From the NCBI GenBank assembly GCA_019695235.1, contig JAIBAI010000026.1, positions 1 to 40,323 on the forward strand: a stretch of DNA of 40,323 nt. Direction: 5' to 3'. Position numbers and translations under genes: made by a program. The notes below the pieces were generated by a model, which searched no databases, was not told the origin of the DNA, and was given only the letters and a program-made list of their open reading frames with translations. How positions within the stretch are numbered: the stretch's first letter is position 1; every line of letters starts with the position of its first letter. The stretch is from Bacteroidia bacterium (lineage in GTDB: Bacteria > Bacteroidota > Bacteroidia > M30B66). This document shows, one piece after another, positions 1 through 40,323 of this stretch.

Positions 1-2975
1 GTTCTCAAACTGAACCTCCTGTAGTTGAATGTTACGAAACAGCTACTTTCAATTCTGACATTTGTCAGTGGATTGTGACTGGTGAGAAACCTACTCGTCC
101 GGTTACGGCTTGCTACGAAACAGCTACCTTTAACAATGTAACTTGTCAATGGGATGTAACTGGCGATATGCCTGCTCGTCCGGTAACTGCTTGCTACGAA
201 TCTGCAACTTTCAACCACGAAACTTGTAAGTGGGATGTAACTGGAACTCAACCTGAGCGCCCTGTTACTGCTTGCTACGAAACTGCTACATTCAACCACG
301 AAACTTGTAAGTGGGATGTAACTGGTACTCAACCTGAGCGCCCTGTTACTGCTTGCTACGAAACTGCAACCTTCAACCATGAAACTTGTAAGTGGGATGT
401 AACCGGAACTCAACCTGAGCGCCCTGTTACTGCTTGCTACGAAACTGCAACCTTCAACACTCAAACTTGTAAGTGGGATGTAACCGGTACTCAACCTGAG
501 CGCCCTGTTACGGCTTGCTACGAAACTGCAACTTTCAATGCACAAACATGTGCTTGGGATGTAACCGGTACTCAACCTGAGCGCCCTGTTACTGCTTGCT
601 ACGAAACTGCAACTTTCAATGCACAAACATGTGCTTGGGATGTAACCGGCGAACCTAATGCTCCTATTGTAACAACTGCTGATGCATGTGATAGCTACGT
701 ATGGGCCGTAAACGGACAGACCTATTCTGCCTCAGGTGTATATAATTACAGTGCAAACTGTCAGGACTATACCCTGAACCTCACCATTACCAACTGTAAT
801 GAGGGTTGCTATGCTGCTGAAGTTTATTACTTCAACCAGGGTCTTACCAAATTAGGAACAGCACCAAATCCTGAGCGTTCGATTCCTACCAACGCCTTAG
901 GTGCTCCTGATGGTCAGAATCCACCTGTTTATGCACCTGTTCAGAACTTCGTTTCTTTAGGTTTCGGTGGTGAAATCCAATTGGCTTTCGCATACCCCAT
1001 CGCAAACGGTCCTGGTGCCGACATCAAAATCTGGGAATCTTCAGCAAGTGTAAATGCTGAAACTGCTCGTATCGAAGTATCTCAAGATGGACTTGGTTAT
1101 ACTTCTGTAGGTACAATTTCTCAAACCGGAGAGGTTGACTTCGATGCTGCCTTCTCTGATTACATCCGCTTTGTTCGTATCGTTGACATCAGCAACCCTG
1201 CATTGTTCGCTAACAATCAGGTTCAGGATGGCTTCGATGTTGACGCTGTAGAGTGTCTGCACGGTGAATATGTACCAAAATGTACTGCTACTGAAATTAT
1301 CCTGGTTGATCAGGGAACCAATGCTGTTGGTGGTCCTGTAACCGCTATCAGAAGCAATCCGGCACTTGCTCTTGGCCCTATTGAGTCAGAAATTGTTGGA
1401 ACTGTGAACTTCTTCTCACTTGGGTTCGGTGGTAAAATCATCGTAGCATTCGATGGCCCTATTGCTAACGGCCCTGGTGACGACGTAAAAATCGGTGAAA
1501 TCACTTGGAACAATGATTGCACAAACTACCCAGAAAGAGTTGACGTAATGGCTTCTCAGGATGGTGTTAGCTTTGTAACTATTGGACAGCTTTGCCACGA
1601 TGGTTCTTTGGACTTAGGTCCATTGGCATGGGCGAAATTCATCCAGCTTGTTGACGTTTCCGATCCTTCTAAGTTCCCTGCTGATGCAGATGGCTACGAT
1701 ATCAGTGGTATTGAATGTTTGAATGGCGACTATGTGCCACAAGGTTGCTATGCTACCCGTGTTGTTGCCTTCGATCAGAAGAAAAATGCTGATGGCTCGG
1801 ATGTGCTGGCAGTGCGTAGCGATGCTAACCAGGCCCTTGGTGCTCCTGAAGCTGCCGATCCTAATGTGGTAAATTATGTATCACTCGGCTTTGGTGGTTC
1901 TATCGTACTTGGTTTTGATGGCCCTGTTGCCAATGGCAGCGGTGATGACATCAAGATCCACGAAATCACCTTCGGATACAACTGTGGTAACTACCCTGAA
2001 ACTGTTGAAGTATTTGCTTCTCAGGATGGTGTTAGCTACGTTTACCTTGGTTCTAACTGTATGACCTCAAGCTTCGACCTTGGCTCACTCAGCTGGGCAC
2101 AGTTCATCAAAATTGTTGATGTTTCTGATGCTTCATTGTTCCCAGCCAATGCTGACGGTTATGATGTTAACGGTATCGAGTGTCTGAACGGCCCTGCTGA
2201 AGATCCAGGTGATGATGGATTAGAGCCTTGCACAATGCAAGCTGTAGTTATCTATGCTCCAGGAAACCGTAAAAACGGACTTCCATTGGCTGCTGAACGT
2301 GCTGATGCTAACAATGCACTTGGCGCACCACAGAATAACGACACCTACAACTTCGCAAGCCTTGGCTTCGGTGGTTCTATCACCTTGGGTTATGACTTTG
2401 TAGTGTTTAACCTCTCTGGAAATGACATCAAGGTTGTAGAAACCAGCTTTGGAAGTCCTAACTGCTCAAGATACCCTGAAGAAGCACGTATTGAAGCTTC
2501 TAAAGATCTTGTAAGCTGGACTGATCTTGGTATCGTTTGTTTGGATGGAGAAGTTGACTTAGGTCCGCTTTCTTGGGCACAGTATGTTCGTGTAACTGAT
2601 GTGTCTGACATCACTAAGTTTAGTGGCAATGACGACGGATTCGACGTTGACGCAGTGGTTGTTATTAACGGAGGCTGCAAAAACTTTGCACGCTTTGCCG
2701 AAAACACCAGCACCAATATGTCGGCTTTGAGCATCAACGCCTATCCGAACCCCGCCAGCGAATATACTGTTCTGAAAATTGACGGTACACGTAATGGTGA
2801 AAACTGGACAGTTGACATCATGGATGCTGCCGGAAGACTGGTTGAACGGAAATCATTCCCTTCTACCGATGTTCACACTGAGTTTATGCTGAATGTATCA
2901 TCTTACGAAGCTGGTATTTACCAGATTATCGCAACCAATGGTACCGACCGCTTAAACCAACGCCTTGTGAAATAA
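1..2975 (+). CDS. T9SS-sorted repetitive surface protein (5' partial)
   Basis: The reading frame is open from base 3, so the start lies upstream of the window; a GTG at 75 is only an internal Val codon. Visible parts in order: eight copies (the first entering from the left edge) of a 27-residue unit with the core CYETATFN..TC.WDVTG (24-671); one unit of the ACDSY.W..NGQTY..SG type common in Bacteroidota surface proteins (about 672-800); four copies of a roughly 150-160-residue module (starting near 807, 1281, 1746 and 2229) with the recurring motifs LGAP, SLGFGG, NGPG.DIKI, SQDG, DGFDVDAVECL; and a C-terminal T9SS type A sorting domain (about 2727-2972) with YPNPAS, DAAGR and GIYQ. The sorting domain predicts export across the outer membrane and anchoring or release at the surface. 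The modules look like beta-sandwich adhesion or binding domains, but I do not recognise a catalytic motif. Function unknown; an adhesin or stalk-like role is inference. Confidence 0.9.
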   Translation, partial: SQTEPPVVECYETATFNSDICQWIVTGEKPTRPVTACYETATFNNVTCQWDVTGDMPARPVTACYESATFNHETCKWDVTGTQPERPVTACYETATFNHETCKWDVTGTQPERPVTACYETATFNHETCKWDVTGTQPERPVTACYETATFNTQTCKWDVTGTQPERPVTACYETATFNAQTCAWDVTGTQPERPVTACYETATFNAQTCAWDVTGEPNAPIVTTADACDSYVWAVNGQTYSASGVYNYSANCQDYTLNLTITNCNEGCYAAEVYYFNQGLTKLGTAPNPERSIPTNALGAPDGQNPPVYAPVQNFVSLGFGGEIQLAFAYPIANGPGADIKIWESSASVNAETARIEVSQDGLGYTSVGTISQTGEVDFDAAFSDYIRFVRIVDISNPALFANNQVQDGFDVDAVECLHGEYVPKCTATEIILVDQGTNAVGGPVTAIRSNPALALGPIESEIVGTVNFFSLGFGGKIIVAFDGPIANGPGDDVKIGEITWNNDCTNYPERVDVMASQDGVSFVTIGQLCHDGSLDLGPLAWAKFIQLVDVSDPSKFPADADGYDISGIECLNGDYVPQGCYATRVVAFDQKKNADGSDVLAVRSDANQALGAPEAADPNVVNYVSLGFGGSIVLGFDGPVANGSGDDIKIHEITFGYNCGNYPETVEVFASQDGVSYVYLGSNCMTSSFDLGSLSWAQFIKIVDVSDASLFPANADGYDVNGIECLNGPAEDPGDDGLEPCTMQAVVIYAPGNRKNGLPLAAERADANNALGAPQNNDTYNFASLGFGGSITLGYDFVVFNLSGNDIKVVETSFGSPNCSRYPEEARIEASKDLVSWTDLGIVCLDGEVDLGPLSWAQYVRVTDVSDITKFSGNDDGFDVDAVVVINGGCKNFARFAENTSTNMSALSINAYPNPASEYTVLKIDGTRNGENWTVDIMDAAGRLVERKSFPSTDVHTEFMLNVSSYEAGIYQIIATNGTDRLNQRLVK
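24..671 (+). repeat. 81-bp tandem repeat, eight in-frame units
   Basis: Units start at 24, 105, 186, 267, 348, 429, 510 and 591, with an exact 81-bp period. Each encodes 27 residues with two Cys and one Trp in constant positions (CYE.ATFN..TC.W) and a linker TQPERPV. Units from 267 on differ by only a few bases, while the first two are more diverged. More copies may lie to the left of the window. The reading frame is kept throughout. Confidence 0.97.
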
Positions 2976-2998
2976 GTCTTCAGATTGTGCTTTTAAAA

Positions 2999-3027
2999 GG
3001 CTGCCTCTTGCGAGGCAGCCTTTTTTT
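2999..3027 (+). terminator. Intrinsic terminator after the first T9SS gene
   Basis: Perfect 9-bp stem GGCTGCCTC (2999-3007) and GAGGCAGCC (3012-3020), loop TTGC, followed by seven T. It starts 23 bp after the stop codon, and the preceding AAAA could extend the stem. Confidence 0.93.
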
Positions 3028-3081
3028 ATCTCCAAAAACAAAAAAAATACACTTCGATGCCTTTTCTTACATCAAATTGCA

Positions 3082-3089
3082 TACCTTTG
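3082..3089 (+). promoter_or_regulatory. Candidate -7 element (TACCTTTG) for the second T9SS gene
   Basis: The octamer matches the Bacteroidota -7 consensus TAnnTTTG. No TTG is seen 19-23 nt upstream, so the -33 element is weak or absent. If used, the 5' leader would be about 200 nt, long for this window, and would include the CTTGTACAAG palindrome. Confidence 0.35.
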
Positions 3090-3292
3090 CAAAACCAACC
3101 TTAACTATACTCCGCTTGTACCAATTACAATTAGGATTAAAGAAAATCAATGTTACCAGTGCAACCATTTTAAAATGTTTGCCGTATCATTCTGTAATTA
3201 CCACTCAAAACCTTACATCATATCACCTTGTACAAGCATCAGGTGTAGTATGAAAAATAATTAACCAGGAACCTTAACCAATCTCTAACTAT

Positions 3293-5569
3293 ATGACAAA
3301 CTACCTAACAAAAACCAAACTGAATGCCGGGAAACGCTCCATGTTCGCCGGACTTCTGCTGGCAGTATTCTTTTCCGGCCCGGGAACGCTTGCTGCTCAG
3401 TCAAAATCAAATGGTGGCGACAACAGTACTACCGTTACTGCTTGTGAAAGCTACGAATGGTTCGGAGAAACCTACACCGAATCAGGTACTTACACCCACA
3501 CTGTAAAAGACGGTAATGGCCCCTCAAATCCATTGCAATTATTCGAGGTATGCCATAAAAACCCTGATGGTTCAGTGAAAACCATCTATGTGGATTTCTT
3601 CTCTTTGTTCATTCATATTTTTCATGGTGACAAAGTGGGAAGTTGTGTGCCTGCGGTGAAACACACCTTGATTTTAACAATCAACAAAAGCACATCTTCA
3701 TCATCAGCAGAAGTTGCTTGTGATTCGTATGAGTGGAACGGTGAGGTTTATACCGAGTCAGGGATATACACCTTCAACACCACCAATGCAGCTGGTTGTG
3801 ACTCAACTGCAACGTTGAATTTAACCATCAACAAATGTAATCAGGGTGGCGGTTGCTATGCTTCTGAAGTTGTTTTGTTTAACCAGGGTCTTACCAAAAT
3901 TGGAACAGCACCAAACGCTGAGCGGTCTATCCCTACCAATGCACTGGGTGCTCCAGATGGACAAAGCCCTGCAATCTATGCTCCGGTACAGAACTTCGTT
4001 TCTTTAGGTTTTGGCGGTGAAATCATTCTAAGCTTTCCTTACCCAATTGCGAACGGTCCTGGTGCCGACATCAAAATCTGGGAATCATCTGCTTCACCTA
4101 ACGCTGAAAAATCAACCATTGAAGTTTCTCAAGATGGTCTTGGTTATGTTTCAGTAGGTACCATTTCTCAAACCGGAGAAGTTGACTTCGATGCTGCTTT
4201 TGGCGATTACATTAAATTTGTTAGAATTGTTGATGTAAGCAACCCAGCTCAATTCAGCAACTCTCAAATTCAGGATGGTTTCGACGTTGATGCAGTAGAA
4301 TGTCTGCATGGTGAGTATATCCCTTCTTGTGTTGCCACAGAAGTAATTTCTTTCAACCAAGGCCTTAACTCAAATGGTGGGGCAGTAGCTGGTGATAGAA
4401 GTGTTCCTGCTAACGCTCTTGGTGCTATCAAACCTTCTATTCCCGGAACAGTTAATTTCTTCTCTCTTGGTTTTGGCGGAGAAATCATCGTAGCATTTGA
4501 TGGTCCTGTTGCTAACGGTCCTGGCGATGACATCCGTATTGGAGAAGTTACCTGGGGCTATAACTGTGCAACTTATCCTGAAAGCATTGAAGTTTTCGCT
4601 TCTCAAGATGGTGTTTCTTATGTACACCTTGGTTCTTCTTGCATGACAGGTAGCTTTGACCTTGGTGTTTTGAGCTGGGCTCAATTCATTAAAATTGTTG
4701 ACATCTCTGATGCCAGTCTGTTCCCTGCCGGTGCTGATGGCTATGATGTAAGTGGTGTTGAATGTCTGAATGGACCTGCTCAAGATCCAGGTGATGATGG
4801 TTTGGAGCCATGTACTATGCAATCAGTAGTTGTTTATGCTCCAGGCTTGCGTAAAAACGGCTTGCCTGTTGCCGGAAACAGAAATGACCCCAACAAAGCT
4901 TTAGGTGCACCTCAAAACAATGACACCTACAACTTCGCTGCTCTTGGGTTCGGTGGTTCTATTACCCTTGGTTTTGACTACGTTGTATTCAACCTTGCCG
5001 GAAACGATGTAAAAGTATTCGAAACCAGCTTTGGCAGTCCTACCTGCAACAGATACCCCGAAAAGGCTATCGTTGAGGCTTCAAAAGACCTTATTAGCTG
5101 GACTAACCTTGGCGCTCTTTGCCTTGATGGCGAAGTTGACCTTGGTTCTTTAAGCTGGGCACAGTATTTCCGTATTACTGACATGTCTGACGCTTCTAAA
5201 TTTGGTGGTAATGATGATGGTTTCGATGTTGATGCAATTGTTGTAATCAACGGTGGCTGCGCTAATGGCCCACGTCGTTTGGCTGTTGACGGAGAAATGG
5301 CTTCTGAAGATGCTGCTTTCGTTAGCGCTAGCCTTTATCCTAACCCTGCTGCCGAATTCACTATGGTTCAACTGCGCAACACCAGCCGTGGTACTACATG
5401 GAATTTGGATGTAGTTGATGCAGCCGGAAGAATTGTAGAGCACAAAACCTTCAATGGCGATGAGGCCGTTACTGAATATCAGTTACAGGTATCTCACCTT
5501 GAAACCGGAATCTATCAGGTAGTTATTACCGGAGAAGATCAAAAACATGTTCTTCGTCTGATTAAATAA
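3293..5569 (+). CDS. T9SS-sorted repetitive surface protein, paralogue of the upstream gene
   Basis: 758 residues. The N-terminus has a signal peptide (basic start, hydrophobic stretch about residues 18-34, likely cleavage near LAAQS). Two CDSYEW-type units follow. The first is interrupted by about 50 extra residues rich in Phe/His; the second is intact and ends in the familiar GCDSTATLNLTIN. Three copies of the 150-160-residue module (from 3854, 4328 and 4811) match modules 1, 2/3 and 4 of the upstream paralogue. A T9SS type A sorting domain ends the protein (YPNPAAEF, DAAGR, TGIYQV). The 27-residue two-Cys repeat is absent here. The ATG at 3293 gives a complete signal peptide, which supports the start. 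The pair most likely arose by tandem duplication. Surface location is well supported; the ligand or role is unknown. Confidence 0.93.
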   Translation: MTNYLTKTKLNAGKRSMFAGLLLAVFFSGPGTLAAQSKSNGGDNSTTVTACESYEWFGETYTESGTYTHTVKDGNGPSNPLQLFEVCHKNPDGSVKTIYVDFFSLFIHIFHGDKVGSCVPAVKHTLILTINKSTSSSSAEVACDSYEWNGEVYTESGIYTFNTTNAAGCDSTATLNLTINKCNQGGGCYASEVVLFNQGLTKIGTAPNAERSIPTNALGAPDGQSPAIYAPVQNFVSLGFGGEIILSFPYPIANGPGADIKIWESSASPNAEKSTIEVSQDGLGYVSVGTISQTGEVDFDAAFGDYIKFVRIVDVSNPAQFSNSQIQDGFDVDAVECLHGEYIPSCVATEVISFNQGLNSNGGAVAGDRSVPANALGAIKPSIPGTVNFFSLGFGGEIIVAFDGPVANGPGDDIRIGEVTWGYNCATYPESIEVFASQDGVSYVHLGSSCMTGSFDLGVLSWAQFIKIVDISDASLFPAGADGYDVSGVECLNGPAQDPGDDGLEPCTMQSVVVYAPGLRKNGLPVAGNRNDPNKALGAPQNNDTYNFAALGFGGSITLGFDYVVFNLAGNDVKVFETSFGSPTCNRYPEKAIVEASKDLISWTNLGALCLDGEVDLGSLSWAQYFRITDMSDASKFGGNDDGFDVDAIVVINGGCANGPRRLAVDGEMASEDAAFVSASLYPNPAAEFTMVQLRNTSRGTTWNLDVVDAAGRIVEHKTFNGDEAVTEYQLQVSHLETGIYQVVITGEDQKHVLRLIK

Positions 5570-5595
5570 TTCATCTGAGTTATTCTTTTTAAAAA

Positions 5596-5626
5596 AGCCG
5601 CAACCCATTGGGTTGCGGCTTTTTTT
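5596..5626 (+). terminator. Intrinsic terminator after the second T9SS gene
   Basis: Perfect 11-bp stem AGCCGCAACCC (5596-5606) and GGGTTGCGGCT (5610-5620), loop ATT, followed by at least six T. Lies 27 bp after the stop codon. Confidence 0.94.
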
Positions 5627-5673
5627 ATTGCCTTGATTTTTGCTTAAAAAGAAATTTCTTGCTTTTTTAACCC

Positions 5674-5681
5674 GAAATTTG
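5674..5681 (+). promoter_or_regulatory. Candidate -7-like element (GAAATTTG) upstream of the MscS gene
   Basis: GAAATTTG deviates from TAnnTTTG only at the first base. It ends 4 nt before the ATG at 5686, so a transcript from it would have almost no leader. No convincing -33 TTG at the usual spacing. Confidence 0.25.
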
Positions 5682-5685
5682 CCGC

Positions 5686-7176
5686 ATGCGTCAACTTTAC
5701 CTTCTTATTTTCATTGGTTTGTACGCTGGGAATTGTTTTGGCCAGCTTTTTCCAGTTGACCAAAAAAGCCCCCAGAGTACGCTTTACAAGCATTATTACT
5801 ATCTGTCTGATGGTAATTATCATCCTGCAATTGCAGCTCAGTGTTTTGGCAGCTCCACCAAAGAAGACCAGGAACTTGCAATTTGGCTTCGACAAATTCT
5901 TGATGGAAAAGGCCTGGTACCAAAATTTGCACAATTCCCTACAGAAGATGACTATACCGACAGCATCTCTAGCAAGCATGAATTTCACCCTTTTCCAAGG
6001 TATCCGGCAATTAGTGTAGAAAAGAAAGGTTCGCGCTGGTATTTCTCGGCAGGTACTAAAGAATATATCCCTGAATTACATCAACAAATCTTTCCCTTTG
6101 GCGCCGGATGGCTCATGAAATTATTCCCTGTGCAGGGCTCAAAAGTAGTGCTTGGTTTAAAAACCTGGCAATGGTTTGGCGTAGCTTTCCTGCTGCTCAC
6201 CGGATTGATTGTTCACAAGCTGTTTACATGGATTATTGAGCGCGTAACACGCAGGCTCATCCAAAGTACCAGCGTTTCAAAAGAGTTCCGGATTGCCATT
6301 CACCGGATGGCCATTCCCCTAAGCTACCTGTTTTTGGTGTTACTGCTCGACTGGCTGTTTCCTTCATTGTTGCTGCCAACCGGGCCAAGTAGACTGGTGA
6401 ACTTAGTCTTCCGGATAATGGAGCCGGTATTTCTCACGGTGGCATTGTATCGCCTTGCTGACGTTGTAGCTTTGATGCTGCAACGACGTGCCTCCAAAAC
6501 TGAAACCAGTCTTGATGATCAACTGGTACCCCTCTTCCGGAAATTCATAAAGGTGGTGCTGGTTATATTTGGTATTGTATATCTGTTGCACAATCTCGAT
6601 TTTAACTTAACTGCATTAATTGCTGGTGTTTCAATTGGAGGTCTTGCATTGGCACTGGCAGCACAGGATACCATCAAAAACATGTTTGGCTCACTGATGA
6701 TTTTTGTTGACAAACCTTTTCACATTGGAGACCTTGTAACACTTGAAGGGGTTACCGGCGAGGTAGAAGAAGTGGGCTTTCGCTCAACACGTATCCGAAC
6801 AGCCGGCAGCTCGATTGTAAGCATTCCTAACGGGAAAGTAGTTGACATGATAATTGACAATCTTGGTGGACGCAGGTACCGTCGCTTTCTCACGCACCTT
6901 ACAATTGCCCCCGGTACAACTCCGGAACAACTGGAAACCTTTATTAACCAGGTACGCGAAATGATTACTGCCCATCCGATGGTAAAACAAGAAGGACTTG
7001 AAGTAACACTTCATGATATCAGCAACAACAACCTGATTATTTACCTGAACATGCACTTTGCAACAAGCATTTTCTCTGAAGAATTGCGAAGCAGACAAGA
7101 AGTTCTTCTTAACATCCTGCATATTGCAAAGGCACTTGAAATCAACTTCGCCACACCGCCAATTGCCTTGCGCTAA
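5686..7176 (+). CDS. MscS-family mechanosensitive channel
   Basis: 496 residues. It starts with a signal-peptide-like segment (residues 1-19), then a soluble, presumably periplasmic stretch of about 130 residues without a domain I recognise. Transmembrane helices follow near 158-180, 208-232, 236-265 and 286-305. The pore-lining helix is rich in Gly/Ala (about 308-335: LIAGVSIGGLALALAAQDT) and runs into the MscS beta-domain signature FVDKPFHIGDLV, then EVEEVGFRSTRIRT and SIPNGKV. MscS channels in the inner membrane open under membrane tension to relieve osmotic downshock; that is family knowledge. It is larger than E. coli MscS (286 residues) because of the N-terminal part. It is monocistronic, between a terminator and a convergent gene. 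Confidence 0.93.
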   Translation: MRQLYLLIFIGLYAGNCFGQLFPVDQKSPQSTLYKHYYYLSDGNYHPAIAAQCFGSSTKEDQELAIWLRQILDGKGLVPKFAQFPTEDDYTDSISSKHEFHPFPRYPAISVEKKGSRWYFSAGTKEYIPELHQQIFPFGAGWLMKLFPVQGSKVVLGLKTWQWFGVAFLLLTGLIVHKLFTWIIERVTRRLIQSTSVSKEFRIAIHRMAIPLSYLFLVLLLDWLFPSLLLPTGPSRLVNLVFRIMEPVFLTVALYRLADVVALMLQRRASKTETSLDDQLVPLFRKFIKVVLVIFGIVYLLHNLDFNLTALIAGVSIGGLALALAAQDTIKNMFGSLMIFVDKPFHIGDLVTLEGVTGEVEEVGFRSTRIRTAGSSIVSIPNGKVVDMIIDNLGGRRYRRFLTHLTIAPGTTPEQLETFINQVREMITAHPMVKQEGLEVTLHDISNNNLIIYLNMHFATSIFSEELRSRQEVLLNILHIAKALEINFATPPIALR

Positions 7177-7215
7177 TGATTTTCAGTGTGCCCCAGCTTG
7201 ATACGGTAACCGGCA

Positions 7216-8298
7216 TCATTCTTTTGTCTCAAACCCCGATAACACAATTGCAATCGTGAGTGCTGACTTTTTTCTTTGTTTTTCAACAACCAACACCTTA
7301 TTCGGCCCGGCACCCAAATCATCAATCTCCTTTATTAATTTTTCCAGTTCCTGTGCTGCCTGAAAGTCGTTTAGCTCGTAATGTTTAACCAGGCAAACCT
7401 CAGTAGGTTTTTTACTAAAAACTGAAATTCCGGCAGAGGCTTTAAGCAGTCGCAGGTAAGGTGTTCGGCCATAAAATCCGGATGCGCCTCTTTTCTCAAA
7501 CGATTGTTCTTCGGGATGTAAAAGTAAATAGCGGGCATGCCTCTGAGCTGCTTGATGTAATTTCACATAGATGCCCTCCTGCTTTTTTGATGGAAATTTT
7601 TTGTACAATGATTTTACAAAGTGCTTCTCAACGCTCCGACTGCTGCTTATTTGATTAACTATAACTTCCGAGGGTTTTTGTTCCGATATTTTTTTTTCTA
7701 AAGCCACTATTGGTTCATCCCCAAAAGCGAAGATATCAACCCCCCAGCAAGTTCGGTGGTCAAGCATAAACGCCACCCCATGTTTTCCATAAGAGCTGCG
7801 CATATTCTGATCATGGCCAGGAGAAGCTTTCCACTGCTCAAATGAATTCACTGCCATGTGCTTTGCAATCGAATCAAGAGGCATGTCGAAAACACTGTAA
7901 TTGTATAATGCATTTTCTCCATATCCTGCAAGTCCTTGCCCGGCAACGTATGCAACACGTGCACCGGGGCTTACTCCGGTAAAGAAAGCAGTGTTCTCCT
8001 CCTGATTATGTGTTAAATTATGATGGGCAATCATCCAGGTGCAATGATTCATGGCAGCCAGCCACAAGGCCTCATCCCATACGAGCGTATCGAGTTTCAG
8101 TGAATGGCGATACAGGTTCAGTTTATGATGAAAATGCAAGGCAGCTTTTCGTTGAAGCATTTCAACAGAATCTACTTTCGCCAGGTTCAGTACTTGTTTC
8201 AGGTTTTCTGCTCTATAAACCGCTGGTTTACTACACCACAGCATTTGGCCTTGAATGACCCCTATTGCCAGCAGTATCAATTTGCACCTTAAAAGCAT
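7216..8298 (-). CDS. Secreted CAP-domain (SCP/PR-1) protein
   Basis: 360 residues with an N-terminal signal peptide (LLLRCKLILLAIGVIQG region). A CAP domain spans about residues 55-200 and has its hallmarks: LVWDEALWLAAMNHC, GYGENALY, SFEQWKASPGHDQNM and the final WGVDIFAFG. The remaining 150 or so residues are lysine-rich and match no domain I recognise. CAP proteins are extracytoplasmic and their activities vary (some bind lipids, some are proteases), so no substrate is proposed. It converges with mscS, 39 bp apart. The promoter side faces the end of yqgE, where two copies of ATAATACGAA lie. Confidence 0.85.
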   Translation of the reverse strand: MLLRCKLILLAIGVIQGQMLWCSKPAVYRAENLKQVLNLAKVDSVEMLQRKAALHFHHKLNLYRHSLKLDTLVWDEALWLAAMNHCTWMIAHHNLTHNQEENTAFFTGVSPGARVAYVAGQGLAGYGENALYNYSVFDMPLDSIAKHMAVNSFEQWKASPGHDQNMRSSYGKHGVAFMLDHRTCWGVDIFAFGDEPIVALEKKISEQKPSEVIVNQISSSRSVEKHFVKSLYKKFPSKKQEGIYVKLHQAAQRHARYLLLHPEEQSFEKRGASGFYGRTPYLRLLKASAGISVFSKKPTEVCLVKHYELNDFQAAQELEKLIKEIDDLGAGPNKVLVVEKQRKKSALTIAIVLSGFETKE

Positions 8299-8300
8299 AA

Positions 8301-8340
8301 ATAATACGAATTAAAGTGTCATAGTATTTCATAATACGAA
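8301..8340 (-). promoter_or_regulatory. Two direct ATAATACGAA repeats upstream of the CAP gene
   Basis: The 10-mer occurs at 8301-8310 and 8331-8340, exactly 30 bp apart, immediately upstream of the CAP-protein start at 8298. A third near-copy (TAATACGAA) is at 8991-8999, upstream of yqgE. They may be regulator-binding or promoter elements; no protein is assigned. Confidence 0.3.
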
Positions 8341-8353
8341 AACGCAGGCACAT

Positions 8354-8376
8354 ATCCTGTATTGTACTAACAGGAT
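8354..8376 (-). terminator. Inverted repeat just downstream of yqgE
   Basis: ATCCTGT (8354-8360) and ACAGGAT (8370-8376) form a perfect 7-bp stem with a 9-nt loop. It starts 24 bp beyond the yqgE stop and is followed on the minus strand by only a short T run, so it is a weak terminator or possibly an operator for the CAP gene. Confidence 0.3.
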
Positions 8377-8399
8377 GTATTCTCCAAATAAAAACCAGC

Positions 8400-8960
8400 T
8401 TAGTTCAGAGATGGGTCATCCGGGTAATTCGACCAGATAGCTAATTCAGTTTTCGAATGCCTTAGCAATTCACCCCAAAGTGTAATGGGATCCATTTCAA
8501 GCAGTTTTTCCGGACGATTGAAGATGAGCCATGAATCTTCATCAATTTCATGGTCTAGTTGGCCTTCCTCCCAGCCTGAATATCCGGCAAAAAACCTGAT
8601 TTGATTTGGCTTTATAAGACCCAAGCCTGCTAAATTTTTGACCTTCGTAAAGTTCCCCCCGAAATGAATACCATCTTCTATCTCAAAACTGGTTTCAATC
8701 AGATGTGGTATGGTATGTATGAAAAACAACGAATTACTTTCAACAGGTCCGCCAAAATAAACCGGACAATTGAATTCAGGGAAGTCATTTATTAACTCGT
8801 GAATATTGTGGCCAATTGGCTTGTTCATGATGAATCCCATTGAGCCTTTTTCTTCGCTTTTGGCCAATAAAACTACCGAACGTCTGAAATAATCATCATT
8901 CATAAACGGCTCAGAAAGCAGAATTCTGCCTGTAGCCGGAACGGGCATATTGCGTCTCAT
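8400..8960 (-). CDS. yqgE: YqgE/AlgH family protein (UPF0301)
   Basis: 186 residues, the usual family length. The N-terminus follows the family pattern PATGRILLSEPFMNDDYF.RSVVLLA, with GSMGFIMNKP, then VYFGGPV and AGYSGWEEGQLDHEI. YqgE/AlgH proteins are cytosolic and widely conserved, but their biochemical role is not settled; the AlgH name comes from a link to alginate regulation in Pseudomonas. It is divergent from pdxH, 124 bp apart, and upstream of the CAP gene on the same strand. The ATG at 8960 is preferred; a second Met four codons later is possible. Confidence 0.93.
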   Translation of the reverse strand: MRRNMPVPATGRILLSEPFMNDDYFRRSVVLLAKSEEKGSMGFIMNKPIGHNIHELINDFPEFNCPVYFGGPVESNSLFFIHTIPHLIETSFEIEDGIHFGGNFTKVKNLAGLGLIKPNQIRFFAGYSGWEEGQLDHEIDEDSWLIFNRPEKLLEMDPITLWGELLRHSKTELAIWSNYPDDPSLN

Positions 8961-9071
8961 GGCTTTCAGTCTTACACTATTAACGACAATTAATACGAAA
9001 AGTTACTAATTCTCTGCAAATATTAGGCCTGAAAACGGGTCTGTATATTTTCAACATCGGTGAAATGCATG

Positions 9072-9079
9072 TACCTTTA
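9072..9079 (+). promoter_or_regulatory. Candidate -7-like element (TACCTTTA) upstream of pdxH
   Basis: Matches TAnnTTTG except for the last base and ends 5 nt before the pdxH ATG at 9085, giving a near-leaderless transcript if used. No clear -33 TTG. Confidence 0.25.
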
Positions 9080-9084
9080 CCCGC

Positions 9085-9726
9085 ATGAACGAACTGGTTA
9101 GCCAATTACGACACGAATATAGCCGTGAAAGCCTTGATGAAAGCAGTACCGCAGCTCATCCGGCTGAACAATTTGAACGCTGGTTTCAGGAAGCTTTAAA
9201 AGCAGAACTTCCAGAGCCACATGCAATGACGTTGGCGACAGTTGATGCTAATGGCAAACCTTCAGCACGCATCGTATTACTCAGAGGTGGCTTACCAGAT
9301 GGTTTGATGTTTTTCAGCAATTACCTTAGCAGAAAGGGAGTTGAATTGGCATCAAATCCTTATGCAAGCCTATCTTTCTTTTGGCCTGAACTGGAGCGTC
9401 AGATAAGGGTTGAAGGAAAAGTTAGCCCGGTGAGTGCAGGCATTTCAGATGAATACTTTGCACAAAGACCCCGTGGAAGTCAAATTGGTGCCTGGGCTTC
9501 ACCCCAAAGTAAACCCATTGGTTCGCGTGATGAACTTACTGAGCATGAGCAACGCTTTGAGCTTGAATTTGAAGGCAGAGCAGTTGCCCGCCCGCCGCAT
9601 TGGGGGGGCTATTTGTTGCATGCTGAATACTTTGAGTTCTGGCAAGGCCGGATGAGTCGCCTTCATGACAGGGTGTGTTATAAACTTGAAGACGGTCGTT
9701 GGAAAAAGTTCAGGATTGCTCCATGA
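9085..9726 (+). CDS. pdxH: Pyridoxamine 5'-phosphate oxidase
   Basis: 213 residues, typical for PdxH. Recognisable family blocks: AMTLATVDANGKPSARIVLL (FMN-binding barrel start), the GLMFFSNYLSRKG region, WPELERQIRVEG, YFAQRPRGSQIGAWASPQS and the C-terminal EFWQGRMSRLHDR with the active-site Arg. The enzyme is an FMN-dependent cytosolic oxidase that converts pyridoxine or pyridoxamine 5'-phosphate to pyridoxal 5'-phosphate. Its stop codon overlaps the start of the next gene (ATGA), so the two are probably translationally coupled. Confidence 0.97.
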   Translation: MNELVSQLRHEYSRESLDESSTAAHPAEQFERWFQEALKAELPEPHAMTLATVDANGKPSARIVLLRGGLPDGLMFFSNYLSRKGVELASNPYASLSFFWPELERQIRVEGKVSPVSAGISDEYFAQRPRGSQIGAWASPQSKPIGSRDELTEHEQRFELEFEGRAVARPPHWGGYLLHAEYFEFWQGRMSRLHDRVCYKLEDGRWKKFRIAP

Positions 9727-10451
9727 GTTTTCTTGAAGGTATTTGTTCTTGCAAAAGTCCGCAACTGGCAGTACTTATTGATCCGGGCAAAACAGGGCCT
9801 GAACATTGGAAGATTTTGTTGCAGCAAAGCGTGTTGCCCCACTTTTTTATGGTTGGCGGAAGTACCGGCGGGCAAAAAGAAACTGAGTTTTGTACTTCCT
9901 TTCTAAAAGATAATCAGTCAAAACCGGTGGTACTCTTTCCGGGCAACGAAACGCAGATTACCAGCCATGCGGATGCCATTTTTCTTCTTTCACTTTTATC
10001 TGGCAGAAACCCTGATTTACTTATCGGCAAGCATATTCGGGCAGCAGAACAGCTTGATGCACTGGGGATTGAAATAATCCCAACCGCTTACCTGTTAGTT
10101 GAAAATGGTGGCAGCAGCAGTGTGCAGCAGGTAAGTCAGACTACTCCTATTGGGCGCAACGACAATAAACTTGCCTTACAAACTGCTCTTGCTGGTCAAC
10201 AGTTAGGCATGAAGCTCATATACCTTGAAGCCGGGAGCGGGGCTCCTCTGCCTGTTCCGGTGCCTATGATTCAAAACGTAAAATTGCGCTTGCGTGTCCC
10301 TTTGATTGTAGGTGGCGGAATTAGCTCCGGCAAGCAATGTTCGGAAGCCCTTGCAGCAGGCGCTGATATTGTGGTTGTAGGCAATGCACTTGAAAAGAAC
10401 CCTGAGCTTTTACCAGCACTTGTAAACACGGTAAGTCGTCATGAAAACTAA
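9723..10451 (+). CDS. pcrB: PcrB/GGGP-synthase family prenylglyceryl phosphate synthase
   Basis: 242 residues from the ATG at 9723, which overlaps the pdxH stop by 4 bp (ATGA). A TTG at 9699 would add eight residues inside pdxH and is less likely. Family features of this TIM-barrel enzyme are visible: LAVLIDPGKT, MVGGSTGG, VVLFPGNETQI, YLEAGSGAP and the phosphate-binding IVGGGISS...AGADIVVVGNAL. The family joins a polyprenyl diphosphate to sn-glycerol-1-phosphate, making an archaeal-type ether lipid precursor. Bacteroidota members of this family are known, but their role in the cell is unclear. It converges with the porin gene, 15 bp apart. Confidence 0.92.
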   Translation: MSFLEGICSCKSPQLAVLIDPGKTGPEHWKILLQQSVLPHFFMVGGSTGGQKETEFCTSFLKDNQSKPVVLFPGNETQITSHADAIFLLSLLSGRNPDLLIGKHIRAAEQLDALGIEIIPTAYLLVENGGSSSVQQVSQTTPIGRNDNKLALQTALAGQQLGMKLIYLEAGSGAPLPVPVPMIQNVKLRLRVPLIVGGGISSGKQCSEALAAGADIVVVGNALEKNPELLPALVNTVSRHEN

Positions 10452-10466
10452 GCAAAAGGTATTTTT

Positions 10467-12338
10467 TTAGTCAAAAAACATCCAGCTAAGCCCAAGCTTC
10501 AACGCTAAATCATTCAGAGGGTAGCCCGGTACAGGTATCACACGGTAGCCCCCCCATCCGGCATTGAAATTCTCAAGCTTAATGAAGGCCAATGCCCTCC
10601 TGATTTTAGCAGAAACGTAAAAATCAGCTTCAAAAAGACTTTTGTTCAAGTAAGTATCCTGCAAATAAAATAAACCACTATAGACCTGATAAGCATTTGG
10701 GCGGTATGACGAAACAGCAAAAATGTCAATGCCTACACGCCAGGTAGTCTTGCCGCCTATTCGCCCTTCGCGAAAAATACTTTCTTGTAATTGCACTGCC
10801 GGAAGACGCATCAGCGCATTTTGGTTGTTTAACTGAAACTGGGCACGAGAGTATAAATTCCATTTCCCAAAATTCAGGCGATGGTACAGGTAAGCCCCCA
10901 GCAAATTGACGGCTTGATTGAATTGAACTGGCTTGCCACCGATATCCAAATAGGTGTACCCCTTCAGTTGGCGCAGGGTAAATGCAAAATAAAACTTAGC
11001 ATTTGAAGTCAGCATACGCCCTTCCGCATAAAGATTGGAAACTTTTGAGCTATTAAAATTCCAAGAGCCAAAATTTGAAACAAAGTGCTGCATCTGGTAA
11101 TTTACCTCCTGAAGGTTCCAGTTAATGGCTGTTTCTATGCGCATACCTCCGGCAGTAATATTCCAATTTTCTAAAGTGAACCGCGTGTCGCCCTGATTAA
11201 ACCCCGAAAGAAAATAATCTGCCTGCATGCGAAGGCCTGATTTTGGATTAAATTTTAATGATGCAAACCCTCCTGTTGAATGGTTTATTGAATGTAGGCC
11301 ATATTGATTTGCGGCTGTGTTTACCGACGAAGAAAAATCAATTAATTGCTGACGGAAATATAACTTCGCTTCAAATGAATTGCTTTTCTCACCTGAAAAA
11401 AGTCGCAACAACGCAATTTCGTTATCGAGTGCGCGATATGAGTAGTTTACACCTGTAAGTGAAGAGTCGGCAATAAATGCATAATACCCTGGATTGCTAA
11501 GCTGATCTTCATAATGAAATTTCCTGAACTGATATGACAGGTTATGTTGTACACGAAGGAACCCATGTTGAATACTGTCATCTTTTTTGTTCAAGTCATA
11601 GGTTTGCCGGAGCAGGAAGCCGTTGCCAAAAATACGTTGACGTGCGTTGTTCAGGTTTACAGGAAGCAATTGGCGGTTACTTTCAGCTCCTGCTCTGAAA
11701 AGCGAATCACCCCCTGTGCTGAGACCACCGTTCTCATTCACCAGTCCGTTATTGTAATATGCGGCTACAAGGGCCTGATAAGGTAATTTAAGTGGCCGAA
11801 TCCAGCTATGCAATAAGATTGATTGATGGTTCAGGGCCTGGTGCTGATACAAGCCCTCTGATGCAGTTCGTTTAAAGTTCAAGCCAACATTTACCTGTTT
11901 ACCGATATTCTGGGTATGCACCAAGTTGAAATTAAGCTCCTCTTTGGGGCCCTGAAAATATATTGCATGGGTAAACGGCGACTGACAATCATACCATTTG
12001 GTATCGTTCAACCGCAGGTAATAAATATCAAAGGTTTGAAATCCGGGGTTGAATCCGTTACTAAAAATGGGATGAGAAGTTAGGTGCTGCCAAGCGGTAC
12101 CATTATTTGACAGGTTGGTATTAAAAAATGCACGCTGGTATATAGGCTGATATAATTGAAAACGGTCTAATGCATTGTACAAAGGCAAGAGGCTATTTGC
12201 CCCGGTTTCGGTTAGTTGAACTGTTCCCTGCCAGATACGACTGGTATCTTTGCCTATAGCTGAAGAGTCAACTTTAGTAGTGACCTGACACTTTAAAATG
12301 GCCGGAAATAATAAACCAATAAAAAACAACCAGGGCAT
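10467..12338 (-). CDS. Putative outer-membrane porin of the Bacteroidota type
   Basis: 623 residues from the ATG at 12338. The longer frame begins with a TTG at 12353 that lies inside a -7 promoter box, so it is rejected. A short signal peptide (MPWLFFIGLLFPAILKCQ) leads into a protein rich in alternating aromatic/polar strands, Asn and Tyr, ending with ALKLGLSWMFFD; a C-terminal aromatic strand is typical of a beta-barrel. It fits the 'putative porin' family restricted to Bacteroidota. The N-terminal region contains the turn-like segment SHPIFSNGFNPGFQ. Transported solute unknown. Transcribed alone, convergent with pcrB and divergent from the rhodanese-like gene. Confidence 0.85.
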   Translation of the reverse strand: MPWLFFIGLLFPAILKCQVTTKVDSSAIGKDTSRIWQGTVQLTETGANSLLPLYNALDRFQLYQPIYQRAFFNTNLSNNGTAWQHLTSHPIFSNGFNPGFQTFDIYYLRLNDTKWYDCQSPFTHAIYFQGPKEELNFNLVHTQNIGKQVNVGLNFKRTASEGLYQHQALNHQSILLHSWIRPLKLPYQALVAAYYNNGLVNENGGLSTGGDSLFRAGAESNRQLLPVNLNNARQRIFGNGFLLRQTYDLNKKDDSIQHGFLRVQHNLSYQFRKFHYEDQLSNPGYYAFIADSSLTGVNYSYRALDNEIALLRLFSGEKSNSFEAKLYFRQQLIDFSSSVNTAANQYGLHSINHSTGGFASLKFNPKSGLRMQADYFLSGFNQGDTRFTLENWNITAGGMRIETAINWNLQEVNYQMQHFVSNFGSWNFNSSKVSNLYAEGRMLTSNAKFYFAFTLRQLKGYTYLDIGGKPVQFNQAVNLLGAYLYHRLNFGKWNLYSRAQFQLNNQNALMRLPAVQLQESIFREGRIGGKTTWRVGIDIFAVSSYRPNAYQVYSGLFYLQDTYLNKSLFEADFYVSAKIRRALAFIKLENFNAGWGGYRVIPVPGYPLNDLALKLGLSWMFFD

Positions 12339-12350
12339 TTTCACAGGCGG

Positions 12351-12358
12351 CAAAATTA
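12351..12358 (-). promoter_or_regulatory. -7 element (TAATTTTG) of the porin gene
   Basis: Read on the minus strand, TAATTTTG matches TAnnTTTG and ends 12 nt before the ATG at 12338. This placement shows that the in-frame TTG at 12353 belongs to the promoter rather than the coding sequence. The -33 region is not obvious. Confidence 0.4.
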
Positions 12359-12487
12359 GTTAATCCACGGCTTTATCAGCATTCTATATCAATTGCATTT
12401 TCTTGAGCCTGGCATGTTGAAAAAAAACACAATACTTGTGTTCTTCAAGACAGATGGGATAGGAAATTTGCGTGTATTGTTAAATTC

Positions 12488-12892
12488 ATGAAGAATATCA
12501 TTTTTTCTCTTTCGCTGCTCAGCTGTAGTTTCCTTTCAGCGCAGTCGGGCCGTATAGAACACCTGGATGCGATGGCTTTTGATGCAAAAATGAAACACAT
12601 CAGGCATACCTTGCTTGATTTAAGAAACGCTGAAGATTTTGAACATGCTTGCATTCAGGGTGCTATAAATCTTTCATGGCCAGGCAAGGAAGCCGAAACC
12701 TATATAAAAACCCTGAAGAAATATGAGCCAGTGTATATTTACAGCAATGACACATCAACCCCCAATCAATTAGGGAGATATCTTATTGATAATCAATTTA
12801 GTAATGCGGTTATTTTAGACAAGGGCTTTAAAGCATGGACTGACTTAGGCTTAAAAGTAGTTAAGCCGGAAAAGAAAATGCCACTTGATTAA
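12488..12892 (+). CDS. Periplasmic rhodanese-like protein lacking the catalytic Cys
   Basis: 134 residues. A signal peptide (residues 1-18, ending SAQ) is followed by one rhodanese fold: LLDLRNAEDFEHACIQGAINL, then VYIYSND, then FSNAVILDKGFKAWTDLGLKV. In active rhodaneses the YC..G.RS loop carries the persulfide-forming Cys; here the aligned residue is Ser86, so sulfur transfer is not expected by the usual mechanism. It may be a binding or regulatory module in the periplasm. It lies 90 bp upstream of the VWA-FHA gene on the same strand. A GAAATTTG at 12463-12470 may serve as a -7-like element. Confidence 0.85.
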   Translation: MKNIIFSLSLLSCSFLSAQSGRIEHLDAMAFDAKMKHIRHTLLDLRNAEDFEHACIQGAINLSWPGKEAETYIKTLKKYEPVYIYSNDTSTPNQLGRYLIDNQFSNAVILDKGFKAWTDLGLKVVKPEKKMPLD

Positions 12893-12948
12893 AATTGTAA
12901 ATAAGGTTGTTTATAAGTGGCATAAGTAAATGTCAAGGCACTGCTGCA

Positions 12949-12956
12949 TATTTTTG
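12949..12956 (+). promoter_or_regulatory. Candidate -7 element (TATTTTTG) for the VWA-FHA gene
   Basis: Matches TAnnTTTG, 26 nt before the ATG at 12983. No clear -33 TTG at standard spacing. Confidence 0.3.
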
Positions 12957-12982
12957 CATTTTTGGAGTGATTAAATAAAAAG

Positions 12983-14497
12983 ATGTTGTTTCGGCGTTTG
13001 GCACACAAAATCAGTCAGCTAACTTGTTTTTCATTCCGGTTACTTTTGCTTTTACCCGGTTTGTTTTTCTTTTCATCCGGTTTATTTGGCCAGGAATTAA
13101 CCATTTCAAGTATTGATTCAAGTCGTTATCCTGAAATAAAGGTAACTGTTCTGTATACCGGTAAAAAGAAATTTGACCAGGCAGAGTTACAGATAAGTCA
13201 GGTAGGTAAACCCCTGGCCTTTCAGCTGGCAGAGAGTTCACCCGGCTCGGCTCCGGCAAAAGGTCGTTCGGTTTTCTTTTTAGTAGAATCGTCGGGAAAT
13301 ACCCATGGAAAAGCTTTAAAAGAATTGAAAGAAGGTATATCCGGCTCACTTGACAACCTTGAGGCGCAGGATTTGGTTAATGTTGCCTGGTTTAGCAGTG
13401 AAAAAACTGATAGCAGTGCCGGGGGTTACCATAGGCTTTATGAAAACTTTAGTAATAGCCATGAAAGCCTCAAAAGTGAACTGCTAAGCAAAATCAATGC
13501 AAAAGCAGATACCGGGCACCGGGTTGATTTATTCAAGAGCATACTTTCATCGCTTGAATACATTGGCTCTCAGACCAATCTACCGAAAAACAGGTTGTTT
13601 ATCGTTCTTTCAACCGGTCGCGACAACAGTCAATCGAATATTTCATCAACAGATTGCGTAACCAAAGCCAAAGAGCTTGAGATTCCGGTATATGCCATCA
13701 CCTACCCACCTTCAGACACCGCCTTTAGTGCCGGCCTGATGATGAACAGAATTTGCATCCGAACAGGAGGGAAAAACATACTTGCCCGTTCTCAGATGGA
13801 GATTATCAATGCTTTGTCTGATTTCTTCAGCATTCCTGTACCGGCATATATGCAGGAGGCTTCTTATGATTTGGTTTTCCAGGTACAACCAGAGAATGGC
13901 CTGAATTTTTCGAAAGTCGAGTTAAATTATAGAGGAGCACGCCATATACTAACAGTTTCTGATGGCAACAATCACAGCTTGATTCCTGATGATTACAAGA
14001 TTTACTTATGGGTATCCATCGGTATTCTGGGGCTTGTAGTATTGATTATGATTTTGGTAAATATTTTTTCCGGAAGAGGTAAAAAACAGGAATCAATTGA
14101 CATCGTTGAAGATATTATCAAAACTACACCTCTTGTAAAACCATTGATACAGGAAAAGCAGTCTTTAATCATAAAAGCGGCTCCCATAACAAAACAAGCA
14201 TCCGAAGAAATTGCAGTTCCTGTGGTGTTGGTAAGTATTGAAGGGCGCACCGCCACTTATCCTTTAAATCAGCCCGAAATCACCATAGGCCGACAGGAAT
14301 CCAACGATATTTGCTTGGCTGAACAAACAGTTACAGGAAAACACGCTGTAATTCACATAAAAGGGAAGGAAATCAGCATTTCTGATTTAGGAAGCACAAA
14401 TGGAACCTTTGTCAATGGAGAGCGTATCCGGAACAAACAGCTTCAGCATGGCGACAAAATCCGCTTGGGGAAAGTTGAGCTTACCCTTAAGAAGTAA
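12983..14497 (+). CDS. VWA-like domain protein with transmembrane helix and C-terminal FHA domain
   Basis: 504 residues. A signal sequence (residues 1-37, ending FGQ) is followed by a VWA-like domain (about 93-275). Where a MIDAS would read DxSxS, the sequence is ESSGN, so metal binding is doubtful; later VWA strands are recognisable (LFIVLSTG, IPVYAITYP). One transmembrane helix (about 339-363) leads to a linker and a canonical FHA domain (about 413-504) with ITIGRQ, VTGKHAVIH and DLGSTNGTFVNGERI. The arrangement puts the VWA part in the periplasm and the phosphothreonine-binding FHA part in the cytosol, so it could signal or scaffold across the inner membrane. No Ser/Thr kinase or phosphatase is in this window. 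The next gene, 5 bp on, also encodes an FHA domain. Confidence 0.87.
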   Translation: MLFRRLAHKISQLTCFSFRLLLLLPGLFFFSSGLFGQELTISSIDSSRYPEIKVTVLYTGKKKFDQAELQISQVGKPLAFQLAESSPGSAPAKGRSVFFLVESSGNTHGKALKELKEGISGSLDNLEAQDLVNVAWFSSEKTDSSAGGYHRLYENFSNSHESLKSELLSKINAKADTGHRVDLFKSILSSLEYIGSQTNLPKNRLFIVLSTGRDNSQSNISSTDCVTKAKELEIPVYAITYPPSDTAFSAGLMMNRICIRTGGKNILARSQMEIINALSDFFSIPVPAYMQEASYDLVFQVQPENGLNFSKVELNYRGARHILTVSDGNNHSLIPDDYKIYLWVSIGILGLVVLIMILVNIFSGRGKKQESIDIVEDIIKTTPLVKPLIQEKQSLIIKAAPITKQASEEIAVPVVLVSIEGRTATYPLNQPEITIGRQESNDICLAEQTVTGKHAVIHIKGKEISISDLGSTNGTFVNGERIRNKQLQHGDKIRLGKVELTLKK

Positions 14498-14502
14498 GTA
14501 CT

Positions 14503-14937
14503 ATGCCGGTTGAGTTAAGTATCGGCCGTAAGCAGGTTCAAAACATCCAGGTTCATGACAAGTTGGCCGATGATCAACATGCTGTTCTTGAATTATGGCC
14601 GGATGGAGTCGTATGGATTAAAGACCTCAATAGTCGTTACGGAACACTTGTAAACAATCAGAAGGTAGGTTACCAGCAATTGTTTCCGGGTGATATTCTG
14701 CAGATTGGCTTCACACAAATTACCTGGGAAAACTATATAAAACCCGCGCCGATAGTTCCTGAAAACCCGCCGGCAGCATTAGCCCCTCCTCCACCCGTTC
14801 AGACGCCGCAGGTAAATATGCCGCAGCCGGCATCAAGCCAGAAGTTACCTCTTTTTTTCAATCACTATACCTTATTGATATTTGTGCTGCTTTCAATGGC
14901 GCTGGGGGGATGGTTGTTGGGTTTACTAACCAAATAG
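14503..14937 (+). CDS. FHA domain protein with C-terminal membrane anchor
   Basis: 144 residues. The FHA fold (about 5-80) shows SIGRKQ, DQHAVLELW and DLNSRYGTLVNNQKV. The Ser of the usual SxxH motif is replaced (ADDQHA), which may weaken phosphothreonine binding. A proline-rich linker (about 82-115) separates it from a transmembrane helix (about 121-142) that would anchor it with FHA in the cytosol. The 5-bp gap from the VWA-FHA gene indicates one operon and suggests the two act together. Confidence 0.85.
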   Translation: MPVELSIGRKQVQNIQVHDKLADDQHAVLELWPDGVVWIKDLNSRYGTLVNNQKVGYQQLFPGDILQIGFTQITWENYIKPAPIVPENPPAALAPPPPVQTPQVNMPQPASSQKLPLFFNHYTLLIFVLLSMALGGWLLGLLTK

Positions 14938-14984
14938 GTTGATAAAAATTGACATAATTCGCATTTAACCTTGTACTGAATGCG

Positions 14985-14992
14985 TACCTTTG
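14985..14992 (+). promoter_or_regulatory. Candidate -7 element (TACCTTTG) for the DUF3127 gene
   Basis: Exact TAnnTTTG match 25 nt before the ATG at 15018, in the 80-bp gap after the FHA gene. No clear -33 TTG. Confidence 0.38.
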
Positions 14993-15017
14993 TGAAGTAT
15001 TCAAGATCTTTTTTATT

Positions 15018-15443
15018 ATGGCAATGGACATTCAGGGTAAGCTGATTAAAATCATGGCACCCGTAACAGGAGAGGGGCGTAATGGCGCCTGGACAAAGCA
15101 GGAATTTATCATTGAAACTGCTGATCAATACCCAAAGAAGGTTTGCATTTCAGCATGGTCTGATAAAATTTCACAGATACAACGTTTTCAGGTAGGTGAC
15201 GATATTCGTGTAAGCGTGAACCCTGAATCAAGGGAGTACAATGAACGTTGGTACACTGAATTACGTGCCTGGAAGATTGACCCAGTTGGTTCCGGTGCCC
15301 CTCATTCAGGTTCTTATCAAAACCAGGCTGCTCCTGCATCACATTCTGCTGCCCCATCAACAAGCGGAGCTGATTTTCAAACTGCACCAGTTGCGTCAGA
15401 CAGCTTTCTTAGCGGAGGCGATGATACCGACCTGCCATTTTAA
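15018..15443 (+). CDS. DUF3127 protein with SSB-like acidic C-terminal tail
   Basis: 141 residues. The N-terminal 90 residues match DUF3127 (MDIQGKLIKIMAPVTGEG, KQEFIIET, KKVCISAWSDK, VGDDIRVSVNPESREYN.RWYTELRAWKI), a likely OB-type beta barrel. A Gln/Ala/Ser-rich low-complexity linker (about 93-130) follows, and the protein ends SGGDDTDLPF. This layout (small OB-like domain, flexible linker, acidic tip ending in PF) is that of single-stranded DNA-binding protein, whose tip docks partner enzymes. A nucleic-acid role is inferred from that resemblance only. A second Met at residue 3 is an alternative start. The DUF2461 gene follows after 8 bp. Confidence 0.85.
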   Translation: MAMDIQGKLIKIMAPVTGEGRNGAWTKQEFIIETADQYPKKVCISAWSDKISQIQRFQVGDDIRVSVNPESREYNERWYTELRAWKIDPVGSGAPHSGSYQNQAAPASHSAAPSTSGADFQTAPVASDSFLSGGDDTDLPF

Positions 15444-15451
15444 TTGAGGCT

Positions 15452-16120
15452 GTGAAGGCGGTCCTTCAGTTTCTCAGACAATTAGAACACAACAACGATC
15501 GAACTTGGTTTAAAGCCCATGATGAAGCATACCAAAAGGCAAAAGCTTCAATGTTGGGTCTTACAGAGCAATTGCTTGAAAAAAGCATCGTTATTGCGCC
15601 AGAGCTTGACGGCTTAAAGGCAAAAGATTGCCTTTTCAGGATTTTTCGGGATGTGCGTTTTTCACACAATAAAGCACCTTACAAGACCAACATGGGTGCC
15701 TATTTTGCAAAAGGTGGGAAGAAATCAGTATATGCAGGCTATTACATTCACATTCAACCTTCAGCCTCATTTATTGCCGGAGGGCTATGGATGCCGGAAG
15801 CTACCGAATTGCATCTGGTCAGGCAACAAATTTATTTCCAGCCTGATGAATTTAAGCGAATAGTTCTAAACAAGAACTTCAAAACAGTTTTTCCGACTAT
15901 TGAAGGAGAACGCTTGAAAAATATGCCCAAAGGCTTTGAATCAGGGCATCCGGCAGAAGAATGGCTGAAACTAAAAAGTTTTATCGTCAGCCAATCATTT
16001 TCAGATGTCCAGGTAAGCCATTCAGATTTCCTTAATGAGGCAATGCAAGCCATTCAACTCATGCGTCCCTGGGTTAATTTCCTAAATCAGGCAATTGACA
16101 TGCAGGAGTCAGCGCAATAA
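15452..16120 (+). CDS. DUF2461 family protein
   Basis: 222 residues, usual for the DUF2461/TIGR02453 family. Conserved blocks: FL.QLEHNNDRTWFKAHDEAY, FRIFRDVRFSHNKAPYKTNMGAYF and YYIHIQPSASFIAGGLWMP. No catalytic role is established for the family. The start is a GTG at 15452; no in-frame ATG lies nearby upstream and the N-terminal motif would be lost with a later start. It begins 8 bp after the DUF3127 stop, so co-transcription is likely. Confidence 0.88.
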   Translation: MKAVLQFLRQLEHNNDRTWFKAHDEAYQKAKASMLGLTEQLLEKSIVIAPELDGLKAKDCLFRIFRDVRFSHNKAPYKTNMGAYFAKGGKKSVYAGYYIHIQPSASFIAGGLWMPEATELHLVRQQIYFQPDEFKRIVLNKNFKTVFPTIEGERLKNMPKGFESGHPAEEWLKLKSFIVSQSFSDVQVSHSDFLNEAMQAIQLMRPWVNFLNQAIDMQESAQ

Positions 16121-16134
16121 ATCAATCAAATTAT

Positions 16135-16142
16135 TAATTTTG
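16135..16142 (+). promoter_or_regulatory. Candidate -7 element (TAATTTTG) of efp
   Basis: Matches TAnnTTTG, 20 nt before the efp ATG, within the 42-bp gap after the DUF2461 gene. The -33 part is not obvious. Confidence 0.38.
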
Positions 16143-16162
16143 CGCCCTTAATCAATATTCTA

Positions 16163-16723
16163 ATGGCAACCACACAGGATGTAAACATAGGCACATTTAT
16201 CAGGTTCAATGGTGATTTGTGTGTTATTATTGAATGGCAACACCGTACACCAGGAAACTTACGTGCATTTTATCAGGCCAAGATGCGTAACATAAAAAAT
16301 GGCAAACTGGCTGAGAATCGTTTTCGTTCGGGGGAAGAGATTGAAGTAGTACGGGTTGAAATGAAACCACTTCAATACCTGTATAAAGATGGCAATAACC
16401 TGGTGTGCATGGATAATGAAACCTTCGAGCAGATTTACATTGAAGAAAGCTATTTTGGTGAAGGGGTAAAATTTATGAAGGAGAACATGGAGGTGAATGC
16501 TGCATTTGAAGGTGACACCGTCATCTATGCTGAGCCCCCAAAGACAGTTGAGTTGGAAATTACCTATACCGAACCGGGGATCAGAGGTGATACAGCAACG
16601 AAAACCCTTAAACCTGCTACCGTTGAAACAGGCGCCACTGTGTCAATTCCTTTGTTTCTCAATGTAGGAGAGCGCATAAAAATTGATACCCGCACCGGCG
16701 AATACATGGAACGGGTTAAATAA
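16163..16723 (+). CDS. efp: Translation elongation factor P with unusual tip loop
   Basis: 186 residues with the three-domain EF-P layout: KOW-like domain I, then two OB domains ending ETGATVSIPLFLNVGERIKIDTRTGEYMERVK-type sequence. EF-P binds stalled ribosomes between the P and E sites and helps form bonds in polyproline stretches. The tip loop normally reads PGKG.AF, with a modified Lys (E. coli Lys34) or Arg in other clades. Here it reads TPGNLRAF, so Asn32 aligns with Lys34 and Arg34 lies two residues later. How or whether it is modified is unknown. The 3' end overlaps birA on the other strand by 8 bp. Confidence 0.95.
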   Translation: MATTQDVNIGTFIRFNGDLCVIIEWQHRTPGNLRAFYQAKMRNIKNGKLAENRFRSGEEIEVVRVEMKPLQYLYKDGNNLVCMDNETFEQIYIEESYFGEGVKFMKENMEVNAAFEGDTVIYAEPPKTVELEITYTEPGIRGDTATKTLKPATVETGATVSIPLFLNVGERIKIDTRTGEYMERVK

Positions 16724-17459
16724 GCCAGGCTATATCACCGGTTTGGTAGTATTTAAGACCAGTATCTTCTAATACTACAAGCCGTCCATGCCTGTCGGTT
16801 TCAAGCACCTTGCCACTCTTCTGTTGTGCCTGGTGTATGAAATTGATTACTTCATTTTTCTTCCATAAGCTCGCATTAAATAACTGGTCAACCTTATCGT
16901 AGTGCCTGGCTTTAAGCATCAGGTAGGCTGATTCGATGTGGCTACATATAGCGCTTAGAACCAGCTCTGCATCTATCTCAGTTTGAAGAAGTATTTTCAG
17001 GGATGTTGGCATGGGTTTTAATTCACCGAAATCTTCCTGATTCAGGTTAAGTCCGACACCTGCCACAAAACTGACAATATGGCTTGAATACCATTGAGCT
17101 TCCGACAGAATACCTGCCAGTTTTTTGTTGTTGGCATAAATATCATTTGGCCATTTTATTGCCCATTTGATGCTGGGGAAAAGTTCATTCAAAGCCGACC
17201 AGGTGCCCCAAGCAATGGCTTTGTTCAAGCTGAATTGTCGCTGATTTTCAAGGAATACAGGCTTAAGCACAATACTAAAGAGCAAATTTTTACCCGCCTG
17301 GCTGTTCCAGGTCTTGCCCCTTTGCCCCCTTCCTCCGGTTTGAAAGTCAGCTGTTATCAGACTACCTTCCGGGAGTTCAGGATGTTTCAGGGCATAATTG
17401 TTGGTAGAGTCGGTTACCTGGAGACTAATTCTGTTTCTACCTATGAATAAAGTGTTCAT
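16716..17459 (-). CDS. birA: Biotin--[acetyl-CoA-carboxylase] ligase
   Basis: 247 residues, catalytic domain only with no N-terminal helix-turn-helix, so it is the mono-functional ligase rather than a repressor. The biotinyl-AMP-forming loop GGRGQRGKTW is present, followed by LLFSIVLKP, IKWPNDIYANNKKLAGIL and FVAGVGLNLNQ. It activates biotin with ATP and attaches it to carrier Lys residues in the cytosol. The 3' end overlaps efp by 8 bp (16716-16723), and the 5' end is divergent from rsfS, 43 bp apart. Confidence 0.95.
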   Translation of the reverse strand: MNTLFIGRNRISLQVTDSTNNYALKHPELPEGSLITADFQTGGRGQRGKTWNSQAGKNLLFSIVLKPVFLENQRQFSLNKAIAWGTWSALNELFPSIKWAIKWPNDIYANNKKLAGILSEAQWYSSHIVSFVAGVGLNLNQEDFGELKPMPTSLKILLQTEIDAELVLSAICSHIESAYLMLKARHYDKVDQLFNASLWKKNEVINFIHQAQQKSGKVLETDRHGRLVVLEDTGLKYYQTGDIAWLI

Positions 17460-17474
17460 ACCTGTGGAAATGAC

Positions 17475-17482
17475 TAAATTTG
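17475..17482 (+). promoter_or_regulatory. Candidate -7 element (TAAATTTG) for the rsfS-ftsH-ABC genes
   Basis: Matches TAnnTTTG, 20 nt before the rsfS ATG at 17503, within the short divergent gap with birA. A TTC rather than TTG lies at -33 distance. Confidence 0.33.
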
Positions 17483-17502
17483 CCTCCCCTTAAACAATAT
17501 TA

Positions 17503-17895
17503 ATGAAGAAAAAACCTGGCAAACTTATCCAAAAAGACCCTTCGGAGGAAATGATAGCCGCTATCGTGCATGGAATTGAAGAAAAAAAGGGCAAAGCAAT
17601 TCAGGTTTTTGACCTAAGACAAACACCCAATGCTGTTTGTGCGTTTTTTGTCATTTGCAATGCCGACTCCGGCACCCAGGTTGATGCCATTGCCTATGAG
17701 GTAGAACATCAGGTGAAAATCGCAACCGGGCGTTCACCATGGCACAGTGAGGGGTTCGAAAACAAAGAATGGATATTGGTAGATTATGCCGATATAGTGG
17801 TGCATATCTTCCAGACGCAGGTACGTGAGTTTTATCAAATAGAGAAGCTATGGGCCGACGCAATCATCAGAGAAATTCCTGAAACTGCGGCCTAA
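17503..17895 (+). CDS. rsfS: Ribosome silencing factor RsfS
   Basis: 130 residues of the RsfS/Iojap (DUF143) family: AIVHGIEEKKGKAIQVFDLRQ, FFVICNADSGTQVDAIAYEVE, the WHSEGFENKEWILVDYADIVVHIFQ core and REFYQIEKLW. RsfS binds ribosomal protein L14 (uL14) and blocks subunit joining when nutrients run low. It is followed 58 bp later by ftsH and may share its transcript. ATG at 17503 gives the usual family length plus a short basic N-terminus. Confidence 0.95.
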   Translation: MKKKPGKLIQKDPSEEMIAAIVHGIEEKKGKAIQVFDLRQTPNAVCAFFVICNADSGTQVDAIAYEVEHQVKIATGRSPWHSEGFENKEWILVDYADIVVHIFQTQVREFYQIEKLWADAIIREIPETAA

Positions 17896-17953
17896 AGACA
17901 AACAAAAATGACGGGTAGGCGTTATACCCTGCAAATGAATCAGCACATATAAA

Positions 17954-20077
17954 ATGGCCAATCAAAAAGATCAATATCCAAATAAGTCGAAGAATAGCGG
18001 GAAAAAGATGTTCCCGGGTAATTCCAAATCAAAAATTCCGGGTGGAAGTGGCGGTGCTAACTTCTATTGGCTATATGCAGTAATTGTATTGCTTTTTGTA
18101 GGTAGCTTTTTCTATAATGCGAATGGCCCATCTAAGGAAATCCAGACCGGCAAATTCATTGAAATGTTGCAGGCGGGTGATGTTCAGGAAATCACGGTTA
18201 TCAACAAGGAATTTGCCGAAATTACCATTCGAAAAGAAAGCCTTTCTAAGCCAGAATACCGCGATTTAAAAAGCTCTTCCTCCTTCACTGGGGCCGCCGC
18301 AGGGGCGCATTATATGTATACTATTGGTTCGGTAGAAGAACTGAATAAACTGATTGAAAAAACGCAGGCTAACCTGCCACCCGAAAAGCATATCAATCCC
18401 AACTATCAAACAAGACGTAACTGGGGAGGCGAGGTACTAAACTGGATTATTTTATTTGCTGTAGTGTTCTTCTTCTGGATGTTTTTATTGCGCCGGATGG
18501 GAGGTGGTGGAGGTGGTGGCCAGATTTTTAACATCGGCAAAAGCAGGGCACAATTATTTGACAAAGACACGCATGTATCGGTAACATTTGACAATGTTGC
18601 CGGGCTTGATGAGGCCAAGATTGAAATACGTGAAATCGTAGATTTTCTGAAAAACCCAAAAAAATACACTGTTCTGGGCGGAAAGATTCCACGTGGTGCA
18701 TTGTTGGTTGGCCCTCCCGGAACTGGTAAAACACTGTTGGCCAAGGCCGTAGCAGGCGAAGCCCAGGTACCATTCTTTTCGCTCTCAGGTTCTGATTTTG
18801 TTGAAATGTTCGTAGGTGTAGGAGCCAGCAGGGTTCGTGACTTATTTAAACAGGCAAAAGAAAAGGCGCCATCTATCATTTTTATTGATGAGATTGATGC
18901 TATTGGGCGGGCAAGAGGAAAGAATCCCATGGCCGGAGCAAACGATGAACGCGAAAACACCTTGAATCAGTTGCTAACAGAAATGGATGGCTTTGGCACC
19001 AATAATGGTGTTATCATCCTTGCTGCAACGAACAGAGCCGATATTCTCGACCGTGCTTTGATGCGTCCGGGTCGTTTTGACCGCCAGATATACGTTGAAT
19101 TACCTGATTTGAATGGACGCAAAGAAATCTTTAAGGTTCATTTAAAACCAATTAAAACTGATCAATCGGTTGACATTGACTTCCTGGCCCGCCAAACGCC
19201 CGGTTTCTCAGGAGCTGATATCGCTAATGTTTGCAATGAAGCGGCATTAATTGCTGCCCGTAAAAACAAAGAATTTGTTGGCAAGCAGGATTTTCTCGAC
19301 GCCGTTGACCGTATAATCGGTGGTTTGGAGAAAAAGAACAAAATCATTTCACAGCACGAAAAGAAAGTAATTGCATACCATGAAGCCGGCCATGCTACAG
19401 TTAGCTGGCTTTTAGAACACGCTTCTCCCTTAGTGAAAGTAACCATTGTTCCAAGGGGGCAATCACTGGGCGCAGCCTGGTACCTTCCTGAAGAAAGACA
19501 AATTTCAACTTTTGAACAGATGTTTGATGAGATTTGTGCTGCTTTGGGTGGTCGTGCTGCAGAAGATATTGTATTTGGCAAAGTTTCAACTGGTGCATTG
19601 AGCGACCTTGAGAAGATAACTAAGCAAGCCTATGCAATGGTTTCGATTTATGGCCTGAACAACCGCATTGGTAATATTAGCTTTTACGATTCTTCAGGCC
19701 AGTCAGAATACTCATTTGGCAAGCCTTACAGTGAGCAAACTGCCCAGACTATTGACGAGGAAGTGAAGAAGTTAATTGATTCTGCCTACGAGCATACGCG
19801 CAATATATTGCTTGAGAACAGGGAGAAGCTGAGTGCGCTGGCTGCCAAGTTACTTGAACGTGAAGTTATTTTCAGGGAAGACCTTGAAGAAATTTTTGGA
19901 AAGCGTCCTTTTGAGCGTGACCAGCATGAAGATACTGCCGGTTCAATCTCTGAATCGTACCAGGAAATGACCCTTCAAAGTAACGGTGCGCAGTCCGGAA
20001 TTGAAAATGTAAGCTCAGAAGCAACACCTGCGGAAAACACACCGGTTTCTGAACCACCTGTTAGCGAAGAATCCTGA
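17954..20077 (+). CDS. ftsH: ATP-dependent zinc metalloprotease FtsH
   Basis: 707 residues. Two transmembrane helices (about 36-54 and 156-177) flank a periplasmic domain, followed by a Gly-rich turn. The AAA+ domain has Walker A GPPGTGKT (about 253-260), Walker [12 protein letters not shown] and the second region of homology [18 protein letters not shown]. The zinc protease motif HEAGH is near residue 478. This membrane-bound hexamer unfolds and degrades misfolded membrane proteins and regulatory proteins. The C-terminus has an acidic low-complexity extension of about 60 residues. The ABC transporter gene starts 12 bp after the stop, implying co-transcription. Confidence 0.98.
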
Positions 20078-20089
20078 AATGCTTCTGGT

Positions 20090-21844
20090 ATGAGCGTTTC
20101 GGGTGCTGCCTTTGATTTCACCCTATTAAAAAGGGTACTGCATTATGTAAAACCCTGGAGAAAACTCCTTGTGGGGGCCATTGGTCTGACTATCACAATG
20201 GCCTTTATTTCTCCGATACGGCCACTGCTTATTCAATATGCAGTAGACCATTTCATATTAACTCCTGAGCCAACAAAACTGCTTTGGATTACCCTGTTAA
20301 TGGTTGGCGTTTTGCTAATTGAATCTGCAGGTCAGTTTTTCAGTGCGTACATCACTAATAAGTTAGGCCAGTATGTTATCAGAGATTTGCGCAACGATGT
20401 ATATGGGCATATTTCAAGAATGAAGACTGCCTATTTTGACAAAAGTCCTATTGGTAGTTTAGTGACACGTGTTGTGAGTGATATTGAAACAATTGCCAGC
20501 ATTTTTACAGAGGGAATTGTCATACTTTTTGGCGACATTTTACAATTGCTGGTAGTATTAATTGTGATGTTTGCTATTGACTGGCAGCTTACTTTAATCA
20601 GTATTTCAACAATTCCGTTGTTGCTGATAGCTACCAACATCTTTAAAAACGGCATTAAGTCGGCCTTTCAGGATGTACGCACCCAGGTTGCTCATATCAA
20701 CACCTTTGTTCAGGAGCACATTTCAGGAATGAATGTGGTTCAGATTTTCAACCGTGAAGAAGAAGAGCTAAAGCGTTTCAAAGTCATTAACCGCGCCCAT
20801 ACAAAGGCTCATATTCGTTCGGTGTGGCATTACTCTGTTTTCTTTCCTATCACCGAAATTCTCAGTGCAGTTTCATTAGGATTACTCATCTGGCTTGGGG
20901 CACGCGGCGTAATATCCGGCACATTCACTATTGGCAACCTGGTGGCCTTTACCATGTTTGTAGGCATGCTGTTCAGGCCTATCAGAATGCTGGCCGACCG
21001 CTTTAACACCTTGCAAATGGGCATGGTAAGCTCTGAGAGGGTGTTTCAGGTATTAGACACATTTGAACGCATTGACGATACAGGTAAATTACAGCCAGCA
21101 CAACTGAAAGGCGACATCGAATTCAAAGATGTTTCTATGTGGTATTCGCCGGATGTTAAGGTACTTGATGGCTTGTCGTTTAAGGTTAAGGCAGGAAGTA
21201 CTATTGCCATTGTAGGTGCCACCGGAGCGGGAAAAACAAGCATCATCAACCTTATTAACCGGAGCTATGAATTTCAGCAGGGAGAAATTCTTATTGATGG
21301 GCATCCGATTCGTGACTATCAGATACAATGCCTTCGAAACCATATCGCTATTGTATTGCAGGATGTGTTTTTATTTTCTGATACCATTGCCAATAACATT
21401 TCCCTTGGCGACACACAGATTAGCAGGGAAGCCATTGAAGCAGCAGCTAAAAAGGTAGGTGCTGACGCGTTTATCAAGAAACTCCCAGGTGGCTATGATT
21501 TTAATGTGATGGAGCGTGGAGGTATGCTGAGTGCTGGCCAGCGCCAATTAATAGCATTCATCAGGGCGTATCTGTTTAACCCGGAAATTTTGGTTTTGGA
21601 TGAAGCCACCTCTTCGGTAGATATTGAAACTGAAATGTTAATTCAGGAAGCAATGGATGCGCTTACAAAAAACAGAACAGCAATTATCATCGCTCACCGC
21701 TTATCAACCATTCAAAAAGCAGATCAAATATTTGTAATGGAAAAAGGTCGCTTAATTGAATCAGGAACCCATCAGGAGCTTTTGGCGCTGGAAGGCCAGT
21801 ACAAAAGGCTGTATGAGCTTCAGTTTGGGGCTGAAAGTGCTTAA
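20090..21844 (+). CDS. ABC transporter, fused permease-ATPase (exporter half)
   Basis: 584 residues, the typical half-exporter length. The N-terminal ABC type-1 membrane domain has six predicted helices (about 20-310), and the C-terminal nucleotide-binding domain has Walker A GATGAGKT (about 375-382), Q-loop LQDVFLFSDTI, signature LSAGQRQ and Walker B LVLDEATSSVD with the H-loop AHRLST. The signature has Ala in place of the usual second Gly (LSGGQ). It belongs to the MsbA/MDR-like group; the substrate (lipid, drug or peptide) cannot be read from sequence. It likely works as a homodimer in the inner membrane. It follows ftsH by 12 bp. Confidence 0.93.
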   Translation: MSVSGAAFDFTLLKRVLHYVKPWRKLLVGAIGLTITMAFISPIRPLLIQYAVDHFILTPEPTKLLWITLLMVGVLLIESAGQFFSAYITNKLGQYVIRDLRNDVYGHISRMKTAYFDKSPIGSLVTRVVSDIETIASIFTEGIVILFGDILQLLVVLIVMFAIDWQLTLISISTIPLLLIATNIFKNGIKSAFQDVRTQVAHINTFVQEHISGMNVVQIFNREEEELKRFKVINRAHTKAHIRSVWHYSVFFPITEILSAVSLGLLIWLGARGVISGTFTIGNLVAFTMFVGMLFRPIRMLADRFNTLQMGMVSSERVFQVLDTFERIDDTGKLQPAQLKGDIEFKDVSMWYSPDVKVLDGLSFKVKAGSTIAIVGATGAGKTSIINLINRSYEFQQGEILIDGHPIRDYQIQCLRNHIAIVLQDVFLFSDTIANNISLGDTQISREAIEAAAKKVGADAFIKKLPGGYDFNVMERGGMLSAGQRQLIAFIRAYLFNPEILVLDEATSSVDIETEMLIQEAMDALTKNRTAIIIAHRLSTIQKADQIFVMEKGRLIESGTHQELLALEGQYKRLYELQFGAESA

Positions 21845-21923
21845 TAGTCAATCTAAGCACACAATCATGTAAGGTTTTTGGCGTTTTTCAGTGAACGTCT
21901 GTCCATCTCTTGCGTATCAGGCT

Positions 21924-23126
21924 ATGACAAAAACCAAATTCATGAGCAAGTTCATTACACGAATATTTGTAGTTGAAGACAATGAGTTCTTCGCAACGAT
22001 GATCAAGCAAAAGCTTGAGCTAAACGAACAATGCGAAGTAAGCCTGTTCCATTCAGGAGATGATTTCCGTCGCCAATTACACGAAAACCCCGATATGGTT
22101 GTTTTAGATTACAACCTTCCCAATGCGAATGGAATAGAGCTATTAAAGGAGATAAAGAACTTCAACAACCAAATTAAAACCATTCTGATTTCTGGTCAGG
22201 AGCGCATCGAAGTTGTGCTTGAAGCTTTTGAAAACGGTGCTGAGGAATATATTAAGAAGGACGAAAATGCGCTGGCATTATTGAGTTTAAAAGTTGAGAA
22301 GCATACCGGCGAAGTAAACTTACGTAAAGAAGTAGATACCCTTCGTGACCAAATAATTGATCGCCACCGGTATGATAAAATTATCGGTGAGAGTGCTGAA
22401 ATATTAAAAGTTTTGCGGTTGATACAAAAAGTTGAGAAGACGAATATGCTCGCCTTAATTACCGGAGAGAGCGGAACCGGGAAGGAACTTGTAGCTTCAG
22501 CAATTCACTATAATTCAACGCGGAAAAACAAACCATTTGTTTGCGTAAATGTGGCAGCTATTCCAGAAGATTTGATCGAGAGTGAGTTGTTTGGACATGA
22601 ACGCGGTGCCTTTACCGGAGCCGACTCCAAACGCATTGGAAAATTTGAGGAAGCACATGAAGGCACTATCTTCTTAGATGAAATTGGAGAGATGGATATC
22701 AACCTTCAAACCAAGCTTTTGCGTGTCTTGCAGGAAAGTAAAATTACCCGTTTAGGTTCAAACAGGGAGATTCCGTTGAATGTGCGCGTAATTGCAGCAA
22801 CAAATAAGAATCTTGCTCAAAGGGTAAAAGATGGCAAAATGCGTGAAGACCTTTACTACCGTTTGCAAGGATTTTTAATTCATCTTCCGCCATTACGTGA
22901 ACGTGGCAATGATATTTTGCTATTGGCAAAAAGCATGCTTCGTCAGTTTTGCGAAAGCAACCGGATTCAGGTCAAATCATTTTCTCCTGAAGCCCTGAAA
23001 GACATGATGAAACATCCCTGGAGTGGTAACGTACGCGAATTAAAGGCATTTATTGAACGTGCCGTTTTGATGAGCGATGGGGAGGTAATTCAGGAAGAAG
23101 ACCTGATTTTCTCGCAAGACATCTAA
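21924..23126 (+). CDS. Sigma-54-activator-type response regulator without DNA-binding domain
   Basis: 400 residues from the ATG at 21924. Starts at 21891 (GTG) and 21942 (ATG, six residues shorter) are also in frame, and the receiver begins right after the latter. The receiver domain has the phospho-acceptor Asp62 in VVLDYNLPNANG and a conserved Lys later (EYIKKDE). The AAA+ domain has Walker A GESGTGKE, the sigma-54-contacting loop GAFTGA, FLDEIGEM and the sensor region GNVRELKAFIERA. The protein ends about 20 residues later (EEDLIFSQDI), so the Fis-type helix-turn-helix that NtrC-class activators normally carry is missing. It may activate sigma-54 RNA polymerase from solution. No cognate histidine kinase is adjacent. 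Confidence 0.9.
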   Translation: MTKTKFMSKFITRIFVVEDNEFFATMIKQKLELNEQCEVSLFHSGDDFRRQLHENPDMVVLDYNLPNANGIELLKEIKNFNNQIKTILISGQERIEVVLEAFENGAEEYIKKDENALALLSLKVEKHTGEVNLRKEVDTLRDQIIDRHRYDKIIGESAEILKVLRLIQKVEKTNMLALITGESGTGKELVASAIHYNSTRKNKPFVCVNVAAIPEDLIESELFGHERGAFTGADSKRIGKFEEAHEGTIFLDEIGEMDINLQTKLLRVLQESKITRLGSNREIPLNVRVIAATNKNLAQRVKDGKMREDLYYRLQGFLIHLPPLRERGNDILLLAKSMLRQFCESNRIQVKSFSPEALKDMMKHPWSGNVRELKAFIERAVLMSDGEVIQEEDLIFSQDI

Positions 23127-23148
23127 GCTAAGGCAAACAGATTGCGGC

Positions 23149-23922
23149 TCAGAAGTCGAAATTGAACTGCTCAGAAGAAAGTCGGTCGTAAGTTACCTTA
23201 TCAAACTCGTATAAGAGGGCGCGCTTATGTGGTACGCCCTTTTGTTTTTCCGGCAAGGCTTTCAGAAAACCCTTGTTGAGAATTTTACGACGGAAATTTC
23301 TTTTGTCAAGCGAAGTGCCAAGGATTGTTTCGTACACCCGCTGTAATTGTCCTAATGTAAATTTTTCAGGGAGCAATTCAAAGCCAACAGGTTGCATGCG
23401 TAACTTTATCTTAAGACTTTGCCGGGCTTTATCGAGAATTTGGTTGTGGTCGAAAGCCAGTGCAGGAACTTCAGAGACGGGGCACCAAAATGCTTTTCGG
23501 GCAAAAGATGCAGCAGCAGGTTCTGAGTCAGCGATTTTAACCAAAGAGTAATAGGCAACGGTAATCACACGTGCCGTAGGCAACTCTCTTACGGCATTGA
23601 GCCATTGTGCATCAGAAGAACTTTTCACACGATTGGGGTCACCAAAAGCAAAAAATTGTTCCATGTAGATATTTTCAAGGTTGGTTAATTCCTTCAAAAT
23701 TCTTTTTGCAGAGGTGTCTAAATCCTCATTGTCGTCAACGAGATTTCCGGGTAAAGAAAATTTGCGGCTTTCGTGATCAGTCTTTTGCAGATTGCGCTCG
23801 ATCAGTAAAACTTTTAACTCTCCTTCATCAAAACCAAAAATCACACAGTCAACTGAAACGTGTGGATTCAGCCCTGCTTCTGATGATTTGGGCCTTTGCG
23901 GCCAGCTATGTGAGTGCGCCAT
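23149..23922 (-). CDS. NUDIX-domain winged-helix transcriptional regulator (NrtR/AraR-like)
   Basis: 257 residues. The N-terminal NUDIX fold (about 20-155) keeps VSVDCVIFGFDEGELKVLLIER and LPGNLVDDNEDLDTSAKRILKELT, but the Nudix box lacks the REUxEE signature, so hydrolysis is unlikely and it probably acts as a ligand sensor. The C-terminal domain has FTLGQLQRVYETILG..LDKRNFRRKIL, the winged-helix region of this regulator family. Family members respond to ADP-ribose/NAD metabolites (NrtR) or sugars (AraR of Bacteroides). It is divergent from the pfkA cluster, 174 bp apart, so regulating that cluster and itself is a reasonable inference. Confidence 0.9.
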   Translation of the reverse strand: MAHSHSWPQRPKSSEAGLNPHVSVDCVIFGFDEGELKVLLIERNLQKTDHESRKFSLPGNLVDDNEDLDTSAKRILKELTNLENIYMEQFFAFGDPNRVKSSSDAQWLNAVRELPTARVITVAYYSLVKIADSEPAAASFARKAFWCPVSEVPALAFDHNQILDKARQSLKIKLRMQPVGFELLPEKFTLGQLQRVYETILGTSLDKRNFRRKILNKGFLKALPEKQKGVPHKRALLYEFDKVTYDRLSSEQFNFDF

Positions 23923-24066
23923 GTGTTAGGGCTGTAAAACTAATTTATTTTTTTTCAAATTTCATTATGCATTAACAATTCGTCTAAAAACTTGCTAAAG
24001 ATGCCTTCGTTTGGCGAAAAATAATTTTGCATGTTTGGGCTGAAATAATTCGCCCTTAATTTTCAT

Positions 24067-24083
24067 AGTGTTGTTTTAACACT
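24067..24083. promoter_or_regulatory. 17-bp inverted repeat abutting the pfkA -7 box, candidate operator
   Basis: AGTGTT (24067-24072), 5-nt spacer GTTTT, AACACT (24078-24083): a perfect 6-bp inverted repeat directly followed by the -7 box of pfkA. A repressor bound here would block the promoter. The divergent NrtR/AraR-like protein is the obvious candidate, by position only. Confidence 0.4.
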
Positions 24084-24091
24084 TAACTTTG
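24084..24091 (+). promoter_or_regulatory. -7 element (TAACTTTG) of the pfkA cluster
   Basis: Exact TAnnTTTG match ending 5 nt before the pfkA ATG at 24097. With the usual distance to the transcription start, the mRNA would begin at or within a few bases of the ATG. No clear TTG at -33. Another TAATTTTG at 24022-24029 could act as an upstream alternative. Confidence 0.42.
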
Positions 24092-24096
24092 TCAGT

Positions 24097-25089
24097 ATGA
24101 GTTTTGCATCTTCCCCGCTTGAACGCATTGGTGTATTTACCTCCGGCGGAGACGCCCCAGGAATGAATGCGGCTGTACGGGCGGTTGTACGTACATGTTT
24201 GTATTACCAAAAACAGTCAGTAGGTATTTTCAGGGGGTACGACGGGATGATTGCAGGTGATATCAAAGATTTAAGCAGCCGTTCAGTAAGTAATATCATC
24301 CAAAGGGGTGGTACGATTCTCAAATCTGCGCGAAGCCTTGAATTTAAAACAAAGGAAGGTCGCCGGCAGGCGTATGAAAATCTGAAATCAGCCGGTGTTG
24401 ACGCCCTTGTTGCCATTGGTGGTGACGGCACTTTCAGAGGGGCCACTTTGTTTTCATCAGAATATGACATTCCAGTAGTGGGTATTCCGGGAACCATAGA
24501 CAATGACCTGAATGGTACTGATTATACCATTGGTTACGATACAGCTGTGAATACGGCAGCACAAGCCATAGACAAGGTACGGGATACGGCATCATCACAT
24601 AATCGGCTGTTTTTTATTGAAGTGATGGGTCGCGACTCTGGTCAGATTGCACTTAGGGCTTCCATAGCAGCAGGAGCAGAAGCAACGATGATTCCAGAGC
24701 AACCCATGGATATTGACGAGTTGGTTCGGATTCTTGAATCAGGTGCAGAAAGGAAGAAATCGTCAAGCTTAGTGGTAGTAGCCGAAGGAGGCAAACCCGG
24801 GCGTTCGATTGACATCGCCCGTGAAGTAAATGAGCGGTTTAGTTATTACGACACCAAAGTTACCATACTAGGCCATCTTTTGCGAGGTGGTTCACCTACT
24901 GTGGCCGACCGGGTGCTGGCGAGCCGACTTGGCGTTGCAGCAGTAGAAGGCCTTTTGAATAATATTAGTGGGCAAATGGTAGGTATTGTAAACAATCAGA
25001 TTAAATTTACCCCTTTCGGACAAGCGACAACCCAGCATGACGAACTTGAGAAGGAGATGTTACGCATAGCAACTATTTTGTCGGTCTGA
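24097..25089 (+). CDS. pfkA: ATP-dependent 6-phosphofructokinase
   Basis: 330 residues, matching bacterial PfkA. Key motifs: VFTSGGDAPGMNAAVRA (ATP site), IGGDGTFRGA, PGTIDNDLNGTDYTIGYDTA with the catalytic Asp, and EVMGRDSG. The Gly in GGDG and the Gly before TIDND are the residues of ATP-dependent enzymes; pyrophosphate-dependent ones carry Asp and Lys there. It phosphorylates fructose 6-phosphate to fructose 1,6-bisphosphate in glycolysis. It is the first gene of a cluster whose next start is only 5 bp after its stop. Confidence 0.97.
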   Translation: MSFASSPLERIGVFTSGGDAPGMNAAVRAVVRTCLYYQKQSVGIFRGYDGMIAGDIKDLSSRSVSNIIQRGGTILKSARSLEFKTKEGRRQAYENLKSAGVDALVAIGGDGTFRGATLFSSEYDIPVVGIPGTIDNDLNGTDYTIGYDTAVNTAAQAIDKVRDTASSHNRLFFIEVMGRDSGQIALRASIAAGAEATMIPEQPMDIDELVRILESGAERKKSSSLVVVAEGGKPGRSIDIAREVNERFSYYDTKVTILGHLLRGGSPTVADRVLASRLGVAAVEGLLNNISGQMVGIVNNQIKFTPFGQATTQHDELEKEMLRIATILSV

Positions 25090-25094
25090 TCAAT

Positions 25095-26717
25095 ATGCAA
25101 ACAACGTTAGACACTAGTAAGCTATTTCCCACCCTTGAAGGCCTTCAGGCAATAGAAGTGCCCCAAATGATTGAGCAGCGTGAATTTCTTTGCGATGGGC
25201 AACTAATTGAATGGCAAGGGGATGTAACTGATGTATATTCTCCAATCTACTACCATGACAAGGGTCAATGGGAGCGAATCAGATTAGGTTCGTATCCTGA
25301 AATGGGTGCCAAAGATGTAAGCGAAGTGCTTATTAAGGCGCAAAAAGCCTATGGTTTAGGACAGGGATTGTGGCCCACCATGCGATTAGGTGAGCGGCTG
25401 GGTTGTGTTCAGGCTTTTCTTGAAAAGATGCAGGAGAAGAAACAGTTGATAGTCAGCCTGTTGATGTGGGAAATTGGTAAGAACCGGGTGGAATCAGAAG
25501 CAGAATTTGATCGCACAGTTGAGTACATTCACGATACAATTGATGCAGTAAAGCAGCTTGACCGTGACTCAGGCAAGCTTGAACTCTCGCATGGTATTTA
25601 TGCACAAATCCGGCGTGGTCCACTTGGGGTGGTTTTATGCATGGGGCCCTACAATTATCCTTTGAACGAAACCTTTGCAACGTTGATTCCGGCATTAATT
25701 ATGGGCAATGTAGTGATTTTCAGGCCTGCGCGGTTTGGCATTTTACTCATCAGGCCATTATTAGAAGCATTTCGCGATGCATTTCCGGCAGGTGTAATAA
25801 ATATTATATATGGTGACGGTGCACAAACTGCCGGCACTCTGATGCAATCAGGGAAGATTGATGTACTTGCCTTTATTGGGTCGAGTCGCGTGGCCAATAT
25901 TTTAAAAAAACAACACCCCTATTCGAATCGCTTGCGTTCTGTGTTGGGTTTGGATGCAAAAAATCCGGCAATTATTTTGCCGGATGCAGACCTCGAAATT
26001 GCGGTATCAGAATGTATAAATGGCGCCCTTGCGTTTAACGGGCAGCGCTGTACGGCCTTAAAAATAATTTTTGTTCATCGTTCAATTGCCGCACAGTTCC
26101 TGCAAATGTTTTGTCAACGTGTTAGCCTACTTAAAGTTGGAATGCCCTGGGAAGATGACGTAACGATAACCCCACTTCCGGAGCCAGAAAAACCAGCATA
26201 TTTACAGCAATTGGTGGATGATGCACTTGCCAAAGGTGCAACAATTCAAAATGAGCAAGGAGGTAAACACGACAGAAGTGTGGTATACCCTACAGTGCTT
26301 TATCCGGTAAATTCACAAATGCGTATTTACCACGAAGAGCAGTTTGGGCCATTGGTACCTGTGCTTCCTTTTGATGATGTTCAGCAGCCAATTGATTATA
26401 TTGTTGAGAGCAAATATGGGCAACAGGTGAGCATTTTCAGCAATAATCCGGATGTTATTGCCTCACTGATAGACCCACTTGTAAATCAGGTATGTCGTGT
26501 GAATATCAATACAAAATGTCAACGTGGGCCGGATATTTTTCCGTTCAATGGGCGCAAAGATTCAGCCGAAGGCACCCTGAGTGTTCAGGATGCTTTACGT
26601 GTATTTTCAATACGTACCCTGGTGGCAACGCGTGATACCGATGCCAACAAAGCACTGTTTACCAATATTCTGGAGAACAGGAAGTCAAACTTTTTGTCAA
26701 ACGATTATTTGTTTTAA
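25095..26717 (+). CDS. NADP-dependent glyceraldehyde-3-phosphate dehydrogenase-like aldehyde dehydrogenase
   Basis: 540 residues, ALDH superfamily. GPYNYPLNE carries the oxyanion Asn, FIGSSRVAN matches the cofactor-binding turn, and NGQRCTAL carries the catalytic Cys319. At the place of the usual ELGGK motif the sequence is GLDAK (residues 285-289), so the general-base Glu is Gly285, with an Asp two residues later. The sequence resembles the GAPN-type group, which oxidises glyceraldehyde 3-phosphate to 3-phosphoglycerate with NADP and bypasses the phosphorylating GAPDH step. The position right behind pfkA (5 bp) supports a glycolytic substrate, but the exact aldehyde is inferred. Confidence 0.85.
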   Translation: MQTTLDTSKLFPTLEGLQAIEVPQMIEQREFLCDGQLIEWQGDVTDVYSPIYYHDKGQWERIRLGSYPEMGAKDVSEVLIKAQKAYGLGQGLWPTMRLGERLGCVQAFLEKMQEKKQLIVSLLMWEIGKNRVESEAEFDRTVEYIHDTIDAVKQLDRDSGKLELSHGIYAQIRRGPLGVVLCMGPYNYPLNETFATLIPALIMGNVVIFRPARFGILLIRPLLEAFRDAFPAGVINIIYGDGAQTAGTLMQSGKIDVLAFIGSSRVANILKKQHPYSNRLRSVLGLDAKNPAIILPDADLEIAVSECINGALAFNGQRCTALKIIFVHRSIAAQFLQMFCQRVSLLKVGMPWEDDVTITPLPEPEKPAYLQQLVDDALAKGATIQNEQGGKHDRSVVYPTVLYPVNSQMRIYHEEQFGPLVPVLPFDDVQQPIDYIVESKYGQQVSIFSNNPDVIASLIDPLVNQVCRVNINTKCQRGPDIFPFNGRKDSAEGTLSVQDALRVFSIRTLVATRDTDANKALFTNILENRKSNFLSNDYLF

Positions 26718-26729
26718 AAACCAAACTAT

Positions 26730-27599
26730 ATGTTACTAATTGCTGATAGCGGCTCTACCAAATGTGACTGGATGCTCATGCGCGAAAACGAAGAAGCACA
26801 GAGTTTCAGCACCATGGGTTTTAACCCGTATTTTCATAATGAAGCGGTGATATCCAATGCCATCCGCCAAAACAATGAGTTATTGGAGGCCGCCCCTCAG
26901 GTGACGATGCTTTTCTTATACAGTGCTGGCTGTTCATCAAAAGAACTCAAGTTAGTAGTAGAGCGTGCTTTGCGTTCGGTATTTCCCAATGCAAATATTT
27001 ACGTTGACCATGATTTGGTAGGAGCCGCCTTCGCCACCTGGGATGAAACCCCTGCTATCACAGGTATTTTGGGTACCGGCTCGAATTCATGTTATTTTGA
27101 TGGTGATATTGTTAAGCAGGCCAACTCAGGTCTTGGCTTAGGCTATATTCTTGGCGATGAAGGCAGTGGAAGTTATTATGGCAAAATTTTGGTAAAAAAA
27201 TTCCTCAACAATCAGCTTCCGGATGAAATTCATAATTGTTTATCAAGGGAGTATAAGCTTTCACGCGAAACCATTGTTGAGAATGTTTACATGAAGCCAC
27301 ATGCCAATGTTTACCTTGCCTCATTTATGAAGGTGCTTTCTGACAACAAGCAACACACTTGGGTTCAGGAACTGATAAATACAGGTATGGAAACTTTTTT
27401 CAACACACACATCAGCTGCTATAAGAACTACCAAAGGGTTCCGGTTCATTTTATCGGCTCGATAGCTTATCACTTCGAATCGAACCTCCGGCAGGTAGCG
27501 GCTAGAATGGAAATTGAAGCAGGCACCATCATTAAAAAACCTATTTTCGGATTGGTTAATTACCATCTGAAACATCATTTCACCAAGAAAAACAGCTGA
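26730..27599 (+). CDS. BadF/BadG/BcrA/BcrD-type ATPase, probable amino-sugar or hexose kinase
   Basis: 289 residues with the actin-like ATPase fold: phosphate-1 motif LIADSGSTKCDW, connect motif GILGTGSNSC, and LGDEGSGSYYGK. This matches the N-acetylglucosamine-kinase-like branch of the BadF/BadG family; benzoyl-CoA-reductase subunits in the same family carry other features and occur in other contexts. Lying 12 bp after the dehydrogenase and 15 bp before a GH31 glycosidase, it may phosphorylate the sugar that enzyme releases. The exact sugar cannot be read from sequence. Confidence 0.85.
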   Translation: MLLIADSGSTKCDWMLMRENEEAQSFSTMGFNPYFHNEAVISNAIRQNNELLEAAPQVTMLFLYSAGCSSKELKLVVERALRSVFPNANIYVDHDLVGAAFATWDETPAITGILGTGSNSCYFDGDIVKQANSGLGLGYILGDEGSGSYYGKILVKKFLNNQLPDEIHNCLSREYKLSRETIVENVYMKPHANVYLASFMKVLSDNKQHTWVQELINTGMETFFNTHISCYKNYQRVPVHFIGSIAYHFESNLRQVAARMEIEAGTIIKKPIFGLVNYHLKHHFTKKNS

Positions 27600-27614
27600 T
27601 AATTTTCAGTCATC

Positions 27615-30047
27615 ATGCAAGCCATCTCACGCAAAGGTTCTCATCTGAATGAGCCTTTGGGAAACTATATTTCCCATCAGATAAATAATAACAGTTTACG
27701 TATTGAAACTGACAATTCCCGCGTATCAATAACGCTATACCATGCTGGCATCTTCAGGATTCGTATTAGTCGGCCAGACGCGGAATACTGCGGTTTTTCG
27801 TATGCTGTAAATAAGCAACCACTGGAGCATACAAGGTGGGATGTATCAGAAGATGCCAAATGGTTCACGCTTCAAACCAGCGTAATGAGTGTGAAAATTC
27901 AAAAATTTCCCTTGCGTATAGAGGCTTTCGATAGTGCCGGCAACCTGCTTTGCGCAGATGATCCGGCATTTGGCACCAGCTGGCTCGGACAAGAGGTAAC
28001 AACCTATAAATCCTTGCAGCCGGATGAGCGTTTTATCGGATTGGGCGAAAAGACTGGTCCGCTTGACCGCCGTGGTAATGCTTATGTAAACTGGAACACC
28101 GACAATTTTGCCTATGCCGTAGATGCTGATCCAATCTACATGAGTACTCCCTTTTACATGGGTATTCATGGCAAGGTAGTGTATGGTATTTTCTTCGACA
28201 ATAGCTATAAAACCACTTTTAACTTTGGTTGCAGCAATAAGCGTTTCTCCTATTTTCAGGCAGAAGATGGGGAGATGGATTATTACCTGATTCATGCAGA
28301 TAACGTAGCAGGAATACTTGAAAATTATACCTGGCTTACAGGTCGTATGGAACTGCCCCCATTGTGGAGTTTGGGCTTTCAACAGTGCAGGTACAGCTAT
28401 TATCCGTACACCGAGGTTTTAAATGCAGCACGAACCTTCAGGGAGAAGAAAATTCCTGCTGATGTGCTTTATCTTGACATCCATTATATGGATGCCTATA
28501 AAGTATTCACTTGGCATCCGGAGCGATTTCCCGACCCGAAGGGTTTGCTAGATGAGCTGAAAGGGATGGGATTCAAGGTAGTTGTAATTCTTGACCCGGG
28601 CGTAAAAACAGAAGCTGGTTATACAACCTACGAGGAGGGTGTTGCAAAGGGAATGTTTGTTAAGTACCCTGATGGTAGTGAATACAACGGTCAGGTATGG
28701 CCGGGCTGGAGCGCCTTTCCTGACTTCACCCTGGAAGCTGTACGCAGCTGGTGGGGCGAACAGATGAAGGTACTTACTGACAAAGGGATTGAAGGCTTTT
28801 GGAATGACATGAACGAGCCGGCTGCCTGGGGACAACATTTGCCCGATCTGATTGAATTCGGTTATGAGGGCGAAACGGCCACCCATAAACGTGCCAGGAA
28901 CGTTTATGGTATGCAGATGGCCCGTAGTACCTTTGAAGGTGCTAAAAAGCTTTTACCCGGCAAAAGACCTTTTGTACTCACACGTGCCGGATATTGTGGT
29001 ATACAGCGGTATGCAGCGGCATGGACAGGTGATAATGTAAGTACCGATGAGCACATGCTGGCAGGCACACGCCTGATAAATAGCTTAGGTTTAACAGGCG
29101 TTTCTTTTTCAGGAAACGATGTAGGTGGTTTTGCAGGCGAAGCTAGTCCTGATTTATTTGCCCGTTGGATTGCCCTGGGCGCATTTTCACCGTTTTTCCG
29201 TTCTCATTCAATGGTGAACAGCCGCGATTCAGAGCCTTGGTCATTCGGGGAGGAAGTTGAGGACATATCAAGAAATTACATAAAACTAAGGTACAGGCTG
29301 ATACCTTATTTGTATGCTCTATTTTATGAAAGTACCCAAACGGGGATGCCTATAGCGCGCTCACTGGCAATTGATTATACATTTGACAGCCACATTTATC
29401 AGGATGCATATCAGAATCAATTTATGTTTGGTCCGGCCATGCTGGTGATTCCGTTTGAGAGCAATAAAACCTTTCACAAGGCATATTTGCCAGAAGGTTC
29501 ATGGTATAACTTATATACAGACGCATTGCATGAAGGAAGCTCAGAGCTGGTTATTGAAGCCAGCAAAGAGGTGTTACCTGTATTTGTTAAATCAGGGAGC
29601 ATTGTACTGATGCAAGAAGCTGTTGAAAGCCTGCAGTTGGAGGCCTCCGCTGAAACGCTTGAAGTGCATGTGTATACAGGTGCTGACGGTAGTTTCATAT
29701 CATACAAAGATGATGGGAGCAGCTATGAATATCAGAAGGGCTATTACACAAAACGGCAATACAACCTCCAGGGAAACACACTAACAATAGGCAAGGCAGA
29801 AGGCCAATGGCAGCCACAATACAAGCAGATGGTGATTTTCTTACATGGATTACCAGCATCTGTAATGGTGAAAGTTAATGGGATAGATAACGCAATAACT
29901 GAGGGTCCTTACCGCTTCATTGAGCCGATTTCTGACTTTGATCCTTACCATAAACCACCAAAAGCACCGGTACAAATCGAAAATTTAACCAAAATACATC
30001 TCCCCTACCGATTGGATGCTACTCATGTTCAATGGTTTACAAAATAA
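27615..30047 (+). CDS. Glycoside hydrolase family 31 (alpha-glucosidase-type)
   Basis: 810 residues. An N-terminal beta-sandwich (about 1-230) precedes the GH31 catalytic barrel. The nucleophile Asp398 lies in GFWNDMNEPAAWG, the expected acid/base Asp473 in WTGDNVSTDEH, and substrate-binding blocks are VLYLDIHYMDAYKVFTWHPERFPD and FFRSHSMVNSRDSEPW. C-terminal beta domains follow. No signal peptide is seen, so it acts in the cytosol on imported oligosaccharides. The family includes alpha-glucosidases and alpha-xylosidases; alpha-glucosidase is likeliest. It is the last gene of the pfkA cluster, 15 bp after the kinase gene. Confidence 0.93.
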   Translation: MQAISRKGSHLNEPLGNYISHQINNNSLRIETDNSRVSITLYHAGIFRIRISRPDAEYCGFSYAVNKQPLEHTRWDVSEDAKWFTLQTSVMSVKIQKFPLRIEAFDSAGNLLCADDPAFGTSWLGQEVTTYKSLQPDERFIGLGEKTGPLDRRGNAYVNWNTDNFAYAVDADPIYMSTPFYMGIHGKVVYGIFFDNSYKTTFNFGCSNKRFSYFQAEDGEMDYYLIHADNVAGILENYTWLTGRMELPPLWSLGFQQCRYSYYPYTEVLNAARTFREKKIPADVLYLDIHYMDAYKVFTWHPERFPDPKGLLDELKGMGFKVVVILDPGVKTEAGYTTYEEGVAKGMFVKYPDGSEYNGQVWPGWSAFPDFTLEAVRSWWGEQMKVLTDKGIEGFWNDMNEPAAWGQHLPDLIEFGYEGETATHKRARNVYGMQMARSTFEGAKKLLPGKRPFVLTRAGYCGIQRYAAAWTGDNVSTDEHMLAGTRLINSLGLTGVSFSGNDVGGFAGEASPDLFARWIALGAFSPFFRSHSMVNSRDSEPWSFGEEVEDISRNYIKLRYRLIPYLYALFYESTQTGMPIARSLAIDYTFDSHIYQDAYQNQFMFGPAMLVIPFESNKTFHKAYLPEGSWYNLYTDALHEGSSELVIEASKEVLPVFVKSGSIVLMQEAVESLQLEASAETLEVHVYTGADGSFISYKDDGSSYEYQKGYYTKRQYNLQGNTLTIGKAEGQWQPQYKQMVIFLHGLPASVMVKVNGIDNAITEGPYRFIEPISDFDPYHKPPKAPVQIENLTKIHLPYRLDATHVQWFTK

Positions 30048-30077
30048 TTTGCTGTAGTCAAGAAAATCATTCAGTGC

Positions 30078-30110
30078 TTGAAAGAAGCAACAAAATATCA
30101 TTTACCTTTG
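30078..30110 (+). promoter_or_regulatory. Promoter of the cold-shock gene (TTG - 22 nt - TACCTTTG)
   Basis: A -33 TTG (30078-30080) and an exact -7 element TACCTTTG (30103-30110) are 22 nt apart, within the range seen in Bacteroidota promoters. The -7 box ends 17 nt before the ATG at 30128, giving a short leader. Confidence 0.5.
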
Positions 30111-30127
30111 GCAAAATTTTTTAAATA

Positions 30128-30319
30128 ATGAAAAACGGAACAGTTAAGTTCTTCAATGAAACCAAAGGCTTTGGATTTATTAAGGAAGATGAATCAGAAA
30201 AAGAATTCTTTGTACATGTAACCGGCCTGGTTCATGAGGTTCGCGAGAATGACAGGGTAACATTTGAATTGCAGGAAGGTCGCAAAGGCCTGAATGCTGT
30301 AAATGTGAAAAAAGCATAA
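30128..30319 (+). CDS. Cold-shock domain protein
   Basis: 63 residues, a single cold-shock domain with RNP1 KGFGFIK and RNP2 EFFVHVT and the start GTVKFFNETKGFG. Such proteins bind single-stranded RNA and DNA and melt RNA secondary structure. It is monocistronic, between its own promoter and a strong terminator. No long cold-responsive leader of the cspA type is seen; the leader would be under 20 nt. Confidence 0.96.
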   Translation: MKNGTVKFFNETKGFGFIKEDESEKEFFVHVTGLVHEVRENDRVTFELQEGRKGLNAVNVKKA

Positions 30320-30334
30320 GGGAACTCTTTGAAT

Positions 30335-30364
30335 AAAAAAGCCCGCCATTTGGCGGGCTTTTTT
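30335..30364. terminator. Bidirectional terminator between the cold-shock gene and the PepSY-like gene
   Basis: GCCCGCC (30341-30347) and GGCGGGC (30352-30358) form a perfect GC-rich stem with loop ATTT, flanked by six A on the left and six T on the right. It serves both convergent genes. Confidence 0.93.
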
Positions 30365-30367
30365 ATT

Positions 30368-30817
30368 TTATGGCTGTTGCAATTGCTGGCCATCTGGGGT
30401 GAAATACTGGTACACTTTTCTTTTGCCCGATTTAAGTTCCACCTCATAGAACCGTGCATTTTCAGGGGTACTGAGTTCATTTACATCATCAATTTCCCAG
30501 CCTGCATAACTACCTTTGTGTATATTCTCAGCAATTACAGCAGGTAATTCTTCATCTTCTAATTCGATTTTCGTTTTTACCCATTTACCATCTGCAGTAT
30601 AAAAAGCTTCTGCCTTTCTACCATTGAGTCTGAACTCAGCTTCGTACAAGGCAAGCTTTCTTTTCCATTCCCATTCGTAAACGTAAATATTCGGATATTT
30701 TGATTTAAATGCATTAACCACAGCACCTGCAACATTGCTTTCGTTGAGTTCTTGCGCCTGGCCAACATCCAGAAACATTAAGTTACAAATACAAATTATG
30801 ATGCCGATTCTTTTCAT
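30368..30817 (-). CDS. Secreted PepSY-like (DUF2874) protein
   Basis: 149 residues from the ATG at 30817, which has AGGAAG just upstream; an ATG four codons earlier is in frame. A signal peptide ends near GQAQE. Two similar halves follow, each with a short helix and a hairpin: AVVNAFKSKYPN...EAEFRLNGRKAEAFYTADGKW and AVIAENIHKGSY...FYEVELKSGKRKVYQYFTPDG. This is the duplicated fold of the PepSY-like DUF2874 group, common as periplasmic proteins in Bacteroidota. Function is not established. It is convergent with the cold-shock gene across a shared terminator. Confidence 0.83.
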   Translation of the reverse strand: MKRIGIIICICNLMFLDVGQAQELNESNVAGAVVNAFKSKYPNIYVYEWEWKRKLALYEAEFRLNGRKAEAFYTADGKWVKTKIELEDEELPAVIAENIHKGSYAGWEIDDVNELSTPENARFYEVELKSGKRKVYQYFTPDGQQLQQP

Positions 30818-30933
30818 ACTTCCTGCCATATAAAGCGCTCAAATTTCAAAAATATTATTTTTTCAGCATTCAATATTAGCAAATTACCTGCCAAGAACGA
30901 ATTTTATTGGTTTAGCCGATTTTTGAATCTGGC

Positions 30934-32346
30934 ATGCAAACTGTCTACCTTTACGGCCACTTCCCGAATATGTCGCAGGAGAGCTGGTTAGCATACCTTC
31001 AAAATACAACAATTCCTGGTATTAGCGCTGGTGAGCTTATAGAAGCCCACCAGCAGGCTGTTCCTACTTCTATTCGTATGCATCCGCTAAAAGGTGCTGG
31101 GCTGGTTGAAGAAATGAAACAGGTAGCCTGGTGCAAGGATGGGGTTTATTTACCGCAGCGACCTGATTTTACACTTGACCCTTATTTTCACGCCGGCGCA
31201 TATTATGTGCAGGAAGCAAGCTCAATGAGTATTCAGGCGGCATTAGATGAGCTGGGTGCTGATTTTCATGCGCCAAAGGTGCTTGATCTTTGTGCAGCAC
31301 CGGGCGGAAAAAGCACCTTGATTGCCTCCTGGCTAAACGGAAGAGGCATTTTGGTTGCCAATGAAACCATTCGCAGCAGGGCTTCAATATTAAATGACCA
31401 GTTAAGCAAGTGGGGTTATTCAAATACGGTTGTAACCAATAATGACCCGGAGCGTTTTGGCAGTCTCCCCGGGTTCTTCGACATCGTGTTAGTTGATGCT
31501 CCCTGTTCAGGCTCTGGCCTTTTCAGAAAAGATCCCCAGGCGATGAATCAGTGGTCAGCCTCAGCCGTTCTTCATTGTGCTGCAAGGCAAGAGAGAATTA
31601 TTGAAGATGTATGGCCTTCATTAAAAGAAGATGGGGTTCTCCTTTATTCTACGTGCAGTTTTTCAGTTGAAGAAAATGAAGAGATTGCCTTAAAAATTAT
31701 TGAGATGGGTGCAGAAACTGTGCCTTTGCAGCGCCTGGAAAAGCTAAATATTCACATTTATTCCTCCGGGCCGGGTTATCGCTTTTACCCGGGTCATGTT
31801 GAGGGCGAGGGGTTTTATTTATGTGCGTTCAGAAAAACTAAGAAAGAGAAGCAAGTGGCTGTTAACTCAGGAAAAACTATTGTTCAAAAGAACACCGCCA
31901 TTACAGAAAGATTAGCAGATTGGATTCGTCTGAATGAGAAACATCTGACTATAGAAACGCATCTTGGGCAGGTGGTTTTTCCGGCAAGCAATATTGGCGA
32001 TGCTGCATTGCTCTTAAAAAACTTTAAAGTTTTGCGCCTTGGCTTGATACCAGGGCAGATGGCAGGCAAGGACTTTATTCCGGATCAGGATTTGGCATTT
32101 AGCCTTCATCTTTCGGAACAGGTTGCCTCGGTTGAACTCGATTTAAATCAGGCATTGTGTTTCCTGAAAAAAGAAAGTACTTCTTTACCCAATCCGGGGA
32201 AAGGGTGGTTTGTAGTGCGTTACAATGGTTTAGGGCTTGGTTGGATAAAAGCCATGCCGGGCCGGATAAACAATTATCTGCCCAAACATTTGCGCATTCT
32301 GAAAGCTGTTAATTCTAATGGATTATCAGTAAATTCGCCCAAATGA
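30934..32346 (+). CDS. RsmF/NOL1-NOP2-Sun type RNA m5C methyltransferase
   Basis: 470 residues. The SAM-binding motif DLCAAPGGKST, then LVDAPCSGSGLFRKDP (catalytic PC motif) and YSTCSFSVEENE (second Cys) identify an m5C RNA methyltransferase. The N-terminal RNA-recognition part has VPTSIRMHPLKG, and the C-terminal third (about 320-470) resembles the extra domains of RsmF (16S rRNA C1407 in E. coli); the exact target base here is inferred. Its stop overlaps the cdd start by 4 bp (ATGA), so the two are translationally coupled. Confidence 0.92.
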   Translation: MQTVYLYGHFPNMSQESWLAYLQNTTIPGISAGELIEAHQQAVPTSIRMHPLKGAGLVEEMKQVAWCKDGVYLPQRPDFTLDPYFHAGAYYVQEASSMSIQAALDELGADFHAPKVLDLCAAPGGKSTLIASWLNGRGILVANETIRSRASILNDQLSKWGYSNTVVTNNDPERFGSLPGFFDIVLVDAPCSGSGLFRKDPQAMNQWSASAVLHCAARQERIIEDVWPSLKEDGVLLYSTCSFSVEENEEIALKIIEMGAETVPLQRLEKLNIHIYSSGPGYRFYPGHVEGEGFYLCAFRKTKKEKQVAVNSGKTIVQKNTAITERLADWIRLNEKHLTIETHLGQVVFPASNIGDAALLLKNFKVLRLGLIPGQMAGKDFIPDQDLAFSLHLSEQVASVELDLNQALCFLKKESTSLPNPGKGWFVVRYNGLGLGWIKAMPGRINNYLPKHLRILKAVNSNGLSVNSPK

Positions 32347-32837
32347 AAGAAATAAAACACACCTGTCTGATACAGGAATTCGACAACATTTCAGAGCTTG
32401 AACCAATAGAGCGCCAGCTGTTGGAAGCTGCGGCCAACATACGTGATAAGGCTTATGCCCCCTATTCAAAATTCTATGTAGGAGCAGCTGTTGAGCTCGA
32501 AGATGGTACTGTGGTTCTTGGCAGCAACCAGGAAAATGTTGCCTATCCCTCTGGATTATGTGCTGAGCGGACTGCGCTGTTTGCTGCGCATGCCAATCAT
32601 CCGGGCAAAGCGGTTGTACGTATTGCTATTTCTGCAAGTTCCGGTGAATTTGATACTGATGAACCTGTTTACCCTTGTGGGGCGTGCCGGCAAGTGATTT
32701 CAGAATATGAACGGCTTGCCGGAGGTCAGATACAGATTGTAATGCGGGGAAAAAAAGGAAAAACCCATAAAGTTAACGGATTAATAAATTTATTACCCGT
32801 TGCTTTCGATGCTGACAAATTAAGAAGAGATAAATAG
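32343..32837 (+). CDS. cdd: Cytidine deaminase
   Basis: 164 residues. Zinc and catalytic motifs are present: SGLCAERTALF (ligand Cys and catalytic Glu) and PCGACRQVISEY (two ligand Cys), typical of the small three-Cys tetrameric type. The substrate loop YAPYSKFYVGAAV and SNQENVAYPSG are also there. It deaminates cytidine and deoxycytidine to uridine forms for pyrimidine salvage. An N-terminal extension of about 25 residues precedes the usual start of the fold. The ATG lies within the stop of the methyltransferase gene (ATGA). Confidence 0.96.
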   Translation: MKEIKHTCLIQEFDNISELEPIERQLLEAAANIRDKAYAPYSKFYVGAAVELEDGTVVLGSNQENVAYPSGLCAERTALFAAHANHPGKAVVRIAISASSGEFDTDEPVYPCGACRQVISEYERLAGGQIQIVMRGKKGKTHKVNGLINLLPVAFDADKLRRDK

Positions 32838-32851
32838 GCAACAATATAATT

Positions 32852-32884
32852 TTTGTACATTAATATTATTTTAGTGTAAATTTG
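32852..32884 (+). promoter_or_regulatory. Promoter of pdhA-pdhC (TTTG - 21 nt - TAAATTTG)
   Basis: A -33 TTTG (32852-32855) and a -7 TAAATTTG (32877-32884) with a 21-nt spacer match the Bacteroidota vegetative promoter well. It is the best promoter in the window. The -7 box ends 18 nt before the pdhA ATG at 32903, and an in-frame TTG at 32882 is part of the box. Confidence 0.6.
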
Positions 32885-32902
32885 CCTCCTTTGATAAAAA
32901 AC

Positions 32903-33898
32903 ATGGCAAAACCGGCATTCCCCAAAGAACAGTACCTGAAGTGGTATGAAGACATGCTTTTATGGCGCAGATTTGAAGAAAAGGCAAGCCAATTATACAT
33001 CCAGCAGAAGATCAGGGGTTTTTGCCACCTGTATATCGGACAGGAAGCTGTAGTGGCAGGTGCGATGAGCGTAATAACCCCGCAAGACAATATGATTAGT
33101 GCCTATCGTGACCATATTCATCCAATGGCACAGGGGCTTTCACCCAATGCCATCATGTCGGAGTTGATGGGCAAGATAACCGGTTGTTCAAAAGGGAAAG
33201 GCGGCTCTATGCACATGTTTTCAGCAGAGCATCGTTTCTTTGGAGGGCATGGCATCGTAGGGGGGCAAATCCCATTAGGCGCTGGTATTGCTTTTGCAGA
33301 AAAATACAAAGGCACAAAGAATGTAACCCTTTGCTATATGGGCGACGGCGCGGTACGACAAGGTGCCCTGCACGAAGCTTTTAACATGGCGATGCTTTGG
33401 AAACTGCCTGTAATTTTCATCATTGAAAATAACAATTATGCAATGGGTACTTCCGTTGAGCGGACAACCAACGTGCATGATTTGTATAAAATAGGTTTAT
33501 CATACGATATGCCGGCCAAACCTGTTGATGGTATGAGTGTAGAAGCTGTACACAAGGCAACAGAATGGGCTGTTAAGCACGCACGTGAAGGTAAAGGGCC
33601 TGTTTTACTTGAAATAAAAACTTACCGTTACCGTGGTCATTCGATGTCTGACCCTGGTAAATACCGCAGCAAGGAAGAAGTTGAAGAATACAAGAAGCAA
33701 GACCCTATCGAACAGGTTTTGGCGACTTTACAAGCCAATAAATGGATAAGCGAAAAAGAAATCGAAGCAATAGACGAACGCATAAAGGCCATTGTTGAAG
33801 AATCGGTAAGATTTGCAGAAGAATCACCTTATCCGGATGTGGAAGAACTGTACAGAGATGTTTACGTACAGGAAGACTATCCTTATATCATGGATTAA
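32903..33898 (+). CDS. pdhA: Pyruvate dehydrogenase E1 component, alpha subunit
   Basis: 331 residues from the ATG at 32903. The in-frame TTG at 32882 lies in the -7 promoter box and is rejected. Motifs: CHLYIGQEAV, SAYRDHIHPMAQG, SKGKGGSMHMF, and the thiamine diphosphate/Mg site GDGAVRQGALHEAFNMA...ENNNYAMGTS; YRYRGHSMSDPGKYR is the phosphorylation-loop region in eukaryotic homologues. With E1 beta it decarboxylates pyruvate and passes the acetyl group to E2. pdhC follows 23 bp later; no E1 beta gene is adjacent. Confidence 0.95.
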   Translation: MAKPAFPKEQYLKWYEDMLLWRRFEEKASQLYIQQKIRGFCHLYIGQEAVVAGAMSVITPQDNMISAYRDHIHPMAQGLSPNAIMSELMGKITGCSKGKGGSMHMFSAEHRFFGGHGIVGGQIPLGAGIAFAEKYKGTKNVTLCYMGDGAVRQGALHEAFNMAMLWKLPVIFIIENNNYAMGTSVERTTNVHDLYKIGLSYDMPAKPVDGMSVEAVHKATEWAVKHAREGKGPVLLEIKTYRYRGHSMSDPGKYRSKEEVEEYKKQDPIEQVLATLQANKWISEKEIEAIDERIKAIVEESVRFAEESPYPDVEELYRDVYVQEDYPYIMD

Positions 33899-33921
33899 TA
33901 ATCATTAAGAGAAAAACAACC

Positions 33922-35157
33922 ATGGCAGAGATTGTAAGAATGCCCAAACTGAGCGATACCATGACCGAAGGGGTGGTATCAAAATGGCATAAGAAAGTTG
34001 GCGACAAGGTGAAATCAGGTGACTTATTGGCGGAAATTGAAACCGACAAAGCCACCATGGATTTTGAATCGTTTCAGGATGGTTTTTTGCTATACATTGG
34101 TGTTGAAGAAGGGAAAAATGCCCCAATTGACTCAATATTAGCCATTCTGGGCAAGGAGGGAGAAGATTTTTCAACCTTGCTATCAGACAATAAAGGCGGG
34201 GCTGCCCAATCTACCCAGAATACAGCAGCCAGTCCGCAAACAGTTGTCGCGGCTACCCCTACGCCAATTCAGGAAGTTTCAATTGTAAGTTCCGATGAAG
34301 GACGCCTGAAAGCTTCTCCACTGGCAAAAAAGATTGCACGTGAAAAAGGTATTGACTTACGCCAGGTTGCTGGTAGTGGCGACGGTGGAAGGATTGTAAG
34401 AAAAGACGTTGAACAACACCAGGCATCCGGCCTTGTTACCGGCACTACAAATCAGGTGTATGTTCCTGCCGGAAACGAGCAATTTACTGAAGAGCCGGTT
34501 TCGCAGATGCGAAAAACCATTGCCCGCCGGCTTGCAGAAAGTAAGTTCAGTGCACCCCATTTTTACCTGACCATTGAAATTGATATGGAACAGGCCATTG
34601 CTGCACGTACTCAAATCAATGCTACAGGCGAGGTGAAGGTATCATACAATGATTTTGTGGTGAAGGCCGCAGCCATGGCTTTGCGCAAGCATCCGAAAAT
34701 TAATTCATCATGGTTGGGCGACAAGATTCGCTTCAATCAACATATTCATATTGGCGTAGCCATAGCTGTTGACGAGGGTTTACTGGTACCCGTTGTGCGA
34801 TTTGCTGATCAGAAAGGCTTTCATCAGATTTCAACCGAAGTAAAAGATTACGCAGTACGTGCCAAAGCGAAAAAGCTTCAGCCAGCAGACTGGGAAGGGA
34901 ATACCTTTACAATCAGTAATTTAGGAATGTTTGATATTGATGAATTTACTGCAATTATCAATCCACCAGATGCCTGTATCATGGCAGTAGGCAGCATACA
35001 AACCAAACCGGTGGTAAAAAACGGCAACATTGTGGTAGGTAATACAATGAAAATCACGCTCAGTTGCGATCACCGTGTAGTTGACGGTGCAAGCGGTGCT
35101 GAATTCCTTAAAACCTTCAAGGCATACCTTGAAAACCCGGTGAAGATGCTGCTTTAA
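33922..35157 (+). CDS. pdhC: Dihydrolipoamide acetyltransferase (E2) of pyruvate dehydrogenase
   Basis: 411 residues. A single N-terminal lipoyl domain has Lys43 in ETDKATMDFE. A linker rich in Ala/Pro/Thr leads to a peripheral-subunit-binding domain (SPLAKKIAREKGIDLRQVAG..GDGGRIVRKDV), then the catalytic domain ending with His384 in CDHRVVDGASGAEF. E2 forms the core of the complex, taking the acetyl group on lipoate and giving acetyl-CoA. It is in an operon with pdhA and is followed by a terminator. Confidence 0.95.
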   Translation: MAEIVRMPKLSDTMTEGVVSKWHKKVGDKVKSGDLLAEIETDKATMDFESFQDGFLLYIGVEEGKNAPIDSILAILGKEGEDFSTLLSDNKGGAAQSTQNTAASPQTVVAATPTPIQEVSIVSSDEGRLKASPLAKKIAREKGIDLRQVAGSGDGGRIVRKDVEQHQASGLVTGTTNQVYVPAGNEQFTEEPVSQMRKTIARRLAESKFSAPHFYLTIEIDMEQAIAARTQINATGEVKVSYNDFVVKAAAMALRKHPKINSSWLGDKIRFNQHIHIGVAIAVDEGLLVPVVRFADQKGFHQISTEVKDYAVRAKAKKLQPADWEGNTFTISNLGMFDIDEFTAIINPPDACIMAVGSIQTKPVVKNGNIVVGNTMKITLSCDHRVVDGASGAEFLKTFKAYLENPVKMLL

Positions 35158-35182
35158 GCATCAGATATCATTTGTCACACAG

Positions 35183-35218
35183 ACCTCTCTGAATTTATTT
35201 TCAGGGAGGTTTTTTTTT
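35183..35218 (+). terminator. Intrinsic terminator after pdhC
   Basis: ACCTCTCTGA (35183-35192) and TCAGGGAGGT (35201-35210) pair over 10 positions with one G-T wobble. The loop is 8 nt, followed by eight T. Confidence 0.9.
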
Positions 35219-35230
35219 CACCGGGCCAAG

Positions 35231-36283
35231 CTAAAAAGCACGCACTGCTCTGAGCATGTACCCATTATTTTTACTGAGTGCGTTCAATTTCCTTGTAGCA
35301 AAATCAGCGCTGAATGCCTGGGTATCAGAATCTTCTGTACTGCTTAAATAACCATAATCCTGTGATAGCATATCAGCTCCTGAAATTGAAGACAAAGTTC
35401 GATTTACATCGAGCCGGTTGTTCCAAAGCAGGCTTAACTCATCAATGGCAGGTTGGTACCAATCGGTCTGCCCTCCCCCATTCCATGCAAGACATGAATT
35501 GGCAGCACTCATTGTATGACCAGGCTGTAAAGTGATTGCAATACTATTGTTTAGACCATCCCATAAACTTTGTGCTGAGGGGCCAATCAGTTGATTTATC
35601 ACATTGCTATATCGTGCGGTTTGGTTAGGACTAATTTCATTTAAACTAACAATTAGGCCATGTTCAACGCCATTCTGGTCGCGCCAAAGATGAAAAATCA
35701 CTCCTCCGCCAAAAGCCTCGCCTATATAATGACCGGTCGTGCCCCCACCCGGGGTACCTGGAGGGCCTGGTGGACCTTTGGTGCCGGGATCGCCAATTGG
35801 TCCTTTCTCTCCTGCAACTCCCTGGGGGCCTTTCGCACCTTGCTGACCTATATTTCCTGCTCTTACAGCATACAGGGCATAAGGTACAGACAGCAGTTCA
35901 GCAGTACCTATGGTTGAAAAGTTCGTGCCTCCTTCCGGGTCAATGGCAGTATTGAGCCAGTATTTGTGTACTGACCATTCTAGCGTATTGAAGTTTCCAA
36001 GGATGGGTGTACCGCTTCCTATGGTCAGATTGAACAAACCATAAACATTCGTATGTGCTTCATGACGCTCAATATAAGCAGTATCTCCATCTGCTGCGTC
36101 TGTAGTTATGCAAAACTTTACCGCAATCGTGTGATTTGTCAATAGCCCCCCGACACTATTTCTGGCAATTGCCTGAAAATTGACACCTTGTTGTGATTGC
36201 GCCTGTGCTATGAAGCTATAAAAGAGAACGACCGTGCAACAAAGTACCCAAATAGCTTTTATGTTGATGTTGCTGTGTTTCAT
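35231..36283 (-). CDS. Secreted collagen-like protein with DUF1566 (Lcl) C-terminal domain
   Basis: 350 residues. A signal peptide ends near IAQAQSQ. The N-terminal domain (about 32-140: GVNFQAIARNSVGG...GLFNLTIGSG...SVPYALYA) recurs in many Bacteroidota surface proteins. A collagen-like run of about 11 Gly-X-Y triplets (from GQQGAKGPQG to GPPGPPGTPG) follows, then a C-terminal domain of the DUF1566/Lcl type with TDWYQPAIDELSLLW and the terminal LRAVRAF. No T9SS sorting domain is seen. It is the second gene of a two-gene unit with a closely related paralogue 15 bp upstream. Probably a surface or secreted fibre-like protein; role unknown. Confidence 0.87.
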   Translation of the reverse strand: MKHSNINIKAIWVLCCTVVLFYSFIAQAQSQQGVNFQAIARNSVGGLLTNHTIAVKFCITTDAADGDTAYIERHEAHTNVYGLFNLTIGSGTPILGNFNTLEWSVHKYWLNTAIDPEGGTNFSTIGTAELLSVPYALYAVRAGNIGQQGAKGPQGVAGEKGPIGDPGTKGPPGPPGTPGGGTTGHYIGEAFGGGVIFHLWRDQNGVEHGLIVSLNEISPNQTARYSNVINQLIGPSAQSLWDGLNNSIAITLQPGHTMSAANSCLAWNGGGQTDWYQPAIDELSLLWNNRLDVNRTLSSISGADMLSQDYGYLSSTEDSDTQAFSADFATRKLNALSKNNGYMLRAVRAF

Positions 36284-36298
36284 TTTGCAAATTGGATA

Positions 36299-37354
36299 TT
36301 AAAATGAGCGGATAGCGCGTACTGAATATGTTAGCTTTCCTTTTGAATCCCAGCCCATAAAACCCTGATAATACCGAAACGTCTTGGCGTTATTCCCATT
36401 GACCTCCTCGGTACTGCTCCAATACATATTTTCTGTTGAAAGCAAATCAGCCCCTGAAATACTTTCTAAAGTTTTATTTACGTTAAAACGAAGTTGCCAT
36501 AATTTTGCCAGTTCATCACTTGCCGGAAGGTACCAATCGCTTTGGCCGCTGTCGCTCCAATCAAGACAAAGCTTGGCAGCACTATTTGTATGTCCATTTT
36601 GAGCCACTATCGCATTTGAGTTGCCTAAACCGTTCCAGCTTGATTGTGCTACTGCTCCAATCATGACACTTGTTACATTGCTCCATACTTGGTTCTGATT
36701 AGGTGCAAGTTCCTTGAGCCCAACAATTAATCCGTGCTCTTCACCATTGTTATCCCGCCACAGGTGAAAGATGACCCCACCGCCAAATTTCTCACCGATA
36801 TAATGAGTAAATCCCCCACCTGAGCCAGAACCAGGTGGCCCTTGTTCCCCTTGCGGACCTTGTGGCCCGGTATCTCCTTTAGGTCCGGCAGGTCCGGGGT
36901 CTCCCTGTGGACCTTGTGGCCCCTGGGTACCTGCTGTTCCGGAAGTTTGTGCATAGAAGGCATAAGGCACCGACATGAATTGGGTGTTCCCCAAAGAGGT
37001 ATATGTAGTTCCACCTGTTGGGTCAATTGCAAGCCCTAACGAATGATTGGCAAGCGACCAGTCAATGCCTGCGAAATCACCCTTCACCGCACTGCCTTTT
37101 CCAATAACCACTGTAAAGAGACCAAAGCCATTGGTCTGGGTTTGTTGTGTTTCAGTATAAACAGTATCGGTTCCTGAAAGGATACTGAGTTTAAGTGCTA
37201 TGGCTTGGTTTGCATAAACAGCACCTGAGGCATTTCGCGCAACAGCCTGGTAATTAATACCTTGCGGCACCTCGGTACTTTGTGCATACAAGGCAGATAC
37301 GCTGGCATATAGCGTAAGAATTGAAATTGATATTTGTAAAAACAGCTTATTCAT
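36299..37354 (-). CDS. Secreted collagen-like protein with DUF1566 (Lcl) C-terminal domain, paralogue
   Basis: 351 residues with the same three-part build as its neighbour: signal peptide (about 1-24, ending LYAQS), N-terminal domain [13 protein letters not shown]...SVPYAFYA, about 11 Gly-X-Y triplets ([20 protein letters not shown], continuing to EQGPPG), and a DUF1566/Lcl domain with [23 protein letters not shown] and the terminal VRAIRSF. The triplets contain GPK and GEQ types that favour triple-helix stability. It is the first gene of the minus-strand pair, with its -7 box ending 4 nt before the ATG. Confidence 0.87.
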
Positions 37355-37358
37355 ACGA

Positions 37359-37366
37359 CAAAGTTA
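37359..37366 (-). promoter_or_regulatory. -7 element (TAACTTTG) of the collagen-like gene pair
   Basis: On the minus strand TAACTTTG ends 4 nt before the ATG at 37354, the same arrangement and the same octamer as at pfkA. No TTG at the usual -33 distance. Confidence 0.4.
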
Positions 37367-37544
37367 CAAATTCTACCAGTTCATTTTTCTTTTTGAAAGA
37401 ATTTGAAGAAGGTGAAGAATTGAGAATGAAAGAACGATAAATTATTGCCTTATTGTTAACCTGAACATGTTGATACTTCTGACAAGAAGCTAAGCAAGAC
37501 ATTTTTTTCACCAGTAATTTTACGCGAAATAGCACGTTTGTAGT

Positions 37545-40323
37545 ATGATGTTTTCAAGGATAATTCTAACTGGTATAGTGATGCTTGCCGGTTTTAGTAT
37601 TGCTGATACCCCTGAGCGGGTGGTTAAACCGATAGACCCACCCTTTTTAGGTATCGGAAAACAATGGGTTGATAGTGTTATGCAAACTCTCACGCCTGAT
37701 CAACGCATTGCACAGCTATTTATGGTGGCCGCGTATTCAAACAAAAGCAAAGCCCATCAGGATGAAATTTCGCGTTTGGTAAGTCAGCATCATATTGGGG
37801 GTTTGATATTCATGCAGGGTGGTCCGGTGCGCCAGGCAAGGTTGACGAATCAGTATCAGAAAATTGCAAAAGTTCCTTTACTTATAGCTATTGACGGCGA
37901 GTGGGGTCTTTCGATGCGGCTTGATTCAACTTTTACTTATCCCCGGCAGATGGCTTTGGGAGCCATAGCCAATGATAGTTTGATTTACCAGATGGGGGCT
38001 GACATTGCCCGTCAATGTTCACGCCTGGGAATACATGTGAATTTTGCACCGGTTGTTGATGTCAATAATAATCCAGCCAATCCGGTTATCAATTACCGTT
38101 CGTTTGGTGAGGATAAATACAATGTTGCCCGCAAGGGAATTGCATACATGAAAGGCATGCAAGACAACCGGGTACTGGCATCTGCCAAGCATTTTCCGGG
38201 GCATGGCGACACCGACACCGATTCGCACAAAGCATTGCCGTTAATCACACATGACCGGGCAAGGCTCGATAGCCTTGAGTTATATCCATTCAGGCAATTA
38301 ATCAATGCCGGGGTAGGCAGTATGATGGTAGCGCATTTGCAGGTTCCGGCGCTTGATAGTGGTGACAAGATGCCTACAACCTTATCGAAAAATGTGGTAA
38401 GCAAATTATTACGCAAAGAAATGGGTTTTAAAGGGCTAATTTTCACAGATGCTTTGAATATGAAGGGTGTTAGCGCACAGTTCAAACCTGGCATCGTTGA
38501 TGTAAAAGCCTTGCTTGCCGGAAATGACATTTTGCTTTTTTCAGAGAATGTTCCGTTGGCCATAAGTGAAATAAAAAATGCAATTGCTGCGGGAGAAATC
38601 AGCAGTGAGGAAATTGATGCAAGGTGCCGTCGAATTCTTGAAGCAAAATTCTGGTGTGGTTTAAATAAGAAGCAACAAATTGACATTAAAAATCTCCACA
38701 GAGACCTGAACCAAAAATCTTCAGAAGTACTAAAACGTAAGCTAATTGAAGCCTCTCTTACGCTTGTGTCAAATAAAGATGGGATTATCCCGCTTAAACA
38801 ACTTGAGAAAAGAAGTATCGCAGCCCTGGTTATTGATGATGATGCTCAGTGCACCTTTGTAAAAACATTGCAGCAATATGCTGAAGTAAGCCCCTTTAGT
38901 GTAAGCCGTTCTGAACTGTCTGCGAAGGAAGGAGCACTGATTCAAAAACTTTCTGCTTACAACACCATCATTATTGGGGTGATGAACCCCAAGAGGATCA
39001 TGTCGAAAAGTGCTGGCATCAACAGTGATATTGCCAGAATCATTGAAAAAATTAGTCAAAAAACCACTGTTATCGTTGATGTATTTGCAAATCCCTATTG
39101 TTTATCAAGTCTTGGCAATGCTAACCCACAGGGGCTAATTGTATCTTATGAAGACAATGAGCATTCGCAATCGTTATCAGCACAGCTGATTTTTGGTGGC
39201 ATTCGTGCTTCGGGAAGCCTTCCGGTAGGCGGCCACAAGCGCTATCCTGCGGGTACAGGTGTTTTGACCGGGGGGGCTATTCGGTTAAGGTACAGTATGC
39301 CGGAAGAACTCGGCATTACAACTGAAAGCCTTGGGCGTGTTGATTCACTCATAATGTTAGCAATAAGGCAAAAAGCCACGCCTGGTGCTCAATTATTAAT
39401 TGCAAAGGATGGCCAGGTCTTTTATCAGAAATCCTATGGTTACCACACTTATGATAAAATAAGAAGAGTTGAAAACACTGACATTTATGATATAGCTTCC
39501 ATAACAAAAATAGCGGCGTCAACTTTGGCCATTATGCGGTTGACTGATGAAGGGTATTTCAACCTTGACCACCCGCTATCAGAATACATGCCTGTGTTAC
39601 AATTTAGCAACAAGGGCAATATTACCCTCCGTGAATTACTGACGCATCAAGCAGGATTACCGGCATGGATTCCGTTTTATACTAAAACAATTCATACTGA
39701 TAAGTTGCGCAACAGATATTACAGCAGCACCAGTAGCGATAGTTTTCCTTATCAGGTTGCAAGAGGTTTGTACATGCGAAAAGACTATCCTGACACCATG
39801 CTGATGCAAATTATTGAAACCCCATTGGGAAAGAAGGAATACAAGTACAGTGATTTGGGTTATTACCTTTTGAAGCGCATCATCGAAACGCATACTGGTC
39901 AACCTTATGACCAATACCTTGAGACGCAATTTTACAGGCCTTTAGGCCTATCACGGCTCGGTTTTAACCCGCTTGAATGCTATGCACCTGATGAAATAGT
40001 ACCTACTGAATACGACCGCATTTACCGCAAACAGCTTGTTCATGGGTATGTGCATGACCAGGGGGCAGCCATGAATGGTGGTATTGGAGGACATGCAGGT
40101 CTTTTTTCAAATGCCAATGATTTGGCAGTAATTATGCAAATGTTGCTTAATAAGGGTGTTTATGGTGGTCAGCGATACCTGAACCAGGCTACTATTGAAG
40201 AATTTACCCGTTGTCAGAGTTGTATAAATAATATTCGCAGGGGAATTGGATTTGATAAGCCAGAAATGAATTATTCAAAAACAGGTCCGACATGCAAATG
40301 TGTAGCAGCTGAAAGTTTTGGTC
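37545..40323 (+). CDS. GH3 beta-N-acetylglucosaminidase-like protein fused to serine hydrolase (3' partial)
   Basis: Open from the ATG at 37545 (or 37548) to the window edge, 926 codons without a stop. A signal peptide (about residues 1-20) is followed by a GH3 domain with the NagZ-type motif KHFPGHGDTDTDSH (from residue 215) and the nucleophile Asp302 in FTDALNMKGV. A second, smaller GH3-type domain follows. From about residue 600 comes a beta-lactamase/penicillin-binding-like serine hydrolase with SxxK Ser652-Ile-Thr-Lys655, Tyr768-Ser-Asp and GGIGGHAGLFSNANDL; the final HTG motif would lie just past the edge. Such fusions probably act on peptidoglycan fragments in the periplasm, GH3 cutting GlcNAc and the second domain cutting peptide or ester bonds. 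This last step is inference. Confidence 0.93.
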   Translation, partial: MMFSRIILTGIVMLAGFSIADTPERVVKPIDPPFLGIGKQWVDSVMQTLTPDQRIAQLFMVAAYSNKSKAHQDEISRLVSQHHIGGLIFMQGGPVRQARLTNQYQKIAKVPLLIAIDGEWGLSMRLDSTFTYPRQMALGAIANDSLIYQMGADIARQCSRLGIHVNFAPVVDVNNNPANPVINYRSFGEDKYNVARKGIAYMKGMQDNRVLASAKHFPGHGDTDTDSHKALPLITHDRARLDSLELYPFRQLINAGVGSMMVAHLQVPALDSGDKMPTTLSKNVVSKLLRKEMGFKGLIFTDALNMKGVSAQFKPGIVDVKALLAGNDILLFSENVPLAISEIKNAIAAGEISSEEIDARCRRILEAKFWCGLNKKQQIDIKNLHRDLNQKSSEVLKRKLIEASLTLVSNKDGIIPLKQLEKRSIAALVIDDDAQCTFVKTLQQYAEVSPFSVSRSELSAKEGALIQKLSAYNTIIIGVMNPKRIMSKSAGINSDIARIIEKISQKTTVIVDVFANPYCLSSLGNANPQGLIVSYEDNEHSQSLSAQLIFGGIRASGSLPVGGHKRYPAGTGVLTGGAIRLRYSMPEELGITTESLGRVDSLIMLAIRQKATPGAQLLIAKDGQVFYQKSYGYHTYDKIRRVENTDIYDIASITKIAASTLAIMRLTDEGYFNLDHPLSEYMPVLQFSNKGNITLRELLTHQAGLPAWIPFYTKTIHTDKLRNRYYSSTSSDSFPYQVARGLYMRKDYPDTMLMQIIETPLGKKEYKYSDLGYYLLKRIIETHTGQPYDQYLETQFYRPLGLSRLGFNPLECYAPDEIVPTEYDRIYRKQLVHGYVHDQGAAMNGGIGGHAGLFSNANDLAVIMQMLLNKGVYGGQRYLNQATIEEFTRCQSCINNIRRGIGFDKPEMNYSKTGPTCKCVAAESFG

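Follow-up and report, generated by a model that had tools for sequence, protein, structure and literature searches.

Known regulators of the NrtR branch

BtAraR (BT0354) is the L-arabinose repressor of Bacteroides and a member of the NrtR family, with GTGT-N7-ACAC as the operator in the BtAraR-DNA crystal (PMC4666351). XylR (BT0791) is a predicted xylose regulator of Bacteroides, and the NrtR-branch sugar regulators found described in Bacteroidota, AraR and XylR, govern pentose catabolism (PMC3878776, PMC4666351). The NrtR repressors of NAD metabolism form a further described group; in SoNrtR the ADP-ribose phosphates are held by Lys76, Asn43 and Arg98 (PMC4666351). Among the matches listed for open-licence PubMed Central, none dealt, as judged by title and start of abstract, with control of glycolysis or starch genes by an NrtR-type regulator.

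Organization of the locus

The window analysed here is one entire contig of 40,323 nucleotides from a Bacteroidia bacterium, and the predicted regulon extends past it. The coordinates bear out exactly the layout given by the initial annotation, in which the regulator is divergent from an operon of pfkA, a GAPN-like dehydrogenase, a sugar kinase and a GH31 glycosidase spaced by 5, 12 and 15 bp, respectively (Table 1). The divergent gap between the regulator and pfkA spans 174 bp (23923-24096).

Table 1. Features of the regulator-operon locus in the window
Feature	Position	Strand	Remarks
NrtR/AraR-family regulator, 257 aa	23149-23922	-	Degenerate Nudix domain and C-terminal winged helix
Predicted operator GTGTTGTTTTAACAC	24068-24082	+	GTGT-N7-ACAC; half-sites and spacing match the BtAraR-DNA complex
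Predicted -7 element TAACTTTG	24084-24091	+	Bacteroidota TAnnTTTG
pfkA, ATP-dependent 6-phosphofructokinase, 330 aa	24097-25089	+	PFK; PFKA_ATP equivalog, above cut-off
GAPN-like aldehyde dehydrogenase, 540 aa	25095-26717	+	Aldedh; GQRC cysteine kept, GLDAK for ELGGK
BadF/BcrAD-type sugar kinase, 289 aa	26730-27599	+	Proposed glucokinase
GH31 alpha-glucosidase, 810 aa	27615-30047	+	GH31 above cut-off in Pfam

The top NCBIfam match of the GH31 enzyme is MalA, with 483 bits (under its cut-off of 800). Inspection of its sequence by eye revealed no signal peptide, which suggests that the enzyme is probably cytoplasmic.

Regulator family and ligand pocket

Three Pfam domains match the regulator above cut-off, NrtR_WHD (PF21906, 2.5e-26), AraR_C (PF19368, 2.4e-12) and NUDIX (PF00293, 1.9e-8), and it is the sole NrtR_WHD match in its own genome. 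The Nudix consensus G-x5-E-x7-R-E-U-x-E-E-x-G-U is represented by G-NLVDDN-E-DLDTSAK-R-I-L-K-E-L-T-N-L, so that RILKELTNL stands for REUxEExGU and two glutamates and the glycine are absent. The domains and the degenerate box together confirm the earlier assignment as an NrtR/AraR-like sensor with a dead Nudix box. The combination of Nudix-like sensor, NrtR winged helix and degenerate box is common to BtAraR (PMC4666351), and both proteins have lost the two glutamates, whereas BtAraR keeps the Nudix-box glycine.

The sugar contacts Arg34, Arg86 and His131 of AraR are retained in the MAFFT alignment, which points to a sugar as the likely signal, one of the two kinds initially proposed. The remainder of the arabinose pocket differs from BtAraR, as Phe36, Gly48 and Phe49 are replaced by Leu, Asn and Leu, and the window clade carries a 15-aa insertion following the Arg86 equivalent (phmmer positions the insertion near Arg86 differently from MAFFT). 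At the Arg34 position, four regulators of the class that face kinase, PFK or gapA genes carry Gln. In the tree, BtAraR is a long branch that groups with a pentose-context row, apart from the window clade. XylR was compared through a stand-in, locus L330, which adjoins an FGGY-family carbohydrate kinase and a transaldolase; it has the AraR-like GGF pocket and lacks the insertion, unlike the window clade. XylR shares with the window regulator the NrtR-family branch in Bacteroidota and the sugar context, and differs in its predicted targets, which are xylose genes.

The other signal initially proposed, an NAD-derived one (ADP-ribose or NADP) that would couple redox state to upper glycolysis, draws on NrtR family membership and on the GAPN-like enzyme in the operon; the domain architecture and degenerate Nudix box are indeed shared with SoNrtR and the other NrtR repressors of NAD metabolism. 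However, the alignment shows other residues at the phosphate contacts of SoNrtR (Leu for Lys76, Leu for Asn43 and Thr for Arg98), and the ADPR-NrtR model of NCBIfam (NF050029) gives the regulator a score of 117, far below its cut-off of 400. An NAD or ADP-ribose signal is therefore unsupported and very improbable.

Operator and promoter element

With its flanks the operator reads AGTGT-N7-ACACT (24067-24083), and the predicted -7 element starts one base past it. The GTGT-N7-ACAC pattern is shared with BtAraR, as are most DNA-reading residues: D178, K179, R180, N181 and R183 are identical (five of the eight contacts), and the remaining three are K184R, K204H and R205K.

A family search gave 10 genomes, and a search by gene order gave the identical 10. 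All nine of those having the pfk-gapN-kinase operon, own genome included, carry the exact operator just 5' of pfkA; the regulator adjoins the operon in three of the nine, lies elsewhere in five (G002-G006) and was not found in one (G009, 73% complete). Regulator linkage or operator is thus conserved in relatives, the check proposed at the outset, and operator conservation in 9/9 operon genomes argues for a functional link between regulator and operon. Adjacency by chance with a fortuitous palindrome would fit two observations, since at least one exact match occurred in 38 of 100 shuffles of the 40-kb window, making a single match there unremarkable, and the regulator lies apart from the operon in G002-G006. 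Against this, the position of the site is kept in 9/9 genomes even with the regulator elsewhere, and elsewhere in the class the site is again found in the gap that separates the regulator from the kinase operon. The arrangement exceeds chance, given a conserved operon that keeps reappearing together with the operator, and a chance origin is extremely improbable.

Exact TAnnTTTG occurs at the corresponding place in G007, G008, G009 and locus L129, and TAnnTTCG at the -7 place in G002-G006. Within the site context TAnnTTTG was present in 14/56 upstream sites, 0/67 in-gene sites and 1/6 others; AT-rich intergenic DNA alone favours this motif. G008 has a second exact site adjoining the regulator, which suggests autoregulation there; the window is without such a site.

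Conservation across the class and extent of the regulon

In a class-wide sample, 14 of 20 regulator relatives face an operon with the same type of kinase and six do not; the exact operator lies in the regulator/kinase gap in 13 of those 14 neighbourhoods. The partners in these kinase operons are GH31, GH65, amylase, MFS, PFK or gapA. Among the best 80 of at least 567 confirmed GAPN loci, the kinase adjoins GAPN only at L128-L130 (kinase E 1e-10). The rarity of this pairing makes GAPN a poor marker of linkage, the kinase being the more constant partner.

Exact sites were scanned genome-wide in four genomes (G000, the own genome, and G002, G007 and G008). They lie upstream of gapA and of the amyA960-type amylase in 4/4, of an MFS sugar transporter and a second pfkA in 3/4 each, and of a SusA-like gene in 2/4. 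Glycolysis and starch genes are hence the predicted targets, in contrast to the arabinose genes of BtAraR. A regulon of NAD-synthesis genes, named initially as a contrary outcome, did not appear: the subset of upstream-site genes that was annotated, on exact motif matches, includes sugar and starch genes and none for NAD synthesis, which differs from SoNrtR and further opposes an NAD-derived signal.

The own genome has 47 exact sites as compared to 23 for the backward pattern. This count was rejected as proof of a regulon, as the upstream share does not differ between the two (9/47 and 3/23, respectively; Fisher p 0.74); the site tally being without upstream enrichment, the case for a regulon rests on target genes and conservation. 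One of the nine upstream sites, at L071, sits inside a hairpin with a run of T after it and hence looks like the terminator of the preceding gene; the gene after it has a 46%-identical homologue in G007 (L241) with two exact sites upstream. Another, at L122, precedes a cytochrome gene. Many upstream sites in G002, G007 and G008 lie before genes for which no tie to sugars is known, and these genomes encode additional NrtR-type proteins, which might read the same operator sites.

Kinase and GAPN-like dehydrogenase

The kinase matches BcrAD_BadFG weakly (24.8 bits, under the cut-off of 31.5) and is clearly related to the solved structures 1zbs, 1zxo, 8oqw, 8ow9, 8oqk and 8ow7 (E 1e-46 to 6e-53). 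Its type is present in a single copy in the own genome (rated 100% complete), where searches for the ROK and Glk kinase families gave no match; this suggests that it is probably that genome's glucokinase. Glucose is proposed as its substrate from the absent ROK/Glk match and the alpha-glucan neighbours.

The operon could alternatively serve peptidoglycan or amino-sugar recycling, with a GlcNAc/MurNAc kinase and an amino sugar as effector. Some of the nearest solved relatives bear the names GlcNAc or MurNAc kinase, and MurK of Tannerella forsythia, assigned by its authors to the BcrAD/BadFG superfamily like the operon kinase, is MurNAc-specific and is reported not to use glucose (PMC5790795). 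The superfamily is common to MurK, the PG1100-type kinases and the present enzyme, but the context here is alpha-glucan and glycolysis: the annotated partners are GH31, GH13 amylases, GH65, MFS, PFK and gapA, with no amino-sugar genes. These partners, along with the absent ROK/Glk match, render an amino-sugar role distinctly improbable.

All 11 top solved-structure matches of the dehydrogenase are GAPN. We take the cysteine of GQRC to be catalytic, the Arg positions to be the substrate arginines, and the Glu of ELGGK to be the general base of GAPN. The GQRC(T) cysteine, R140-T141 and QRGP, shared with GAPN of the ALDH family (PDB 3prl, 1euh), are kept in 80/80 related loci. ELGGK, however, is replaced by GLDAK in the window and by L(G/A)L(D/E)AK in 80/80 related loci examined; Gly takes the place of its Glu in the window and in 8/8 other family genomes with the gene, and among the 80 loci the residue is Gly in 79 and Ala in one, with Asp or Glu two residues past it. 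The NADPH-yielding bypass suggested initially is therefore uncertain: the catalytic Cys is kept, and the general-base Glu is gone.

Proposed mechanism

We consider it likely that a sugar-responsive repressor of the NrtR/AraR branch governs a regulon leading from alpha-glucan to glycolysis. Computed for this reading were the family, the pocket and DNA-contact residues, operator conservation near and far from the regulator, and the shared targets; we infer repression, the identity of the effector and the kinase substrate. The ligand-free regulator dimer would bind GTGT-N7-ACAC operators which abut or contain the -7 element, and so block RNA polymerase. A free sugar entering the former Nudix pocket would make the regulator leave the DNA; this would most likely be cytoplasmic glucose, freed by the GH31 glucosidase and the amylases, and might be maltose. 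Derepression would then raise the amylases, the sugar transporter, the alpha-glucosidase, the operon kinase, PFK, the GAPN-like enzyme and GAPDH.

The same repressor and regulon could instead respond to a phosphorylated glycolytic intermediate (glucose-6-phosphate or fructose-1,6-bisphosphate) and act as a flux sensor. Both pfkA and gapA are among the targets, an exact site also accompanies the G6PD/EDD operon at L324, and the 15-aa insertion with the smaller side chains at the Phe36 and Phe49 positions could leave room for a ligand bulkier than arabinose. Nevertheless, the phosphate-holding residues of SoNrtR are lost, and the sole tested effector of the AraR branch is a free sugar (PMC4666351). 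A phosphorylated effector is thus rather unlikely, though it carries some weight.

A broader form of the free-sugar reading is plausible and is put forward tentatively, at less than even confidence: in much of the class around this genome, sugar entry may be under a master repressor that is a Nudix-derived glucose sensor, through which a single free-sugar signal would coordinate extracellular starch digestion, uptake, a so far unrecognised glucokinase of the BadF/BcrAD superfamily, PFK and GAPDH. Its operator would lie on or in the -7 box, and its pocket would have shifted from pentose to hexose binding through replacement of Gly48-Phe49 by Asp/Asn-Leu, joined in most members by the 15-aa loop insertion.

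If true, these bacteria would have a simple glucose switch on core glycolysis that couples starch digestion with a candidate glucokinase as well as with PFK and GAPDH, and the locus would suggest which enzyme phosphorylates glucose in genomes lacking ROK and Glk. It would also be a clear example of an enzyme fold re-tuned into a sensor, and relatives across the class may tune central sugar metabolism by such a dead-Nudix sugar switch.

Organization of the regulator locus and its predicted operator

The coordinates of the five genes and the 5, 12 and 15 bp gaps within the operon, as proposed in the initial annotation, were confirmed (see table). The window is the entire contig C26 of genome G000 (2.83 Mb, 116 contigs, rated 100% complete). 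Profile search assigned NUDIX, NrtR_WHD and AraR_C domains to the regulator, which is the sole NrtR_WHD match in G000, and its closest solved structure is the Bacteroides L-arabinose repressor BtAraR (E 9e-49). The Nudix box is indeed dead, lacking two of the glutamates and the glycine; the loss of the two glutamates is common to BtAraR, whereas that of the glycine is additional in the regulator.

Coordinates of the features of the window and of related loci
Feature	Location	Strand	Remarks
NrtR/AraR-type regulator	23149-23922	-	257 aa
Divergent gap	23923-24096
Predicted operator	24068-24082		GTGTTGTTTTAACAC, inside the divergent gap
Region of predicted -7 box	24084-24097		box ends 5 bases 5' of pfkA ATG
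pfkA	24097-25089	+
GAPN-like dehydrogenase	25095-26717	+	shifted motif at residues 284-289
BadF/BcrAD-type sugar kinase	26730-27599	+
GH31	27615-30047	+
Second NrtR-type regulator	L316, 3051-3761		between regulator and kinase operon
Second NrtR-type regulator	L320, 6736-7446		between regulator and kinase operon
Secreted protein, G000	L071, 1672-3015		one site, in terminator-like hairpin
Secreted protein, G007	L241, 1-2395		two exact sites upstream

The predicted operator has the form GTGT-N7-ACAC, as does the site in the BtAraR-DNA crystal (PMC4666351, Table 2). Of the BtAraR DNA contacts, the regulator keeps D178, K179, R180, N181 and R183, and it has Arg, His and Lys in place of K184, K204 and R205, respectively. 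At least one exact match occurred in 38 of 100 shuffles of the 40-kb sequence; the lone window site is therefore unremarkable by itself, and the weight rests on its conservation.

Conservation in the family and the class

Ten family genomes, counting G000, were compared. Eight of them contain the regulator or a protein matching it at 76-80% (the G006 copy as two contig-end pieces); the relatives in G001 (80% complete) and G009 (73% complete) are all weaker. Nine have the run pfk-gapN-kinase, the exception being G001, in which GAPN gave no match at E 1e-60. In the window and in G002-G006 the run continues into GH31, as it does in a second, frame-broken copy of G008; in G007, in G009 and at the intact G008 locus, the contig stops before that point. 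The frame-broken near-copy, which includes the regulator and lies on a separate contig of the G008 assembly (L035, contig C35, versus L027, contig C41), is likely an assembly error or a strain mixture. The claimed divergent pairing with pfkA holds for G000, G007 and G008, but the regulator is not beside pfkA in G002-G006. The exact operator nevertheless lies just upstream of pfkA in all nine genomes with the run, followed one base later by exact TAnnTTTG in the window, G007, G008 and G009, and after none or one base by TAnnTTCG in G002-G006.

Regulator matches at E 1e-55 were found in 57 of 295 sampled class genomes, 49 of them outside the family, and 20 of these 49 neighbourhoods were taken for genus spread before their neighbours were looked at, some genera being repeated. 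The kinase is within an operon facing the regulator in 14 of the 20, its partners being GH31 (L315, L316, L320), an amylase and MFS transporter (L318, L319, L327), GH65 and a HAD protein which we take to be beta-phosphoglucomutase-like (L321-L323), gapA (L324), PFK (L325), PFK and gapA in either order (L326, L329), or PFK-GAPN-kinase as in the window (L332, 55% identity over the alignment). Thirteen of these 14 gaps carry the exact operator; L323 has it on the opposite side, ahead of an amylase gene. The kinase does not face the regulator in the remaining six (L313, L314, L317, L328, L330, L331), the L330 regulator adjoining an FGGY kinase and a transaldolase. Locus L129 (KLAP123) has a GAPN-kinase operon with GTGTAAAAAATACAC then directly TATATTTG, and probably belongs to the same genome as L313, the operon there being far from the regulator.

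In L316 and L320 (one genus), a second, very divergent NrtR-type regulator stands in tandem, with Tyr replacing Phe129 and a 5-residue insertion. A third NrtR-type group (L042-L046) has an altered pocket, Ala replacing Gly47, and in L043 and L045 adjoins genes resembling, by eye, thymidylate synthase and dihydrofolate reductase.

Putative sugar pocket and phylogeny

Arg34, Arg86 and His131, described as holding L-arabinose in BtAraR (PMC4666351), are all kept in the regulator, whereas Gly48-Phe49 is Asn-Leu. At this pair, Asp or Asn is combined with Leu or Ile in all 14 regulators linked to the kinase, and likewise in some without kinase linkage (L313, L314, L317, L331, L036-L040); the pentose-context row retains GGF. 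A 15-residue insertion past the Arg86 equivalent is present in the window clade, in 12 of the 14 kinase-linked rows (absent from L329 and L332) and in L313, L314, L317 and L328. Gln replaces Arg34 in four kinase-linked rows (L323-L326). In a tree of 41 rows (the window, BtAraR, the NAD-metabolism regulator SoNrtR and 36 loci contributing 38 rows; truncated copies excluded), the window groups with its own family (98/99), and BtAraR is placed apart from it, together with the pentose-context row (96/87). The branches of BtAraR and SoNrtR are long, and the deep forks are poorly supported.

Genome-wide sites and promoter geometry

Exact sites (47 in G000, 27 in G007, 26 in G008, of which two duplicates were dropped to leave 24 distinct contexts, and 31 in G002) were classed with a simple ORF caller, those at most 350 bp before a start being upstream (9, 15, 16 and 16, respectively). 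Pooled, 56 of 129 are upstream, 67 in-gene and six neither, as compared to 3 of 23 upstream for the backward pattern, a control from G000 only (Fisher p 0.005); G000 taken singly displays no upstream enrichment (p 0.74). The evidence for a regulon is the identity of the site-bearing genes. Seven of the nine upstream sites in G000 precede sugar genes. Three of the seven lie before GH13 amylase genes, one of which diverges from the gene of a starch-binding CBM48/X25 protein; the remaining four lie before gapA, the pfk operon, the gene of an MFS sugar transporter and that of GlgE, the last with a proton pyrophosphatase gene in divergent orientation. Sites also accompany gapA homologues and amyA960-type amylases in all four genomes, the G007 gapA, missed by the ORF caller and its site classed as neither, being placed just after the site by tblastn. 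Further site-bearing genes encode the MFS transporter (G000, G002, G008), a second pfkA (G002, G007, G008), a SusA-like cyclomaltodextrinase (G007, G008) and, in G002, G007 and G008, a secreted Ig-domain protein and secreted proteins whose N-terminal part also occurs in a CBM20 starch-binding protein; metF bears sites in G002 and G008. In the annotated subset, genes without a sugar link include those of MotA/ExbB, an NTP transferase, MscL and PKD or PATR proteins.

In two genera, an exact operator-like site lies 14 bp ahead of the called start of metF (methylenetetrahydrofolate reductase; L254, L264) and contains a -7 box; a link to sugar use is not obvious. Secreted proteins of three genera (L234, L259, L272; Ig-like domains in L234) share AQYISRSEPVP near the start, with sites near their starts. 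The secreted proteins of L071 and L241 are 46% identical, and neither has a Pfam match.

The -7 consensus of Bacteroides promoters is TAnnTTTG. It occurs within the 35-base site context of 14 of 56 upstream, 0 of 67 in-gene and 1 of 6 other sites (p 6e-6), and eight upstream sites hold it in the spacer itself, as GTG-TAnnTTTG-ACAC (p 0.001); AT-rich intergenic DNA accounts for part of this excess. Binding at the -7 box would block polymerase, which makes repression the natural mode. With the predicted -7 box so close to the pfkA ATG, the transcript in the window may have hardly any leader.

Kinase, dehydrogenase and the proposed role of the regulator

The operon kinase is single-copy in G000, where a search confined to two hexokinase families, ROK (PF00480) and Glk (PF02685), gave no match. 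As the GH31, GH13 and GH65 partners release glucose, a glucokinase role would be the simplest reading. Against this counts MurK of T. forsythia, of the same superfamily, which in the assays reported in PMC5790795 acted on MurNAc but scarcely on GlcNAc, glucose being no substrate.

The GAPN-type assignment of the dehydrogenase is borne out by its 11 best structural relatives, all GAPNs, but the NADPH-yielding bypass once attributed to it is not assured, the general-base Glu position of ELGGK being Gly. Across 80 related loci (L128-L207; Bacteroidota, Pseudomonas, Elusimicrobia and others), the motif reads LGLDAK in 41, LGLEAK in 38 and LALEAK in one, and GQRCT, with the catalytic Cys, and QRGP are kept in all 80. 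The L[G/A]L[D/E]AK enzymes make up a large clade of ALDHs in which the acid has shifted; as this acid is only a possible replacement for the base, a non-phosphorylating, NADPH-yielding activity cannot be assumed.

The regulator belongs to the known AraR/XylR branch, in which its predicted targets, pocket and partner kinase set it apart. Glucose would be its most likely effector, with about an even chance of being correct. The best reading of these sequence comparisons is that the regulator acts as a free-sugar-responsive repressor of a regulon leading from alpha-glucan to glycolysis.
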